The position numbers and the translations under genes are program-made. The notes below the pieces were generated by a model. That model did not search any database. It saw only the letters and a list, made by a program, of their open reading frames with translations, and was not told the origin of the DNA. From Clostridia bacterium (GTDB lineage Bacteria; Bacillota; Clostridia; UBA1381): a stretch of 64,000 bases of DNA. This document shows positions 1 to 64,000 of this stretch, in pieces. The DNA lies in the NCBI GenBank assembly GCA_017443895.1, contig JAFSXU010000004.1, forward strand, positions 1 to 64,000, in the 5' to 3' direction. Position 1 is the first letter of the stretch. Each line of letters begins with the position of its first letter.

Positions 1-140
1 GATTACGGTAAATTGGTGTGGTCGTAGGGGCAGGTCTCCGTGCCTGCCCGTATCCCCGATAATGCATACCGGGAACGGGAGGGCATGGAAACCCTCCCCT
101 ACAAATTGTGATACCCATTCACCCATATAAACCAAAATTT
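1..140 (+). repeat. Dispersed double-hairpin intergenic repeat, copy 1
   Basis: About 140 bp nearly identical to the copies at 6355-6494 (inverted) and 53290-53430. It holds two adjacent hairpins, one with arms GGGCAGG/CCTGCCC and one with arms GGGAGGG/CCCTCCC. They are bracketed by GTAGGGG and CCCCTAC and followed by a TATAAACCAAAATTT tail. No ORF lies inside. It sits just downstream of the dnaK stop codon and might act as a transcription end for that operon. The left edge may extend beyond the window. Confidence 0.85.
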
Positions 141-148
141 AAAATTGC

Positions 149-2005
<1,857 letters not shown>

Positions 2006-2056
2006 TTACCTCCATTATTGTTTGTTATTGGCTTATTTGTATAATTTTATTTATTC

Positions 2057-2082
2057 AGGAGGAGCAAGCCCCTCCCCTACAT
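2057..2082 (-). repeat. Fragment of the double-hairpin repeat family
   Basis: A short GGAGG-AGCAAGCC-CCTCC hairpin followed by CCTACA lies between grpE and dnaK. It matches the second hairpin of the diverged copy at 45164-45277, including the AGCAAGCC loop. It is too short to be more than a remnant. It may influence mRNA processing between the two heat-shock genes. Confidence 0.5.
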
Positions 2083-2131
2083 TACATTTTGCTGTTTCTT
2101 ACTGTTTTTTGCTCACCTTTGCGAGGATAAA

Positions 2132-2671
2132 TCAGTTTGCAACTTTTACCATACTGTGTCTAACTACCCTGTTGTCTTTGTATTTATAACCACGCATAAG
2201 GTCTTCAACGACGGTGTTATCGTCAATTGTCTCGTCCTCAATGTGCATAACGGCATTGTGGAATACGGGGTCAAATTGCTCGCCCTCTGCTAAAATCGGG
2301 GTTACACCGATATCTGACAGGGCATCGTTAAACTGCTTTAATACCATGTCGATACCCTCTTTTAATTTAAGGGCATCCTCAGATGTTACCTCGGTTTGCA
2401 AGGCGCGCTCTAAATTGTCGCCTATGGGTAAAATCTTTGCCGCAACATCAATTACGGCATCGGCATAACGCTGTTCTTTCTCTTTTTGAGTACGCTTTTT
2501 ATAATTGTCAAATTCGGCATACAAACGCATATATTTATCGTTTGCCTCCTTTAGCTTTGCGTTTAACTCTTCTTCAATGTTTGGTTCTTCGGGGGCTTCT
2601 TCGGCAGGAGTATTTTCTACCTCCTCCAAAACCTCCTCACTAACCTTTTCTTCCTTTTCTTTTTTGCTCAT
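2132..2671 (-). CDS. grpE: Nucleotide exchange factor GrpE
   Basis: GrpE dimers accelerate ADP release from DnaK. The 179-aa protein has the usual layout: a very acidic low-complexity N-terminus of about 35 residues, a long coiled-coil (KLKEANDKYMRLYAEFDNYKKR, broken here by no gap), and a C-terminal beta domain with conserved motifs such as GVTPI and FDPVFHNAV. The family signature DNYKKRTQKE is clear. It lies between hrcA and dnaK on the same strand and is presumably co-transcribed from the CIRCE-controlled promoter. Confidence 0.97.
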   Translation of the reverse strand: MSKKEKEEKVSEEVLEEVENTPAEEAPEEPNIEEELNAKLKEANDKYMRLYAEFDNYKKRTQKEKEQRYADAVIDVAAKILPIGDNLERALQTEVTSEDALKLKEGIDMVLKQFNDALSDIGVTPILAEGEQFDPVFHNAVMHIEDETIDDNTVVEDLMRGYKYKDNRVVRHSMVKVAN

Positions 2672-2707
2672 GTTTTCTGTATTTTCAGTCCTTTCCTATG
2701 CTTATGA

Positions 2708-2766
2708 AATGAATAGTGAATAATGAATAATGAATAATTTTTGAAGAAAAACCTTCGGTTTTTCAG
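2708..2766 (-). repeat. Hairpin plus ATTATTCA-repeat element, copy 1
   Basis: On the minus strand this reads GAAAAACC-loop-GGTTTTTC followed by several ATTATTCA units. A similar arrangement occurs on the plus strand at 6542-6597, where the stem is GAAAAATC/GATTTTTC, so the stem pairing survives a sequence change. Here it separates hrcA from grpE, and its hairpin with U-rich flank may cause partial termination or processing. Confidence 0.55.
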
Positions 2767-2774
2767 TTATTCAC

Positions 2775-3809
2775 CTACCCGTTATTGGTGTAATACCTTA
2801 AAATTTTATCTATCTCGCCCGATATTGTATCAAGGCTTGCAAATACCTTTGAATAGTTCATGCGCTTGGGTCCTATAACGCTTATCTTTCCGCCTCGGTT
2901 ATCACCCAGCGAATAATCAACCGTTACCAAAGAACAATCCTTTAGTATTTCGTCCTCATTTTCAGAGCCGATCTTTGCATGAATACCCTCGCCGTTATCC
3001 GACATTATAAGCCGTCTTAAATTGTCCTTGTTCTCCAGGAACGAGAACATCTTGCCTGCCTTATTGACATCACGGTATTCGGGGTATTTTAGTATTGACT
3101 GCATATTTGAAACATAAATCTCGGTATCATCATCGGTTATCGTTTCAAATACAAACTTCAATACCCTTGCCAAAACCTCTTCATCAAGCTTGGTACGCTC
3201 CTTTATCCTATCGCTTACCTCTCGCATCTTATCAATCGTTACATCCTTTGATGTAAGACCTTTAAGATATTTATTAAGCGCAGTTGCCAATATATTACAT
3301 TCATCATCTGATAATGCCATATTTATGACATGCGACCTAACCGTTTCCGTTACGACAACAACCGTCGTCTTTTCATTGGAGATAGGCACTAAATCAACCT
3401 TACGGAGCATTGACTCGCCTCTTTGCGGTGCGGTTATAATGGTTGCATAGTCGGTTAAAGACGATGCAATGCTTCCCGCATATTTTATGATTTGGTCAAG
3501 CCTTGTTATTCGCATCTGAAACGCTTTTTGAAGCTCAATTATCGCTTCCATTCCCACCTGATACCGCTCCATAAGCGAATTTACATAAAACCTATACCCC
3601 TCGTCCGAGGGAATACGCCCTGCCGATGTGTGCGGCTGGATAAGATAACCCATATCCTCAAGATCTGCCATCTCGTTTCTTATCGTGGCGCTTGATAAAT
3701 TCAAATTATCACGCTTTGATATCGCACGCGATCCGACAGGCTCTGCTGTGCCTATATACTCGTCAATTACTGCTTGAAGGATTTTTCTCTTTCTGTCACT
3801 TAAATCCAT
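2775..3809 (-). CDS. hrcA: Heat-inducible transcription repressor HrcA
   Basis: HrcA binds the CIRCE operator as a dimer and represses class I heat-shock genes; GroEL helps keep it active. The 344-aa protein has an N-terminal winged helix (VGSRAISKRDNLNLSSATIRNEMADLEDMGYL, typical HrcA) and the characteristic SAGRIPSDEGYRFYV segment (motifs are given here without the full stretch between them), followed by a GAF-like dimerisation region. The start codon follows AAGGAG. It is the first gene of the operon and lies immediately behind a perfect CIRCE element, so it is autoregulated. Confidence 0.98.
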   Translation of the reverse strand: MDLSDRKRKILQAVIDEYIGTAEPVGSRAISKRDNLNLSSATIRNEMADLEDMGYLIQPHTSAGRIPSDEGYRFYVNSLMERYQVGMEAIIELQKAFQMRITRLDQIIKYAGSIASSLTDYATIITAPQRGESMLRKVDLVPISNEKTTVVVVTETVRSHVINMALSDDECNILATALNKYLKGLTSKDVTIDKMREVSDRIKERTKLDEEVLARVLKFVFETITDDDTEIYVSNMQSILKYPEYRDVNKAGKMFSFLENKDNLRRLIMSDNGEGIHAKIGSENEDEILKDCSLVTVDYSLGDNRGGKISVIGPKRMNYSKVFASLDTISGEIDKILRYYTNNG

Positions 3810-3831
3810 CTATAATCAACTCCTTATTTTG

Positions 3832-3858
3832 TTAGCACTCAACACCCTTGAGTGCTAA
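3832..3858 (-). promoter_or_regulatory. CIRCE operator (HrcA binding site)
   Basis: Perfect 9-bp inverted repeat TTAGCACTC - 9 nt - GAGTGCTAA, identical to the CIRCE consensus. It lies 22 bp upstream of the hrcA start and just downstream of the predicted -10. Confidence 0.98.
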
Positions 3859-3865
3859 CAAGTAT

Positions 3866-3894
3866 AATTTACCACCTTTACCCACTATTGTCAA
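3866..3894 (-). promoter_or_regulatory. Housekeeping-type promoter of hrcA-grpE-dnaK
   Basis: On the minus strand TTGACA (3889-3894), a 17-bp spacer and TAAATT (3866-3871) form a SigA-type promoter whose start region runs into CIRCE. Confidence 0.75.
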
Positions 3895-4019
3895 GTAGAT
3901 TTTAAACTGTTTAAAAATTGTTCACAAATGTTTAAATTTGTTCATTTTATGGGCGTGATTTGACATATACGCTTTTTTTTGCTAAACTATATATAATATT
4001 GTATAGAAAGGCAATTTTT

Positions 4020-4811
4020 ATGAAGGTTTTATGTATAGGCGATGTGGTAAGCCGTGTTGGTCGGGATATGCTATTTCGCTATATTGAGGATATACAGTAC
4101 AAATACAGCATTGATTTTATAATCGCAAACGGAGAAAACGCCGCGCACGGAAACGGTATGGGGCAAAATGAATATGACGAGCTTATGAACGCAGGCGTTG
4201 ATGTTGTTACAATGGGAAACCACACCTGGGGGCATTTCAGGCAAATTTCACAAATGATGGAAAACGGCGCAAGCATTGTGCGCCCATTAAATTACAGCGG
4301 TGTGGTCCCGGGCGAGGGCGCAAGCATTTTCACCGCAAAAAACGGAAAAAAAGTAGGCGTTATTAACCTTATCGGCAGAACTTTTATGCATATGCCTGCC
4401 GATTCGCCGTTTGTTATGGGAATGAACAAGATTGAGGAGCTAAGAAAAACCACAAATATAATATTTGTAGATTTCCATGCCGAGGCAACTTCTGAAAAAG
4501 AGGCTTTGGGTTATTATTTTGACGGTTTGGTAAGCGCGGTGTTCGGAACGCACACCCATGTGCAGACTGCCGATGATACGGTTTTGCCAAAGGGTACAGG
4601 CTATATAAGCGACCTTGGAATGACAGGACCTATAATATCGGTGCTTGGTATTGACAAGGATAATATAATAGAAAGATTTGTAAACGGAACGCCCAATAAG
4701 TCGCTTGTTGCAAAGGGCAAGGGTCAGTTTTGCGCCTGTATTTTCACTGTTGACGATGAAACAGGGCTTTGCACAGGCACGGAACGAATATACATAAGAG
4801 AAAAGGATTAA
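4020..4811 (+). CDS. ymdB: YmdB-family metallophosphoesterase
   Basis: Member of the TIGR00282/YmdB family, which hydrolyses 2',3'-cyclic nucleotides in Bacillus and affects biofilm and motility decisions. The product has the dinuclear-metal motifs expected: GDVV near residue 7, NGENAAHG, MGNHTWG, DFHAEATSEK and GTHTHVQTAD. The family-typical GMTGP sequence follows. At 263 aa it matches the usual length. I chose the ATG at 4020 because AGAAAGG lies upstream and the protein then begins MKVLCIGDVV; an upstream in-frame start at 3960 would add 20 unrelated residues. It is transcribed divergently from hrcA. Confidence 0.93.
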   Translation: MKVLCIGDVVSRVGRDMLFRYIEDIQYKYSIDFIIANGENAAHGNGMGQNEYDELMNAGVDVVTMGNHTWGHFRQISQMMENGASIVRPLNYSGVVPGEGASIFTAKNGKKVGVINLIGRTFMHMPADSPFVMGMNKIEELRKTTNIIFVDFHAEATSEKEALGYYFDGLVSAVFGTHTHVQTADDTVLPKGTGYISDLGMTGPIISVLGIDKDNIIERFVNGTPNKSLVAKGKGQFCACIFTVDDETGLCTGTERIYIREKD

Positions 4812-4828
4812 CTTGATTGACTTTAAAT

Positions 4829-4878
4829 TCCCCATATGGTATTATTATCTAAAGAGATAATAATACGGGGGATTTTTT
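4829..4878 (+). terminator. Strong stem-loop with T-run between ymdB and the L,D-transpeptidase gene
   Basis: TCCCC...GTATTATTATC pairs with GATAATAATAC..GGGGGA, followed by TTTTTT. It ends four bases before the next start codon, and its 3' arm carries the only SD-like G-run for that gene. Confidence 0.85.
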
Positions 4879-4881
4879 AGT

Positions 4882-6279
4882 ATGAAAACATTAAAACAGC
4901 TTTTGTCAGCCAGTATTTTAACAGCATTATGTCTTAGCTCAACTTTTGCAGGCGCCCAGCCGCTAACTTCACCCACACCGTCCGCTTCACCCGATGCAAA
5001 AAGCACGGAGGGCGTTACCGAAATTGCACAGGCAACTCCTGATGCTGCGGAAAATTCGGACAGTCCCGAGGATATTTTGACAGAGGAAACAGAGGATAAT
5101 ACTCCATCCCCTGCCCCGTCACCTACTGTCACCCCTGCGGATAAGTACATATCAGACACACTCGATTTCCATATAGTTATGGCATACAGAAAGTATGTAA
5201 GGGACTCGTTTATAAAGCTTGAGGTTTATGATAAGGACAACAACCTTGTCGGAACGGAGCGTGAATGGGTCGGCGGTGTAACAAAAACGGTTGATTTGCA
5301 CTTCGATGTGCCCGACTACCGCTTAGGCGACACATTTACCGTTAAGCTTGTTGAGGGTGCCGAAACTCTTTCATACTATGACAGTAAAATAAAGCCCGGC
5401 GAGAGCTTTAATATTACTACCAACTACTACAACAACTCAAAAGGCGAGTTTGTGGCAGGAAATAAATTTAATTTTAACGCCGTACCTAACTGGGAAAAAG
5501 AGGTTGTTGTATATGTTGAGGGCGAACAGCTCACACTAAAGCCAAGGGCAAGAATTGTAAACGACAGAACTTTAATACCTGTCCGTCAGGTAGCTGACGC
5601 AATGGGTATTGATGTTTTCTATAATCCCAAATACGACAGTGTTGTGTGCTCGGTCGGAGATGATGAGATAATATTTAATCTCGGCACAAAATACGCCACA
5701 TTCTTTGGCAAGGATTTATACCTTGATGTTGCGCCCTGCTATATTCAAAACTCGACATACATACCTGCAAGATACCTCGCAGAAGCATTTGATGCGTCTA
5801 TAAAGTCCGAGGACTACGGCGACCATATTGATGTTATTATCGGCGAGAGTAAAAAGGTCAGGGACTATATGGCTAAAAACCCCGTAAATAAGTGGAACAT
5901 ATCAAGCCGTACAAATTATATGGTTTGGGTTTCAAAATCGGAGTATAAGGTACGCCTTTATCAAGGCTCAAAGAATAAATGGAAGCTTATTCATACCGCG
6001 CCCTGCGCCATAGGCGCACCGGGGACGCCTACCGTTACAGGCTCATTTGAGTATATCGAGAGAACGCAGTGGGATTACGGCACATACTATGTAGGACCTG
6101 TTTTGCGTTTTTATAACGGCTATGCCCTGCACTCGACACTGCTCTATTACGGAGGCGGTGAATATGACGGCAGAGTCGGCGTTCAGATTTCACACGGCTG
6201 TGTAAGAATGCACCCGTCGGATATTAACCTTATCGCAAACACGATACCGTTCAGAACAAGAATTTATATTACGGAATAA
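4882..6279 (+). CDS. Exported L,D-transpeptidase with copper-amine-oxidase-like stalk domain
   Basis: Likely cross-links or modifies peptidoglycan outside the membrane. The 465-aa protein has a signal peptide (about residues 1-25, ending near TFAGA), a Pro/Thr/Ser-rich acidic linker (26-85), a beta-sandwich-like region, then a copper amine oxidase N-terminal-like domain at about 205-310 (ARIVNDRTLIPVRQVADAMG, here at its full 20 residues). A YkuD L,D-transpeptidase domain (about 345-465) carries the active-site motif ISHGCVRMHPSD with the catalytic Cys. The stalk domain is common on clostridial surface proteins and probably positions the enzyme in the wall. The start sits directly behind a terminator-like hairpin containing its ribosome-binding G-run. 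Confidence 0.9.
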   Translation: MKTLKQLLSASILTALCLSSTFAGAQPLTSPTPSASPDAKSTEGVTEIAQATPDAAENSDSPEDILTEETEDNTPSPAPSPTVTPADKYISDTLDFHIVMAYRKYVRDSFIKLEVYDKDNNLVGTEREWVGGVTKTVDLHFDVPDYRLGDTFTVKLVEGAETLSYYDSKIKPGESFNITTNYYNNSKGEFVAGNKFNFNAVPNWEKEVVVYVEGEQLTLKPRARIVNDRTLIPVRQVADAMGIDVFYNPKYDSVVCSVGDDEIIFNLGTKYATFFGKDLYLDVAPCYIQNSTYIPARYLAEAFDASIKSEDYGDHIDVIIGESKKVRDYMAKNPVNKWNISSRTNYMVWVSKSEYKVRLYQGSKNKWKLIHTAPCAIGAPGTPTVTGSFEYIERTQWDYGTYYVGPVLRFYNGYALHSTLLYYGGGEYDGRVGVQISHGCVRMHPSDINLIANTIPFRTRIYITE

Positions 6280-6289
6280 TGTAAAATTT

Positions 6290-6324
6290 GGGGCTGTTGC
6301 ATAAAAATGTATACAGTCCCTTTT
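6290..6324 (+). terminator. Intrinsic terminator after the L,D-transpeptidase gene
   Basis: GGGGCTGT pairs with ACAGTCCC (one G-U) and is followed by TTTT, 11 bases after the stop codon. Confidence 0.65.
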
Positions 6325-6354
6325 ATATGCAATATTTTATCGGATTTTAATATA

Positions 6355-6494
6355 AATTTTGGTTTATATGTGTAAATGGGGATCACGATTTGTAGGGGAG
6401 GGTTTCCATGCCCTCCCGTTCCCAGTATGCATTATCGGGGATACGGGCAGGCACGGAGACCTGCCCCTACGACCACACCAATTTACCGTAATCA
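6355..6494 (-). repeat. Dispersed double-hairpin intergenic repeat, copy 2 (inverted)
   Basis: Near-exact reverse complement of the 1-140 copy, with both GC-rich hairpins, GTAGGGG/CCCCTAC brackets and the AAATTTTGGTTTATA end. It lies in the 444-bp gap between two convergent genes. The rest of this gap holds two terminators and an ATTATTCA element; I see no gene in it. Confidence 0.87.
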
Positions 6495-6541
6495 AAACGG
6501 TATGCTAAATCAAAATTTACCCCCAACCGCCATATTATAGA

Positions 6542-6597
6542 AAAATCGGAGATTTTTCCACCATAATTATTCATTATTCATCATTCATTATTCATTT
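6542..6597 (+). repeat. Hairpin plus ATTATTCA-repeat element, copy 2
   Basis: GAAAAATC-GGA-GATTTTTC followed by several ATTATTCA/ATTCATC units. It corresponds to the minus-strand element at 2708-2766. Confidence 0.5.
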
Positions 6598-6641
6598 AAT
6601 CAAAATTACCCCGCTAAACCAAAATTTAACTGTTTCAGGCA

Positions 6642-6676
6642 TACAAAAAGAGCGGACAACGATCCGCTCTTTTGTA
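6642..6676 (-). terminator. Intrinsic terminator of the decarboxylase operon
   Basis: TACAAAAAGAGCGGA pairs with TCCGCTCTTTTGTA around a short loop. A/T runs on both sides make it usable from both strands. It sits 48 bp past the last gene of the operon. Confidence 0.85.
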
Positions 6677-6723
6677 TATAACGGCACTTGCTACCCCAAC
6701 AATACAAATGCCATTTTTACAAA

Positions 6724-8121
6724 TCAAACAGGGTATACCTTATTTTCCTCGTCTAAAAGACCTGCGTCAATTTTATATTTTTGTGCGCGTCTATACTCAA
6801 AGAACTTAACTGCAACCTGACCGAACAGGGCGTATGATAATACATCCTCCTCCTGCTCAATCCACTCTGCGCATTCTTTCCTAAGCTTATCAAGCTCAGG
6901 AGCAAGAGTATCTGCGTAACGGCAAGTAATTCTTTCCTCGTCGCCGATTACTTTCTTTACAATCTCGTCTGAAATCGGTGCAGGAGTTCTGCCGTACTCG
7001 CCTCTTACAATACCCTTTGTTTCGTTAGGTATCATCTTATATCTCTCGCCTGTTATGACATTCATAACTGCCTGTGTACCGACAATCTGTGATGACGGTG
7101 TTACAAGCGGAGGATAGCCCAAGTCTGCACGAACTCTCGGTACTTCCTTTAATACCTCGGCAAACTTATCCTCCTGTCCCATATTCTTTAACTGCGATAC
7201 CATATTTGAAAGCATACCGCCCGGTACCTGATACTTCAATGTATTTATATCAACGCCCAATACCTTTGTATTCATAAGTCCCGATTCAAGGTATTTCTGT
7301 CTTAACGGTGCAAAGTATTCGGTAATCTCTGTTAATTTATCAAGGTCAAGACCTGTATCGTACTCCGTTCCCTTTAATGCCGCAACCATCGGTTCTGTCG
7401 GTGGCTGGGAGGTACCCATAGCCATTGGCGAAATTGCACAGTCGATAACATCTACGCCTGCCTCAATTGCCTTTAGATATGTCATTGACGCAACGCCCGA
7501 TGTATAATGTGTATGGAGCTGGATAGGTACTTTTACCGCCTGCTTCATTTTTGAAACAAGGTCATATGCGGTATACGGGAGCAAAAGTCCCGACATATCC
7601 TTGATACAGATTGAATCTGCACCCATATCTTCAAGCTGTTTTGCAAGCTCTACAAACTTATCGTTTGTATGGTAGTCTGATAATGTGTAGCAAACGGTTG
7701 CCTGGAGGTGTCCGCCCTCCTTTTTACAAGCATTGATTGCACATTCAAGGTTACGAACATCGTTTAAGGCGTCAAATATTCTTAAAATATCAACGCCGTT
7801 TGCAATTGATTTCTGTACAAAGTATTCAACAACATCATCTGCGTAGTGTCTGTAACCTAAGATATTCTGACCACGGAAAAGCATTTGGATAGGTGTGTTC
7901 TTTGCCTTCTCCTTAATTTTTCTGAGTCTATCCCACGGGTCTTCATTTAAAAATCTCAAACACGAGTCAAAAGTTGCTCCGCCCCATGCTTCAAGTGAAT
8001 GATAACCAATTTTATCAAGCTTCTCAACGATAGGAAGAATTTGTTCGGTTGTCATTCTTGTAGCGATAAGTGACTGATGAGCATCTCTTAAGACTGTTTC
8101 TGTAATTCCTACTTTTGCCAT
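6724..8121 (-). CDS. oadA: Biotin-dependent carboxyltransferase subunit, OadA / transcarboxylase 5S type
   Basis: Transfers carboxyl between oxaloacetate (or pyruvate) and carboxybiotin. The 465-aa protein has the HMGL-like TIM barrel (start to about 270: TVLRDAHQSL, LEAWGGATFD, GQNILGYRHY, DALNDVRN, CIKDMSG, LHTHYTSG) followed by the conserved carboxylase domain (PGGMLSNM, VTPSSQIVGTQAV). The metal and lysine-carboxylation motifs typical of pyruvate carboxylase C-terminal halves are present. It ends without a biotinyl domain, so it must use the separate carrier encoded two genes upstream. Together with the 12S-like subunit at the head of the operon it could form a methylmalonyl-CoA:pyruvate transcarboxylase-like system or act as a Na+ oxaloacetate decarboxylase alpha chain. 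Start supported by AAGGAG. Confidence 0.93.
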   Translation of the reverse strand: MAKVGITETVLRDAHQSLIATRMTTEQILPIVEKLDKIGYHSLEAWGGATFDSCLRFLNEDPWDRLRKIKEKAKNTPIQMLFRGQNILGYRHYADDVVEYFVQKSIANGVDILRIFDALNDVRNLECAINACKKEGGHLQATVCYTLSDYHTNDKFVELAKQLEDMGADSICIKDMSGLLLPYTAYDLVSKMKQAVKVPIQLHTHYTSGVASMTYLKAIEAGVDVIDCAISPMAMGTSQPPTEPMVAALKGTEYDTGLDLDKLTEITEYFAPLRQKYLESGLMNTKVLGVDINTLKYQVPGGMLSNMVSQLKNMGQEDKFAEVLKEVPRVRADLGYPPLVTPSSQIVGTQAVMNVITGERYKMIPNETKGIVRGEYGRTPAPISDEIVKKVIGDEERITCRYADTLAPELDKLRKECAEWIEQEEDVLSYALFGQVAVKFFEYRRAQKYKIDAGLLDEENKVYPV

Positions 8122-8166
8122 TTATTTGTCACTCTCCTTATCTCTAAAATATGAGTATTTCCTATA

Positions 8167-9417
8167 TTATTTAAACATTGCAAGGAATACGCCTGCGGCA
8201 ACCGCAGAGCCGATAACTCCCGCAACATTCGGGCCCATTGCGTGCATCAACAAAAAGTTTGACGGATTTTCTTTCTGTCCTACCTGCTGTGACACTCTTG
8301 CCGCCATTGGTACGGCGGATACACCTGCCGAGCCGATAAGCGGATTTACCTTTCCGCCTGTTACGGCGTACATGATATTTCCCAAAAGCAAGCCGCCAAA
8401 GGTTGAAAATGCAAACGCAATAAGTCCAAGAGCTATTATGCCCAATGTCTGCGGAGTTAAAAACTGCTCCGCTGTAGCGGTTGCACCAACGGTGATACCT
8501 AAGAATATTGTTACGATATTCATAAGCTCGTTTTGCATAGTCTTACCAATTCTGTCAACAACGCCCGATTCCTTTGCAAGGTTACCAAGCATTAAACAAC
8601 CCAAAAGCGATACTGCATCGGGAACGATAAGTCCTACAACTATTGTAACGATAATCGGGAACAAAATCTTCTCCGTCTTTGAAACAGGTCGTAACTGTTT
8701 CATTACCACGCTTCTTGACTTCTTTGTTGTCATAGCCTTCATAATCGGCGGTTGAATAACCGGAATAAGAGCCATATACGAATATGCCGCAATTGCAATT
8801 GCAGGTAAAAGTGCAGGTGCCAAGGTCTTTGTTACGAAAATCGCCGTAGGACCGTCTGCACCGCCGATAATACCAATTGCCGCCGCATCACGAACATCAA
8901 AGCCCAAGCCCATTGCACCCAATATAAGCGCCATAAAGAATGCCGCAAACACACCAAACTGCGCCGCCGCACCCAGTAAAAGGCTCTTCGGGTTTGCTAT
9001 AAGCGGACCGAAGTCTGTCATATAACCGATACCCATAAAGATAAGCGGTGGATAAATTCCAAGCTTAACGCCCAAATACAGAATATCCAAAAGACCGCCC
9101 TTTGAGGCAATCATCTGCATATCCAAGTCGTGACCGTCGATTAAATACTGCGGATCAATGAAGAACTGCGGATGCATAAGTCTTTGACCCAATTCCATAG
9201 GCAGGTTTGTAAGAAGCATACCAAACGCTATAGGTAACAGTAACAACGGCTCGAATTTCTTTACTATTGCTAAATATAACAGGACACAGGCAACCACAAG
9301 CATTAACGGTGTTCCGATAACCTGTAGGATGTTACCCTGCTGCATAGCCTCCCCCATTTGGCGGAGCATCTGCGCAAGTCCTGTATTATTCATAAAGTTT
9401 ATAATACTTTCTAACAC
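8167..9417 (-). CDS. oadB: Na+-translocating decarboxylase beta subunit
   Basis: Integral membrane subunit that decarboxylates carboxybiotin and pumps Na+ outward, shared by oxaloacetate, methylmalonyl-CoA and glutaconyl-CoA decarboxylases. The 416-aa polytopic protein contains family motifs [24 protein letters not shown] and [13 protein letters not shown], and a C-terminal [15 protein letters not shown] stretch. The start appears to be GTG with AAAGGGG 11 bases upstream; an in-frame ATG eight codons later is the alternative. It follows the biotin carrier gene by 40 bp in the same operon. Confidence 0.95.
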
Positions 9418-9457
9418 TTTTTATGTTACCCCTTTCTATTAACTTTGAGTCCTCAAC

Positions 9458-9844
9458 TTAGTTTATAGAAACGAGTACATCGCCTGTGTTTACGCTATCG
9501 CCCTGTGATGCAGATACGCCTGCAACAGTTCCGTCAACACCTGCATAAATTTCATTTTCCATCTTCATTGCCTCTAATACTGCAACGACTGTATCTTTTT
9601 TAACTGCATCGCCTGCATTAACCTTTATTGCAACAATTGTACCCGGCATCGGAGCCTTTACCTGTGTTGCACCGGCTACAGGTGCAGCTTTCGGTGCTGC
9701 TGCTTTCGGTGCAGGAGCAGGGGCTGCCGCTACAGGTGCAGCCGCAACAGGAGCTGCTACAGGTGCAGATGTTGCAACACCGCCAACTTCCTCTACATCA
9801 ACCTCATAAGTATTTCCGTTTACTGTGATATTAAACTTTCTCAT
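9458..9844 (-). CDS. Biotin carboxyl carrier protein of the decarboxylase
   Basis: Carries carboxybiotin between the carboxyltransferases and the membrane pump. The 128-aa protein has a short N-terminal beta segment (residues 1-20), an Ala/Pro-rich flexible linker (about 26-58, built from PVAA and PKAA units), and a biotinyl domain with the AMKMEN motif; the biotinylated Lys is residue 94. This matches GcdC/MmdC and the 1.3S subunit of transcarboxylase. GGAGG precedes the ATG. It lies between the gamma- and beta-subunit genes. Confidence 0.95.
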   Translation of the reverse strand: MRKFNITVNGNTYEVDVEEVGGVATSAPVAAPVAAAPVAAAPAPAPKAAAPKAAPVAGATQVKAPMPGTIVAIKVNAGDAVKKDTVVAVLEAMKMENEIYAGVDGTVAGVSASQGDSVNTGDVLVSIN

Positions 9845-9856
9845 TTAATTTTCCTC

Positions 9857-10207
9857 CTAAAATCTATTATCTATCGTCTCACGAATTCCTGCGCCGTTCC
9901 ATGCCGAGCGCTTTTTGCCAACTCGTCTGTATGACTTAATCTGCAAGTTATATGTTGAAGTGTTAAGGCTTGATGCAATCGCCGCTGTTAAGACGGCTAT
10001 TAGCTCGCCCTCATCAATATCGTCTGTTTTTGCCTCTGCCACAGGCTCCGGCTCTACAACTTGCGTCTCCACCGGCTTTGGCTCTTTATAGAACACCGCC
10101 TTCATTATATGGAGAACTATCATAAGTATTATAAGTACGGCAAACACCGTACCAAGTCCGACAACGGCTGTTTCGGCGCCCTGCGCTAAAGCTTCACTAA
10201 TTGACAT
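9857..10207 (-). CDS. Decarboxylase gamma/delta subunit (OadG family)
   Basis: Small single-span membrane protein that assembles the Na+ decarboxylase. The 116-aa product has one transmembrane helix (about residues 14-36, VVGLGTVFAVLIILMIVL), a Pro/Glu linker, and a C-terminal segment typical of OadG/MmdD (ELIAVLTAAIAS, then SYRRVGKKRSAWNGAG). A strong AAGGAGG supports the start. The gene is 21 bp after mmdA and 12 bp before the biotin carrier gene. Confidence 0.87.
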   Translation of the reverse strand: MSISEALAQGAETAVVGLGTVFAVLIILMIVLHIMKAVFYKEPKPVETQVVEPEPVAEAKTDDIDEGELIAVLTAAIASSLNTSTYNLQIKSYRRVGKKRSAWNGAGIRETIDNRF

Positions 10208-10228
10208 TTTGCATATCCTCCTTATTCT

Positions 10229-11779
10229 TTATACCGGGATATTGCCATGCTTTTTGGCAGGTCTTGACTCACGCTTTGATGAGAGCATCTCAAGTGCCGC
10301 AATAATTCTCGGTCTTGTTGAGTCAGGCTCGATTACATCGTCAATATAACCGCGCTTTGCAGCTTCATAAGGTGATGAGAATTTATTTCTGTATTCCTGT
10401 ATCTTCTCTGCTCTTGTTGTCATAGGATCTGCACTATCGGCAATATCATGCTTGAATATGATATTTGCAGCGCCCTCAGGTCCCATTACCGCAACCTCGG
10501 CTGTAGGCCATGCCATTACAATATCTGCGCCTACATGCTTTGAGCTCATTGCTATATATGCACCGCCGTATGCCTTTCTCAATATTACATTGATCTTAGG
10601 AACGGTTGCCTCACAATATGCATAGAGTAACTTTGCTCCGTGACGGATTATTCCGTTATGCTCCTGTGACACGCCCGGGAAATAGCCCGGTACATCTGTT
10701 AATGTCACAATCGGGATATTGAACGCATCGCAAAAACGAACAAATCTTGCAGCCTTTGTTGATGAGTCAACATCCAAAGATCCCGACATTACCTTTGGCT
10801 GGTTTGCAACTATACCTACAGTCTGGCCGTTCATTCTTGCATAGCCGACTACGATATTCTTTGCAAATGCCTCCTGTACCTCAAAGAACTTACCGTTATC
10901 AACGATTTCCGTGATTACTTCCTTTACATCATAAGCCTTTGTAGGCTCGTCGGGAACGATAGTTGTAAGCTTCTCGGATAATCTGTTAATTGCGTCTGTA
11001 GGCTCTTGATACGGCGCCTCCTCTAAGTTATTTGACGGAAGATATGAAAGCAATTCCTTAATCTTTTCTATACAGCTCTCATCATCAGGTGTCTTAAAGT
11101 GCGCAACGCCTGATTTTTCCGTATGCGGTATAGCACCGCCAAGCTCTGCGGCAGTTATCTGCTCGCCTGTTACAGACGATACTACCTGCGGACCTGTAAT
11201 AAACATCTGCGATGTGTCCTCTACCATAAAGATATAGTCCATAATTGCAGGTGAGTACACCGCACCGCCTGCACACGGACCCATGATAGCACATATCTGC
11301 GGAATTACTCCGCTTGCGTGTGTGTTTCTTGTGAATATCTCGCCAAAGCCTGCAAGTGCGTCAACGCCCTCTTGTATTCTTGCACCGCCCGAATCGTTCA
11401 TACCTACTACAGGTGCGCCCATCTTCATTGCCATGTCAAGAATTTTGCAAATCTTCTTTGCGTGCATCTCACCCAAGGATCCGCCCATTACGGTAAAGTC
11501 CTGCGCATACACATAAACAAGTCTGCCGTCAACCGTACCGTAACCTGTTACAACACCCTCGCCCGGTGCCTCTTTCGCATCCATACCAAACTCGGTACAT
11601 CTGTGAGTTACAAAAGCATCAACCTCTACAAAGCTTCCTGCGTCAAGGAGTAAGTTAATTCTTTCTCTTGCGGTCAGCTTTTTAGCATCATGCTGCTTCT
11701 TAATAGCCGCTTCGCCACCGCCTGCGGCAATCTTTGACCTGCGGTATTGAAGCTCAGTCAATTTATCAACTGTTCCCAT
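10229..11779 (-). CDS. mmdA: Methylmalonyl-CoA decarboxylase/transcarboxylase 12S-type carboxyltransferase
   Basis: Acyl-CoA carboxyltransferase (crotonase fold, two CoA-binding halves) that moves carboxyl from (S)-methylmalonyl-CoA to biotin. The 516-aa protein shows [50 protein letters not shown] and FITGPQVV in the N-terminal half, and VDVPGYFPG-type and GGAYIAM motifs in the C-terminal half (here [14 protein letters not shown]). Length and motifs fit MmdA/PccB. Two adjacent ATGs exist; the second (11779) is seven bases from GGAGG and is preferred over 11782. It heads the five-gene operon with its own promoter. Confidence 0.94.
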
Positions 11780-11880
11780 CATTTAGCCTCCGTTATCTAA
11801 AAATTGTGTCGTATATATCCATTTTGCAATGCATTTATACAACATAGTTTGAGATATTTAAAAATTTATACCTATCGTAC

Positions 11881-11909
11881 ATTATACCAAAACTTCATTT
11901 TATTTGCAA
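11881..11909 (-). promoter_or_regulatory. Promoter of the mmdA-oadG-biotin carrier-oadB-oadA operon
   Basis: Minus strand: TTGCAA (11904-11909), 17-bp spacer, perfect TATAAT (11881-11886). It leaves a leader of roughly 95 nt before mmdA. Confidence 0.75.
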
Positions 11910-12041
11910 TGAATTTTTTTCCAAAACAGCTTTCGTTATCCATTAAAAATTCCGTTATTTTTTTGTCAATTTTTGTATAGTATATACAAAAGGAGCTAAA
12001 CCGTTGTGCTAATTGACACAGTTTTCAAGGGCTGAATGAAT

Positions 12042-12110
12042 TTAGATGCAGAACGGACAAAACTCACCCGACGGCGTATGTGTATACTCCGAGTGGTGAG
12101 TTTTGTTCGT
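12042..12110 (+). repeat. About 70-bp hairpin element, copy 1
   Basis: Outer stem AAAACTCAC/GTGAGTTTT encloses an inner stem CGGCGTAT/ATACTCCG with a GTGT loop. The reverse complement is found at 16105-16173 with a paired change in the outer stem. No ORF. It lies in the gap between the mmdA promoter and the terminator at 12131; I see nothing else there. Confidence 0.75.
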
Positions 12111-12130
12111 AACGGAAGGGTGTATAAAAA

Positions 12131-12160
12131 AAGAATTCCGAAATTTATTGCGGAATTCTT
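12131..12160 (-). terminator. Intrinsic terminator downstream of the small exporter gene
   Basis: AAGAATTCCG pairs with CGGAATTCTT; on the minus strand it is followed by a T-run. Confidence 0.85.
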
Positions 12161-12224
12161 CATATGTTTAAGTTTTATATTGATTTTACCCTTCTGTGTT
12201 CTGCGCTAAAGGCAGCAGCCCTAC

Positions 12225-12734
12225 TCAAAAAAGGCTTATTAAGCCATTTACTCCAAATGCAATTACAGACATAACGCACCCTGCCGTCATAACGCCCAAA
12301 AAGATTGAAAGCAGGCTCTTTTTAAAGTCAAGCCCGAACAATACCGCCAAAAGGCTTCCCGTCCATGCACCTGTTCCCGGCAGAGGAATGGCAACAAACA
12401 AATACAGTCCGAAATATCCGTATTTTTCTATCTGCTCGGAATGTTTTAGTGCCTTTTTCTCGCACCAATCGGGGAATTTGTTTACAAACGGCATCTTTTT
12501 CATCCAATTAAATATTGTAGTGATAAAAAGCAATATAAACGGTATCGGTATCATATTGCCTATAACCGCCGATATATAAGTAACAAGAAATTTCATTTTT
12601 AGAAGTATTCCCGCTACCAATATACTGCCCCTTAATTCCAAAAGCGGTATCATAGAAATAAGCATTACTACCAACCAGCTTGGCACTCCGACCGCCGATA
12701 AGCTCTGTGTTAAAGACTGTGCTACACTATCCAT
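12225..12734 (-). CDS. Small multidrug export family membrane protein (COG2426/PF06695)
   Basis: A 169-aa integral membrane protein with about four to five hydrophobic segments. The family-typical IPLLELRGSI motif is near residue 30, followed by GNMIPIPFILLF. A central amphipathic stretch contains KHSEQIEKYGYFGLYLFVAIPLPGTGAW (here broken into EKYGYFGLY and AIPLPGTGAWTG), which is the family hallmark. The family name reflects an old annotation; substrates are not established and I do not assign one. CGGAGG supports the start. It is 58 bp downstream of ribU on the same strand and may be co-transcribed with it, hence possibly FMN-controlled, though no functional link is evident. Confidence 0.87.
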   Translation of the reverse strand: MDSVAQSLTQSLSAVGVPSWLVVMLISMIPLLELRGSILVAGILLKMKFLVTYISAVIGNMIPIPFILLFITTIFNWMKKMPFVNKFPDWCEKKALKHSEQIEKYGYFGLYLFVAIPLPGTGAWTGSLLAVLFGLDFKKSLLSIFLGVMTAGCVMSVIAFGVNGLISLF

Positions 12735-12792
12735 TTTGTACCTCCGAAATAAGCATCGCCCACATTATACAATATTTTATCAAAAAAGGCAA

Positions 12793-13383
12793 TTACTTAT
12801 GAATAATTTTTGAAATATGCTTATAAGTAAGGGCAGTTATCAATGAAATTACAAGTCCTTTTATGATATTAAACGGTATTACGCCGTAAATAACATATGT
12901 AAGCTTATCTACAATCAGTCCGTTTATCTGTGAGCAAAGCTCAATTATCTGCTCCATCGGCATATATGCCTTTGCATAAAACGGTAACAGTACATAATAG
13001 TTCATCACAGCGCCCACAATTACCATTGCCAAAATTCCGCAACCCATACCGATAAATGCGCGTTTTCTCGATTTTTTATACGAATATATCAATGACGCAC
13101 AGAATACAAAGCTTCCGCTTACCAAAAAGTCCGCAAGCTCACCCACAAATGCCGTTTGGGTAATTGTCATATGTATTAAATCCTTGACAAGTACGATTAG
13201 TACTCCTACCAACGGTCCAAACGCAAATCCGCCGATAAGTGCAGGTATGTTTGAAATATCAAGCTTTAAAAAGCTCGGCATCATGGGTAGCGGTGTTTCA
13301 ACAAACATTAAAACTACCGATATTGCGGCTAAAATTCCACCGCTTGCCAAATACCTTGAGTTAATTCTTTTCTTGTTTTCCAT
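12793..13383 (-). CDS. ribU: Riboflavin ECF transporter S component RibU
   Basis: Substrate-binding membrane subunit for riboflavin that docks onto a shared EcfA/EcfT module. The 196-aa protein has about six hydrophobic segments, and the N-terminal region has the S-component pattern LDISNIPALIGGFAFGPLVG (20 residues), which contacts the substrate and EcfT. I use the ATG at 13383 because AAGGAGG lies eight bases upstream; an in-frame start at 13431 falls in the leader. An FMN riboswitch and terminator lie directly upstream, which fixes the vitamin specificity more firmly than the protein sequence alone. The shared energising module is not adjacent; the EcfT at 56.3 kb belongs to a B12-regulated set. 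Confidence 0.93.
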   Translation of the reverse strand: MENKKRINSRYLASGGILAAISVVLMFVETPLPMMPSFLKLDISNIPALIGGFAFGPLVGVLIVLVKDLIHMTITQTAFVGELADFLVSGSFVFCASLIYSYKKSRKRAFIGMGCGILAMVIVGAVMNYYVLLPFYAKAYMPMEQIIELCSQINGLIVDKLTYVIYGVIPFNIIKGLVISLITALTYKHISKIIHK

Positions 13384-13438
13384 AATGAAAACCTCCTTAA
13401 AATATAGTTTGGTTTTACAATGTATCATCAAGAAAAAA

Positions 13439-13466
13439 AGTCCTGAAAATCTGAATTTTCAGGACT
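13439..13466 (-). terminator. Terminator of the FMN riboswitch expression platform
   Basis: AGTCCTGAAAAT pairs with ATTTTCAGGACT (minus-strand order), followed by a T-run, 56 bp before ribU. FMN-bound aptamer would favour it. Confidence 0.88.
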
Positions 13467-13490
13467 AAAACATATTCATATATCTGTTTT

Positions 13491-13604
13491 CTTCTCTCAT
13501 CCGGACTATGACCGTCGGTTTGGGAATTTCACCCAATCAGTTCTGAATTTATCAGAAGTCGTGGACTTTACCACCGGTAGGGACTCTCACCCTGCCCTGA
13601 AGAC
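13491..13604 (-). ncRNA. FMN riboswitch (RFN element)
   Basis: On the minus strand the classical RFN blocks are present in order: TCAGGGCAGGGTGA, CCCTACCGGTGGT, AAGTCCACGA, a variable hairpin, GATTGGGTGAAATTCC, CCGACGGTCATAGTCCGGAT and a closing GAGAG. It senses FMN and controls ribU through the adjacent terminator. Confidence 0.97.
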
Positions 13605-13655
13605 ACATTATTAAACTGTATACATTCTACATCATATATGCTGTATTGTCAATAC

Positions 13656-14546
13656 TTATACGATAAAATTTACCGCCTTTTCAAGAACGGATATAGAAAC
13701 CTCTTTTGAATTTCCGCCATATTCACCGTCAAGAGTCCACTGTATATCATCCTCTGTTTCAAAGGTAAACTCCCTGCCCTTTAAAATACAGAAGCCCTCG
13801 CCCTCTTTATCGCCTTTTAAAATACCCGTGATAATCGGTTGAAGCTCCAAAATATTTGCAGGTGTTTTTATAAGCAAAAGCTCAAACAAGCCGTCGCTAA
13901 GATCGGCATTCAGGATATTGTCGCTCTTTATACCGCCGATGCTGTTAGAGTTCATAACAAGCCCTAAAATAAATTCGCCCGTTATTTTTCTCTCATCACA
14001 TGTAACCTTCATTGCATAGCTTGGGAGATTTGGAAGCCTTTGCACTCCTTCTATAATATATGCAAGATGCCCGAGCATATTCTTACTCTCCTGCGGTGTG
14101 GCATACGCAACATCGGTAAATGCGCCGAAGCCTGCTACATAGTTGAATTTCTTGTCATTGAACTTGCCTATATCGCATTGGAATGTCTTTCCGTTTACAA
14201 TCGTTCTTGCGGCCTCCTCCATATCCGAGGGTATACCAAGACTTGAAGCAAAATCATTTGTACTTCCCGACGGGATATAACCAAGCCTTATATTTTCACG
14301 GTTATCAAGCGTCATATACCCCTCTACCGCCTCGCTCAATGTTCCGTCGCCGCCCGATACCGCAATGGTTTTATACTCATCACCACTGCTTATTATTTTC
14401 TCATATGCATCTTTGGGCGCTTGCGTAGGATGCGCAACAACATCGTATCCGCCCTTTGTAAAAATATCAATTATAGAAACAAGTTCATTGCCTATCTGTG
14501 CTTTACCCGAATGCGGGTTGAATATAAATAACAACTTTTCAGACAT
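13656..14546 (-). CDS. Diacylglycerol/lipid kinase (DagK/YegS family)
   Basis: Soluble lipid kinase related to Bacillus DgkB, which recycles diacylglycerol released by lipoteichoic acid synthesis. The 296-aa protein has the DAGK catalytic motifs NPHSGKA near the N-terminus, VSGGDGTLSEAVEGY (nucleotide-binding GGDGT) and LGYIPSGSTNDFA, and a C-terminal beta domain ending with an EIETEDDIQWTLDGE-like stretch. I prefer ATG at 14546 (AAGG seven bases upstream) over a TTG at 14570. It is divergent from ruvX. The exact lipid substrate cannot be told from sequence. Confidence 0.88.
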   Translation of the reverse strand: MSEKLLFIFNPHSGKAQIGNELVSIIDIFTKGGYDVVAHPTQAPKDAYEKIISSGDEYKTIAVSGGDGTLSEAVEGYMTLDNRENIRLGYIPSGSTNDFASSLGIPSDMEEAARTIVNGKTFQCDIGKFNDKKFNYVAGFGAFTDVAYATPQESKNMLGHLAYIIEGVQRLPNLPSYAMKVTCDERKITGEFILGLVMNSNSIGGIKSDNILNADLSDGLFELLLIKTPANILELQPIITGILKGDKEGEGFCILKGREFTFETEDDIQWTLDGEYGGNSKEVSISVLEKAVNFIV

Positions 14547-14679
14547 AGTTAACCTTGCCTTTCCCAACAATCTGATTTTTCAACACTCAAAATTATACTC
14601 TCTCTTTTTTAATTCGTCAAGAATATTCTTGATATATTCCGCCGTTTAATATATAATATTTGCAAGAGGTGGTTTAAGT

Positions 14680-15093
14680 ATGCGAATATTGGGAATTGAC
14701 TATGGAGATGCAAGAGTCGGCGTTGCTGTATCAGACCTTTTGGGAATAACATCGCAGGGTGTTAAAACCATAAAAAACACAGGTAAAAACAAGCTGTTAT
14801 CGGAGCTTTCGCAAATTATTGACGAATATAAGCCCGAAAAAATAGTTATAGGTCTGCCGAAAAATATGGACGGAACACAGGGTTTTCGCGCAGAGGCAAC
14901 ATATAAATTTGCAGATAACCTTAAAACTGTTTATGACGGCGAGATTGTATTCTATGATGAAAGATTGTCCACCGTTTCGGCAACCCGATTTTTAAATGCC
15001 ACAAATACAACGGGCAAAAAACGAAAAGCGGTTTTGGATACGGTATCTGCATGTATAATTTTAGACGGATATATGATGTCAAATAAACTTTAG
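14680..15093 (+). CDS. ruvX: Holliday-junction resolvase-like RuvX/YqgF
   Basis: RNase-H-fold nuclease family implicated in Holliday-junction resolution and in pre-16S rRNA 5'-end maturation. The 137-aa protein starts MRILGIDYGDARVGVAVSD, contains IVIGLPKNMDGT and YDERLSTVSA, with the conserved acidic residues at D7, the central E/D and the C-terminal DTVSACIIL region. Length is normal. An AAGAGGTGG region precedes the start. It is followed by a hairpin (15102-15131) and then the DUF1292 gene, the usual clostridial neighbourhood. Confidence 0.94.
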   Translation: MRILGIDYGDARVGVAVSDLLGITSQGVKTIKNTGKNKLLSELSQIIDEYKPEKIVIGLPKNMDGTQGFRAEATYKFADNLKTVYDGEIVFYDERLSTVSATRFLNATNTTGKKRKAVLDTVSACIILDGYMMSNKL

Positions 15094-15101
15094 TGAGAAT
15101 G

Positions 15102-15131
15102 CTCTTAAAACCGCAATGGCTGTTTTAAGAG
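15102..15131 (+). terminator. Hairpin terminator after ruvX
   Basis: CTCTTAAAAC pairs with GTTTTAAGAG, nine bases after the stop codon. The T-run is weak. Confidence 0.55.
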
Positions 15132-15198
15132 TTATTACAATTTCACTTTATGGGGTGGCGATATCAATTATATGCAGTCAAATAAAAATAAAAATTGA

Positions 15199-15227
15199 TT
15201 GACTTTTATATAACATTATATTAAAAT
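15199..15227 (+). promoter_or_regulatory. Promoter of the DUF1292 gene
   Basis: TTGACT (15199-15204), 17-bp spacer, TAAAAT (15222-15227), 30 bp before the start codon. Confidence 0.65.
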
Positions 15228-15257
15228 AAGCTAAAGAAATAAATAAGGAGATAGCAT

Positions 15258-15524
15258 ATGGAAAATAATATAATTATTCTTGAGGACGAAAACGGATGTG
15301 AGGTTGAATTTGAAACGATTGATGTTTTTGAGTTTAACAACGCAACATATTTTGCACTTTTAGAGGTACTTCCCGAGGAAATGGAAAACGATGAGGTACT
15401 TATGATGAAGGTGCAGGGCGAGGGCGATGCAATGGAGCTTGTTATGATTGACGACGAAAAGGAAATGCAAGCCGCATTTGATGAGTTCTGTCGCCGTGAT
15501 GAAGAAGTAATAACTGAAAACTAA
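15258..15524 (+). CDS. DUF1292 (YrzB-like) small acidic protein
   Basis: An 88-aa, strongly acidic cytoplasmic protein. The N-terminus IIILEDENGCEVEFE followed by an NATYFALLEVLP segment matches DUF1292, a conserved small protein family of Firmicutes usually encoded next to ruvX. No catalytic motif is visible and the function is unknown. A clear AAGGAG lies upstream, and the gene has its own promoter. The downstream 700-bp gap contains structured RNA sequences rather than the Fur or MltG gene often seen here. Confidence 0.9.
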   Translation: MENNIIILEDENGCEVEFETIDVFEFNNATYFALLEVLPEEMENDEVLMMKVQGEGDAMELVMIDDEKEMQAAFDEFCRRDEEVITEN

Positions 15525-15590
15525 TTGTAATCATTTTCCTATTGTAATATCACATAATATGTGGTATTATAATTACAGAAAAACTGAATA

Positions 15591-15684
15591 ACGCATATTA
15601 CCCTGATAGATGTTGTTTTTAACTCTTATCTATCGTGGTGGCAACTTTTCAGACATTATATGGCTGAAAAGTGATTTAAAAAAT
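15591..15684 (+). repeat. Tandem structured unit 1 upstream of the 6S-like RNA
   Basis: About 94 bp beginning ACGCATATTACCCTGA. It contains stem GATAGAT/ATCTATC (15605-15634) and stem ACTTTTCAG/CTGAAAAGT (15644-15672), separated by CGTGGTGGCA. Nearly the same sequence repeats at 15685. A TATAAT lies just upstream (15568-15573), so it may be transcribed. Confidence 0.7.
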
Positions 15685-15779
15685 ATGCATATTACCCTGA
15701 CAGATGTTGTTTTAAACTCATTCTATCGTGGTGGCAACTTTTCAGACATATTTTATGGCTGAAAAGTGATAGTTGAATA
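15685..15779 (+). repeat. Tandem structured unit 2 upstream of the 6S-like RNA
   Basis: Second copy, most bases shared with unit 1, with the ACTTTTCAG/CTGAAAAGT hairpin (15737-15767) intact and the first stem slightly degraded. It ends where the 6S-like RNA begins, which opens with the same CGCATATT...ACCCTGA text. Confidence 0.7.
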
Positions 15780-15787
15780 ACGCATAT

Positions 15788-15994
15788 TATTACCCTGAGA
15801 TTACTCGTGGACAAGATCTTTTTTTTACCAACACATTTTACAAGGGATGCCTGCTCCGAAAAGTGGCGTATACGCCTCCTTTCCTTTACGGACTGCCAGT
15901 GGACATATAAAGCTTTTGGGCGGCGACCCACCTGCGTTAGCAGGTAGAAACTCGATCTTTATTATACGGTAGTTTTGGGGTTTTTCTTTTTTTT
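15788..15994 (+). ncRNA. ssrS: Probable 6S RNA (SsrS)
   Basis: 6S RNA mimics an open promoter and sequesters housekeeping RNA polymerase. The ends pair in a 14-bp closing stem with wobbles: ACCCTGAGATTACT (15792-15805) with GGTAGTTTTGGGGT (15968-15981). The middle has a GGCG-TATA-CGCC apical hairpin. On the 3' side GGCGACCCACCTGC is followed by a small GCAGGT hairpin, the layout I recognise from the 3' side of the 6S central bubble. The length of about 195 nt fits, and a T-rich run follows. This is from pattern recall, not a covariance search. A minus-strand ORF across it looks spurious. Confidence 0.72.
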
Positions 15995-16000
15995 GAGCGG

Positions 16001-16025
16001 CAGCTTTGGCGCAGACCGTTTAAAA
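16001..16025 (+). repeat. 25-bp direct repeat, left copy
   Basis: CAGCTTTGGCGCAGA followed by C then CGTTTAAAA. It recurs at 16197-16221 with one substitution, bracketing a 196-bp unit that includes a terminator-like hairpin and the second 70-bp hairpin element. Confidence 0.8.
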
Positions 16026-16055
16026 GTAATAGTTTTACTTACTTTATTATTTGTT

Positions 16056-16079
16056 GAAATTCGCTTTTTTGCGAATTTC
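16056..16079 (+). terminator. Intrinsic terminator in the gap after the 6S-like RNA
   Basis: GAAATTCGC pairs with GCGAATTTC and is followed by TTTTTATTTTT. It could end transcripts from the 15.6-16.0 kb RNA region. Confidence 0.7.
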
Positions 16080-16104
16080 TTTTTATTTTTACACTTTTAA
16101 ACTA

Positions 16105-16173
16105 CAAACAAAACTCATCTCTCGGAGTATACACATACGCCATCGGATGAGTTTTATTCGTTCTGCATCCAAA
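16105..16173 (-). repeat. About 70-bp hairpin element, copy 2 (inverted)
   Basis: Reverse complement of the element at 12042-12110. The outer stem here is AAAACTCAT/ATGAGTTTT instead of AAAACTCAC/GTGAGTTTT, a compensatory change, while the inner GGCGTATGTGTATACTCCGA is unchanged. Confidence 0.75.
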
Positions 16174-16196
16174 TCTGCTCGCTCAAAATATATTGT

Positions 16197-16221
16197 CAGC
16201 TTTGGCGCAGATCGTTTAAAA
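16197..16221 (+). repeat. 25-bp direct repeat, right copy
   Basis: Matches 16001-16025 at 24 of 25 positions. It abuts the stop codon of the heparinase-like gene. Confidence 0.8.
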
Positions 16222-16223
16222 TC

Positions 16224-17948
16224 TCATACCGCAATGATTTTATAGCTAACATTTCCGCTATTATCCATATTTGTTTTAAATTCAATAATATTTACATTCT
16301 GTTTTTTATCTGTATTATTTGCGATATAGCTATCCTGTATAATTCTAATTTCACCATTACACAAAAATTCAATTTTTGCAATATCCTTTTCCCTATCCTT
16401 AACATACGCCGTATTATCCAAAACAGCTACGGCATATTTTGTTACAATGCGCTCTTTAACGGAATTTTGGAGATTTTTAAATTCAAATTCATCGGATATT
16501 GTTACCGTTCCCGATTTTTTATCCAAATTCATATATCTTACAAGGCTTTGTAATTCGGATTTTTTATCATATGCCTTTGCAAATGATACCTCTATGCCGT
16601 TTTTGTTTTCTTGAAATCTATCCGCAAAAAATTCCTTGCCCTCATGCTGAAAATACCCGTTTACAACAGGCACATTATGCCCTCTTGAGCTTGTATTTAA
16701 GTTTTCATATCTTTTTTTGCCAAAATAATCGGCGTCATATACAGGAGCGCCCAAGTCATCGGCAATAATATGACCGTTACAGATATACATATACGAGCCT
16801 ACATCGTTATGGTTATGCATTTCGGCGTTATTACCGCCCTTTATAGCGACTGTTGTGCTGTCACTATGCATTATTGCCCACTGCCCATCCGGGAAAAACA
16901 CATCGTTTTGCGCCGTATTTTCAGATATTACCGTATCATCAAACCAAGCAATATTTCTCACTGCACCGCAAAATCTTGCACAGCTGTCAATAAGCTCACT
17001 GTAATAGCGCTTATCGGGAATTGAAACATCATAGCGTTTTGCGAGCCTTGCAAGTATGCCAAAATACAAATGCACCTCACCGCAATCTGAAAATGTTATC
17101 CTGTTACCGTCACTGAAACAAACCGCGCTCGGCAATGATGCGGTTTTTTTCATTTTATCAAAATCAGGGACAATGCTCTTGCCCAGCTTTTCACGGCACA
17201 TCTCGTCAAGCGCGACATAATACTGCATTGCATACATCCAGTAATATACGCCCTCCTCCCATGAGCCGTCATTATTGCATTTATTAAAAAATCGGTTGGC
17301 GCTGTCTATGGCACGGCTGAGGATTTTATTCATACGGGCATTATCCTCTACAAGATACATTGCCACTATACCTATGCTCCCGCCGCATACCGCCGCCCAG
17401 TTGTTATCTGCCTTTTCCCAGCCAAATCGGTATTTTTCCGTATCCCCTGTTTCAAACGACATAATTACCCTTTTCATTATCTCGTCAATACACCGTTTTT
17501 TAATCAGTTCGGGTATGTAATCTTCACAAATCGAGAGAGTTTCAGATATTGCCTGTGCCGTTTCACAGGCAAAGAGGTCAATACAATACCTTGACACATC
17601 GCTGTTCCTTGTTATACCGCCGATATGCGCAGGCAACGCCCATGTATATTCATCACAGATTGCCCAAAGAATGTCACAAAGCTCGTCTATATCCGCTTTC
17701 TCGCCGTAAAGCCATGAACGGATTGAAAACGCAACAAGGCGCTCTCTTCTTTTAAAATAGTCTGTCTGATAAATTTCCCTGTCACCCGTATTGTCAAAGA
17801 GTGCAAGCTTTGAATATTTAAGCGTTTCAATAGGCGTTCCCCTAAAGGCGCTACAAATATCATCAAGCTGATTTTTATAAGCCATTGCAAGATCGCTTGT
17901 ATTTTCCAAAAATTCGGTATTTGACAAACTGCTTTTATATATGTACAT
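16224..17948 (-). CDS. Heparinase II/III-like polysaccharide lyase
   Basis: A 574-aa protein with the two-part architecture of heparinase II/III and related PL families: an N-terminal alpha/alpha-toroid (about residues 30-310, with WALPAHIGG and WAAVCGGSIG) and a C-terminal beta-sandwich (about 330-570) containing the diagnostic EMHNHNDVGSYMYICNG, with conserved Asn-His active-site residues. No signal peptide is visible, so it probably acts on oligosaccharides in the cytoplasm. The uronate substrate cannot be predicted. It stands alone, with its own AAAGGAA ribosome site and no neighbouring sugar genes, which is unusual for a catabolic lyase. Confidence 0.85.
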   Translation of the reverse strand: MYIYKSSLSNTEFLENTSDLAMAYKNQLDDICSAFRGTPIETLKYSKLALFDNTGDREIYQTDYFKRRERLVAFSIRSWLYGEKADIDELCDILWAICDEYTWALPAHIGGITRNSDVSRYCIDLFACETAQAISETLSICEDYIPELIKKRCIDEIMKRVIMSFETGDTEKYRFGWEKADNNWAAVCGGSIGIVAMYLVEDNARMNKILSRAIDSANRFFNKCNNDGSWEEGVYYWMYAMQYYVALDEMCREKLGKSIVPDFDKMKKTASLPSAVCFSDGNRITFSDCGEVHLYFGILARLAKRYDVSIPDKRYYSELIDSCARFCGAVRNIAWFDDTVISENTAQNDVFFPDGQWAIMHSDSTTVAIKGGNNAEMHNHNDVGSYMYICNGHIIADDLGAPVYDADYFGKKRYENLNTSSRGHNVPVVNGYFQHEGKEFFADRFQENKNGIEVSFAKAYDKKSELQSLVRYMNLDKKSGTVTISDEFEFKNLQNSVKERIVTKYAVAVLDNTAYVKDREKDIAKIEFLCNGEIRIIQDSYIANNTDKKQNVNIIEFKTNMDNSGNVSYKIIAV

Positions 17949-17990
17949 AGTCTTGTTCCTTTAAATTGTAGTTTTATATTCCTATTATAC

Positions 17991-18023
17991 AAAAGAGTTG
18001 TTGATATAGCAACAACTCTTTTT
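17991..18023 (-). terminator. Terminator after the sigma/anti-sigma genes
   Basis: AAGAGTTGTT pairs with AACAACTCTT around GATATAGC, with A/T runs on both sides, 22 bp past the anti-sigma stop codon. Confidence 0.85.
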
Positions 18024-18044
18024 ATTCTACCCTTTTATCCAATT

Positions 18045-19043
18045 TTAATATTTGACTATTTTAAATGTTATAATTCCGTCATGCTCAGGCATATATGCGT
18101 CAAACTCAACACCCGCATTTGTGAGTCTTGCCTCCAATGTGCCCAAATCGCTCGCGTTGATGGTATAGCAATCACCAACGGAGCCGTTTATACATTCTAT
18201 TAAAATGCCCATAGCTCTGTCATACTGTTTAGAGTTTACGGTCATTATCCCTATTTCATACATTGTACCGCTGCTGCTGATACTGTAATCCTCGCCCATT
18301 GCATACTGTCCGACAGGCGCGTCGGTAGTCAGGCTATAACCGTTATCATCATTTTGGGGTTCATCGGTTGCAACAGGCTCGCTTGTATAGCTCGGCATTT
18401 CTTCTTGAGCAGGCTTTGCAGTCGGTTTTAAAGTGGCAGCCGCTGTACTCTTTGGAGTGGCTGTTGCCCTTTGAACATTTCTTTGACTGTTCCCGGATAC
18501 GGCAGGAACTGCATTTTCTCTGACAGTTACCGCTTCGGTTTTTGTATCCGCATTCTGAGTCTGTACCGTCTTTTCCGTCTTTTCCGCATTTTCCGACTTT
18601 GACGGCTCGTTTTTCGGAGTTTCCGTAGCAGGTAGTGCAACAGTCTCACTTTTCGGTGCAACAGTAGTGGCAACCTCGTCTATCACACCGCTATCGTTAT
18701 TACCCATTTTATCCACAAACATATCGGAGTTTGCTCCGATTACCGCAACAAGCACCAATGACGCCGCAACCGCCGAATACTTTTGCCAGTTTCTCTTAAA
18801 GTGCCGTGTGTGTCTGTTGAGCTTTATATCTTCCTTATCAATTCTTAAATTAAGATCCTTTAAGAAGTCCTCACCGACCTCAAGTTTCGGAAGAGTTTTT
18901 GTTGTAGCTATAACAGACTCCAAAAATTCAAGTTCACGCCTGCAGCTTTCACACTCTTTTGCATGGTTACTAAGTTGTTCTTTTTCAAGCTCGCTGAGAT
19001 TATCATAATTATCAAGCATATTCAGGAACATATCACAATCCAT
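18045..19043 (-). CDS. Membrane anti-sigma factor with zinc-finger domain
   Basis: Probably holds the adjacent ECF sigma factor inactive until an envelope signal arrives. The 332-aa protein has an N-terminal zf-HC2 anti-sigma domain (HAKECESCRREL, the HxxxCxxC zinc motif, about residues 26-37), one transmembrane helix (about 90-110, AAASLVLVAVIGA-like), then a long Thr/Pro/Ala-rich extracellular linker and a C-terminal folded domain of about 85 residues. The start is the ATG at 19043; the ATG at 19061 overlaps the AAAGGAGG ribosome site. The gene follows the sigma factor by 65 bp. The extracellular domain is not recognised and could be the sensor. Confidence 0.88.
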   Translation of the reverse strand: MDCDMFLNMLDNYDNLSELEKEQLSNHAKECESCRRELEFLESVIATTKTLPKLEVGEDFLKDLNLRIDKEDIKLNRHTRHFKRNWQKYSAVAASLVLVAVIGANSDMFVDKMGNNDSGVIDEVATTVAPKSETVALPATETPKNEPSKSENAEKTEKTVQTQNADTKTEAVTVRENAVPAVSGNSQRNVQRATATPKSTAAATLKPTAKPAQEEMPSYTSEPVATDEPQNDDNGYSLTTDAPVGQYAMGEDYSISSSGTMYEIGIMTVNSKQYDRAMGILIECINGSVGDCYTINASDLGTLEARLTNAGVEFDAYMPEHDGIITFKIVKY

Positions 19044-19108
19044 TAAAACTCCTCCTTTCATACAAATTTCAAAATAATTTCAATTCTGTTACTTTGTTAG
19101 ACGCCAAA

Positions 19109-19684
19109 TTATTCAAAAAGTTCCATATTTTCTGATAATTTTTTTCGCATTGCACCTCTTGCACGGTTGAGCCTTGATTTTACCGTACCTGTGGGGATTT
19201 TAAGAACATCTGAAATTTCTTCATAGTTCATTCCCTCAATATCAAACAGAGTTATTATTTCCCTGTATTCGTGCTTAATCTCGGAAAGTGCCCTCATAAC
19301 GGCTCTTTGTTTCTCGTTTGCCTGCGCATATTCCTCGGGAGTTGGGGCGCTGTCACGAATTTCAAGCTCCTTATCCTCGTCATCATCATATGCACCGCTT
19401 ACGCTTATTGTGCTTATGGTCCTTTGCCGTTTCCTCAAAAAATCGGAGCAAACATTTGTCGTTATCCTGTATATCCATGTAGAGAATGAGGATTTTTCCC
19501 GGAAATTATCAAGACCTCTGTACACCCTTAAAAATACCTCCTGCGCCGCATCAAACGCATCTTCGCGGTTTGATAACAGGCTATACGACATATTAACAAC
19601 CTTTGACTGGTACATTGTCACAAGTTCACCAAACGCATTTCTGTCGCCGTTTTTGCACTTTTTTATAAGCTCTGCTTCGTTCAA
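19109..19684 (-). CDS. ECF-type RNA polymerase sigma factor
   Basis: A 191-aa group 4 sigma-70 factor. Region 2 has YSLLSNREDAFDAAQEVFLRVYR (key: DAFDAAQEVFL) and FSTWIYRITTNVC; region 4 has YREIITLFDIEGMNYEEI and PTGTVKSRLNRAR for -35 recognition. It resembles the SigW/RpoE-like group. The start is most likely TTG at 19684, eight bases from GGAGG; a GTG at 19693 directly abuts the ribosome site. It pairs with the zf-HC2 anti-sigma factor downstream, suggesting an envelope-stress regulon. Confidence 0.94.
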   Translation of the reverse strand: MNEAELIKKCKNGDRNAFGELVTMYQSKVVNMSYSLLSNREDAFDAAQEVFLRVYRGLDNFREKSSFSTWIYRITTNVCSDFLRKRQRTISTISVSGAYDDDEDKELEIRDSAPTPEEYAQANEKQRAVMRALSEIKHEYREIITLFDIEGMNYEEISDVLKIPTGTVKSRLNRARGAMRKKLSENMELFE

Positions 19685-19723
19685 AATCCCCACCTCCTTT
19701 TTATGAATTTTATAAATTTTCGT

Positions 19724-20869
19724 TTAGAATTTATCTATCCTATCCATATACGACTTATAGCTTTCTTTTATATCGTCCATGCAATCGCCTCCGAATTTCT
19801 CCAAAAAGGCTTTTGCTATCTCAAACTGCACCGCTGACTTTACCACAACCGAGCAAGCCGGAACTGCGCACACATCCGAGCGCTCAACTGTTGCCTTATG
19901 CTCCGTTTTATCCTTTGTATCAACCGTTCTTAACGGATTATAAAGCGTAGGTATCGGCTTCATTACTGCCCGAACTATTACAGGCTCGCCGTTTGACATT
20001 CCGCCCTCGATACCGCCTGCGTTATTGGTAAGTCTATAGTATTTAGTATCATATGCAATCTCATCGTGAACCTTTGAACCGCAAACAGCTCCAGCCTCAA
20101 AGCCCATTCCTATTTCAACGCCCTTTATTGCCTGAACGGACATAACGGAAAATGCAAGATTTGCATCAAGCTTTCTGTCATAATGAACATAACTGCCAAG
20201 TCCTGGCGGTAGATTTAAAACGGTTACCTCTACCACTCCGCCTACGCTCTCTCCCGAGGCTTTAATGGCGTCAATATATGCCTTTGCCCTGTCCTCGCTT
20301 GCCTTGTCGCCGAAGCCGACAGGAGAATTTATAACCCTATCATAAAATGACTTGTCCATAACAGCGGAGCTATCGCATACCTCGCCGATTCTTACAACCC
20401 GTCTTAAAAATTCAATACCAAACGGCTCAAGCACCTGCGCCGCCAAAGCGCCGACCGCCACTCGCATAGCCGTTTCACGGGCGGACGCTCTTTCCAAGAC
20501 ATTTCGCATATCATGATGATTATATTTTAAACCGCCCGTTAAATCTGCATGACCGGGACGCGGACAGGATACGGATTTTTCATCCGTTGCGGACTCTGCA
20601 CCCATAATGCTCTCCCAGTTTGCCCAGTCCTTGTTTTCAATCTGTATCGCAATGGGACTGCCAAGGGTATATCCACCTCTTACGCCCGATAATATTGTCG
20701 CCCTATCGGTTTCTATAGCCATTCTTCCGCCTCTGCCATAGCCTTTTTGACGGTTTTTGAGCTCTGAATTTATCTTCTCAATATCAATCTTAACACCCGA
20801 GGGCATTCCCTCAACAATCGCCGTCAGGCATCTGCCGTGAGTTTCTCCCGATGTGAAATATCTTAGCAT
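19724..20869 (-). CDS. aroC: Chorismate synthase
   Basis: Last step of the shikimate pathway: anti-elimination of phosphate from EPSP to chorismate with reduced FMN. The 381-aa protein has the three family signatures: GETHGRCLTAIVEGMP at the start, an internal GRGGRMAIETD and RASARETAMRVA-type block, and PTLYNPLRTVD toward the C-terminus. Length is normal. AGGAG precedes the start. Other aromatic-pathway genes are not adjacent. Confidence 0.97.
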   Translation of the reverse strand: MLRYFTSGETHGRCLTAIVEGMPSGVKIDIEKINSELKNRQKGYGRGGRMAIETDRATILSGVRGGYTLGSPIAIQIENKDWANWESIMGAESATDEKSVSCPRPGHADLTGGLKYNHHDMRNVLERASARETAMRVAVGALAAQVLEPFGIEFLRRVVRIGEVCDSSAVMDKSFYDRVINSPVGFGDKASEDRAKAYIDAIKASGESVGGVVEVTVLNLPPGLGSYVHYDRKLDANLAFSVMSVQAIKGVEIGMGFEAGAVCGSKVHDEIAYDTKYYRLTNNAGGIEGGMSNGEPVIVRAVMKPIPTLYNPLRTVDTKDKTEHKATVERSDVCAVPACSVVVKSAVQFEIAKAFLEKFGGDCMDDIKESYKSYMDRIDKF

Positions 20870-20964
20870 ATTTTTTCTCCTACTTATTCATATTAAATTA
20901 CATTTTATCACTTTTTATATTATTTTTCAAGTACATATATAAAATGCAAATATACGCAAAATTC

Positions 20965-21000
20965 AAGGGACTGCCCATACACTTTAACAGCAGTCCCTTT
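20965..21000 (-). terminator. Hairpin downstream of ptsI
   Basis: AAGGGACTGC pairs with GCAGTCCCTTT around a 15-nt loop, five bases past the ptsI stop codon. The following T-run is modest. Confidence 0.65.
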
Positions 21001-21005
21001 GTCAA

Positions 21006-22664
21006 TTAAATATCACTTAAAAGTTCGTCTTTTCTACCTGTAAGGTCGGTATTTAAAACCTTTTGCTTAATCGGAAGAATAAGTCCCGGAGATACCGAAA
21101 GCTCGTCAACGCCCATTGCAAGGAATGTTTCCGTAAGCTCCAAATCTCCGCCAAGCTCACCGCAGATACCTGTCCAGATACCGTGCTTATGCGAGTTATC
21201 CACAACCATTTTAATAAGCCGTAGCACCGCTCTATGGTGAATATCGCAAAACTTTGCAGCCTCACTGTTCTGACGGTCTATTGCAAGAGTGTACTGGGTA
21301 AGGTCGTTTGTGCCTATTGAGAAGAAATCAACCTCGGCAGCCAAAATATCTGAGATCACCGCCGCTGCAGGCGTTTCTATCATAATTCCAAGCTCAATAT
21401 CCTTATTATACGGGATATTCTCCTTATCAAGCTCGTCTGTAACCTCTTTGCAGATTTCCTTTATCCGCTTTACCTCGCTAAGCGATGTAATCATAGGGAA
21501 CATTATTGCAATCTTACCAAATGCCGAAGCACGGTACAGAGCTCTTAGCTGAGTCTTAAAGACTTCGGGGCGATTTAAGCAGATACGGATTGCCCTTACG
21601 CCCATTGCAGGGTTTTCCTCTTTCGGCATATCAAAATAATCAACCTGTTTATCCGCACCTATATCAAGAGTTCTTATAATAACTCTTTTACCGAGCATAT
21701 TCTGAGCAACACTTTTATATATTCCAAACTGTTCGTCCTCGGTTGGGTATGTGTCCTTGCTAAGATATATAAACTCACTCCTGAAAAGACCTATGCCCAT
21801 ACCGTCATTTGCCCATACCGACGGTACATCCTCCATACTGCCGATATTTGCATAGAGCATTATGCTTTGCCCGTCTTTTGTAACAGGCTTTACACCCTTT
21901 AGCTTATTTAAAAGCTCCTTTTGCTCGTTTACTTTCTTTAACTTTTCCAAAAGCCGTGCATTTGTATCGGGATCGGGCTCAATAAAAATCTCACCCGTAA
22001 ATCCGTCAACTATCATATCCTTGCCGTTAAGACTATCGTCCATTATACCCTGTGCATTTATGACAGCAGGAATATTCATGGTCCTTGCAAGGATTGATGT
22101 ATGCGAGTTGGAGCTACCCTTCTCAGTTATAAATGCAAGGATTTTGGATTTATCAAGCTGTACCGTCTCAGACGGCGCCAGATCCTCCGCACCGATTATT
22201 ACAGGCTCATCGGAGTCAATACCGCCCGATGTCGCACCGCTTAAAATTGATATAACTCTCTCTGAAATATCCTTGACATCTGCCGCTCTTGCCTGCATAT
22301 ACGAGTCGTCCATTGACGCAAACATATCAGCCATGGTATCTGCCGTATTTGCAACCGCAGTTTCTGCGTTGAGCTTTTGGTCTCGGATAATTCCCTCTAT
22401 CGACTCTACATAGTCAAGGTCATCAAGCATCATCTGATGAATTTCAAAAATCATTGCATTGTCCTGACCTACTTCTAAAAGTGCCTTTTCATATAATGCA
22501 CCAAGCTGGGACTTTGCCTCTTCACGGGCATTGTTCATACGCAATATTTCATTTTCCACATCATCAATATGCCTGCGTTCTATCATACCCACCGACTTTT
22601 TGATATGATATAGCTTTCCAAACGCAATACCGCCGCATACAGCCTGACCTGAAATGGTAATCAT
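21006..22664 (-). CDS. ptsI: PTS enzyme I (phosphoenolpyruvate-protein phosphotransferase)
   Basis: Autophosphorylates from PEP and passes phosphate to HPr. The 552-aa protein shows the HPr-binding helical domain, the phospho-histidine site GSSNSHTSILAR (active His in SHTS), the PEP-binding barrel with LDIGADKQVDYF and FRSEFIYL, and the C-terminal signature with GIMIETPAA, FSIGTNDLTQYTLA and GICGELGGD. It is the last gene of the fru-pts operon, after ptsH. A strong AAGGAGG supports the start. Confidence 0.97.
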   Translation of the reverse strand: MITISGQAVCGGIAFGKLYHIKKSVGMIERRHIDDVENEILRMNNAREEAKSQLGALYEKALLEVGQDNAMIFEIHQMMLDDLDYVESIEGIIRDQKLNAETAVANTADTMADMFASMDDSYMQARAADVKDISERVISILSGATSGGIDSDEPVIIGAEDLAPSETVQLDKSKILAFITEKGSSNSHTSILARTMNIPAVINAQGIMDDSLNGKDMIVDGFTGEIFIEPDPDTNARLLEKLKKVNEQKELLNKLKGVKPVTKDGQSIMLYANIGSMEDVPSVWANDGMGIGLFRSEFIYLSKDTYPTEDEQFGIYKSVAQNMLGKRVIIRTLDIGADKQVDYFDMPKEENPAMGVRAIRICLNRPEVFKTQLRALYRASAFGKIAIMFPMITSLSEVKRIKEICKEVTDELDKENIPYNKDIELGIMIETPAAAVISDILAAEVDFFSIGTNDLTQYTLAIDRQNSEAAKFCDIHHRAVLRLIKMVVDNSHKHGIWTGICGELGGDLELTETFLAMGVDELSVSPGLILPIKQKVLNTDLTGRKDELLSDI

Positions 22665-22690
22665 TTTCGCCCCTCCTTTTTTGTTTATTT

Positions 22691-22726
22691 GAAATTTTGG
22701 TTTATATTACCCTAAGCCAAAATTTC
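22691..22726 (-). repeat. Intercistronic 10-bp hairpin carrying the AAATTTTGG repeat end
   Basis: GAAATTTTGG and CCAAAATTTC form a perfect 10-bp stem between ptsH and ptsI. The left arm continues into the AAATTTTGGTTTATA text found at the ends of the double-hairpin repeats, so this may be a solo repeat end. It could tune relative ptsH/ptsI expression. Confidence 0.55.
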
Positions 22727-22727
22727 T

Positions 22728-22985
22728 TTATAAATTAGCTTTTAAAAATTCCTCAACCGCTGTGGCTGCCTCTACCTCGTCATCTCCCTCAACAGTTACA
22801 TTTACCTGCATACCTGCCTTTACACCAAGCGCCATTACCGCAAATATTCTCTTTAAGTCGCCTGACTTACCGTTACATTCAATGGTAATCTTACTTTGGA
22901 ACTTTGCCGCCTCTTTTACAAGCAAGCCTGCCGGTCTTGCGTGGATACCCTCAGGGTCTGTTATTGTGTAGCTAAACTGTTTCAT
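22728..22985 (-). CDS. ptsH: Phosphocarrier protein HPr with Arg in place of Ser46
   Basis: Relays phosphate from enzyme I to the fructose EII. The 85-aa protein has the active-site GIHARPAG with His15. At position 46, where Firmicutes HPr has the Ser phosphorylated by HPr kinase (KSIMG), this protein has Arg (KRIFA). It should therefore work in sugar transport but not as the classical CcpA co-repressor. The start is ATG at 22985; a TTG at 23000 overlaps the GGAGG. It lies between fruA and ptsI. Confidence 0.95.
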   Translation of the reverse strand: MKQFSYTITDPEGIHARPAGLLVKEAAKFQSKITIECNGKSGDLKRIFAVMALGVKAGMQVNVTVEGDDEVEAATAVEEFLKANL

Positions 22986-23012
22986 TGTTTTATCCTCCAA
23001 AAATTTATTTAA

Positions 23013-24992
23013 TTATTTCTTAATAGGCTTTTTTAATATGCCTAAAAGTATCATTGTTATAACTGAGCCGACAAGCCATGATACCACATACATCGGCCAG
23101 TTGCCTACAACCGCAAATACGAACAATCCGCCGTGAGGTGCCATCAATGTACATTTAAAGAGCATTGACAAAGCTCCTGCTACTGCCGAGCCGACAGCTG
23201 TTGCCGGAATAACATGCAACGGATCTGATGCCGCAAACGGGATTGCACCCTCTGTGATAAAGCAAGCGCCCATGATATAGTTTGTAATTGTTGTCTGACG
23301 CTCTGCCACTGTAAATCGGTTCTTAAAGAATGTTGTTGCAAGTGCAATACCTATCGGCGGACACATACCGCCAACCATAACGGCAGCCATAATGTCATAG
23401 TTACCCTGCGATATTGACATTGTACCGAATACATATGCCGCCTTATTTATAGGACCGCCCATATCAATAGCCATCATTGCGCCAAGAACAAAACCGAGTA
23501 ATATCTTTGATGATGAGCCCATGCTGTTTAACATATTTGCAAGAGCTGTATTTACAACTCCGATTATCGGGTTGAATATCAAAAGCATCAAAGCGCCCAT
23601 AATGAACACACCGCATAACGGATATAGCAAAATCGGCTTAATTCCGTCCATACTCTGCGGAAGATGCGAGAATATCTTTTTAAGGAACAATACTACATAT
23701 CCTGCAACAAAGCCTGCTACCAATGCACCGATAAAGCCCGATACCGTGTTACCCGATGCGCCAAATACAGTGTTCTGCAAAAATCCGTTAAGACCTGTGT
23801 ATGTTAAAGGCTCGCCTGCTGAGTTTACCCACTCTAAAACCGCATTTCCGCTTGAGGCCATCATACCGCCTACAAAGCCTACTGCAAGTCCCGGGCGGTC
23901 TGCAATGGAGTATGCGATATAGCCTGCAAGAACAGGTAACATAAATCCGAATGCAACCTCGCCGATCGTTTTAAAGAATGCGGCTATAGGTATATTTTTA
24001 CCGAAGTTTGCAGGGTTAATGCTAAAGTCGTCAAGCAAAAACGCAAGTGCTATTAAGATACCGCCGCCGATAACGAATGGCAACATATGTGAAACACCGC
24101 TCATAAGGTGCTTATATAACTGCTGGCCAACTCCTACATTCGCACCGCCGTCCGTATCCTCCACCGCACCGCTTGCCTTATACAAAGGTGCATTGCCGTC
24201 TATCGCTCTTTGAATTAAATTATCCGCCTTTGAAATTCCGTCGGATACAGGTACCTGTATAACCTTTTTACCGTCAAATCTCTCCATCGGTACCTTTGCA
24301 TCTGCCGCAACTATGATACAGTGTGCCTCATTTATCTCCTCGGCAGTTAAAACATTCTTTGCACCGCCTGAGCCTCTTGTTTCAACCTTTATAAATACGC
24401 CTGCCTTGTCTGCGGCTTTCTGTAGACCTTCTGCCGCCATATATGTGTGCGCAATACCTGTAGGACAGCTTGTTACCGCTAAAATCTTTACGCCCGACTG
24501 AGCTGTAACCGGAGCTTCCTCTTTTACTTCTTCCTTTTCCTCATCGTATTTATTTATAATATCCACAAACTCGTCAACCGACTGTGCGTTTATAAGACCC
24601 TTTGAAAAGTCCTCGTTCATCATAAGTACCGATAATTTACTCAATACATCAAGATGCACATTTTCCTTTACATCAGGTGCGGCAATCGCAAATATCAGCT
24701 TTACAGGCTCGCCGTCGATACTGTCAAAGTCAACGCCGTCCTTTATAACCATTGCCGCAAGTCCGGGCTTTGTAACCGCATTTCCCTTATAGTGCGGAAT
24801 GGCTATTCCCTCGCCTACTGCCGTTGTGCTTTCCTCTTCACGGGCAAAAAGTCCTTTTACATAAGCTTCCTTGTCGCTTAATTTTCCGCTTTTGTCCATT
24901 AAGTCCGCCATCTGACGGATAGCCTCGTCCTTTGATTTTGGTGAACCGCTTATACTTATACTCTTGCGGTCTAACAAATCCATAATACGCAT
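23013..24992 (-). CDS. fruA: PTS fructose-specific EIIABC
   Basis: Imports fructose and releases fructose 1-phosphate. The 659-aa protein carries EIIA (about 1-150, with the His site GIAIPHYKG), EIIB (about 165-265, phospho-Cys in AVTSCPTGIAHTYMAAE) and membrane EIIC (about 300-655, with GGMMASSGNAVLEW and IDMGGPINKAAYVF). This A-B-C order in one chain is the standard Firmicutes FruA. AAAGGAGG supports the start. It is co-directional with fruK and fruR. Confidence 0.97.
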   Translation of the reverse strand: MRIMDLLDRKSISISGSPKSKDEAIRQMADLMDKSGKLSDKEAYVKGLFAREEESTTAVGEGIAIPHYKGNAVTKPGLAAMVIKDGVDFDSIDGEPVKLIFAIAAPDVKENVHLDVLSKLSVLMMNEDFSKGLINAQSVDEFVDIINKYDEEKEEVKEEAPVTAQSGVKILAVTSCPTGIAHTYMAAEGLQKAADKAGVFIKVETRGSGGAKNVLTAEEINEAHCIIVAADAKVPMERFDGKKVIQVPVSDGISKADNLIQRAIDGNAPLYKASGAVEDTDGGANVGVGQQLYKHLMSGVSHMLPFVIGGGILIALAFLLDDFSINPANFGKNIPIAAFFKTIGEVAFGFMLPVLAGYIAYSIADRPGLAVGFVGGMMASSGNAVLEWVNSAGEPLTYTGLNGFLQNTVFGASGNTVSGFIGALVAGFVAGYVVLFLKKIFSHLPQSMDGIKPILLYPLCGVFIMGALMLLIFNPIIGVVNTALANMLNSMGSSSKILLGFVLGAMMAIDMGGPINKAAYVFGTMSISQGNYDIMAAVMVGGMCPPIGIALATTFFKNRFTVAERQTTITNYIMGACFITEGAIPFAASDPLHVIPATAVGSAVAGALSMLFKCTLMAPHGGLFVFAVVGNWPMYVVSWLVGSVITMILLGILKKPIKK

Positions 24993-25014
24993 TTGTTCTC
25001 TCCTCCTTTATTTT

Positions 25015-25923
25015 TCAGCTCTCAAACTGAGCCAAAACCGTTCTTACCTCTTCGCCCGTTGCAAGATTTTGCGAAAACGCACTTGCCGAGCCTGCACTGA
25101 GTCCAATTTTCAGTGCATAGTCATAGTCGCCCTTTTCAAGATAGCCTGCAATAAAGCCTGCCACCATAGAATCGCCCGAGCCTGTGGTATTTACCACATT
25201 ACCTACAGGCGCCTCATACCGATAAACCTTGTTATCCTCAGACAATAGCATTGCACCCTTACCGCCCATGGAAACAAGCACATTTCTTGCACCCATGCTC
25301 TGCAAAGTCCTTGCGGCAGCTGCAATTTCATCGTCTGTTTTTAAGTCTTTTCCGACAATTTCGCCAAGCTCAAAATTATTTGGTTTTATCAAAAACGGCT
25401 TGTATTTTAAGGTATCGGTTAAAAGCGAACCCGTTGCATCAACAACTATTTTTAAATTTTTATCCTTTAGCCGTTCCATGATATTACAATACATTGTAGC
25501 AGGCAAAGTATTTGGAATAGATCCTGCCAAAACCAGAATATCATTATCATTTAACGCTTCAAGTTTTTTAAAAAGCTTTGCTATCGCCCCGTCTGTTATA
25601 TCAGGTCCCTGTCCGTTTATCTCGGTTTCAACATCTGCCTTGATTTTTACATTTATCCTTGTAAAGCCCTCGCTCAGCGTAATGAAATCACTTAAAACTC
25701 CAAGCTCATCAAGCATTCCTACAAGCATTTGACCCGTAAAACCCGAAATAAAGCCAAGCGCTTTATTTTCATAGCCTAAATTTTTAAGCACCGTAGATAC
25801 ATTTATTCCCTTACCGCCTGCAAGGATTTTTTCCTTAGATGTCCTGTTTACCACACCTTCTGTGTAGCCCGGTACATTGATTATATAATCAAGCGCCGGA
25901 TTGAATGTAATCGTGTAAATCAT
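25015..25923 (-). CDS. fruK: 1-phosphofructokinase
   Basis: Phosphorylates fructose 1-phosphate to fructose 1,6-bisphosphate. The 302-aa PfkB-family protein begins MIYTITFNPALDYIINV, has GGKGINVSTVLKNLG and the C-terminal PfkB signature VNTTGSGDSMVAGFI with the catalytic Asp. The context (fruR upstream, fruA downstream) settles FruK over tagatose-6-phosphate kinase. It starts one base after the fruR stop region and is probably translationally coupled. Confidence 0.96.
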   Translation of the reverse strand: MIYTITFNPALDYIINVPGYTEGVVNRTSKEKILAGGKGINVSTVLKNLGYENKALGFISGFTGQMLVGMLDELGVLSDFITLSEGFTRINVKIKADVETEINGQGPDITDGAIAKLFKKLEALNDNDILVLAGSIPNTLPATMYCNIMERLKDKNLKIVVDATGSLLTDTLKYKPFLIKPNNFELGEIVGKDLKTDDEIAAAARTLQSMGARNVLVSMGGKGAMLLSEDNKVYRYEAPVGNVVNTTGSGDSMVAGFIAGYLEKGDYDYALKIGLSAGSASAFSQNLATGEEVRTVLAQFES

Positions 25924-25924
25924 A

Positions 25925-26683
25925 TCACTTACCTCCGTTATCAGACACGGCTATGATGTCATACTCACTGTAGTCATTTGGCGCTTTGTCGGTTATTACC
26001 GTAACATCACCGATGTTTGCAAAGGCTATCTGTGATATGAGTCCGAACTTTGACGAGTCGGCAAGTACAAAGCTCTCCTTGCACTGTCTCATAGCCGCAC
26101 GCTTTAAATCCGCCTCGCTTATCTCAGGTGTTGTAATACCGTTTTCAATGCTTATTCCGTTTGCACCGAAAAAGCCTTTTGTAAAATTATAAACACCCAA
26201 CGCCACAACCGCACCTGAGCCTACAATAGCCTCCGTTACAGCCTTTAGTCTGCCACCCAGTATATATGCACTGTAGCCTTTCTTTGACAGTGTTATCGCA
26301 TGGGACACTGCATTTGTTACAAAAACAGCATCAATGCCCATCTTTATATTGTCTATTAAAAACTCCGTTGTCGTACCTGCATCAATGTATACCAAGTCGC
26401 CGTCCTCAATCAATGATGCGGCATATTCGCCTATCATTTTTTTCTCCTCTGCATACATTGTACGCCGTTTTGAAACTTCGTATTCGGTATTATTGTACTT
26501 TGTTTTTAACGACATTGCACCGCCATGCACTCTTACAAGCCTTTTTGCATTTGCCAGCGCCGTAATATCACGCCGTATCGTAGATTCCGATGCCCCCAAC
26601 TGCATTACCAAGTCCTGCACCGTTACCGAGCCTGACTTATCAACAAGGCTGACAATGGCATCAAGTCGCTCCTCAGATAACAT
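25925..26683 (-). CDS. fruR: DeoR-family repressor of the fructose operon
   Basis: A 252-aa regulator with an N-terminal DeoR winged helix (residues 1-57; SVTVQDLVMQLGASESTIRRD) and a C-terminal DeoRC sugar-phosphate sensor domain (AVFVTNAVSHAITLS, YILGGRLK, GANGIS). Fructose 1-phosphate is the expected inducer by analogy with FruR of Firmicutes. It leads the operon fruR-fruK-fruA-ptsH-ptsI from a strong promoter that is overlapped downstream by a candidate operator, so it is likely autoregulated. Confidence 0.94.
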   Translation of the reverse strand: MLSEERLDAIVSLVDKSGSVTVQDLVMQLGASESTIRRDITALANAKRLVRVHGGAMSLKTKYNNTEYEVSKRRTMYAEEKKMIGEYAASLIEDGDLVYIDAGTTTEFLIDNIKMGIDAVFVTNAVSHAITLSKKGYSAYILGGRLKAVTEAIVGSGAVVALGVYNFTKGFFGANGISIENGITTPEISEADLKRAAMRQCKESFVLADSSKFGLISQIAFANIGDVTVITDKAPNDYSEYDIIAVSDNGGK

Positions 26684-26715
26684 ATTTTTCCTCCTTTCTG
26701 ATTGTTTTTTAATTA

Positions 26716-26735
26716 TTTTGACTGATTTTGATTGT
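26716..26735 (-). promoter_or_regulatory. Candidate FruR operator, proximal copy
   Basis: TTTTGACTGATTTTGATTGT lies just downstream of the fruR -10, between promoter and start codon. It matches 26895-26914 at 19 of 20 positions. The internal direct repeat of TTGAYTGW/TTGATTGT suits a DeoR-type oligomer. Confidence 0.55.
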
Positions 26736-26744
26736 CTTGATTAT

Positions 26745-26773
26745 ATTATAGCTACTAAATTCTGTATTGTCAA
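26745..26773 (-). promoter_or_regulatory. Promoter of the fru-pts operon
   Basis: Minus strand: perfect TTGACA (26768-26773), 17-bp spacer and perfect TATAAT (26745-26750). Confidence 0.88.
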
Positions 26774-26894
26774 TTGTATCAATCTACAACTTTTTAGATA
26801 TTTTTTATGCAAATTGCACAATTTATATTGATAAATTGGCATATGTTTATTGGGTATAGTTGAATTATGACAGGTTTATGCATAATTTACGACT

Positions 26895-26914
26895 TTTTGA
26901 CTGTTTTTGATTGT
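26895..26914 (-). promoter_or_regulatory. Candidate FruR operator, distal copy
   Basis: TTTTGACTGTTTTTGATTGT, nearly identical to 26716-26735 and 179 bp away in direct orientation. It lies between the divergent fruR and rodA promoters, so it could serve looping or affect rodA. Confidence 0.5.
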
Positions 26915-26959
26915 AATAGCAAAATATGGAGTACAAGATTTTAAAATTTTATCTTGGTC

Positions 26960-26988
26960 TTGTTAAATAGGCTGATTTGTAGTATAAT
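26960..26988 (+). promoter_or_regulatory. Promoter of rodA
   Basis: TTGTTA (26960-26965), 17-bp spacer and TATAAT (26983-26988). The expected transcript start is near 26995, downstream of the TTG codons at 26954 and 26960, which rules those out as translation starts. Confidence 0.72.
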
Positions 26989-27022
26989 ACATTTGTCATT
27001 ATTTACAAAGGAGCTGATAAAA

Positions 27023-28159
27023 ATAGCAGTTTCAAGAAATATCAGTAAAAAGCCTGTGATTTCACAGCATTTTAATATACTCATATTCTCATTAACGATA
27101 ATTTTGTCATTATTCGGGATAGTTGCGGTTTACTCCGCAACAAGGTCTTTGGGTACAAACACGCAGGTGATTGTGCAGTCGGCATCACTGGTATTGGGAA
27201 CGGCGCTGTTAATAGCGGTTTGTTTTTTTGACTATGAGCAGTTTAAGGGACTTGTAAAACCGATATATATTTTTGCAATTGCAATATTGGTGCTTGTTCT
27301 TGTGATAGGTGTCGGAGGCGAGAGCTGGGGCGCAAAGAGCTGGATAAGAATAGGCGCTATAGGAATACAGCCCTCAGAGCTTGCAAAAATATGCTTTATT
27401 CTGACATTTTCGTATCATTTATCAGAGGTTACGGAGGATATAAATAAGCCGTTAAAATTATTGGGTCTTATCGCACACCTTAGCTTAATAGTGTTACTGA
27501 TTATGCTTCAGCCCGACTTAGGCTCGGTATTGGTATTTATATTTATGTTTGCAGTGCTTTTATTTACCGCAAAGCTGTCATATAAGTATATACTCCCTGT
27601 TTTGGCTTTGGCAATAATTTCTGTACCCCTTGCATACAAATATGTTTTAAGCGATTATCAGCAACAGAGAATAAATGTGTTCTTAAATCCCGACCTTGAC
27701 CCTCTGAACAGAGGCTATAATGTTATCCAGTCAAAGCTTGCGGTAGGCTCAGGTCAAGTCTGGGGCGAGGGATTTTTAAAGGGTATTCAAAACAGAATGG
27801 GGTTTTTGCCTGCAAAGTATACCGATTTTATTTTCAGTACCATTTCGGAGGAATGGGGATTTATAGGATCCGTGTTATTGGTTTTTGCCCTGTTTTTACT
27901 GGTTTATAAATGCTTTAAGGTGGCACAAAGAGCAGATAATTTATACGGAAAATATATTGCAACAGGCGTGGGAGCGATGTTTTTATTCCACCTGTTTGAA
28001 AATGTGGGAATGTGTATCGGGCTGACACCCGTTACAGGTATACCTCTTCCGTTTATATCCTACGGAGGCTCGTCACTGATTACAAATATGCTTGCGGTAG
28101 GACTTGTAATGAGCGTTGATTATCACAATAAACCGCGAAGTACCATTGAAGTATATTAA
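27023..28159 (+). CDS. rodA: RodA/FtsW-type SEDS glycosyltransferase
   Basis: Polymerises peptidoglycan glycan strands with a partner class B PBP; RodA-type is favoured by length and sequence. About ten transmembrane segments are visible. Family signatures include ESWGAKSWI, QPSELAKI, QPDLGSVLVF, DFIFSTISEEWGFIG and PLPFISYGGSSLI. The start is uncertain: after the promoter and AAAGGAG (27007-27013) there is no ATG, GTG or TTG at proper spacing. ATA at 27023, nine bases on, would give IAVSRNISKK as N-terminus. The in-frame TTG at 26993 falls at the predicted transcript start. It stands alone, with a terminator at 28172. Confidence 0.87.
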   Translation: MAVSRNISKKPVISQHFNILIFSLTIILSLFGIVAVYSATRSLGTNTQVIVQSASLVLGTALLIAVCFFDYEQFKGLVKPIYIFAIAILVLVLVIGVGGESWGAKSWIRIGAIGIQPSELAKICFILTFSYHLSEVTEDINKPLKLLGLIAHLSLIVLLIMLQPDLGSVLVFIFMFAVLLFTAKLSYKYILPVLALAIISVPLAYKYVLSDYQQQRINVFLNPDLDPLNRGYNVIQSKLAVGSGQVWGEGFLKGIQNRMGFLPAKYTDFIFSTISEEWGFIGSVLLVFALFLLVYKCFKVAQRADNLYGKYIATGVGAMFLFHLFENVGMCIGLTPVTGIPLPFISYGGSSLITNMLAVGLVMSVDYHNKPRSTIEVY

Positions 28160-28171
28160 AAAATTGCATAA

Positions 28172-28202
28172 AAAATGTTGCACCCTACGGTGCAACATTT
28201 TT
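28172..28202 (+). terminator. Bidirectional terminator between rodA and the convergent membrane-protein gene
   Basis: AAAATGTTGCACC pairs with GGTGCAACATTTT, with A and T runs on either side. Confidence 0.9.
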
Positions 28203-28205
28203 GTG

Positions 28206-28856
28206 TTAGTTTTTAGGGGTAAAGTTTCTGTAATCCCTGCTTCCCATTAACAACTCGATGCTTGGGTTACATTTTACAACTAAGTTAAGTATCTTCTTTA
28301 CCGCTTTTTTATTGAAATTCATTATCGGCATATAATAGCTTTCATCCTCGCCCAATCTTACATAGAATATATCCATACCCGATATTGTACGCTTCTGATA
28401 AAAGTCCTTTGACTTTTCAAATCTCTCTACATCTTTATTAAATGCATTATCGTCAATATTGCGTTTTATATAGTTCTTTGTTCCGATTGCAATTTGCCTT
28501 ACCTCATCAACAGGTATTGAAATAAGCTTAGTCTTTGCAGGAACGAACTCCGATAAAATTTTTATCTTATTATCAACATCATACGGCAAAAAGTTATTTG
28601 TCCAGTTTCTCATATACAGATTATCCGCATTGGTTGCAAGATAGGTTGCATACACGGTATTTATCCTGATGAAGATGTATGTTATGAGTAACAACAGTGC
28701 TATGAAATAGCTTGCTACAAACAACCAGCTACCTTTTACAATGCTGTATATCATCATTACAATTCCCACAACTGCCAGCAGTGAAAGTATGCCGATAAAA
28801 ATTGTGTTTCGTCTGCGGTATGCACCGCCCGTTGTTGCTTTTGCCAAATATCGCAT
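28206..28856 (-). CDS. Hypothetical membrane protein (DUF6106-like)
   Basis: A 216-aa protein I do not recognise with certainty. It has an N-terminal Gly/Arg-rich cytoplasmic tip, two transmembrane helices (about residues 19-40 and 44-64), then about 150 hydrophilic residues of mixed alpha/beta character (VDEVRQIAIG, SGMDIFYVRLGEDESYYMPIM). Similar two-TM proteins occur widely in Clostridia as uncharacterised genes. It begins 21 bp after the NlpC/P60 gene on the same strand and is probably co-transcribed with it, which hints at an envelope role but no more. Confidence 0.82.
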   Translation of the reverse strand: MRYLAKATTGGAYRRRNTIFIGILSLLAVVGIVMMIYSIVKGSWLFVASYFIALLLLITYIFIRINTVYATYLATNADNLYMRNWTNNFLPYDVDNKIKILSEFVPAKTKLISIPVDEVRQIAIGTKNYIKRNIDDNAFNKDVERFEKSKDFYQKRTISGMDIFYVRLGEDESYYMPIMNFNKKAVKKILNLVVKCNPSIELLMGSRDYRNFTPKN

Positions 28857-28877
28857 TTTATCCCCCTTATATGTGTA

Positions 28878-31316
28878 TCAATATACCCGTCTTGCGCCTG
28901 CATATTCACGCTTATAATATGCATTATCCAAGGATGTGTATTTTACAACATCGCCCGTATGCGGTGCGTGGATCATCATATTGTTTCCTGCATATATGCC
29001 GACATGATGGATATATCCGTTATTTTCAAAAAATACCAAATCTCCCGGCATCAAATCCTCACGGCTTACACTAAGACCTTCGGTAAACTGGTCCTCTGCA
29101 ACTCTTTGAATATCAATTCCCAAGCTATTGCATACATATTTTACCAAGCCACTACAGTCAAAGCCTGAGGGAGTTTCTCCGCCCCATACATACTCTGTAC
29201 CCAAGTATTTCTCAGCCTCTTTAACAATTGCATTGCCTATCTCAAAATCACCGCTTGATACAAACGGAGATTTTCTGTTTGTAAGCATTGCAAGCTTTTT
29301 ATATGCCTTTGTTGCCTTAACCTGCTTTTTGGTTATCTTCCTTTTATCGACAGTTTCACCGTTTTCCTCAACCTTTACGATCTCTTGATCGTAGAAATAG
29401 AGAACTCCAAGTGCCTCGTCCTCATATACATAGTCATAAGTTTCGTCCATATCAAGGAGTATTTCGGTTATTACAGGCTCGGGCTGATTTACGGTAAACT
29501 CGGCAAAATCCTGCGCCTTTTCAATTATTGTACCCCGTCTTAGTGCCGTTACATACAGATAATAATGTCCGGGGTCAACACCGCGGATAAGCGCCTCATA
29601 CTCGCCCTCAACAATCTGGCTTACAATGAGATTGCCGTTAGAGTCATATAAATCCACATAGAAATCACTGTATGTATCACTGTCCCAGGTAACGGCTATG
29701 TAATCATCGTCTGTTACTCCGTCTTTATACGGAGTTATCATCTTAACGCCCTCGTCATACTTTGAACCGTAGCTTATAAGCAAAGGCTCGGATGACAGCG
29801 ACAAGCCCTCATCATCAATTGAGCTTACTATAATTTTATAGTCCCTGCCCTTTAAAAACAGCTCATGTGGCAGGGTAAATGTTTTTTCATTTGTTGTTAT
29901 GTACTTATTTACAACATACTCGTCATTTTCATAGTCAAATACCTCTATGCGGTACTGATTTGAGGCACGAATTGCAAGCTCTATTTCTATATCCTCACTG
30001 CCGTCAAAGGTATCGTCAAGTGTCGGTGATACGATAATAGGTGTTGTTATCTCATCAACAGGTAAAATTTCCTCCTGCTCCTCTTCCTCTATAGCAGTTG
30101 ACCTTTGGATAAGCCCCGATACGGCAGTGTTATTTGTTGCAAATGTCGCAGTTTTTGTATCGTCGTTTATCGAGATACCTATTGCCCTTGTCAAAACTCC
30201 CTCGTCGGATAAAAGAGCGTTGTTTTCCTTTAGCATATCCGAATAGAGTGAGAATATATCATCACATTTGTGAGTTTTAAATTCTGTGGTTGTATCCTCT
30301 GCGCTGTCTATCGACTTTAAATATGCCTCGGAATTTAAGCTGTCGTTTTCGGTATATATATTTTTACCGTTCTTTGTGCGGTTTGCATTTATAATGTCCA
30401 ACAGCTCCTCTTCCTTTGAAAGAGTTGTAAACGCCGATTTTTTATCAGTCGGCTTTTTGATATTATATAAAATTCCGTCTATCTTATTATCAGAGCTTAA
30501 GAATACCCGTGTGTGCCTGTTTATATCCCACACAGCCTTTGCATAGTCGTCTCCGCTATTTACACCGTTATAGTTAAAGCTCTTGCCGTTTGTAAAAAAC
30601 GCACATATCCTGTCGCCCATAACTCCGACCATTGCAAAATTGTTATAATCGCCGTTATAAACATACCATGAAAATCCGTATTCGGTTTGGTCAATCCTGT
30701 TTGGCATTCCCCAAAAATCGGTAACGGTTTTTATATTGTTTCCAACCTTTATTTCACATTCGCCAACCGTTACGCTCTCATCACTTACATAGAAATTATA
30801 CGCATCCTCAACAAGAAGTGCGCAATCCTCCCATGTAAGATACGCATCGGGATTTGAATTGACGGCATTTTTTATTAAACCCTCTTTTATCAAAAATGCG
30901 TAGGGTATTTTGTTTACATCCTCAATAAATGCATTGTCGTAGCAATCGTTTAAAACCTGCTCCGCCTCGTCAATATCCATTGCAAAATCAGGATTATAGC
31001 CAATGATTGTCTTATATAAAATATTTGCAAAATCCTGGCGGGTTATGTATTTATTAAATGTTATATCGTTGTATTCATCAAGACCTACAAAGCCCAAAGC
31101 TGTGGCTTTTACATATATTTCATCGTAAGTGTTTACAAGCTCTTTTGGCACTTCCACCGCTTTATCCTGCATCTTTTCATACAAGACAACGCCCTGCTCC
31201 AAGGCATCGCGCTCTGAAACGGATACAGCGCTTGCCGATACAGATGTCGCAAGCGATGCCAAAATCGCAACTACGATTGAAAAGAATATTCTCTTTGCAG
31301 ACTTTCTATAAAACAT
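28878..31316 (-). CDS. Exported NlpC/P60 peptidoglycan hydrolase, multidomain
   Basis: Cleaves peptide stems of peptidoglycan outside the cell. The 812-aa protein has a signal peptide (about 1-30), an SLH-like N-terminal region (about 50-180; ITRQDFANILYKTI and LTWEDCALLVEDAY), a CAP/SCP-like segment (about 320-415; LLDIINANRTKNGK) that looks degenerate, beta-sandwich repeats (about 440-640) and a C-terminal NlpC/P60 domain (about 695-812). Catalytic residues are visible: Cys in GFDCSGLVKYV, His in YIHHVGIYAG and His in MMIHAPHTG. It is followed closely by the DUF6106-like membrane gene. Confidence 0.9.
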   Translation of the reverse strand: MFYRKSAKRIFFSIVVAILASLATSVSASAVSVSERDALEQGVVLYEKMQDKAVEVPKELVNTYDEIYVKATALGFVGLDEYNDITFNKYITRQDFANILYKTIIGYNPDFAMDIDEAEQVLNDCYDNAFIEDVNKIPYAFLIKEGLIKNAVNSNPDAYLTWEDCALLVEDAYNFYVSDESVTVGECEIKVGNNIKTVTDFWGMPNRIDQTEYGFSWYVYNGDYNNFAMVGVMGDRICAFFTNGKSFNYNGVNSGDDYAKAVWDINRHTRVFLSSDNKIDGILYNIKKPTDKKSAFTTLSKEEELLDIINANRTKNGKNIYTENDSLNSEAYLKSIDSAEDTTTEFKTHKCDDIFSLYSDMLKENNALLSDEGVLTRAIGISINDDTKTATFATNNTAVSGLIQRSTAIEEEEQEEILPVDEITTPIIVSPTLDDTFDGSEDIEIELAIRASNQYRIEVFDYENDEYVVNKYITTNEKTFTLPHELFLKGRDYKIIVSSIDDEGLSLSSEPLLISYGSKYDEGVKMITPYKDGVTDDDYIAVTWDSDTYSDFYVDLYDSNGNLIVSQIVEGEYEALIRGVDPGHYYLYVTALRRGTIIEKAQDFAEFTVNQPEPVITEILLDMDETYDYVYEDEALGVLYFYDQEIVKVEENGETVDKRKITKKQVKATKAYKKLAMLTNRKSPFVSSGDFEIGNAIVKEAEKYLGTEYVWGGETPSGFDCSGLVKYVCNSLGIDIQRVAEDQFTEGLSVSREDLMPGDLVFFENNGYIHHVGIYAGNNMMIHAPHTGDVVKYTSLDNAYYKREYAGARRVY

Positions 31317-31420
31317 TCTATACTACCTCACAAAATCTCAAAAGAGATTAACTACATAATTATACAAAGTAGATTATACCACACTTTTATGTCAATGTCT
31401 ACAACTAAATTTTGAACTTT

Positions 31421-33172
31421 TTAATAAAACAAGGAAAAATACTTGTCCTTATACGCTTCAAAACGCTTTTTAAAATCAGGGTTATCCATACTCTTGACTT
31501 TTCTCAGATATTCATGTGGATCATACATATCCGTATCCGCTTCAAGAACCGCAACGGCAATATTTGAACAGTGGTCGGAAATTCGCTCGTAATTATTCAG
31601 TATATCCGCAAGCACAAAGCCTCGTTCTATTGTACATTCTCCGCTTTGCAGGCGTTCAATGTGATTGGTGCGTATAGTTTCTGTAATCAGGTCTATAACC
31701 TGCTCAAGCGGTTCAACCTTACCTGCCGATGAAATATCCATATTGTTATATGCGGTGATTGAAAGATTTATAATTTCATCTATCGCATTTGCCAAAGCTT
31801 TTAATTCGCTCATCGCCTGCTCAGACATTTCCAGCTTCTTTTCATCAAGCTCTTTTGCTGACTTTGTTAAATTAAGAGCATGGTCGCTTATACGCTCAAA
31901 ATTTCCTATAACATGAAGCATTTTTGCAACATTTCTGTTATCTGCCAAAGACAGAGTCCGTTCCGAAAGCCTTACAAGGTACGAGCCAAGACGGTCCTCA
32001 AATATATCAATTTTGCCTTCCAATTCCGCTATGGTTTGGGAGGTGGCATCTGTATGTGAGAACAGGTTATCAACTGCCTTTTTAACCGTATCCTGCGCCA
32101 TAAGTGCCATTTCACACGCTAACTTTCCACATTCACAAACCGCAATATGGGGCGTGTCAAACAATCTCTCGTCTATAAATGCAATTTCAGGTTCAGGCTC
32201 TGTTTTTATCGCTTTTATTGCAATTTTAACAAGCAGTTTTGAAAACGGAAGAAGCAACAAAGTGGTTGCAATATTAAAAATACTGTGACAAAGAGCTATG
32301 CCCATAGGGTTTATTGTCTTGTCCACAAAGGCAAAATCAAACACCGCATGCAATGAATAGTATAAAATCATAAAAAATGCCGTGCCTATAAGGTTAAATG
32401 AAAGGTGTATGGCAGAAACTCTTTTTGCGTTAGGCGAAACACCGATACTTGATAATACAGCGGTTGCGCAAGTACCGATATTTTGTCCCATAATAATGGG
32501 TATTGCCATACCGTATGTAATTCCTCCGGTAACGGAAAGCGCCTGCAGCATACCCACCGATGCCGCCGAGCTTTGAATAACAGCCGTAACAACAAGTCCT
32601 GTCATAACGCCGAGGAAAGGATTTTTAAATGATACAAGTATATTTGAAAATGCGGGAGAATCCGCCAAAGGAGCAACGGAATTGCTCATTAGCATCATTC
32701 CGTACATTAAGATTGCAAATCCTAAAAAACTATTTCCAATATCCTTCTTTTTTGCTGTCTTAGACAGCATCATCAGCGCTATTCCGACAAAAGCAAGAAC
32801 AGGAGAAAACGATTCGGGCTTTAGCATTTTGACAAAAATATTATCACTCGATACGCCAATCAAGCTCATAATCCATGCAGTAATTGTCGTTCCAACATTT
32901 GAACCCATAATCACGCCTACGGTATTGCCGATGTTCATAAGTCCGGAATTTACAAGACCTACAAGCATTACCGTAACCGCCGAAGAGCTTTGTATGGCAA
33001 TTGTTATAACACAGCCTATAATCAAGCCCACAAGACGGTTTTGAGTCATTTTATTTATAATGGCCTCCATTTTTTCGCCTGCTATTCTCTCAAGGCTCCC
33101 CGACATCTGGTTCATACCGTAAATAAAGAACGCCAGGCCCCCAAATAATGTAAATACAGAAAAAATATTCAT
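31421..33172 (-). CDS. Na/Pi cotransporter family protein with PhoU-like tail
   Basis: A 583-aa inner-membrane protein. The N-terminal two thirds carries paired Na_Pi_cotrans repeats, seen as the QSSSAVTVMLVGLVNSG and QSSAASVGMLQALSVTGG motifs (QSS hallmark) with GANVGTT-like segments (GSNVGTTITAW). The C-terminal 220 residues are two PhoU-like helical bundles (ISDHALNLTKSAKEL and ISDHCSNIAVAVLE). This is the NptA/YjbB-type architecture; members move phosphate, often as exporters. Adjacent to the Ca/Na antiporter on the same strand, 29 bp apart, so possibly in the same Mn2+-riboswitch transcript. Confidence 0.92.
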   Translation of the reverse strand: MNIFSVFTLFGGLAFFIYGMNQMSGSLERIAGEKMEAIINKMTQNRLVGLIIGCVITIAIQSSSAVTVMLVGLVNSGLMNIGNTVGVIMGSNVGTTITAWIMSLIGVSSDNIFVKMLKPESFSPVLAFVGIALMMLSKTAKKKDIGNSFLGFAILMYGMMLMSNSVAPLADSPAFSNILVSFKNPFLGVMTGLVVTAVIQSSAASVGMLQALSVTGGITYGMAIPIIMGQNIGTCATAVLSSIGVSPNAKRVSAIHLSFNLIGTAFFMILYYSLHAVFDFAFVDKTINPMGIALCHSIFNIATTLLLLPFSKLLVKIAIKAIKTEPEPEIAFIDERLFDTPHIAVCECGKLACEMALMAQDTVKKAVDNLFSHTDATSQTIAELEGKIDIFEDRLGSYLVRLSERTLSLADNRNVAKMLHVIGNFERISDHALNLTKSAKELDEKKLEMSEQAMSELKALANAIDEIINLSITAYNNMDISSAGKVEPLEQVIDLITETIRTNHIERLQSGECTIERGFVLADILNNYERISDHCSNIAVAVLEADTDMYDPHEYLRKVKSMDNPDFKKRFEAYKDKYFSLFY

Positions 33173-33201
33173 ATAAACCTCCCAAAATTATACATTATAT
33201 T

Positions 33202-34179
33202 TTATCTTAAAATTGCAAATACAACATCCGATACATAAATACCAAGCATAATAATCCCCTCCGCACGGTTGATTTTTCCTCCGCTGTGTGAAAACATCAA
33301 GGTTAATATGCTTATGCAAAGAAGAATTGCCATATCAAATACAGACGCCATATTCACAGCTACGGGACGGATAAATGCGCAAATACCCAAAATAAACATA
33401 AGGTTAAATATATTCGACCCGATTACATTGCCTACGGCAAGTCCTGTTTCGCCTTTTCTTGCGGCAACAACCGATGTTACAAGCTCCGGTAAGGATGTAC
33501 CTATTGCCACAATTGTAAGTCCGATAAGCGTTTCGGTCATTCCAAAAGCTCTTGCAATTTCCTTTGCTCCGTAAACAACCGCCTGGCCTCCTGCAACAAT
33601 CAGAGAAAGCCCCAAAACTATAAACAGCACACACTTTATGACAGGCTGTTTATTCTTGTCCGAACTTTGGCTGTTGTCATTTTTTGCCGAATGGATAAGA
33701 TAACAAATATAAGCTGTGAATACAATTATAAGAATAAGTCCCATAAAACGGGATATTTGAGAAATGTCTTTCTCCATATCGTATGATATGGAATGTCCCG
33801 AAAAAAACGCATAGGTGCATACCGCAAGTAAGATAAGTCCTGTTGTAACAACAGAGAAAGGGAAATCCCTTTTAAGAACATTTTTCTCTACACTAATCGG
33901 TGAAATTACCGCACAGACGCCCAAAACTCCCAAAAGATTAAAAAGGTTTGATCCCAACACATTGCTAAGCGCAATTTCATTTGATCCCCTAAGCGACGCC
34001 GATACACTTACGGCAAGCTCAGGAGCGCTTGTACCCAAAGCAACAAGCGTAAGACCTATAACCAAAGCAGGCACTCCGAAATTTTTAGCAAGACCGGAGC
34101 TACCGTCTACAAACATATCTGCGCCCTTTACTAAAGCTATAAAGCCTACAACAAGCGCAAGCAAATAAAATAAAATCAT
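33202..34179 (-). CDS. Calcium/sodium antiporter family protein (YrbG/CaxA-like)
   Basis: A 325-aa cation exchanger with two inverted halves of five helices, each with the Na_Ca_ex alpha repeat: GLTLVALGTSAPELAVS and GLTIVAIGTSLPELVTS, the Glu residues binding the cation. A Gly/Ser-Asn motif GNVIGSNIFNL follows in both halves. I use ATG at 34179, with GGGGAGG upstream, rather than 34227, which lies in the riboswitch terminator. The upstream yybP-ykoY riboswitch suggests that Mn2+ (or both Mn2+ and Ca2+) is the physiological substrate. Confidence 0.93.
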   Translation of the reverse strand: MILFYLLALVVGFIALVKGADMFVDGSSGLAKNFGVPALVIGLTLVALGTSAPELAVSVSASLRGSNEIALSNVLGSNLFNLLGVLGVCAVISPISVEKNVLKRDFPFSVVTTGLILLAVCTYAFFSGHSISYDMEKDISQISRFMGLILIIVFTAYICYLIHSAKNDNSQSSDKNKQPVIKCVLFIVLGLSLIVAGGQAVVYGAKEIARAFGMTETLIGLTIVAIGTSLPELVTSVVAARKGETGLAVGNVIGSNIFNLMFILGICAFIRPVAVNMASVFDMAILLCISILTLMFSHSGGKINRAEGIIMLGIYVSDVVFAILR

Positions 34180-34204
34180 AAATTCCTCCCCTGCGGGATT
34201 TTCC

Positions 34205-34332
34205 AAAAAAAACAGACTTTCCCGCAAAAATAAAATTTGCAGTAAAAGTCTCGCTTCTTAAAACATATCCCGGGGAAAACTCCCGTACTGACGAAATATG
34301 TTACACAAAACTGTGCAAGCTACTCCCTAATA
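34205..34332 (-). ncRNA. yybP-ykoY (Mn2+) riboswitch with terminator
   Basis: Minus strand shows TTAGGGAGTAGC at the 5' end, a variable hairpin, CGTCAGTACGGGAG, a CCCCGGG-containing arm and AAGCGAGACTTTTACTGC, which are the characteristic loops of the yybP-ykoY class. A terminator follows: AGACTTT pairs with AAAGTCT, then an eight-T run (34205-34252). Mn2+ binding would prevent the terminator and allow expression of the cation antiporter. Confidence 0.85.
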
Positions 34333-34468
34333 CGACACACTGATTGTAACATACAAGCCATATTGTGTCAAGACATATTTTTGATTTTTTTATATACCCC
34401 AAATCATTGACATATTATGTATTTTATTATAAAATGTAGCAGATGATTTTTTAAGGAGATAATTTATA

Positions 34469-35542
34469 ATGTTAGACAGATTAGCGGCATTAGAGGACAG
34501 ATTTAAGTTCCTTGATGAAAAGATAAGCGATCCCGAGGTTATAGCGGACCAGGAAACCTGGCGAAAATACTGCAAGGAACACTCAGACTTATCCCCCATT
34601 GTTCAAAAATATGACGAATTAAAAAAAGCACAGCACACCGTTGACGATGATAAGGAAATGCTATCAGAGGGCGGACTTGACAAGGATTTTGAAGAGATGG
34701 TAAAGGATGAGATTTCACAAACTCAAAAGCTAATAGAAAGCTTAAATGAAGAGCTTAAAATCCTGCTCCTTCCAAAAGACCCAAATGATGACAAGAATGT
34801 TATTATCGAAATCCGTGGCGGTACAGGCGGAGAAGAGGCGGCATTATTTGCGGCGGATCTTTTGAGAATGTATTCAATGTATGCAGAGCAAAAGCATTGG
34901 AAAATAGACATAATGAACTCAAACGCAACAGATATAGGCGGTTATAAAGAGGTTTCATTCTCCGTTGAGGGACAGGGCGCATACAGCAGATTTAAGTTTG
35001 AGAGCGGTGTGCACCGTGTACAGCGTGTCCCAGAAACAGAGTCCCAGGGCAGAGTTCATACATCTGCCGTTACGGTTGCGGTTTTGCCTGAGGTTGAAGA
35101 AGTTGAGGTTGAAATAAACCAAAATGATTTAAGAATTGATGTATTCCGTGCAGGAGGCCCCGGTGGACAATGCGTAAATACCACAGATTCCGCCGTAAGA
35201 ATAACACATCTGCCTACGGGTATTGTGGTTTCTTGCCAGGACGAGAAATCACAGTTTAAGAACAAGGATAAGGCAATGAAAATCCTGCGCTCAAGGATTT
35301 ATGAGCAGATGGAGGCAGAACGGCATAAGGAAATTGCCGATGCAAGAAAATCACAGATTGGTTCGGGCGACCGTTCCGAGAGGATAAGGACATATAACTT
35401 CCCTCAAAGCCGAGTTACAGACCACAGAATAAATTTAACGCTTTATAAACTTGAACAGATACTAAACGGCTCCTTAGACGAGATTATTGACGCGCTTATT
35501 ACCGCCGATCAGGCGGCAAAGCTGTCGGGAGAAAGTGAGTAA
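34469..35542 (+). CDS. prfA: Peptide chain release factor 1
   Basis: Terminates translation at UAA and UAG. The 357-aa protein has the RF-1 layout: N-terminal helical domain, a codon-recognition domain with [19 protein letters not shown] (RF1-type PET/PxT region), and the GGQ domain with [18 protein letters not shown]. The residue after GGQ is Cys rather than the more common His. TAAGGAG supports the start. It has its own terminator and no visible prmC next to it. Confidence 0.97.
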
Positions 35543-35544
35543 AC

Positions 35545-35577
35545 AAAAAAATGCGGTTTTTACACCGCATTTTTTGT
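35545..35577 (+). terminator. Bidirectional terminator after prfA
   Basis: AAAAAAATGCGGT pairs with ACCGCATTTTTTT, three bases after the stop codon; it also serves the convergent gene. Confidence 0.92.
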
Positions 35578-35583
35578 ATTTGC

Positions 35584-37983
35584 TTACTGCGCTTGATTTT
35601 GGGTTCTCATAGCTCCAAAGTTTCCAAACATATTATTTGTCTGCTCTCCTGCTGATGTTACGGTATCGGATACGGTTATTTCCTCGCTCTTAGTCCCGTC
35701 AACAGAAATTGTATAAGTTTCGCCCGATTTAATATCGCTTGATGATACAATTATTGACCCGAATGCTTTTTTTGCAGTATGTGAAAGAATAGTTTTTCCG
35801 TTACTGTCCTTTACCTCAATGGTTGCGCCTGCATTACCGGAGGTGTTATATGAAATAACATTCTGCTCCGATGCCGTGCTTGGAAGCATAAGCATACCCG
35901 ATGAGCCTACGGCAATTACACTGCCACCGTTTATAAGTATTGCACCGTCGCAGTCAAGAGCGCCGTTTCCGTTATTTGTAGGTCCGTCAACAACAACTGT
36001 TCCGCCTGTTATTCTTATTGAACCGTTTGAGTCAATGCCGTCACCGCCTGCGTTGATATAAATATCTCCGCCTGTTATTTCAATATGATGCTCGGTGCTG
36101 ATCTCTGAGGAGTTTGAGTTCATTCCCATCATACCCATGCCCCTCTGTGGCATATTTGACATATCCGGAGCTGTCATATCGGAAGAGCTTTGCACGGATT
36201 GGTTATCCCCCATCTGACCATTTTCGTTCATTTGAGGCATTTGTGGCATTTGTCCGTTTGCACCCATTTGTGGCATCTGTGGCATTTGTCCGTTCTCGCC
36301 CATTTGTGGCATCTGTGGCATTTGTCCGTTTGCACCCATTTGTGGCATCTGTGGCATCTGTCCGTTCTCGCCCATTTGTGGCATCTGTGGCATCTGTCCG
36401 TCCTCGCTCATTTGTGGCATTTGTCCGTTTGCACCGAAGTTACGGTTGCCTCTTTGAATATTGGTATTATCGCCTGACATTTGACCTGTTTGGCCATTCA
36501 TTTGTGGCATCTGACCGCCGCCAAATCCGCCGAATGTTGAATTACCTCCGCCTGCGTTAAAGCCGTCATCGGTCGCATTTACATCAACATCACCGCCCGT
36601 TACGATTAAGATAGCCTTTGACTCGATACCCTCACTTGACTTTGTGATATTTACTGTACCGTCTGTAATTGTAACATCTCCATGACCTGAAATACCCTTA
36701 TTATCAGTTGAAATTTCGATATTACCGCCGTTTATAATAATCTCGTCTGCGCCATGGATTGCATGATCGGTTGATGTAATGTTAATATCACCGCCGTCAA
36801 TCTGTAACAACCAATCTGCCTTTAAGCCCTTGCTTGAGGTATTATCGGTTGTTTCGGTTGTTTCGGTTGTTTCGGTTGTTTCGGTTGTAGCTGTTGTGTC
36901 GGCAGTCTGAGTTTGATTAAACTGCATACCGTTATTATTTGAGCTTGCAACCTCACCCGTTGTTACAATATTTATAACTGCACTGTCTGAAATTGCAAGG
37001 ATTTCCTCTGATGATATGCCGTCACCCTCTGCGGTAATATTTATTGTTCCGCCTGTTATTTTTGCGGTTTCGTTTACATTTATACCGTCGTTTTTAGCGG
37101 TTATATTGATATTTCCCGCGCTTATTTCAAGACTATCGCTTGCCGAAATTCCCCTGTCATAATTTGAAACAATATTCAATGTACCCTTACCCTTTATTTC
37201 AAGGTTATCCTTTGAGCTGATTGTACCCTTGGCATCAATGCTGTAGCTTGTGCCGTCCTCTAAATAGTTTTCGGTCGAGTTTTCGATAGTGATAAAGCCC
37301 TTATCCGCATTCTCAAAGAAAATTGCAGGTCCGCTTGTGTTTGTAAGGGACATTCCGTTTAATCTCAGCTTTACTTTATCCTCGCTGTTTACTAAAATCA
37401 TACCGTCAGAGCATTCACCCTCAACCGTGTAATCTCCGCCTTTGGTAATCGTGATAACATTTTTGTCTACGCTTATGCCGTCACCTGTTACACTCATGTT
37501 TGTAAGGTCAATTGTGCCTGTATTTTCTTTCCAGCTATCATCATCGGAGCTTGATGTAATTGCAACCTCTTTATCGCTCTCGTCCCATTCAACATCAAGT
37601 CCCAAAAGCTCAGATACCGCTCTTACAGGAACCAATGTCCTGTCATTTACAATTGTCGGTGCAACATCCTCTTCCACCGTTTCATCATTCTTTGTCATAG
37701 TAGTTGAGTCAATCTGCATGGTAATGGTTTTTGAATTTTTCTTTGCTGTTATTGTTTTTGTATCGCCGTCCCATTTTACATATGCTCCGAACTTTTCAAA
37801 TATTGCACGCATGGGAACATATGTCCTGTCGTTTATAATCTGCGGTGCAACATCAGTTTCGACAACCTCGCCGTTATATAGCACCTTAATTGTATTGTCC
37901 GCTGCACACGATACAATACCCGAGCCTGCACTTGCAAGCATTGACATTGCTATAACTGTTGTTACTAATTTTTTATGTTTCAT
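35584..37983 (-). CDS. Exported carbohydrate-binding (DUF4353-like) protein with stalk domain and Gln-Met-Pro repeats
   Basis: A 799-aa secreted protein. A signal peptide (about 1-28) is followed by a copper-amine-oxidase-like stalk domain (about 30-145, with two NDRTxVPxRA motifs), then a long beta-helix rich in GGxINITxxxDGI-like turns (about 150-460 and 620-720), as in DUF4353 carbohydrate-binding domains that often accompany CotH-type surface proteins. Inserted are a run of TTE triplets (near 36850-36892) and about six units of GQMPQMPQMGEN/GANG (36222-36440). The start is ATG at 37983 giving MKHKKL; a GTG three codons earlier is less likely. No enzyme motif is seen. A ligand or wall-binding role is inferred. 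Confidence 0.83.
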   Translation of the reverse strand: MKHKKLVTTVIAMSMLASAGSGIVSCAADNTIKVLYNGEVVETDVAPQIINDRTYVPMRAIFEKFGAYVKWDGDTKTITAKKNSKTITMQIDSTTMTKNDETVEEDVAPTIVNDRTLVPVRAVSELLGLDVEWDESDKEVAITSSSDDDSWKENTGTIDLTNMSVTGDGISVDKNVITITKGGDYTVEGECSDGMILVNSEDKVKLRLNGMSLTNTSGPAIFFENADKGFITIENSTENYLEDGTSYSIDAKGTISSKDNLEIKGKGTLNIVSNYDRGISASDSLEISAGNINITAKNDGINVNETAKITGGTINITAEGDGISSEEILAISDSAVINIVTTGEVASSNNNGMQFNQTQTADTTATTETTETTETTETTDNTSSKGLKADWLLQIDGGDINITSTDHAIHGADEIIINGGNIEISTDNKGISGHGDVTITDGTVNITKSSEGIESKAILIVTGGDVDVNATDDGFNAGGGNSTFGGFGGGQMPQMNGQTGQMSGDNTNIQRGNRNFGANGQMPQMSEDGQMPQMPQMGENGQMPQMPQMGANGQMPQMPQMGENGQMPQMPQMGANGQMPQMPQMNENGQMGDNQSVQSSSDMTAPDMSNMPQRGMGMMGMNSNSSEISTEHHIEITGGDIYINAGGDGIDSNGSIRITGGTVVVDGPTNNGNGALDCDGAILINGGSVIAVGSSGMLMLPSTASEQNVISYNTSGNAGATIEVKDSNGKTILSHTAKKAFGSIIVSSSDIKSGETYTISVDGTKSEEITVSDTVTSAGEQTNNMFGNFGAMRTQNQAQ
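36222..36440 (-). repeat. 36-bp coding tandem repeat (Gln-Met-Pro units)
   Basis: Five to six near-identical 36-bp units encode 12-residue GQMPQMPQMGEN or GQMPQMPQMGAN blocks inside the exported protein. Alternate units differ (GEN versus GAN), suggesting duplication of a 72-bp pair. Confidence 0.9.
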
Positions 37984-38172
37984 CCTAATCACTTTCCTTT
38001 CTCGGATTTTTTTGATACCTTTTCTGTATCCTTGATGTCATTATAGAACGCTTTTCTTAAAACTACCTTAAAATCAGATATGTTCATTATTTGTTTACAA
38101 TTTATTATAGGTGATAGGTAAATCCTATAACAGATAATTAAATTTTTCAATATCATAAATTTATTCTCTTAC

Positions 38173-38201
38173 TTGTTTTTATACCCTACTTATAGTATAA
38201 T
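38173..38201 (+). promoter_or_regulatory. Promoter of metF-metH-metY
   Basis: TTGTTT (38173-38178), 17-bp spacer and perfect TATAAT (38196-38201). The leader is only about 25 nt, so there is no room for a SAM riboswitch or T-box. Confidence 0.75.
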
Positions 38202-38231
38202 TAACATATATTGCTTATGGGGTGAATTTTA

Positions 38232-39095
38232 ATGTATATAAGTGAGATTTTTAAAGAAAAACCTAATACTCTTTCCTTTGAGGTGTTTCCGCCAAAGAAA
38301 AGCGACGATTTGGAGAAAATAATGTCAACCGTTACGGAGCTTGCTCATAATCCCGTTGATTATATGAGCGTTACCTACGGTGCAGGCGGAACAACAGCAT
38401 CATATACAACAGATATTGCAGACCATATGCAAAATACCTTGGGTATAACAGCCCTGTCGCACCTTACCTGTGTAAATGCTTCAAAAGACAGTGTGAATAA
38501 GGTGCTTTTAAGCCTGAGGGAAAAAGGTATAGAAAATATACTTGCATTAAGAGGCGATTTGCCAAGCGGTGTCAATTTAGAGAATTTGGAGTTCTCCCAC
38601 GCCAGCGACCTTGCAACGGAGATAAAAAAATTCGGCGGTTTTTGTGTGGGCGGTGCTTGCTATCCCGAATGTCACCCCGATGCAGCTTCACTCGATGCAG
38701 ATATTGAAAATCTGAAAATCAAGATTGACAGCGGTGTTGATTTCTTGGTTACACAGATGTTTTTTGATAATGACAGATTTTACGATTTTCGGGACCGTGC
38801 GGCAAAGAAGGGCATAAATGTGCCGATAGATGCAGGAATTATGCCTCTTACAAATATAAATCAGATAAAGAAAATGTGTATTTTATCGGGCGGTGCGTCA
38901 ATGCCTCAAAAGTTCACGAGAATGATTGCAAAGTATGCAGACAATCCCCTTGCCCTAAAGCAAGCAGGCATTGCATACGCAGTTGACCAGATAATTGATT
39001 TGTTATCAAACGACACAGCGGGCGTTCACATTTATACAATGAACAAGCCCGATATTGCGCAAAAGATTACAAATGTTATAAACGACCTATTCTGA
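38232..39095 (+). CDS. metF: 5,10-Methylenetetrahydrofolate reductase
   Basis: Flavoenzyme that makes 5-methyl-THF for methionine synthesis. The 287-aa protein begins with the family pattern LSFEVFPPKK, then SVTYGAGG, HLTCVNAS, ALRGDLPSG and a VGGACYPECHPDA block, and DFLVTQMFFDN, which line the FAD and folate site. Length is typical of bacterial MetF. GGGGTG precedes the ATG. It is the first gene of a three-gene methionine operon with metH 35 bp downstream. Confidence 0.97.
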   Translation: MYISEIFKEKPNTLSFEVFPPKKSDDLEKIMSTVTELAHNPVDYMSVTYGAGGTTASYTTDIADHMQNTLGITALSHLTCVNASKDSVNKVLLSLREKGIENILALRGDLPSGVNLENLEFSHASDLATEIKKFGGFCVGGACYPECHPDAASLDADIENLKIKIDSGVDFLVTQMFFDNDRFYDFRDRAAKKGINVPIDAGIMPLTNINQIKKMCILSGGASMPQKFTRMIAKYADNPLALKQAGIAYAVDQIIDLLSNDTAGVHIYTMNKPDIAQKITNVINDLF

Positions 39096-39130
39096 TCTTA
39101 TCAAAAACCCATTATAAAGAGGTATTGTAT

Positions 39131-41497
39131 ATGAATATATTAGACAGACTTGGCAAGGAAATACTGTTTTTTGACGGTGCAATGGGTACTGCCATACAGA
39201 ATGTGCTTGACCTTGACGGACAAAGCGGTGAAATTTTAAATATTGAACACCCCGATATTATAAAAAAGATACACTGTGATTATCTTGATGCGGGCTGTGA
39301 TATTATAACCACAAACACCTTCGGTGCAAACCCGTTTAAGGCTGAATATTTAAAGTACCCGATAGAGGATATTATAAGCAGTGCCATAAAAATTGCAAAA
39401 GATGCCGTATCGGGATATGAAAACAGATATGTTGCCTTTGATTTAGGTCCTACCGGAAAATTATTGGAGCCTATAGGTCCTGTTTCATTTGACGAATGCT
39501 ACGAGGCTTTTAAGACCGTTGTTAATATTGCAAAGGAATACGGCGTTGACCTGTTTATAATAGAAACAATGTCCGATACCTTAGAGGCAAAGGCGGCATT
39601 GCTTGCGGTAAAGGAAAACTCGGACTTGCCCGTATTTTGTACCATGACCTTTGACGAGTCGCATAAAACCTTGACAGGTGCAGATGTTACGATAATGTCT
39701 CAAATGCTTGAGGGGCTTGGCGCGGACTGTATCGGTATAAACTGCGGTTTGGGACCTCGGCACATCTCGCCCATGATACAGGATTTATTATCCGTTTCGT
39801 CAATTCCGTGTATGGCACAGCCAAATGCAGGCTTACCCGAAATTATAAACGGTCAGACACAGTATAATGTATCGCCTAAAGACTTTGCCATGCAGTGTGA
39901 GGAAATGGCAAAGCAGGGTATTTCCATACTTGGCGGTTGTTGCGGAACAACGCCCGATCATATTCAAGAAATGGTTAAGCTCTGCCGTGGCTATACCCCA
40001 AAGATTACCAAAAACAATGAAACGATAGTATGCTCATACTCAAGATATGTTAAGCTTGACGACCGTCCTGTTATAATCGGTGAGAGAATCAACCCGACAG
40101 GTAAGAAAAAATTTAAAGAGGCGCTCAAAAACAACGATATAAATTATGTATTAAACGAAGCAATAAAGCAGGCGGAGGCAGGGGCGCACATATTGGATGT
40201 AAATGTGGGCTTGCCCGAAATTTGCGAGTGTGAAATGATGGAAACAGTCGTAAAAGCGATTTCATCAACCGTGAATTTGCCGTTACAGATTGACTCGTCT
40301 GATGTAGCCACGCTTGAGAGGGCGCTCAGGATTTACAACGGAAAGCCGATGCTAAATTCCGTAAACGGAAAGGCGGAAAGTCTTGACAAGATACTGCCAA
40401 TCGCAAAAAAATACGGTGCGGTTGTTGTAGGTCTTTGCCTTGACGATAACGGAATACCAAAAACAGCAAGAGAGCGGTTTGAGATTGCAAAGCGTATAGC
40501 GGATAAAGCAAAGGAGTACGGGATTTGCAAGCGTGACCTTGTAATGGACGCCTTAACGCTTACAATTTCAGCACAGCAAACAGAGGCAGCCCAAACCATA
40601 ACAGCTCTTAAAATGATTAAAGATGAGCTTGGAATAAAAACGGTTTTGGGTGTGTCAAACATATCGTTTGGACTACCCAAGCGTGAGTATGTAACAAGCA
40701 CATTCTTTGCTCTTGCGCTAAACGGCGGCCTTGATGCGTGCATTATAAATCCGTGCGCAGACTCAATGATGAATGTATACCGCGCGTATCGGGCGTTATC
40801 GTGCATTGACGAAAACTGTACGGATTATATTGAGGCATACACCGAAAAAGAGGAAAGTGTTGAGGTTTCTCATAACGAGCTATATTCTGCCATTTTAAAC
40901 GGCTTGTATGATGCGTCGTTTGATATTGCAAAGGAAATGCTAAAAACCGAGGCTCCTCTTGATATAATAAACTCTACCGTCATTCCGGCTCTTAACGATA
41001 TTGGTAAGCAGTTTGAAACGGGCAAGGCGTTTTTGCCACAGCTTATAATGAGCGCGGATACCGTATCAAATGCATTCCGCGCGATAAAGGAGGAAATGAA
41101 CAAATCCGGCAGCGGCGCCCAGATGCGTGAAAAGATTGTTATTGCAACGGTTGAGGGCGATATTCACGATATTGGCAAGAATATTGTAAAAACCCTGCTT
41201 GAAAATTACGGGTACGAGATGATAGATTTAGGCAAAAATGTGCCTGCGGAGGATATAGTAAGGGCGCTTATTGAAAATGATGCTCATGCTCTGGGACTGA
41301 GTGCGCTTATGTCAACAACCGTTAAGGGTATGGAGCGGACAATAAAATTAGTAAGAGAGGCAAACCTTGATGTCAAGGTATTTGTAGGCGGTGCAGTGCT
41401 TACACAGGAGTATGCCGACATGATAGGCGCAGACGCTTACTGCTCCGACGCCCTGGCATCGGTAAATTATGCAAATAAAATCTTCGGTTATAACTAA
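39131..41497 (+). CDS. metH: Cobalamin-dependent methionine synthase lacking the reactivation domain
   Basis: Transfers methyl from 5-methyl-THF via cobalamin to homocysteine. The 788-aa protein carries the homocysteine domain (about 1-290; zinc ligands in GINCG and GGCCGTTP), the pterin domain (about 310-570; GERINPTGKKK and DVNVGLPE), the B12 cap (about 580-655) and the B12 domain with EGDIHDIGKNIV, whose His is the lower axial ligand. It ends soon after, so the C-terminal SAM-dependent reactivation domain of E. coli MetH is absent, as in many Firmicutes. I use ATG at 39131 (AGAGG eight bases upstream), not TTG at 39125. It needs cobalamin, linking it to the B12-uptake operon at 53-62 kb. 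Confidence 0.96.
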   Translation: MNILDRLGKEILFFDGAMGTAIQNVLDLDGQSGEILNIEHPDIIKKIHCDYLDAGCDIITTNTFGANPFKAEYLKYPIEDIISSAIKIAKDAVSGYENRYVAFDLGPTGKLLEPIGPVSFDECYEAFKTVVNIAKEYGVDLFIIETMSDTLEAKAALLAVKENSDLPVFCTMTFDESHKTLTGADVTIMSQMLEGLGADCIGINCGLGPRHISPMIQDLLSVSSIPCMAQPNAGLPEIINGQTQYNVSPKDFAMQCEEMAKQGISILGGCCGTTPDHIQEMVKLCRGYTPKITKNNETIVCSYSRYVKLDDRPVIIGERINPTGKKKFKEALKNNDINYVLNEAIKQAEAGAHILDVNVGLPEICECEMMETVVKAISSTVNLPLQIDSSDVATLERALRIYNGKPMLNSVNGKAESLDKILPIAKKYGAVVVGLCLDDNGIPKTARERFEIAKRIADKAKEYGICKRDLVMDALTLTISAQQTEAAQTITALKMIKDELGIKTVLGVSNISFGLPKREYVTSTFFALALNGGLDACIINPCADSMMNVYRAYRALSCIDENCTDYIEAYTEKEESVEVSHNELYSAILNGLYDASFDIAKEMLKTEAPLDIINSTVIPALNDIGKQFETGKAFLPQLIMSADTVSNAFRAIKEEMNKSGSGAQMREKIVIATVEGDIHDIGKNIVKTLLENYGYEMIDLGKNVPAEDIVRALIENDAHALGLSALMSTTVKGMERTIKLVREANLDVKVFVGGAVLTQEYADMIGADAYCSDALASVNYANKIFGYN

Positions 41498-41531
41498 CCA
41501 AAAGATTTATATATTATGGGAGGTAACTTAA

Positions 41532-42797
41532 ATGAAAATTGAAACAAAATGCATTCAGGAGGGCTATAAGCCAAAAAACGGAGAGCCCAGAGTTCTGCCG
41601 ATTTATCAATCGACCACATACAAGTATGACAGTGCCGATTTTATGGGTAAGCTCTTCGACTTGGAGGAGGAAGGATTTTTCTATACCCGACTTGCAAATC
41701 CTACAGTTGACGCGGTAGAGAAAAAGATTGCAGCTCTTGAGGGCGGTGTGGGAGCAATGCTCACATCGGCAGGTCAGGCGGCAACGCTTATTTCAATCAC
41801 AAACATTGCAGGCGCAGGCGACCATATTATCTGCTCAACCGCAGTTTACGGCGGTACTTTTAACCTTTTGGGCGTAACGCTTAAAAAATTGGGTATTGAA
41901 ACCACCTTCGTTGACCCCGACCTTGACGAGGAGGAGCTTTTAAAGGAGTTCCGCCCAAATACAAAAGCAGTCGTTGGCGAAACTATCGCAAACCCTGCCC
42001 TAAATGTTTTGGATATTGAGAAGTTTGCAAGAATTGCACACGCAAACAAGGTACCGTTGATTGTTGATAACACATTCGCAACACCTATACTTTGCAGACC
42101 GTTTGAGTTCGGTGCGGATATTGTTATCCACTCAACCTCAAAGTATATGGACGGCCACGCTGTTGCTTTGGGCGGTGTAATAGTTGACAGCGGTAATTTT
42201 GACTGGGAGGCATCGGGAAAGTTCCCTGAATTTACCGTACCTGATGACTCATATCATGGCGTTATATATACCAAGAATTTCGGCAAGGCGGCATACATTG
42301 TAAAGGCTCGTGCACAGCTTATGCGTGATTTAGGCTCAATGATGGCACCGCAGAATGCGTTTTTATTGAATATCGGACTTGAAACCCTGCATCTTAGAAT
42401 GCCATACCATAGTCAAAACGCCTTAAAGGTTGCGGAGTTTTTGGAAAAAGACCCACGAGTTACATGGGTAAATTACCCCGGACTTCCAAGCTCAAAATAT
42501 AAGCCATTGGTTGATAAATATATGCCTTTGGGCGCATCGGGAGTTGTTTCATTCGGTGTTAAGGGCGGAAGAGATGCGGCGGTTAAGTTCCTTGACGGAC
42601 TTAAAATTGCAGCTATTGTTACTCATGTGGCAGACGCAAGAACATGTGCCCTGCACCCTGCATCTACAACACACCGTCAGCTTACGGATGAACAGCTCCT
42701 CGCAGGCGGAGTAAGCCCCGACCTTATCCGTTTCAGTGTCGGCATTGAAAATGTTGACGATATTATCGCCGATATTGACCAAGCCTTGGGAAAATAA
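41532..42797 (+). CDS. metY: O-acetylhomoserine sulfhydrylase
   Basis: PLP enzyme that makes homocysteine from O-acetylhomoserine and sulfide. The 421-aa Cys/Met-metabolism protein shows YTRLANPTVDAVEKKIAALE (20 residues), TSAGQAA, the PLP-Lys motif HSTSKYMDGH and the C-terminal SVGIEN..DDII pattern. Length near 425 favours MetY over cystathionine gamma-synthase or lyase (about 380). GGGAGG supports the start. As the third gene of the operon it supplies homocysteine to MetH. Confidence 0.94.
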   Translation: MKIETKCIQEGYKPKNGEPRVLPIYQSTTYKYDSADFMGKLFDLEEEGFFYTRLANPTVDAVEKKIAALEGGVGAMLTSAGQAATLISITNIAGAGDHIICSTAVYGGTFNLLGVTLKKLGIETTFVDPDLDEEELLKEFRPNTKAVVGETIANPALNVLDIEKFARIAHANKVPLIVDNTFATPILCRPFEFGADIVIHSTSKYMDGHAVALGGVIVDSGNFDWEASGKFPEFTVPDDSYHGVIYTKNFGKAAYIVKARAQLMRDLGSMMAPQNAFLLNIGLETLHLRMPYHSQNALKVAEFLEKDPRVTWVNYPGLPSSKYKPLVDKYMPLGASGVVSFGVKGGRDAAVKFLDGLKIAAIVTHVADARTCALHPASTTHRQLTDEQLLAGGVSPDLIRFSVGIENVDDIIADIDQALGK

Positions 42798-42862
42798 AAT
42801 ATTATATAACAGCAAAAAACTCACCGTAGGGGCGGCACGGATAAAACAGTAATATTGTTTTA

Positions 42863-42939
42863 AAACGGCATAGATTTCTATGCCGTTTCAGCGTGTCGAT
42901 AAAGTTATCGACACGCTGAGCAAGTGTAGTCACACTTGC
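42863..42939. repeat. Three back-to-back perfect hairpins
   Basis: AAACGGCA/TGCCGTTT (42863-42888), CAGCGTGTCGATAA/TTATCGACACGCTG (42889-42918) and GCAAGTGT/ACACTTGC (42920-42939) follow one another with almost no spacer. None has a long T-run. A GTAGGGGCGG scrap at 42834 hints at a remnant of the double-hairpin repeat. They may end metY transcription or be an inserted element. Confidence 0.7.
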
Positions 42940-43119
42940 AAAATTTGATTTCACTATTAGGGAATCATTTCCAAACTTTTTTAATTGTTTTTGCCCTCAT
43001 ATAAGGAACAAATTAAAAATATCAACTAATTTTGAAAATTTTTTCTCATATACTAATATCTTTGTAACAACTCGTTTTGCGAAAGTTTTGTAGCAAATAT
43101 ATAAAAATATTTTTAAATA

Positions 43120-43148
43120 TGGACAATTTTGTTTTCTTATGTTATACT
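43120..43148 (+). promoter_or_regulatory. Promoter of the structured RNA
   Basis: TGGACA (43120-43125), 17-bp spacer and TATACT (43143-43148). The predicted start (about 43155) coincides with the first base of the outer RNA stem. Confidence 0.72.
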
Positions 43149-43154
43149 ACTTAT

Positions 43155-43350
43155 GCTACACTCTTAATTAAAATAAGGTTGGTATGTAATCTTGTATATT
43201 CTTTACATCATGAAGGTACGCTATTGGTAAAAGCGTACTCTCTGGCAAACTTCGTGATGTAATTACAAGTTATATAAGAGTGTAGCAACCTTATCGTCAG
43301 AGCTTGTGCGTTTTTCGTGCGTAGCTCTGAAACATGGGCTACGCTTTTTT
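43155..43350 (+). ncRNA. Unidentified structured RNA with predicted pseudoknot and intrinsic terminator
   Basis: A transcript of about 195 nt is bounded by its own promoter and a terminator. Perfect pairings are GCTACACTCTTA (43155-43166) with TAAGAGTGTAGC (43275-43286), and ATAAGGTTG (43173-43181) with CAACCTTAT (43286-43294). These cross in A-B-A'-B' order and so predict a pseudoknot. Inside lie a 12-bp stem (43203-43214 with 43251-43262, one G-U) and GTACGCT/AGCGTAC (43216-43238). The end is GCGTAGC/GCTACGC (43319-43344) plus TTTTTT; a competing CAGAGCT/AGCTCTG stem (43298-43329) overlaps it. It could be a standalone sRNA or a cis-regulator of the lipoprotein genes. I recognise no known class. 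Confidence 0.7.
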
Positions 43351-43457
43351 ATTAGATAATTAGCTTCGCAACCATTGGGTACTCCCTTCGCCTGATAAAG
43401 TTGCCAAGCAATTATATATTTTTAACAAATAAAATTTTACAAAGGAGCTGAAAGCAA

Positions 43458-44453
43458 GTGAAAAAATTAGTAGTGGTAATGTTAACATTCTTTTTTGTGC
43501 TATCATTATCAGGATGTGGAAAAGAGATGACACTTAATTTATCTTATGGGGATAGAACAGGTACATACTATGGCGATGTAAACGAACAAGGTGTACCACA
43601 CGGACAAGGTAAATTTACTTCAGAAAATGAAGAAGGCGAAAAATGGACTTATGAGGGATAGTTCAAAAATGGACATTTTGATGGCGAAGGTAAAACTACT
43701 TGGAAAAGCGGAGCTATGGAAATTGGAACATATAAAGATGATGTTATTGTTCCGATGAAAGGCAATGAGATTAAATCGTTATATGCAACTCCAGAAAATT
43801 TTAAAGACCATTATGTAGAGTTAATTGGACGGGTTTTCACTGCTCCTGAATTTGTTGATGATGGGGTAAGTATTCAAATGTGGGCTGACATAGAAAAAAG
43901 TGAAAATAATACCATTGTTCATATAATGGATAAAGATTTTGATGTAAAACAGGATGACTATGTTCATATAGTTGGCAAAGTTGGTGATGCTTTTGAGGGG
44001 GAAAATGCCTTTGGTGGGACTATATTGGCTCCAACAATTATAGCAAAAGAATATGAGGTTTTAAGTTATCAAGATGCACTTATGCCTACATTAAAAAAGA
44101 TTGATGTTAATGAAACTCAAACACAATATGGTTATTCCGTAACCTTACAAAAAATTGAATTTGCAGAAAAGGAAACAAGAGTTTATTTAAAGGTTGATAA
44201 TCAAGGTTCAGACACCTTTAATGTTTACAGTTTCAATGCTAAAATCACCCAATCGGGAAAGCAATTTGAAGAACAGGATAATTGGGATGCTGAATATCCT
44301 AAAATACAAAGTGATTTACTTGTTGGCAATTCAACAGAAGGAATTATTGCATTTCCAAAATTAAATGATGGTGCATTTACAGTAATTATAGATGCAAGCT
44401 CCGAAAATTGGGACGAGGATATTAAACCATATACATTTAACATTCAAGGATAG
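43458..44453 (+). pseudogene. MORN-repeat lipoprotein gene interrupted by an in-frame TAG
   Basis: From the GTG at 43458 (AAAGGAG ten bases upstream) the frame encodes a lipoprotein signal (VLSLSGCGKE, lipobox LSGC) and MORN-like repeats (GVPHGQGKF, then TYEG). A TAG stands at 43659-43661, exactly where MORN repeats read YEGQFKNG, so a single CAG-to-TAG change explains it. The same frame continues without shift (FKNGHFDGEG, then KSGAMEIGTYKDD) into a C-terminal region of about 245 codons ending at 44453, which includes an OB-like segment and a DUF4352-like domain. The downstream part could restart at 43716 but would lack a signal peptide. Possibly a recent nonsense mutation, a sequencing error, or amber readthrough. 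Confidence 0.82.
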
Positions 44454-44463
44454 GAGAATTACA

Positions 44464-45072
44464 ATGAGAAAGATTAAATCAATTATAGCAACACTTTTGA
44501 CATTCATTTTGATGCTGTCACTTACAGGCTGTGGGGAAATTAAAAAAGCAGAAACAGCAGTAAACGGAATGTTTGCTGCATTTAAAAGTCTGAATTTTGA
44601 AGAAGCACAAAAATATGTTAATGTAGAGGAGATTACCAAAACTGGAAATGAAGCAAACGAAAATTCAATGTTGATTATGGAGACAGTTTTTGGGAATTTA
44701 AACTACGAAATTATTTCATCTGAAAAAGTTGACAATAATAATGTTGTTGTTAAAACAAAAATTACTGCCACAGATATGAAGCCGGTTATGGAAGAATTTT
44801 TTTCAAAGTCTTTAGAATATGCCTTTTCAAATGCCTTCTCAACCACTCAACCTACAGAAGAAGAAACGAATAAAAAAATGGAAGAAATCTTAGTTGAATG
44901 CGCTTCAAAGCCTGAACTTGCCACAGTAACAAACGAAGTTGATGTAAAAGTTGTAAAAACGGACAGTAAAGAATGGAAAATAGAAGCTGATGATGCTTTT
45001 GTCAATGCATTGTTTGGTGGTCTCTCAGATGCGGTAAAAGAAATGGAAAACGCTCTTAATGCAGAAGAATAG
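44464..45072 (+). CDS. Putative lipoprotein (DUF4878/DUF5105-like)
   Basis: A 203-aa lipoprotein. The signal peptide ends in the lipobox LSLTGCGE (Cys about residue 23). The mature part resembles small NTF2-like lipoproteins of Firmicutes: AETAVNGMFAAFKSLNFEEAQKYV-type helix (key: VNGMFAAFKSLNFEEA), then alternating beta strands and a C-terminal helix. No catalytic residues are evident and the function is unknown. I chose ATG at 44464 with AGGAG upstream. It starts 10 bp after the interrupted MORN lipoprotein and shares its strand and AT-rich composition, so the pair was probably acquired and expressed together. Confidence 0.85.
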   Translation: MRKIKSIIATLLTFILMLSLTGCGEIKKAETAVNGMFAAFKSLNFEEAQKYVNVEEITKTGNEANENSMLIMETVFGNLNYEIISSEKVDNNNVVVKTKITATDMKPVMEEFFSKSLEYAFSNAFSTTQPTEEETNKKMEEILVECASKPELATVTNEVDVKVVKTDSKEWKIEADDAFVNALFGGLSDAVKEMENALNAEE

Positions 45073-45073
45073 C

Positions 45074-45140
45074 AAAAAGAACAGGCAAGCCAAGGGTAAA
45101 TACACGAGCTACTCTCACCCTTGGCAAACCTGTTCTTTTT
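45074..45140 (+). terminator. Large hairpin terminator after the lipoprotein pair
   Basis: AAAAAGAACAGG...CCAAGGGT pairs with ACCCTTGG...CCTGTTCTTTTT, immediately past the stop codon. Confidence 0.9.
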
Positions 45141-45163
45141 CATAGTATGTTAGTGGAAAGAAT

Positions 45164-45277
45164 TGTAGGGTTGGGGCTCGCTCCAACCGCCTCTTATAAT
45201 GCACATTGGGAACGGCAGGAGCAAGCCCCTGCCCTACAAATTGTGATATTTGTTTTCACATATAAACCCAAATTTAT
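45164..45277 (+). repeat. Dispersed double-hairpin intergenic repeat, diverged copy
   Basis: The same architecture as 1-140, with TGTAGG...CCTACAAATTGTGAT ends and a TATAAACCCAAATTTA tail. The first hairpin is GGTTGG/CCAACC and the second GGCAGG/CCTGCC, so stems differ in sequence yet still pair. The AATGCA-GGGAAC centre is retained. Confidence 0.8.
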
Positions 45278-45317
45278 ATTGAACTCTAACAAATTAAAAT
45301 ATTGGGTGCATAATAAA

Positions 45318-45346
45318 GGGACTTTTCCATTTAAGGCAAAAGTCCC
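45318..45346 (-). terminator. Terminator after ftsH and the XRE regulator
   Basis: Minus strand: GGGACTTTT pairs with AAAAGTCCC, followed by TTTATTAT, 13 bp past the XRE stop codon. Confidence 0.78.
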
Positions 45347-45358
45347 CCTTATCATAAT

Positions 45359-45688
45359 CTATTCGTTCCTATACTTTTCCTGTGTAAGAAGATATTTAAA
45401 ATACTGCATAAGCTCGTCCTGACCTTTGGCATTTAGCAAATTGATATCCATTTTAAACGTCGGCGGTGCAAGGACAGTGTTTCTGCCCGTGGTTTTACCG
45501 TAGAGATAGTCAATCGGTACACCGAAATATTTTGACAGCTTGCTTGCATATTCAACATCGGGAATGCGTATACCACTCTCCCAATTTGTTATGGTAGTAC
45601 GCTGTACTCCCAAATCATTAGCAAGCTGTGCCTGGGTAATATTTTTCGATTTTCTAAGACTTCTTATCCTATTTGAAATATTACTCAT
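45359..45688 (-). CDS. XRE-family helix-turn-helix regulator
   Basis: A 109-aa cytoplasmic DNA-binding protein. The HTH_3 domain occupies about residues 5-62 (IRSLRKSKNITQAQLAND, VQRTTITNWESG, LSKYFGVPIDYLYG), followed by a tail of about 45 residues without recognised features. The ATG lies inside the last codons of ftsH (8-bp overlap, ATGAGTAA), so it is translationally coupled to the protease. Its target is unknown. The coupling suggests a regulator tied to ftsH expression, or turned over by FtsH. Confidence 0.92.
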   Translation of the reverse strand: MSNISNRIRSLRKSKNITQAQLANDLGVQRTTITNWESGIRIPDVEYASKLSKYFGVPIDYLYGKTTGRNTVLAPPTFKMDINLLNAKGQDELMQYFKYLLTQEKYRNE

Positions 45689-47654
45689 TTTCGGGTGTTT
45701 CCTCTTTTGTTTCTTCTGTCTCAGGCTCCGGATTTTCTATACGGTTAAAAATTGCCATAAATTCATCGCCTGTTATTGTTTCTTTCTTGATAAGGTATTC
45801 GGAAATCTCATCAAGCGCGGTCCTATGTCCTTCAAGCAATGAATATGCCTTATCGTGGCAAGCGCCCAAAACTGACACTATTTCCTCATCAATCTTTGTT
45901 TTTGTTTCCTCTGAGCAATTTGAAACGCTTCTTCCGTCAAGGTATTTATGCTCTATTGATTCAAGTCCTGCCATACCGAATTTATCAGACATACCGTATT
46001 GCGTTATCATTGCTCTTGCCATAGATGTTGCGCGCTCTATATCATTTGACGCGCCCGTTGTTTTTGTGCCAAATACCAGTTCCTCTGCCGCTCTGCCTGC
46101 CAAGAACACCGTTATCTGGTCTAAGATTTCATCCTTTGACATGAGATAATGTTCCTCCTCCTCGGGCATCTGCATGGTATAACCCAGAGCGCCCATGGTT
46201 CTTGGAACAATGGTAATCTTATGGACAGGCTGTGTGTTTTTCTGCAATGCCGTTGCCAAAGCGTGACCGACCTCGTGGAATGCAACCATTCGCTTTTCCT
46301 TTTCGGATAAAATTCTGTCCTTTTTCTCCTTACCTGCAATGATAACCTCAACTGCCTCCATTAAGTCCTCTTGTAAGACTGCATTTCTGCCCATTCTTAC
46401 AGCTCTTAGCGCCGCCTCGTTTACCATATTTGCAAGGTCTGCGCCAACTGCGCCCGAGGTTGCAAGCGCCATTGCATGAAGGTCGATTGACGGATCGGTT
46501 TTTACATTCTTGATATGGACTTTTAATATGTCCTCCCTGCCCTTTAAATCAGGCTTTTCAACAATAATCCGTCTGTCAAATCTACCGGGCCTTAAAAGTG
46601 CTTTATCAAGTATTTCGGGTCGGTTTGTTGCCGCCAATATTACAAGGCCCTTTGATGAGTCAAAGCCGTCCATTTCGGACAGGAGCTGGTTCAGGGTTTG
46701 CTCCCGCTCATCATTTGAGCTTATCTGCGCATCACGGGATTTACCTATGGCGTCAATCTCGTCTATAAAGATAATACAAGGCGCTTTTTGCGATGCCTGC
46801 TTGAATAAGTCCCTAACTCTTGATGCGCCGACACCGACAAACATTTCGACGAATTCCGAACCCGACAACGAGAAAAACGGAACATTCGCCTCTCCCGCAA
46901 CCGCCTTTGCAAGCAGTGTTTTACCCGTTCCCGGAGGGCCTACGAGCAATGCGCCCTTTGGCTGTTTTGCGCCGATTGCGGTATATTTTGCAGGGTGGTG
47001 CAAAAAGTCAACAATCTCGTTTAACGACTCCTTTGCCTCTTCCTGACCTGCAACATCTGCAAATGTAACACCTGTTTTGTTCTCAATATTATACATTTTG
47101 GCGTTTGACTGACCTATACCCATTATTCCGCCGCCGCCGATATGCTTTGACATTGAACGGGTAAGCAGGAAGAATATCAGGTATATTATGCCAAGCGGTA
47201 AAATCCACGAAAGGATGAAGTTCAGGATTGGGTTGTTATACTGAATAGGCGTTGAATATGTTACGCCATGCTCGTCTAAAACAGGGAGCAGTCTCTCGTC
47301 ACGGATATAGCCCGTATAGTAAATCTTTCTGCTCTCTTTTTGAAGCTCCTCATAAACATCCTTTTTGCTTATCCCAAAAATTGAAATCATTTTACTTGTT
47401 TTTTGGGATATTTCGCTTATATCTATATCACTTTTTTCATATATTATAATTCTGTCTGACTCAATAATGATTTCGTCAACCTTATCCTTATTAACCATAC
47501 TTAAAAACTTATCATAGGTGATTTGAGTTTTTGTAGGGTTTGATACGGCACTGATTGCGATATTTAAAATAATAGTTGCAATCGCCGATATAATTAAAAA
47601 TATAATTACAGGATTTTTTAAAGGCGAATTTTTTGGATTTTTTTTGTTATCCAT
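45681..47654 (-). CDS. ftsH: ATP-dependent zinc metalloprotease FtsH
   Basis: Membrane-anchored AAA+ protease that degrades misfolded membrane proteins and regulators. The 657-aa protein has two transmembrane helices (about 14-34 and 137-160), the AAA domain with Walker A GPPGTGKT, Walker B IIFIDEIDAIG and the SRH ATNRPEILDKALLRPGRFDR, and the zinc protease motif HEVGHALA with a downstream acidic ligand. The pore motif FVEMFVGVGASR is present. It is a normal-length FtsH. The small XRE regulator overlaps its 3' end. Confidence 0.97.
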   Translation of the reverse strand: MDNKKNPKNSPLKNPVIIFLIISAIATIILNIAISAVSNPTKTQITYDKFLSMVNKDKVDEIIIESDRIIIYEKSDIDISEISQKTSKMISIFGISKKDVYEELQKESRKIYYTGYIRDERLLPVLDEHGVTYSTPIQYNNPILNFILSWILPLGIIYLIFFLLTRSMSKHIGGGGIMGIGQSNAKMYNIENKTGVTFADVAGQEEAKESLNEIVDFLHHPAKYTAIGAKQPKGALLVGPPGTGKTLLAKAVAGEANVPFFSLSGSEFVEMFVGVGASRVRDLFKQASQKAPCIIFIDEIDAIGKSRDAQISSNDEREQTLNQLLSEMDGFDSSKGLVILAATNRPEILDKALLRPGRFDRRIIVEKPDLKGREDILKVHIKNVKTDPSIDLHAMALATSGAVGADLANMVNEAALRAVRMGRNAVLQEDLMEAVEVIIAGKEKKDRILSEKEKRMVAFHEVGHALATALQKNTQPVHKITIVPRTMGALGYTMQMPEEEEHYLMSKDEILDQITVFLAGRAAEELVFGTKTTGASNDIERATSMARAMITQYGMSDKFGMAGLESIEHKYLDGRSVSNCSEETKTKIDEEIVSVLGACHDKAYSLLEGHRTALDEISEYLIKKETITGDEFMAIFNRIENPEPETEETKEETPENE

Positions 47655-47756
47655 AATTAAATGCCCCTTTCAGGAAAATTTTCATTTTTCATTTTACCAC
47701 GAAACTAAACTTATTTCAATTCTTTTTATTATTATTTACAGTTTGTACACAAAAAA

Positions 47757-47783
47757 TCGGACTGTTGCAAAATGCAACAGTCC
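47757..47783 (-). terminator. Terminator of argC-argB-proS
   Basis: GGACTGTTGC pairs with GCAACAGTCC around a 5-nt loop; minus-strand continuation has a GATTTTTTG T-run. Confidence 0.88.
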
Positions 47784-47795
47784 AACCGTTGACTT

Positions 47796-49502
47796 TTATT
47801 TATTCTCGTTTATAAATGAAACAACATCTGCCACTGCATCTGAAACGGTCTTTTCAACTGCACTATCAGTCGTTCTTTCCTTATATTCAACAATGCCCTC
47901 ACCGCATTTTTTGCCGACAACTATCCTTACGGGAATACCTATCAGGTCGCTGTCCTTAAACTTGACGCCCGGGCGCTCGTTTCTGTCATCAAGCAATACC
48001 TCAATGCCTGCGCCTTGGAGCTTTGTATAAATATCCTCTGCCATTTTTACCTGTTCTTCGTTCTTTGCGTTTACAGGTACTACAACAGCCTCATACGGAG
48101 CAATTGCAACAGGCCAGATAATGCCGTTTTCATCATTATTCTGCTCAATTGACGCCGCAAGGCAACGGGTTACACCTATACCGTAGCAACCCATAATAAC
48201 ATCCTTTTCCTCGCCTGTTTCTGTCTGTGCCTTAAGTCCCAAAGCCTTTGAATACTTTGTGCCGAGCTTAAAGATATGTCCAACCTCAATACCCTGTGCC
48301 GCTTTTATTTCCTTACCGCACCTTGGGCATTTATCGCCCGGGCATATAACTCTTATGTCAGCTATCATACAAGGCGTGAAATCCTTACCGATATTGACAT
48401 TTTTATAATGCATATCCGTTTCGTTTGCGCCGACAATAAAGTTTTTCATAAGTTCCACTTCTTTATCAACATAAACAGGGATAGAAAGACCTACAGGACC
48501 TGCAAAACCAACCTCTGCATTTGTAATCCGTCTTACCTCAAACGGTTCTGCCAATTCCAAATCATCAATACAGCCAACCAGATTTTTTAGCTTTACCTCG
48601 TTTACATCTCTGTCGCCCCTTACCATTGCGGCAATAAATTTATCATCTGCCTTATAGATTATGGTTTTTACAAAGTTATACGGCTTTGCGCCCATAAACT
48701 CAACCAATTCCTCAATGGTATGCACATTTGGAGTATGGATTTTTTCAATATCCATATCCCCCTCGGGACATGGCACCTCTGTAGGTATGCACTCTGCCTT
48801 TTCATAGTTTGCGGCATATCCGCAATCATCGCAGTATGCGATACCGTCCTCGCCTACAGGGGATTTAACCATAAACTCCTGTGAGCCGCTGCCGCCCATT
48901 GCGCCCGAGTCTGCATCAACTATTGTAAAATCAAGTCCCAAACGGTTAAAGATATTACAGTATGCTGTATACATTGCCTGATATGACTTGTCAAGACCTT
49001 CCTCGCTTAAATCAAAGCTGTATGCGTCCTTCATCACAAATTCACGGCTTCTTATTACTCCAAAACGGGGTCTGCCCTCGTCACGGTACTTATGCTGAAT
49101 TTGATACATTGTGATAGGATATTCCTTATATGAACGGATATTGTCAATCGCCGTCTGTGTAAACAGCTCCTCATGAGTAGGTCCCAAGCAGAAATCCCTA
49201 TCGTATCTGTCCTTCATTTTGAACATACTCGGTCCGAATATTTCCCATCTTCCCGACTGCATATATGCCTCTGCCGGCAAGAGTGCGGGCATTAAAAGTT
49301 CCTGCGCACCTGCCTTATCCATTTCCTCACGGACAATCTGCTCAATCTTCCGTTCTACCCTTAACCCTAACGGCAAGTAAGAATAAATTCCCGATGCAAG
49401 CTTTCTTATCATACCTGCTCTTAGCATAAGCTTATGGCTTGCTATTTCAGCCTCTGCCGGAACTTCTCTTAAAGTCGGCATAAGTAATTTTGACATTCTC
49501 AT
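47796..49502 (-). CDS. proS: Prolyl-tRNA synthetase (bacterial type, with editing domain)
   Basis: Charges tRNA-Pro. The 568-aa class II synthetase has motif 2 ([21 protein letters not shown], key: [12 protein letters not shown]), the INS editing domain (about 225-390, which hydrolyses Ala-tRNA-Pro; [12 protein letters not shown]) and the C-terminal anticodon-binding domain ([24 protein letters not shown]). Length fits bacterial ProS. It is the third gene of a co-directional set behind argC and argB, 23 bp from argB. No T-box leader is seen. Confidence 0.97.
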
Positions 49503-49525
49503 AATTGTGTTTTCCCCTCTTTATA

Positions 49526-50407
49526 TTAGTAATTTTCACTCTTTATCAATGTTCCGATACCAGTCTTTGTAAATATCTCAAGGAGCAGGCAATGCGGAAT
49601 ACGCCCGTCTATTATATGCACGCCCTTTACTCCGCCGTTTAATGCGTTCATACAGCCTAAAACCTTAGGTATCATACCACCGCTTATGACATTGTTATCA
49701 ATCATATGATGGATTTCTTCAATATTTGCCTCATAAACGATATTATCGTTTGCATCCTTTACACCCTCGACATCGGTAAGAAGAATAAGCTTTTCCGCAC
49801 CGACTGCCGCCGCAATTGCCGCCGCAACGGTATCTGCATTTATGTTATAGCTGTTACCCTCGCCGTCTGTGCCTATGGGCGCAACAACAGGTATGTACTG
49901 GTCAGATGCCAATAAATCAAGTATACGGTTTTGTACCCGGACAATATCGCCCACATACCCTATATCAACCTTCTTGCCGTCAACCTCAGTATAGTGCCTG
50001 TCGCAAATAATGAAACTTCCGTCAATACCGCTTATACCGATTGCCTTTCCGCCCTTGGCATTCAAAAGCCCAACAATCTCCTTATTGGTTTTTCCGATAA
50101 GCACCTGCTGTGCAACGGACATTGTTTTTTTATCCGTAACTCTAAGACCGTTTATAAACTCACTCTTTACGCCCAGATCGTTTAGTGCCTTTGAAATATC
50201 CGGGCCGCCGCCATGAACAACTATAGGATTGAGTCCGATAAATTTAAGCAGAGTTATATCCTCCATAACACTGTTTTTAAGCTCGTCATTTACCATGGCA
50301 TTACCGCCGTATTTTACAACGACCGTCTTGCCCGAAAACTTCTGTATATACGGGAGTGCTTCAATCAAGATACCCGCTTTTTTTATTAACTGCTCCATCT
50401 TATCCAT
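49526..50407 (-). CDS. argB: N-acetylglutamate kinase
   Basis: Second step of arginine synthesis: phosphorylates N-acetylglutamate. The 293-aa amino-acid kinase-family protein has KYGGNAMVN near residue 34, [23 protein letters not shown], and a C-terminal [12 protein letters not shown] plus [14 protein letters not shown]. The N-terminal helix ([15 protein letters not shown]) is the type linked to hexameric, arginine-inhibited kinases. It lies 16 bp after argC. Confidence 0.97.
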
Positions 50408-50423
50408 GCTTTAACACCCCTTT

Positions 50424-51461
50424 TTACAAATAAAAACCTGCGTTTTTAATTCCTGTTTTCTCATCCAGCCCGAATAATATATTCATATTCTGAACAGCCT
50501 GCCCTGCCGCGCCCTTGCCGATATTGTCAAGTGCCGAAATGATTACCGCTCTTTTTAGTCTTTCATCATAGCAAACGCCGATATCTACAAAGTTAGAGCC
50601 TGCAACATGCTTTGTTTCGGGCAAATCTCCGCTTTTCTTTACTCTTACAAAGTATTCGTCCTTATAAAAGTCCTCATAAATCTTTTGAAGCTCCGCCTGT
50701 GAGCTTTCCCGATTTAAGTTTACATATATTGTAGCCAAAATTCCACGCTTCATAGGGATTAAGTGCGGAGTAAACGAAATTAAAACTTCCTCCCCTGCCG
50801 CATTTGAAAATTCCTGCTCAATCTCCGATGTATGGCGGTGGGTTGCAACCTTATACGCCTTTGTATTTTCCGTACACTCACAGAAATGATATGCAAGTCC
50901 CAAGCCTCTGCCTGCGCCCGTAACACCCGATTTTGCATCAACAATAATATTTTTCGTTTCTGCCAATCCGCTCTTTAGCAGTGGAACAGTGCCCAGAATT
51001 GAACAGGTAGTATAACAACCGGGGTTTCCTATAAGCCGTGCATTCTTTATCTTGTCACGGTACAGCTCGGGCATTCCGTATACTGCCTCTTCTAAAAGCT
51101 CGGGTGATGAATGTGGCTCGCCATACCATTTTTCGTATACCTTTGCATCATCGTACCTGAAATCACCGCTAAGGTCTATTACCTTAATTCCACGCTCGAT
51201 TAAAGACGGAATAACCGTCTTTGACGCGCCGTGCGGAAGTGCGGTAAATGCCACATCGCATTTGCCTACTTTATCTAAGTCAAGCTCTTCACAATCCAAA
51301 TCAAGTACATGATTGAAATTTTGATATACCTCACTTATATTCTGTCCTGCAAAGCTGTGTGAGCCTAAAACACAAAGCTTTGCATCGGGGTGGTTTGACA
51401 AAATCCTTACAAGCTCAATGCCTGCATAGCCCGTTGCGCCCAAAACTGCTACTTTTATCAT
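50424..51461 (-). CDS. argC: N-acetyl-gamma-glutamyl-phosphate reductase
   Basis: Third step of arginine synthesis, NADPH-dependent. The 345-aa protein has the Rossmann start KVAVLGATGYAGIELVR, FTALPHGAS, the active-site Cys in GNPGCYTT and the C-terminal FTPHLIPMKRGI signature. I chose ATG at 51461 with AAAGGAT upstream; the in-frame 51506 start would add 15 unlikely residues. It leads argC-argB-proS. argJ and argD are not in the window. Confidence 0.96.
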   Translation of the reverse strand: MIKVAVLGATGYAGIELVRILSNHPDAKLCVLGSHSFAGQNISEVYQNFNHVLDLDCEELDLDKVGKCDVAFTALPHGASKTVIPSLIERGIKVIDLSGDFRYDDAKVYEKWYGEPHSSPELLEEAVYGMPELYRDKIKNARLIGNPGCYTTCSILGTVPLLKSGLAETKNIIVDAKSGVTGAGRGLGLAYHFCECTENTKAYKVATHRHTSEIEQEFSNAAGEEVLISFTPHLIPMKRGILATIYVNLNRESSQAELQKIYEDFYKDEYFVRVKKSGDLPETKHVAGSNFVDIGVCYDERLKRAVIISALDNIGKGAAGQAVQNMNILFGLDEKTGIKNAGFYL

Positions 51462-51691
51462 AGTTTTATATCCTTTCAAATATAGGCAAAACTCTAAATT
51501 ACCCACTTTGTTAATTTTATATTATAGTATATTATTTGCTGTTTGTAAACCCTAAAATTGCCGATTTTTATCCATAATTTACACTATTTTCAGGTTACAG
51601 TTTTGTTAAAATGCACTACCATTTTAACGCTTTTTTCGATATTTTGTAACATTATTCAATAATATGTTACACTCTTTTAAATACCCTCGCA

Positions 51692-51720
51692 TTGAATTGT
51701 TACATTGGCAAGTGTATAAT
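51692..51720 (+). promoter_or_regulatory. Promoter of the 51.9-kb exported protein gene
   Basis: TTGAAT (51692-51697), 17-bp spacer and perfect TATAAT (51715-51720). It gives a leader of about 165 nt. Confidence 0.7.
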
Positions 51721-51779
51721 ATAATTGTTATTATGTAAACTTGCGCTATTTTTACATAAAACCAGGATAACATCTAAGA

Positions 51780-51859
51780 TTGTCATGCTAAATAAATAAC
51801 TCGTCAGTCATCACAAGTGGAAACAGCCGAGTTTTCATAAACATACGGTAGCTTGACAA
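51780..51859 (+). promoter_or_regulatory. Structured leader of the exported protein gene
   Basis: TTGTCATGCTA (51780-51790) pairs with TAGCTTGACAA (51849-51859) with one mismatch, enclosing AACTCG/CGAGTT (51798-51833). The structure ends 16 bases before AAAGGAGG. It is compatible with a cis-regulatory RNA, but the evidence is only pairing. The rest of the 384-bp gap shows the promoter above and nothing else. Confidence 0.4.
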
Positions 51860-51890
51860 CATTGGATAATACAAAGGAGGCGGTATTTGC

Positions 51891-53213
51891 TTGAAGAAAA
51901 TAGGAATGAAATTCCTATGTAGTTTCTGTGCGGCTGTAATTTTTATGTCAACCATTTCTTTCGGGCTTATTCCGTTTGTCAAAGCTGATGAGCCTGTGGG
52001 GAAAATGTCATCGGTTTATGGGTATATCCTAAATGATTATATAATGAAATACGGAGTTATGAGTACGGACAAGAACGGCGCTATATTTGACAGCACCGGA
52101 AATACCATAACCCCAAGCGGTGTTGTTTACGGAGATATTTTGAATTTTGATAACAACAACTGCCCCTATCTTGTGATATTCGTCGCAGACAGTGAATATA
52201 AGAGTGCGGAGTGTCATTTATGGCTATATAACGATGAAACAAAAAAAGCCCGTCGCATTGCGGTAATTGAAAAAAGCTATAGCGATATTCCAAAGGATAT
52301 GATAGGCGAATTCAATATTGCATGGAAAAACGAAAAGCGGTATATTACCTTTAATACATATCAGAATAATGTGGAGCAACAAAAGGAGGTATACACCGTT
52401 ATAAACGGTGAAGCATATATGTACATAAACAACCCTGCGGACATAACCGAGGTGGGAATTATGGACTATAATGCCTACTACTTCCACCCCGGCATTGATG
52501 TTTCCGATTACAACAAACAGCTTGATGTATTCTTTACAAAGCTAAAGGATACGGCTGCAAAAAGCGTTACATATGAGAACATCGTAACCAAATTAAGCGC
52601 TGAGGATAAAACACAAATAAACCGTGTTTTAATAAAATCCGCTCTCTACTGCGATTTTGATATAAAGAATTATACTTCGCTTGATGAGTATAACGAGGGG
52701 CTTACCATTACAACATCATCGGATAAGTTTACACAGCTTAGTGCAATTTATAGCTTGGGCGATGATATATACTATGCAAAATTTGATACAAACCGTACAA
52801 ATTATAACTATGCACTGCTTAGAAAAACAGATGCGTTAGATGACGGTTATCAGATTTTGAAGGTAAGAACGGACTGTATTCCGCTTGCGGATATTGAGTT
52901 AAAGCAAGCACGATATGAATACTCGCAAAATCCGCTTATTATGGCAAAATCAAAAACTACAATGGAGTTAAATGAGAATAAGACTGCGGTAACTCCCACA
53001 AGTACCAATGTCACTGTAAAGGTCGGGGATAATGAGCCGATAACGGTAACAAAAGCACCTGAGCCCACACCCGACATAAAAGAAACCGATAAGAAAATAA
53101 GCATAAAGAAAATTTTAGACGATAAAGTTAAGTTACCTATTGCCTGCACAGGCGGCGGAATTGCAATTGCATTGCTGACTTTTTTGTGGGTTTATATGTA
53201 TGAGGATGAATAA
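51891..53213 (+). CDS. Exported protein of unknown function with C-terminal membrane anchor
   Basis: A 440-aa protein I do not recognise. A signal peptide is visible (KFLCSFCAAVIFMSTISFG, cleavage near VKA, about residue 30), then about 350 residues of extracellular alpha/beta sequence (repeated YAKFDTNRTNYNY-like and ITFNTYQNNV segments), a Thr/Pro-rich linker (about 370-405), and a single hydrophobic helix (about 415-435) before a short acidic tail. This places it as a wall-facing, C-terminally anchored protein. The start is TTG, with AAAGGAGG ten bases upstream; ATG five codons later is possible. It is preceded by a long structured leader and followed by its own terminator. Confidence 0.8.
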   Translation: MKKIGMKFLCSFCAAVIFMSTISFGLIPFVKADEPVGKMSSVYGYILNDYIMKYGVMSTDKNGAIFDSTGNTITPSGVVYGDILNFDNNNCPYLVIFVADSEYKSAECHLWLYNDETKKARRIAVIEKSYSDIPKDMIGEFNIAWKNEKRYITFNTYQNNVEQQKEVYTVINGEAYMYINNPADITEVGIMDYNAYYFHPGIDVSDYNKQLDVFFTKLKDTAAKSVTYENIVTKLSAEDKTQINRVLIKSALYCDFDIKNYTSLDEYNEGLTITTSSDKFTQLSAIYSLGDDIYYAKFDTNRTNYNYALLRKTDALDDGYQILKVRTDCIPLADIELKQARYEYSQNPLIMAKSKTTMELNENKTAVTPTSTNVTVKVGDNEPITVTKAPEPTPDIKETDKKISIKKILDDKVKLPIACTGGGIAIALLTFLWVYMYEDE

Positions 53214-53240
53214 GGGTTGATGTATAGTGCATCAACCCTT
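53212..53240 (+). terminator. Terminator after the exported protein gene
   Basis: AAGGGTTGATG pairs with CATCAACCCTT around a short loop, followed by ATTTTG; it overlaps the stop codon region. Confidence 0.8.
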
Positions 53241-53289
53241 ATTTTGCGATATTTTATATGGATTAAATTTTGGTTTATAGTACCATTTG

Positions 53290-53430
53290 GGTTACGGTAA
53301 ATTGGTATGGTCGTAGGGGCAGGTCTCCGTGCCTGCCCGTATCCCCGATAATGCATACTGGGAACGGGAGGGCATGGAAACCCTCCCCTACAAATTGTGC
53401 TACCCATTTACGCATATAAACCAAAATTTA
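53290..53430 (+). repeat. Dispersed double-hairpin intergenic repeat, copy 4
   Basis: Near-identical to 1-140 and in the same orientation. An inverted AAATTTTGGTTTATA lies to its left (53266-53280), matching the TATAAACCAAAATTT on its right, so the unit may be bounded by terminal inverted repeats. It sits at the 3' end of the B12 operon. Confidence 0.87.
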
Positions 53431-53448
53431 CGGTAAATACGAAATGAT

Positions 53449-53958
53449 TTAATATTCTATTCCCTCTCTTGCCTTTGTGCCATTATCGTATGGGTGCTTT
53501 ACCTTATCAATACGGCTTACATAATCGCAAAGGTCAACAAATTTTTCATCCTCACCCCTGCCCGTTATTACAAGCTCTTTATCATCGGGGAAAGACTTTA
53601 CAAATTCATATGCCATATCATAGTCAAGATAGCCGTAATTTAGGGCAACCAAAAATTCATCAAGCACAACCATATCATAATCGGGTATTGCTTTTGATAT
53701 TTCGTTTAATTTTTCATTGTAGTACGGCTTTAATTTGTCAATCTTCTCCTTTGAATATGTCCATACCTCTTCAATGTTTTCAAGCGCCTCTAAAACGGTT
53801 AAGTTTGAGAGCTTGGACAATACCTTTATCTCGCTTGATTTACCGTCCTTTAAGAACTGATAAAAGGCTACCTTTTTACCTGCGCCCAAAGCCCGTATAA
53901 TCATACCTATAGAAGCAGTTGTCTTTCCTTTTCCGTCTCCTGTGTAAATGTGTTTCAT
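53449..53958 (-). CDS. cobO: Cob(I)alamin / corrinoid adenosyltransferase, CobA-BtuR type
   Basis: Adds the 5'-deoxyadenosyl group to reduced corrinoids. The 169-aa protein opens with the P-loop YTGDGKGKTTASIGM typical of the CobA/CobO/BtuR family, and has VVLDEFLVALNYGYL (Walker B-like) and ELVITGRG. It is shorter than E. coli BtuR (196 aa), as in many Firmicutes. Its start overlaps the end of the ECF fusion gene by 4 bp (ATGA-type junction), showing it is the last gene of the cobalamin-riboswitch operon. Imported corrinoid would be converted directly to the coenzyme form. Confidence 0.94.
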   Translation of the reverse strand: MKHIYTGDGKGKTTASIGMIIRALGAGKKVAFYQFLKDGKSSEIKVLSKLSNLTVLEALENIEEVWTYSKEKIDKLKPYYNEKLNEISKAIPDYDMVVLDEFLVALNYGYLDYDMAYEFVKSFPDDKELVITGRGEDEKFVDLCDYVSRIDKVKHPYDNGTKAREGIEY

Positions 53959-56336
53959 AATTTTAACCTCCCGTATTTTGTTTGTATTCTGCTAAATTCC
54001 TCTAAGATAGGCTTTGATATAAGCCAGAGGAATATAAATGTACCTACAGCGTGTATCAAATCAAACGGTATGCCGAGCGCATAAACCGACATTATAAGCT
54101 CCTTTGTTATTACCTCATTATACATTAAAACCGTTGATAGGTTCATGACCGCACCGTATATTAAAAACACCAAAACCGCACCGATAATTGATATTGTATG
54201 TTTTCTGCATTTTATAAGACCACTGTTAAAAATCAGTCCGGAGCAAAGTCCAATTCCGCCCATTGCAAGCATTTGCCAAGGCGTCCACGGTCCTTGCCCG
54301 AAAAAGAAATTTGAAACAAACACGCCCATAGCACCGACTATAAACCCCGATGTAGGTCCCAATGCAATGCCCGATACTATAACCACCGCCGCCATGGGCT
54401 TTACCTGCGGTATAAAATAAAACAGCACTCTTGACAAGCCTGCAATTACCGTCATACTTGATGTAACAGTAATGCCCCTTGCGCCAAGACGCTTTTTTTC
54501 AAACCCTGCAAAATAGGGTATCATACTTTCAAGTATTACAAGCATGGATATTATATAATATTTTCTGTCCCCCAATACCCTGTTTCCGACAAATACGGTA
54601 ATGACGCATAAGATCATGGATATTATAAAATACGGTATAAGTCTTTTTACATCCTTTTTATTATCAAACTCTACGCTCATATCAGTCTTTAAAATCCCGC
54701 CTGCCACACTCTTACTCTTTGGCGGAGTGTAATTTGCTATTTTAAATTCCGTATCTTTTTGATTAACCTTACCGCCAAGCGCCTTTATAACCTCATCAAC
54801 CGTTATTGCGTCGGGGATTTTATCCCTTGCAATCCTGTTTGCATCGGTGGTATAAAAGGTATTGTTTCTAAAAAACGAATGAGTTTTTGAAACACTCACA
54901 ATTGCGCCGTCAAAGAGCATGGCGCACCTTTGGGACACCTCGGCGCAAAACTCGGTATCATGGCTTACTATAACGATTGTTTTTCCGTTGTTTGAAAGAG
55001 TTTTTAAAATGTGTACAAGCTCCCGTTTAAATTCCGCATCAAAGCCCTTTGTCGGCTCATCAAGCAATAATATATCCCGATTGAGTAACAGCACCTTTGC
55101 AAGAGCGAGCTTTTGCATTTGACCTCCCGATATATCGTATGGGTGCGCTCGCAAAATGTCACCAAGTCCCAAAAGAGAGACTACATAATCAATATCACAC
55201 GATATTTCTCTTAGCTCATCATACACCGTCTTTTTTGTAAACAGATTTTTTACATCCTGCATAAGATATGATACCGTGCTTTCTACCACACACTTACCGC
55301 GATATTGCTTGTTTATTCCTGATATGACACCCAAAAGCGTGGATTTTCCTGCGCCGTTACCTCCCATAACAGAGAGTATCTCGCCCCTATATACATCAAG
55401 GCTTAAGTTTTTAAGTACATCACGGGCATTTTTATCATATTTAAAATATATGTTTTTAAGCTGTATCTGAGGCTCTGTATTTATATCCGTATCTGAGATT
55501 TTAATATCCGATACATTCATTTTATCAAGCCATGCTCTGCCCTCGCCGACTGTTACGGGACACTCGTATTCATTTTCCACACCTGCCCAAATTTGCATAG
55601 CCTGTGGGAAACCCAAAAACATAGAGCTCATATTATCACGGAGATATTTGGCACATTCCTTTATTTTGCCGATAAATTCCACTCTGCCCTCATCCATAAG
55701 GCATATTCTGTCGCACCTGTGCGCAAGGCGGGAAAGTCTGTGCTCGGCTAAGACTACCGTTATTCCAAGCTCTTTATTTATCCTGCACACCAAATCAATA
55801 AGCCTGTCCGCCATAAGCGGATCAAGCTGTGAGGTTGGCTCGTCAAGAAGCAGTATATCGGGATTTGTGCACATAAGCGATGCAAGATTTAAAATTTGCA
55901 GTTCACCGCCCGATAATTCATTTGTGTTTTTGTAAAACCACTCCTCGATCCCGAAAAACTGCGCCACCTCAGAAACTCGTCTCCGTATCTCGCCCTGACT
56001 ATATCCAAGGCTTTCAAGTCCGAATGCAAGCTCATGATACACCTTATCCGTAACAATTTGGCTTTTGGCGTTCTGCATAACGATTGCAATTTTGCTTGCT
56101 TCATCATACCTTGATAATGTGTTTATATCCTCGCCAAACACCAATACCTCGCCCGACACCTTGCCGTTTGGGCGGATTGTGTGTTTTAGCTGTCTTAAAA
56201 GCGTTGATTTCCCCGAGCCTGATTTTCCGTACAGGAGCAGTAGTTCGCCGCGAGCTACAGTCATATCAATGTCACGCAGACTAAATTTATCGGGATATTC
56301 AAAGCTAAAATTTGAAAATTCTATCGCCTTTTCCAT
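53955..56336 (-). CDS. Fused ECF transporter: two ABC ATPases plus S component (EcfA-EcfA-CblT-like)
   Basis: A 793-aa three-module protein. Module 1 (about 1-255) is an EcfA ATPase: Walker A GKSGSGKST, signature LSGGELQ, Walker B ILLLDEPTSQLDP. Module 2 (about 290-490) is a second ATPase: GGNGAGKST, ISGGQMQ, ILLLDEPTKGFDAE. Module 3 (about 575-793) is a six-helix membrane domain with FFFGQGPWTPWQMLAMGG, resembling S components of the CblT group, which were predicted from B12-riboswitch control to import cobalamin or its lower-ligand precursor. EcfA chains and S proteins are normally separate. The gene overlaps ecfT by 16 bp. Corrinoid specificity is inferred from the operon, not from binding residues. 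Confidence 0.9.
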   Translation of the reverse strand: MEKAIEFSNFSFEYPDKFSLRDIDMTVARGELLLLYGKSGSGKSTLLRQLKHTIRPNGKVSGEVLVFGEDINTLSRYDEASKIAIVMQNAKSQIVTDKVYHELAFGLESLGYSQGEIRRRVSEVAQFFGIEEWFYKNTNELSGGELQILNLASLMCTNPDILLLDEPTSQLDPLMADRLIDLVCRINKELGITVVLAEHRLSRLAHRCDRICLMDEGRVEFIGKIKECAKYLRDNMSSMFLGFPQAMQIWAGVENEYECPVTVGEGRAWLDKMNVSDIKISDTDINTEPQIQLKNIYFKYDKNARDVLKNLSLDVYRGEILSVMGGNGAGKSTLLGVISGINKQYRGKCVVESTVSYLMQDVKNLFTKKTVYDELREISCDIDYVVSLLGLGDILRAHPYDISGGQMQKLALAKVLLLNRDILLLDEPTKGFDAEFKRELVHILKTLSNNGKTIVIVSHDTEFCAEVSQRCAMLFDGAIVSVSKTHSFFRNNTFYTTDANRIARDKIPDAITVDEVIKALGGKVNQKDTEFKIANYTPPKSKSVAGGILKTDMSVEFDNKKDVKRLIPYFIISMILCVITVFVGNRVLGDRKYYIISMLVILESMIPYFAGFEKKRLGARGITVTSSMTVIAGLSRVLFYFIPQVKPMAAVVIVSGIALGPTSGFIVGAMGVFVSNFFFGQGPWTPWQMLAMGGIGLCSGLIFNSGLIKCRKHTISIIGAVLVFLIYGAVMNLSTVLMYNEVITKELIMSVYALGIPFDLIHAVGTFIFLWLISKPILEEFSRIQTKYGRLKL

Positions 56337-57199
56337 ATTATAGCCTCCGTAAAATCAATAATTATCGGTATGGCGCATAAAATTGCATACATGGTATATG
56401 CAAGATAGGAAAATATACCGATGTTTGTATATACACACGGGAAATATACAAAGTCTATTATACCAAATGCTTTAGACACCAAAACCGCAGTTAAAAGCAT
56501 TAAAATCACAACAAGGCACACCGTATCACGGTATGTAAACTCAAAAACGGAAAATGCCGTTCTTTTTACCGTTGCATAACCCCTTGCATACATACTGTCG
56601 GCAGTGTCAACCGATTCTTCCAAGGTTCTGTTTACCAATACATTCAACACCGAAGCCATATTCTTTACTCTATCGGCAATACTGCCTTGATAAACCGATT
56701 TCCCTATTGCAGTTTGGGCGTTTATAATGCTTTTTCCCTCGTTTAAGAGCTTTGGGAAAAATCTCATGGACATGGTAAAGAGCATTGATATTTTGGGCAC
56801 AGCCCTGCCGAATAAATACGCAATTTTATCGCTTGTTATTATCACATTAAAGCAGGAAAACCAGCATATAACACATATAAGCATTACACCCTCACACATT
56901 CCAAATAGGATTGACTCAAGCGTAAGCGGATTACCGTTTGAAAAATATGCTATCACCGTTTGTCCGTTATGGTTAAATAACGGATTTAATACCGCCGTAA
57001 AAACTGCTAAAATTACGGCATATTTTAAGCTTTGCCTAAGCCTTTTGCCTGCTGTTAAAAGTCCGTAGCTAACGGCACAAACAAGCGATATTAAAAGCAG
57101 TATCGGGTTAAACCAAAGCATGGTAAGAATTAAAACCGATACAAAGTATACAAAGCTCACAATCGGATTTAATTTATAGAAAGCATCTACCTTGTTCAC
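56321..57199 (-). CDS. ecfT: ECF transporter transmembrane coupling protein EcfT (CbiQ family)
   Basis: Couples ATP hydrolysis by the EcfA modules to toppling of the S component. The 292-aa protein has several N-terminal membrane helices, a cytoplasmic coupling region with the Ala-Arg-Gly motif in DSMYARGY (second coupling helix) and a further hydrophobic C-terminus. The first coupling helix, normally similar, is less clear. Start is GTG with AGGAGG upstream. With the fusion protein downstream it completes a dedicated group I ECF transporter rather than a shared one. Confidence 0.93.
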   Translation of the reverse strand: MNKVDAFYKLNPIVSFVYFVSVLILTMLWFNPILLLISLVCAVSYGLLTAGKRLRQSLKYAVILAVFTAVLNPLFNHNGQTVIAYFSNGNPLTLESILFGMCEGVMLICVICWFSCFNVIITSDKIAYLFGRAVPKISMLFTMSMRFFPKLLNEGKSIINAQTAIGKSVYQGSIADRVKNMASVLNVLVNRTLEESVDTADSMYARGYATVKRTAFSVFEFTYRDTVCLVVILMLLTAVLVSKAFGIIDFVYFPCVYTNIGIFSYLAYTMYAILCAIPIIIDFTEAIIWKRR

Positions 57200-57208
57200 G
57201 ACTACCTC

Positions 57209-57982
57209 CTACTTAAACTCTTTCGTATCTCCTATGTCTTTGCCTAAGTTACAAGTATATAAAAAACATATATCATCACCGTTTTTAACCTTGTACTGCG
57301 AGGAGCTGTAGCCCGGAAATTCACCGTTTACCGAATACATCCACCCCGACAGTTGTCCGCAGTCAAATTCGTACAGATTATTTATGCCCTCAATATAAAT
57401 GGAATTATAGGCAGGGGTCTTTGAAAATTCAAGATGAATTTTATTCTCCCTTGTTATCCGTTTTAATACATCAAATACCGTTTCGTTATCTTGTATCTCT
57501 GTCTGTGTTTTTGCCAGAATTATTCCGTCCCTTGGCACAAGCCCCGCTTTTTCGGGCTTTAGCTTGTCAAGGTTATCATTTACCGTGTGGCAATCAATAC
57601 TTATTGTGCAGCATTGCTCGTTTTTATCGTTGTTAGCTTCACCGCTATCATATATATCTTTATCAACAACAGCATCAGGCTCTTTCTCATTATCCTCTCC
57701 ATTTACTGTTGTTTCTTCTTTAACATTTTCAATCTGTTTTTCGGTTTCACTTTTGCCGTCTTTTGGTTTTTCTGTCGGCTCGGATGCTTGTTCTTCCTTT
57801 TGAGTATGCTTATTAAAAGCAGTGTTTTGATGTTTTTCTGCTTTTGGGATTTGGTATTCTCTGTTATCAACCGTTTGGTTAAAGCCTGCAAAGCACCACA
57901 CGATTGATATTATAAGCATAATAATTATCGCACCCATTATAGGGATATGATATTTTTTAAATATATCCTTTAATCGTTCCAT
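57209..57982 (-). CDS. Membrane-anchored DUF4430 (transcobalamin C-terminal-like) protein
   Basis: A 257-aa protein with an N-terminal transmembrane anchor (about 13-33), a long Lys/Glu/Asn-rich extracellular tether (about 40-125) and a DUF4430 domain (about 130-250) with the diagnostic SGWMYSVNGEFPGYSSSQY and KNGDDICFLYTC. In animal transcobalamin and intrinsic factor this beta fold covers one face of the corrinoid. The tether would let the domain reach through the wall to hand ligand to the ECF transporter encoded by the next two genes. The start overlaps the SLH-barrel gene by 13 bp. Corrinoid binding is inferred. Confidence 0.88.
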   Translation of the reverse strand: MERLKDIFKKYHIPIMGAIIIMLIISIVWCFAGFNQTVDNREYQIPKAEKHQNTAFNKHTQKEEQASEPTEKPKDGKSETEKQIENVKEETTVNGEDNEKEPDAVVDKDIYDSGEANNDKNEQCCTISIDCHTVNDNLDKLKPEKAGLVPRDGIILAKTQTEIQDNETVFDVLKRITRENKIHLEFSKTPAYNSIYIEGINNLYEFDCGQLSGWMYSVNGEFPGYSSSQYKVKNGDDICFLYTCNLGKDIGDTKEFK

Positions 57983-59394
57983 AAAATTCTTGAAACCGCC
58001 CTTGCCGCCTCAATTCGGGTTGCGCCCGTTCTTGGGGCTATAGTATCACTTGCATTGAATAAATTATTTATATAACAGTATGCAACAGCCTCCCTTGCCC
58101 AGTCCGAAACTTGGCTAAAGTCGGCATATTTTTCTATACCGTCATAGTTTTTAACTTCTGTGTCAATACCAAAATAGTTACAAAGCCTTGTAAGCATAAT
58201 TGCAAGCTCTTCTTTTTTGATATTGCCGTTTGGATTAAATCTTGTTTTGGTTACACCTTGTACAATCCCGTACATTGCCGCAGTGTTTACGCTAATCCTG
58301 AACCAATCGTCATTTGAAACATCGCTAAAATAGTTTGTGCTTGGCAAATCAAGCGTGTTTTTTGTTGACATTGCACGAACCATTATAGCTGTCATTTCCG
58401 CTCTTGTAAGATGGGTATCGGGCGAGAATTTAACATCTGTTTTTCCGTTTATAACGCCCTTTTTATACAGCATAGCAAGCGCTTTTGTGTCCGCATCCAA
58501 AACATCTATAAACGGGCATATACCAAAGCTCTCATTATCAGATGTACGCTTTATGCCATCCCTCATATCATACAAGCTGTTTTTGTTGTTTTCGTATCTG
58601 TTAAGCGCAACAAGCGCAAGCGTTCCCTGCTCCGTTGCCATTGCATTTTTCTCACCGTCCATGGTATGCAAAAAATATCCGTCCTTATAGTATTTCATAA
58701 GCTCGGTTACATACCTGTCAGGTATCATATTAAGCGCGCAAAATGCAATAACCGTCTGCGCCGCACTCTCGGAGCTTTCAATTTTAGCATCATTTATGTA
58801 GTTTACAGCCTTAACTACAGTGTCACCTACCCTATTATCGTCTTTATAAAAGGACAGTGCCTGTAACGCCATTGCGGTTACATCAACATCTGAGCTATCC
58901 TCCATAAGTCCGAAACCGCCGTCATTATGCTGTGAATTTATAATATAGTCTAAATACCTGTCTTTAACATCGCTTTGCGTGGTTTTTGAGTTTAGGGCAA
59001 TAAGCGCAAATATTGCACCGTTTATCCCCTGGGACACTACCGCGTCATAGTCAAAAAGCTTTTCTTCTATTCCCATAGTATCCTCGCCTATGGCGTTTAT
59101 CGCAAGGATAAGTCTTGAATAATCTGTGTATCTTGATACATTACTGTTTTTAATAAAGTCCTTTACCCTGCTATAATAGCTATCATAATACGGTCTATTG
59201 ACCGCCATATCGCCTCTTGATATGGCAATAACCGCCCAATCTCCGCCGATTGAAGAAACATCGGGCTTTTGGTTATCCTCCAAAAGCAAAGAAAGAGCCT
59301 GTGATAATGTATCGTTTTTTTCATACTCTGTGGCATTTACATTTACCGTAAGCATTACAAAAACACATAAGAATACAGCTATTCTCTTTAACAT
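57970..59394 (-). CDS. Surface alpha/alpha-barrel protein with three SLH domains
   Basis: A 474-aa exported protein: signal peptide (about 1-22), an alpha/alpha barrel of prenyltransferase/squalene-cyclase-like repeats (about 40-285; YIINSQHNDGGFGLMEDSSD with VDVTAMALQALSFY), then three S-layer homology domains (about 310-474; LTRAEMTAIMVRAM, IKKEELAIMLTRLC, TRIEAARAVSRIL). The barrel is the fold that forms the alpha domain of intrinsic factor and transcobalamin; nothing suggests terpene chemistry. SLH domains would pin it to the wall. Start ATG at 59394 with GAGGAG upstream. It follows the DUF4430 protein closely, consistent with a split two-domain corrinoid binder. Confidence 0.9.
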   Translation of the reverse strand: MLKRIAVFLCVFVMLTVNVNATEYEKNDTLSQALSLLLEDNQKPDVSSIGGDWAVIAISRGDMAVNRPYYDSYYSRVKDFIKNSNVSRYTDYSRLILAINAIGEDTMGIEEKLFDYDAVVSQGINGAIFALIALNSKTTQSDVKDRYLDYIINSQHNDGGFGLMEDSSDVDVTAMALQALSFYKDDNRVGDTVVKAVNYINDAKIESSESAAQTVIAFCALNMIPDRYVTELMKYYKDGYFLHTMDGEKNAMATEQGTLALVALNRYENNKNSLYDMRDGIKRTSDNESFGICPFIDVLDADTKALAMLYKKGVINGKTDVKFSPDTHLTRAEMTAIMVRAMSTKNTLDLPSTNYFSDVSNDDWFRISVNTAAMYGIVQGVTKTRFNPNGNIKKEELAIMLTRLCNYFGIDTEVKNYDGIEKYADFSQVSDWAREAVAYCYINNLFNASDTIAPRTGATRIEAARAVSRILWND

Positions 59395-59414
59395 TATCAC
59401 CAGCTCCTCATATT

Positions 59415-60359
59415 TTACCATTCTATATACTCTGCCAAATCATCGCCGTATGCGCAGGTATATATAATCTCCACCCTGTCGCCGTCCTGTAGCTTGTAAC
59501 CGCCTACAGGTGCCATGGGCACCTCGCCGTTTACTCTATACATCCAGCCCGACTGGCGGTTTACAAATTTATATGTTGCATTCGGATTTAGCTTAACATT
59601 GTAGTATTCGCCTATTATGCCGATAGCCCTTACATAATTACTGTCGCCCACGACCTCTAAATCGTTATCAGACGCCGCAAGCATCAGAGCATCATATACC
59701 GTCATACCCTCTTCAAGCTCGTATTGAACAGCCCTTGACATAATACCGTTTGGAGGCAGATTTTCCCAAATATCCTCGGTTGAATCATCATTTGTTATTG
59801 CGTTTCTGCAATCTATGACAAGCGCATAACAGCCTTCATGTATTTTAACCTTTTCAATGCCGTTTGTTGCCGCAACCTTTGGTCGCTCTGCCACCTCAGG
59901 GGTTGGCTCGGGAGTAGGCTCAGGCGTTACTTCGGTATCCTGCTCCGCCTTTGGGGTGGCAGCCGGTTTTGTAACCGTTCCGCCTCCTCCGCCTCCGCCC
60001 GATGTTCCCGTATTGGGCCTTGGTGTCGGCACGGGTGTTGGGGTTACGGTCGGTGTAGGTGTGGGAACATACGGGGACAGGACAGGTGTTATATAACTGC
60101 CGTTTTCCATATCCCACACACGGACACTCACACTGTTGTCGGGCATGGAAATTTCCGCCCCTTTTGTGCCCTCTTTTACTATTCTTGCACCGCACAGCCT
60201 GTTACTGTCATCATAAAATGACAGCACTATCACGCTCTTATCAGTTTTTGCAATAATATTATTTTCGTTGGTTATGTAGAATAAATCTTCCGCAAGTGAC
60301 ACTGTACCCTGAAAAATCAGGGCAAGTGTCATTATTAAGCTAAGTATAATTTTTTTCAT
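59415..60359 (-). CDS. Exported DUF4430 protein with Pro/Thr and poly-Gly linker
   Basis: A 314-aa secreted protein: signal peptide (about 1-23), a short beta domain (about 25-95), a low-complexity linker (about 97-165: PTPTPTVTPTPVPTP, a run of seven Gly, then EPTPEPTPE), and a C-terminal DUF4430 domain (about 175-310) with EGMTVYDALMLAA, SGWMYRVNGEVP and KLQDGDRVEIIYTC. It matches the transcobalamin beta-domain family. The linker looks like a wall-spanning spacer. It lies 17 bp after the barrel protein gene and ends 21 bp before the SLH-barrel start. Its role as a corrinoid-binding half-site is inferred. Confidence 0.9.
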   Translation of the reverse strand: MKKIILSLIMTLALIFQGTVSLAEDLFYITNENNIIAKTDKSVIVLSFYDDSNRLCGARIVKEGTKGAEISMPDNSVSVRVWDMENGSYITPVLSPYVPTPTPTVTPTPVPTPRPNTGTSGGGGGGGTVTKPAATPKAEQDTEVTPEPTPEPTPEVAERPKVAATNGIEKVKIHEGCYALVIDCRNAITNDDSTEDIWENLPPNGIMSRAVQYELEEGMTVYDALMLAASDNDLEVVGDSNYVRAIGIIGEYYNVKLNPNATYKFVNRQSGWMYRVNGEVPMAPVGGYKLQDGDRVEIIYTCAYGDDLAEYIEW

Positions 60360-60376
60360 TATTCACTCCGATATAA

Positions 60377-62167
60377 TTATTTAATATTGAATACTACAGG
60401 TTTTTGGTTGCTTTCCCAAAGCATTACCTTACCGCCGTCAAACTCGGGCTTAAAGTAGTTTAAGCTACCCATTTTAAGGTCAAATGCGTTATTGAAATAC
60501 ACCTTATCAAGTGTTCCGTTTTCGTTATATTTAACGCTTATTGCCGTTACGGTATCGTTTTTCGGCGCAGATACGCTGTAACCGCCGTCATTATGCGATT
60601 TTATGGATACTGTATCAGCCGTATCTGACATATCGTAGAGTGCAGTGTCATTATGTATCGCTCTCTTATGTGATGCAAGAGCATATAAAGCCTGCTGGCG
60701 TGTAATTGTTGCGTTCCACTGTGATGTAAAGCCGTTCTCGCTGTCATAATAGCTTAACATCTTTTCAAAATACTTGCTTGAATCAAGCCCCAGCGTATTA
60801 TATGCAATAACAACCTGCGCATTTGCTTCAACGCCTGTTATGTCCGTTTTTTCTATAAGGGCAATACAGCCGTCTATCATAGCCTGTACCTTTTCATCAT
60901 TTCTGTATTTTGCAAGCGCCTGAATTGCAATTGCGGTTGTGTCGATATCGGCGTATGTTGCACCGCCCCAGCTATAACCGTAACCACCGCCCTCGAGCTG
61001 TGAGCTTATTATATAGTCAATAAGCCTTTGTCTTGTGTTTTGGTCGCTTGCATCGCCAATATCCGCAAAATCCAAACTTTTGGCGTCCATTGCGATAAGC
61101 GCATACATTGCCTGTGATACATAAGAGCCTTTTGAGGTGTCGTATGATGAAAGCACCTCAATAAATTCTTGCGGAACCTCAAGCCCGAGCGCAGATAATG
61201 CAATAACTACCCTGTCATAATCGTTTGCGCCTGTCATTTTACCGTTTTGATATGCATCCGTTACAGAATTATAATATTTTTCCTTGTCCGCATCGCTTAT
61301 TGCATATCCGCCTCTTGCAAGTCCTAAAATATTCCACTCCTCGCCGAATACAAACGAGGTTTCAAGCTGTGTGGCAGTTTTATCATATGGGTCAATTACC
61401 TCCACCGTAAACGGGGACAAAATCACAGGTAAGCCCTGCACTGTTTCACCCATAAATGAGAGTGTATATGTTCCTACCTTATCAAATGTAACGGTTATGT
61501 TTCCATCCTCATCGGTAAAGGCTTTTTCATCAACCAAAACGGGGACATTGCTCTTGATATATGCAAGCTGAATATCCTCAACCCCTGCATACGGAGTTTC
61601 CCAACCAAACATTGTACCCTGCGCATTTAAAACAGTTTTCTCGCCCTTTATAGCCTTTATGTCGTTATGCGGTACATATACATCCATATAATTTTCCGTA
61701 TCGGCATAGAAGAAAATTTCAAGCTTGTCGCCGTTTTCTATTTTTGTATACGGTGTATACAGGTTTTTGGTATTGTGCGCATAGCTAAAGCCTGCGCCAA
61801 GTCCGAACATGTTCGAGAAAAATCCGTTGCTTATGGCAATGTAGTCGCCTGCTGTTTCCAAATTAAAGTCCGCACCGTACATTTCCTCGTTAAGCTTTAC
61901 CATTGCGTCAATTACCGAAACGCCGTCCTTGACGGTATCTGAAAAGCCAAAGCTCTCCGCCTCATTTGATAAAACGCTTAATTCATCACACATAAGCATA
62001 AATGCCGCATCATCCGTTGCGTATCCGCTCGTTGACACATACGCTGAAATTTTTGCCTCTGTCGGCTCACTTACCTCATTGTCCGCAAATGCGACAAAAA
62101 CAGGTGTTGTTACACCCATTATTGCAGATAGGATACCTGCAATACCTCTTTTTAACATTTTTTTCAT
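60377..62167 (-). CDS. Intrinsic-factor-like exported protein: DUF4430-like plus alpha/alpha barrel
   Basis: First structural gene of the cobalamin-riboswitch operon, 596 aa. It has a signal peptide (about 1-28), a DUF4430-like domain (about 75-157; GVSVIDAMVKLNEE and IENGDKLEIFFYAD), an Ig-like stretch (about 200-270), an alpha/alpha barrel (about 275-505; DYIISSQLEGGGYGYSW, IDTTAIAIQALAKY) and a beta-rich tail. Intrinsic factor and transcobalamin combine the same two folds in the opposite order. With B12 control and a downstream ECF importer, corrinoid capture is the natural inference. No SLH or sortase motif is visible, so retention may depend on partners. A strong AGGAGG supports the start. 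Confidence 0.9.
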   Translation of the reverse strand: MKKMLKRGIAGILSAIMGVTTPVFVAFADNEVSEPTEAKISAYVSTSGYATDDAAFMLMCDELSVLSNEAESFGFSDTVKDGVSVIDAMVKLNEEMYGADFNLETAGDYIAISNGFFSNMFGLGAGFSYAHNTKNLYTPYTKIENGDKLEIFFYADTENYMDVYVPHNDIKAIKGEKTVLNAQGTMFGWETPYAGVEDIQLAYIKSNVPVLVDEKAFTDEDGNITVTFDKVGTYTLSFMGETVQGLPVILSPFTVEVIDPYDKTATQLETSFVFGEEWNILGLARGGYAISDADKEKYYNSVTDAYQNGKMTGANDYDRVVIALSALGLEVPQEFIEVLSSYDTSKGSYVSQAMYALIAMDAKSLDFADIGDASDQNTRQRLIDYIISSQLEGGGYGYSWGGATYADIDTTAIAIQALAKYRNDEKVQAMIDGCIALIEKTDITGVEANAQVVIAYNTLGLDSSKYFEKMLSYYDSENGFTSQWNATITRQQALYALASHKRAIHNDTALYDMSDTADTVSIKSHNDGGYSVSAPKNDTVTAISVKYNENGTLDKVYFNNAFDLKMGSLNYFKPEFDGGKVMLWESNQKPVVFNIK

Positions 62168-62231
62168 TACTTTTTCCTCCTGTGAAACATTTTTTATTTG
62201 CGTTATAGGAAAATGTTAAAGCCTATAATGC

Positions 62232-62257
62232 AAAAAATCTGTCCCACAGAGACAGAT
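62232..62257 (-). terminator. Terminator of the cobalamin riboswitch expression platform
   Basis: Minus strand: ATCTGTC pairs with GACAGAT around TCTGTGG, followed by TTTTTT, 65 bp before the first operon gene. B12 binding would favour it and shut off the operon. Confidence 0.82.
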
Positions 62258-62330
62258 AAGCAAAAAACAGCTAAGATATATAATCTTAACTACCTCCTGT
62301 TTTTCAAATCCCTGTGAAAATCAGTTTTAC

Positions 62331-62500
62331 TTCTTGCAAATCGGTCTTCCGGCTCAGCTTCATTGCGTGTTTTGCCTTCCCAATTTCTCAGTGGCATAAT
62401 TAAAACACACTCCGCATTACGGCAGCAAGGACTGCGTGGGATTTACACCCATCTTCCCATGGGCGCTTTATTTTTATAAACGCACCGACAACTTATTTAA
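62331..62500 (-). ncRNA. Cobalamin riboswitch
   Basis: Minus strand contains the class hallmarks in order: GGGAAGATGGGTGTAAATCCC, with CGCAGTCCTTGCTGCCGTAAT-type core (key: TGCTGCCGTAA), a peripheral arm, GCCACTG, GGGAAGGC and the B12 box AGCCGGAAGACC. It controls the seven-gene corrinoid capture/import operon through the terminator at 62232. From the aptamer to 62725 I see no gene. Confidence 0.96.
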
Positions 62501-62725
62501 GATGCCCTAATTTGCAAAAACTCGGCATAAAAACCGTAATTCTTACACCTTCATATATGATACCATACTTACTACTTAAAAGCAAGCATAATTTATCCTT
62601 GTTTTTACTATTTTTATCCTATCCCGAACCCATACAAACCTTGACAAGAGAGACATTTTGTGCTACCCTAATATTACAGAATTACGACAGGTGTTTACTC
62701 TTATTTTTTGAAATGAGGAGCCGAT

Positions 62726-64000
62726 ATGGACAGGTATCTTTTTTCCGAGGAGCAACGCTCTTTACTTGAGGGTATGCAAGTACCCTTTGCAATTTACCGA
62801 TTTATAAATAAGCGTGTTGTTACCGTCTTGTTATCAGACGGTTTTTGTCGTATGTTCGGATATGATGATATGGCACAGGCGTATTACGACATGGACAATG
62901 ATATGTACAAGGATACACATCCTGACGATGTGGCAAGAATAGCAAATGCGGCACTTAAATTTGCAACCGAGGGCGGAAAATACGAGGTTGTTTACCGTAC
63001 CCGCATAAATAAAAGCCATAAATACAAGGTTGTTCACGCAATGGGAAAGCATATTATGACCGATAACGGCGTAAGACTGGCGCATGTCTGGTATTTGGAT
63101 GAGGGGACATACACCGAAGAGCCAAGTATAAACGAAACAGAATTAAACAAAGCACTAAACGATGCACTTCACCGTGAGAGTATTGTAAATTCAAATCAGT
63201 ATGATTACCTTACAGGCTTACCCCGTATGACATACTTTTTTGAGCTTGCCAATGCCGGAAATGCGCAAATGCAAAAAGACGGCGAGCATTGTGCTGTGCT
63301 TTTTATTGACCTTAGCGGTATGAAGTTCTTTAACTCCAATAACGGTTTTGCCGAGGGTGACAAGCTGTTAAAGGCGTTTGCAAGAGCCTTGGTCGGCGTG
63401 TTCAGCTTAGAAAACTGCTGTCATATAGGCAGTGACCATTTTGCTGTATACACGCAGGAGGAAGGTCTTGAAGAAAGACTAAAAACGCTGTTTGAGGAAT
63501 GCAAGCATATAAATAACGGTAATTCTTTGCCTGTCCGTGTGGGAATTTATCAAAACTATCTTGAAGCCGTTCCGATAAGTACGGCGGTTGACAGAGCAAA
63601 ATGTGCCTGTGACGAGTTAAGAAACAGCTACCGTTCACAGTTTAACTATTTCAAGTTTGAGATGCGGGATAAGGAATACCTAAAGCAATATGTTATAACC
63701 AATCTTGACAGAGCTTTAAGGGAAAAGTGGATTCATGTTTATTATCAGCCTATTGTCCGTGCCTTAAACGGCAGAACCTGCAATGAGGAGGCTCTTGCAC
63801 GCTGGATTGATCCTTCCCGTGGTATGCTCTCCCCTGCAGAATTTATACCTACGCTTGAGTCGGCGGGTATTTTGTATAAGCTGGATTTATATGTTCTGGA
63901 GCAGGTTCTTGAAAAAATAAAGTGTTTGAAGGAAAACGGGATTCCTGTTGTTCCTCAGTCAATAAACCTTTCACGCTCCGATTTTGACTGTTGCGATATG
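62726..64000 (+). CDS. PAS-GGDEF-EAL c-di-GMP signalling protein (3' end outside the window)
   Basis: The open frame from ATG 62726 (GAGGAG upstream) runs to the window edge, giving 425 residues. An N-terminal PAS-like sensor spans about 10-115 (CRMFGYDD, THPDDVARI). The GGDEF domain (about 150-305; YDYLTGLPRM, LFIDLSGMKFFN) has GSDHF in place of GGDEF, so cyclase activity is probably lost. The EAL domain begins about 335 with YYQPIVRALNGR and an intact EEALARW, then FIPTLESAGILYKLD, but is cut off. No membrane segments are seen, so it is cytosolic. It is most likely a c-di-GMP phosphodiesterase with a regulatory degenerate GGDEF. Confidence 0.9.
   Translation, partial: MDRYLFSEEQRSLLEGMQVPFAIYRFINKRVVTVLLSDGFCRMFGYDDMAQAYYDMDNDMYKDTHPDDVARIANAALKFATEGGKYEVVYRTRINKSHKYKVVHAMGKHIMTDNGVRLAHVWYLDEGTYTEEPSINETELNKALNDALHRESIVNSNQYDYLTGLPRMTYFFELANAGNAQMQKDGEHCAVLFIDLSGMKFFNSNNGFAEGDKLLKAFARALVGVFSLENCCHIGSDHFAVYTQEEGLEERLKTLFEECKHINNGNSLPVRVGIYQNYLEAVPISTAVDRAKCACDELRNSYRSQFNYFKFEMRDKEYLKQYVITNLDRALREKWIHVYYQPIVRALNGRTCNEEALARWIDPSRGMLSPAEFIPTLESAGILYKLDLYVLEQVLEKIKCLKENGIPVVPQSINLSRSDFDCCDM

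Follow-up and report, generated by a model that had tools for sequence, protein, structure and literature searches.

The animal carriers intrinsic factor (IF) and transcobalamin (TC) are composed of an alpha barrel and a beta domain, between which vitamin B12 is held. As SEED role names suggest, an accessory lipoprotein may have been predicted by Rodionov in 2009. Surface capture of B12 is well described in Bacteroides, where BtuG and BtuH, reported to be lipoproteins, are encoded together with B12 import genes (PMC6143338, PMC8941943). The papers searched contained no case of surface B12 capture in Gram-positive bacteria, and a 2019 survey presented B12 transport in many gut genomes as an open problem (PMC6593275). 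The closest characterized importer is ECF-CbrT of Lactobacillus delbrueckii (PDB 6FNP); import of cobalamin and cobinamide has been demonstrated for CbrT, and the complex, studied without any capture protein, is active in liposomes (PMC5997447).

The window analyzed here, a stretch of 64,000 nucleotides from a Clostridia bacterium (contig JAFSXU010000004.1), carries a vitamin-B12-controlled operon of a gut/rumen-type clostridial bacterium. Its seven genes (53449-62167) all lie on the minus strand, behind a cobalamin riboswitch and a terminator. The first-pass annotation had described the same close-packed arrangement, which held except for the spacing: in the list of open reading frames (ORFs) the genes overlap slightly or are separated by gaps of at most 17 bp, not 21 bp. 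The distinguished features are as follows.

62322..62504, minus strand: cobalamin riboswitch aptamer RF00174 (cmscan, 71.7 bits, E 1e-15)
62237..62257, minus strand: Rho-independent terminator, ATCTGTCTC-TGT-GGGACAGAT followed by TTTTT (hairpin and T-run read in the sequence)
60377..62167, minus strand: P1, exported protein of 596 aa (ORF, profile matches)
59415..60359, minus strand: P2, exported protein of 314 aa (PF14478, 41.3 bits)
57970..59421, minus strand: P3, exported protein of 483 aa (PF00395, 84 bits; orthologues found)
57209..57982, minus strand: P4, membrane-tethered protein of 257 aa (PF14478, 66.2 bits)
56321..57199, minus strand: EcfT transmembrane component, CbrV-type (PF02361 CbiQ, 39.7 bits)
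53955..56336, minus strand: fused EcfA-EcfA-S protein (two ABC_tran stretches and PF07155/PF12822)
53449..53958, minus strand: ATP:corrinoid adenosyltransferase CobA/BtuR (PF02572, 173.6 bits, E 5.8e-51)
39125..41497, plus strand: MetH-like methionine synthase (ORF; PF02310, 1.5e-28)

The riboswitch upstream of the operon scores above the RF00174 gathering threshold (31.5 bits) and is the single match in the whole genome. The terminator, placed between the riboswitch and the P1 gene, is probably its expression platform. The MetH-like methionine synthase is the only protein of the genome with a B12-binding domain (single PF02310 match) and the likely consumer of the imported corrinoid. CbiD was not found in the genome, and the host is probably a B12 auxotroph.

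Profile searches agreed with the earlier identification of EcfT, the EcfA-EcfA-S fusion and the adenosyltransferase, and the S domain proved to be of the B12 type. The two ATPase domains of the fusion scored 283 and 278 bits against ECF_ATPase models, below the equivalog cut-offs of 315/330. Used as a single query against the PDB, the S domain (residues ~562-793) matched 6FNP alone (E 4.1e-8), while its family profile matched 6FNP at 1.2e-18 and RibU at 3.6e-6. Judged by sequence, the nearest solved relative of this domain is CbrT, a proven B12 S-component, and the best reading of EcfT plus EcfA-EcfA-S is a CbrTUV-type importer, predicted to perform ATP-driven cobalamin uptake. This transporter class is already known, and the window shares with ECF-CbrT/CbrTUV an EcfT and a duplicated ATPase; in contrast to those systems, its S domain shares one chain with both ATPases, and genes for putative wall-anchored and tethered capture proteins precede the importer. 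The CobA/BtuR protein exceeds the PF02572 cut-off (25.7) and, at 136.5, does not reach the NCBIfam equivalog cut-off (167.75).

The same architecture could also prefer some incomplete corrinoid or one specific cobamide (cobinamide, pseudocobalamin) to cobalamin and serve the salvage of rumen/gut cobamides. Cobinamide is also moved by CbrT (PMC5997447), the near relatives are metagenome-assembled genomes (MAGs) whose titles name rumen and gut, and the operon includes an adenosyltransferase. However, RF00174 and MetH are compatible with any cobamide, and we consider such a preference rather unlikely, though far from negligible.

The four proteins encoded ahead of the importer would form the capture module. 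P1 consists of a signal peptide, a DUF4430-like N-domain, an Ig-like stretch, an alpha/alpha barrel (residues 253-525, matched by the barrel profile at 1e-70) and a C-terminal beta stretch. Pfam gave no DUF4430 match in P1; its N-terminal family (P1N) aligned with the DUF4430 profile at an hhalign probability of 90 (E 1.5e-6), and a P1 devoid of a DUF4430-like domain was rejected on this result. P2 is built of a signal peptide, a Pro/Gly-rich spacer and a C-terminal DUF4430, and P4 of an N-terminal transmembrane helix (with no lipobox in the sequence), an acidic/Lys-rich spacer and a C-terminal DUF4430; both exceed the DUF4430 (PF14478) gathering cut-off of 23.8 bits. P3 combines an alpha/alpha barrel (33-298), which gave a weak prenyltransferase-type match in the Pfam search, with three SLH repeats, a wall anchor, and its predicted structure has a pLDDT of 92.3 and a pTM of 0.90. 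The first-pass annotation had read the four proteins in this way in outline. No wall anchor was seen in the sequences of P1 and P2, which, by sequence comparison, together correspond to a predicted single-chain P1N-barrel-DUF4430-SLH protein of relatives (L048, L076, L101, L117, L120).

Homologous loci of Clostridia and Bacilli have a common order of barrel, DUF4430, EcfT and EcfAA(-S) genes, and the operon arrangement is not a product of chance, since an identical gene order recurs across Bacillota. The predicted B12 capture/import system is widespread, recurring in hundreds of Gram-positive genomes. RF00174 was found directly upstream, on the same strand, in 23 of the 29 homologous loci scanned (including operons of Paenibacillus, Clostridium, Flavonifractor, Solibacillus and Formimonas) and was absent in six. 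Among 91 DUF4430 matches in 61 relatives, 51 follow an RF00174 element on their own strand at a distance of at most 12 kb, and none is near one on the opposite strand. In 61/80 loci a DUF4430 gene lies no more than 300 bp beyond the P3-type barrel gene, and in 60/80 EcfT follows within 4 kb; the P4-type DUF4430 gene is the conserved partner directly downstream of that barrel gene, and the P4 gene directly precedes EcfT in nearly all loci. Barrel and DUF4430 genes also neighbour the published CbrVUT genes on plasmid pMF1298-5 of L. plantarum MF1298. In other relatives (L057, L105 and L056 among them) barrel and DUF4430 form a single chain, some chains have the composition barrel-DUF4430-SLH, and some barrels are secreted without SLH.

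These proteins might mainly store corrinoids, deny them to competitors or strip other carriers, with no direct hand-off to the ECF importer. Such a role would recall Bacteroides BtuG, which removes B12 from intrinsic factor on the cell surface (PMC6143338), and P1 and P2, being unanchored, might be released. The membrane tether of P4 and the position of its gene next to EcfT argue against this explanation, which we regard as very improbable. The Bacteroides proteins are similar in that surface capture is encoded with B12 import; they differ in belonging to Gram-negative bacteria, in feeding the TonB-dependent BtuB and in that no barrel/DUF4430 pairing has been described for them.

The pairing itself resembles animal IF, TC and haptocorrin (HC), which also combine an alpha/alpha barrel with a small beta domain, in the order seen in the single chains of relatives. 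Unlike the animal proteins, the window's parts are separate bacterial proteins, encoded by separate genes, SLH- or membrane-anchored and below the detection of PF01122 (eukaryotic cobalamin-binding, alpha domain; cut-off 25 bits), and their binding is a prediction; no chain in the window has an alpha barrel followed by a beta domain. PF01122 did not match P1 or P3 at E<=1. It is the only Pfam match on the barrels of L053, L054, L055, L056, L057 and L067. Among barrels of relatives, L053 (33.3 bits) and G046 (25.3 bits) score above the cut-off. Matches of any strength occurred in just 2 of 398 genomes of the phylum, in one case 292 bp downstream of a B12 riboswitch, and the idea that this profile matches any toroid was rejected on that count.

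Structural comparison was most informative for the single-chain relative L105 (predicted structure, pLDDT 89.5). In a Foldseek search of the PDB with this model, the top 15 matches were all animal TC, HC and IF (E 2.7e-9 to 1.5e-7), aligned over 458-484 columns covering both domains, with terpene cyclases next at ~294 columns. The modelled alpha+beta fold of barrel plus DUF4430 thus resembles the animal B12 carriers; it is a likeness of this relative's chain, not of a window chain. It concerns the two domains and not their relative placement, as rigid overlay of the model on IF/TC was poor (TM 0.3-0.4). VIA-align of the fused model covered the barrel only; IF/TC were not among the 50 matches listed, which does not count against the likeness.

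With the barrel alone, B12 carriers and terpene cyclases are inseparable. TC ranked first and IF second for the P3 barrel, but tied with cyclases, and VIA-align placed cyclases (Z 22.3) above IF (Z 18.9). Barrel sequence profiles matched squalene-hopene cyclases in the PDB and no IF/TC, nor did the DUF4430 profile match IF/TC there, so there is no residue-by-residue mapping onto B12 contacts. The barrels share the toroid fold and a repeat-type sequence similarity with class II terpene cyclases. Unlike these enzymes, they lack the DxDD acid motif (0/38 and 0/59 aligned barrels), whereas a single Asp and a single Gln, Asp148 and Gln233 in alignment numbering, never vary. The barrels of the window are exported, SLH-linked (P3) and have DUF4430 partners in an operon headed by a B12 riboswitch. 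A terpene cyclase identity was rejected on the missing motif, the operon context and the fused DUF4430 partner. The proposal of an intrinsic-factor-type pairing in the first-pass annotation is supported, with the caveats that the window's own barrels escape PF01122 and that a barrel alone does not tell B12 carriers from cyclases. What it had named as contrary evidence, a grouping of the barrels with true cyclases or glycosidases and of the riboswitch with a non-B12 ligand, was not observed: DxDD is missing from every barrel, and the best matches of the barrel-plus-beta model are all animal carriers.

Corrinoid binding could still be confined to the DUF4430 domains, or to the S domain, with the barrels serving as scaffolds that bind the wall or glycans and descend from toroids of the terpene-cyclase/glycosidase kind. 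The barrel-only searches, in which cyclases and glycosidases match equally well or better, would fit such a role, as would the SLH repeats of P3 and the secreted barrels of some relatives. PF01122 as sole Pfam match in several related operons, the fusion of barrel and DUF4430 in IF order, and the lack of DxDD in barrels with an invariant Asp and Gln all speak against it, and we judge it unlikely.

The reading we favour, with a probability of roughly 0.84, is that a module for corrinoid capture, anchored at the wall and resembling intrinsic factor, supplies a CbrTUV importer; we infer that the proteins bind corrinoids, that separate proteins form the sandwich, and in what order the ligand is handed on. 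At low cellular B12 the riboswitch would allow transcription past the terminator, and two split surface pairs would be exported, one made up of the barrel protein P1 and the DUF4430 protein P2, the other of the SLH-anchored barrel protein P3 and the membrane-tethered DUF4430 protein P4. The barrel would act as the alpha part and DUF4430 as the beta part, with the corrinoid between them as in IF/TC. Captured corrinoid would then pass to the CbrT-type S domain, be pumped inward with ATP by EcfT and EcfA-EcfA-S, and be adenosylated by CobA. A stronger version, which we hold only tentatively and at somewhat less than even odds, is a bona fide bacterial intrinsic-factor system, in which alpha and beta halves on separate wall and membrane anchors clamp the corrinoid and pass it on, first from the wall to the membrane and then to the CbrT importer, and with which the animal IF/TC family shares ancestry, or from which it was acquired.

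The capture module appears to be undescribed: no published description of a barrel/DUF4430 module was found in the literature on DUF4430, transcobalamin-like proteins, CbrTUV and surface capture. The operon suggests how these Gram-positive bacteria capture scarce B12, and an intrinsic-factor-like operon would account for their ability to compete for corrinoids. Conserved in hundreds of Clostridia and Bacilli, it would give a function to DUF4430 and likewise to many 'prenyltransferase repeat' surface proteins, and where the animal B12 carriers came from would become a testable question.

The first-pass annotation had described a seven-gene operon behind a cobalamin riboswitch, encoding surface proteins with alpha/alpha-barrel and DUF4430 domains, an ECF importer and a corrinoid adenosyltransferase (CobA). 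This description holds for both the operon and its domain make-up. The features, all on the minus strand, are as follows.

62504-62322, minus: cobalamin riboswitch RF00174, 71.7 bits
62257-62237, minus: hairpin/T-run terminator, after the riboswitch and ahead of the ORFs
60377-62167, minus: P1, exported, DUF4430-like domain and barrel
59415-60359, minus: P2, exported, DUF4430
57970-59421, minus: P3, barrel with wall-anchoring SLH repeats
57209-57982, minus: P4, membrane-tethered DUF4430
56321-57199, minus: EcfT
53955-56336, minus: fused EcfA-EcfA-S
53449-53958, minus: CobA

The seven ORFs overlap or are separated by gaps of at most 17 bp, and the operon ends at CobA, since the neighbouring gene (51891-53213) lies on the opposite strand. 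This convergent gene encodes an exported protein of 440 aa with a C-terminal TM helix, for which no Pfam or NCBIfam match was found. The only described element missed by Pfam, the DUF4430-like domain of P1, is backed by profile-profile comparison (probability 90, E 1.5e-6). P1 and P2 together match a large protein of the relatives, composed of the P1-type N-terminal domain (P1N), barrel, DUF4430 and in some cases SLH, which is here split into two genes and lacks SLH. P3 and P4 constitute a second barrel/DUF4430 pair, itself conserved, whose alpha part sits on the wall and whose beta part is held at the membrane.

Searching 61 relatives with P3 yielded about 20 full-length orthologues, whose neighbourhoods repeat the order riboswitch, large DUF4430/barrel/SLH protein, barrel-SLH protein, tethered DUF4430, EcfT and EcfAA-S, sometimes with a CobA gene between those for the tethered DUF4430 and EcfT. 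In the same genomes, 51 of 91 DUF4430 matches share the strand of an RF00174 and lie within 12 kb downstream of it, whereas no match is near an opposite-strand RF00174; many of the remaining matches are on contigs too short to judge. Scanning one genome per species revealed at least 570 encoding stretches and 80 loci. The loci belong to Clostridia and Bacilli, among them Paenibacillus, Clostridium, Blautia, Flavonifractor, Cellulosilyticum, Solibacillus, Sinanaerobacter and Formimonas. In 61 of the 80 loci a DUF4430 gene comes within 300 bp after the stand-alone barrel gene, in 60 EcfT comes within 4 kb after it, and 37 encode an additional protein with both barrel and DUF4430. An Rfam scan of 29 loci placed a cobalamin riboswitch directly upstream on the same strand in 23, and found none in six (L077, L080, L083, L085, L092 and L108). 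The Sinanaerobacter locus (L084, 9550-19930) contains a B12 riboswitch on each strand, one ahead of the barrel-DUF4430-ECF genes and the other ahead of a fused P1N-barrel-DUF4430-SLH protein. In a spread phylum sample, 62 of 398 genomes encode a barrel from this family (E <= 1e-20), not all necessarily B12-linked. NCBIfam NF053823 ("SCO2321 family membrane protein"), presumably a Streptomyces coelicolor gene family judging by its name, weakly matches the barrels of P3 and of loci L087 and L119 (to 7e-11). Actinomycetes may possess a counterpart of the system.

In the PDB, the window's S domain matched a single entry, 6FNP (E 4e-8), and its family profile matched 6FNP at 1.2e-18 and RibU at 3.6e-6. 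As 6FNP is ECF-CbrT, an importer of cobalamin and cobinamide (PMC5997447), these sequence comparisons predict an importer of the B12 kind. CbrTUV transporters are an established class with annotated examples in Clostridium and Ruminococcus (PMC9306216), and a CbrV-CbrU-CbrT locus has been published on a plasmid of L. plantarum MF1298 (PMC6722938). The next genes of that locus encode a protein with the barrel, labelled as a lectin, and one with DUF4430. The former (pMF1298-5, L153:5456-6508), located between the CbrT and DUF4430 genes, matches the barrel profile at 1.5e-21, and its label "fucose-binding lectin II" is probably a misannotation. The mobilizable Latilactobacillus curvatus plasmid p1_CACC879 (L154:6053-11695) encodes, in order, a barrel protein that bears MucBP domains and has an LPXTG anchor in place of SLH, DUF4430, EcfT, EcfAA and EcfS. 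Since both plasmid loci carry barrel and DUF4430, the capture pair accompanies CbrTUV across wall-anchoring styles.

The eukaryotic cobalamin-binding family PF01122 matches seven places in barrels of related operons among the 61 relatives, two of them above the curated cut-off. At protein level it was the sole Pfam family on six of ten barrels tested, that of locus L053 exceeding the cut-off. The family is specific: only 2 of the 398 phylum genomes contained any match, in one case 292 bp below a cobalamin riboswitch. The window's own barrels fell below detection in the Pfam search, so we do not count them as members.

An alternative assignment of the barrels to terpene cyclases was rejected on the grounds of motif, genomic context and fused partner. 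The P3 barrel was modelled confidently with AlphaFold (pLDDT 92.3, pTM 0.90). Foldseek ranked transcobalamin (TC) first and intrinsic factor (IF) second, with cyclases at nearly equal E-value, and VIA-align scored cyclases higher (Z 22.3 versus 18.9 for the IF structure 2PMV); the barrel alone therefore indicates only a common toroid. The relative L105 joins barrel and DUF4430 in a single chain (model pLDDT 89.5). Its 15 best matches among 350,542 PDB chains were all animal TC, haptocorrin or IF, aligned over both domains, and cyclases ranked after them, aligned on the barrel only. In these models it is the combination of barrel and DUF4430 that discriminates in favour of IF likeness. Because its rigid overlay fits poorly, the L105 model gives no information on the mutual orientation of the two domains. 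The DxDD acid motif of class II cyclases was absent from every barrel aligned.

SEED includes an accessory lipoprotein belonging to a predicted cobalamin ECF transporter, and the InterPro label for DUF4430 is "transcobalamin-like"; parts of the system may thus have been predicted earlier. B12 surface capture is known in Bacteroides (PMC6143338, PMC8941943), and animal TCN proteins have been noted to carry DUF4430 C-terminally (PMC4350170). No description of bacterial barrel/DUF4430 capture proteins was found in the literature searched, chiefly non-subscription journals.

The riboswitch, gene order, domain identities and CbrT likeness are computed results, and we infer corrinoid binding, a site between the domains and the order of hand-off. 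Corrinoids would be captured at the wall by the barrel/DUF4430 pairs, transferred to the CbrT-type S domain via tethered P4, imported at the expense of ATP and adenosylated by CobA, and the riboswitch would shut the operon off.

The closest named relatives of the host are rumen and gut MAGs. Its genome, 99.5% complete, encodes a third barrel-family protein (G000:C34:41931-42740, 504 aa frame, E 1e-26), distant from the B12 operon and from the sole riboswitch found. The window also contains an FMN riboswitch (13485-13608, minus) and a 6S RNA (15789-15985, plus), both above the Rfam gathering score. A methionine locus (39125-42797, plus) is situated some 11 kb away from the operon; in it, a MetH-like gene precedes a PLP sulfhydrylase/cystathionine-synthase-like gene. 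The genome search detected no CbiD, so the host probably does not synthesize the corrin ring. For B12-type FecCD importers it gave one weak match, of 277 aa, and nothing else. With a single RF00174-class riboswitch and a single protein with a B12-binding domain, the MetH-like enzyme (39125-41497, plus), these features fit a B12 auxotroph dependent on the operon in the window.
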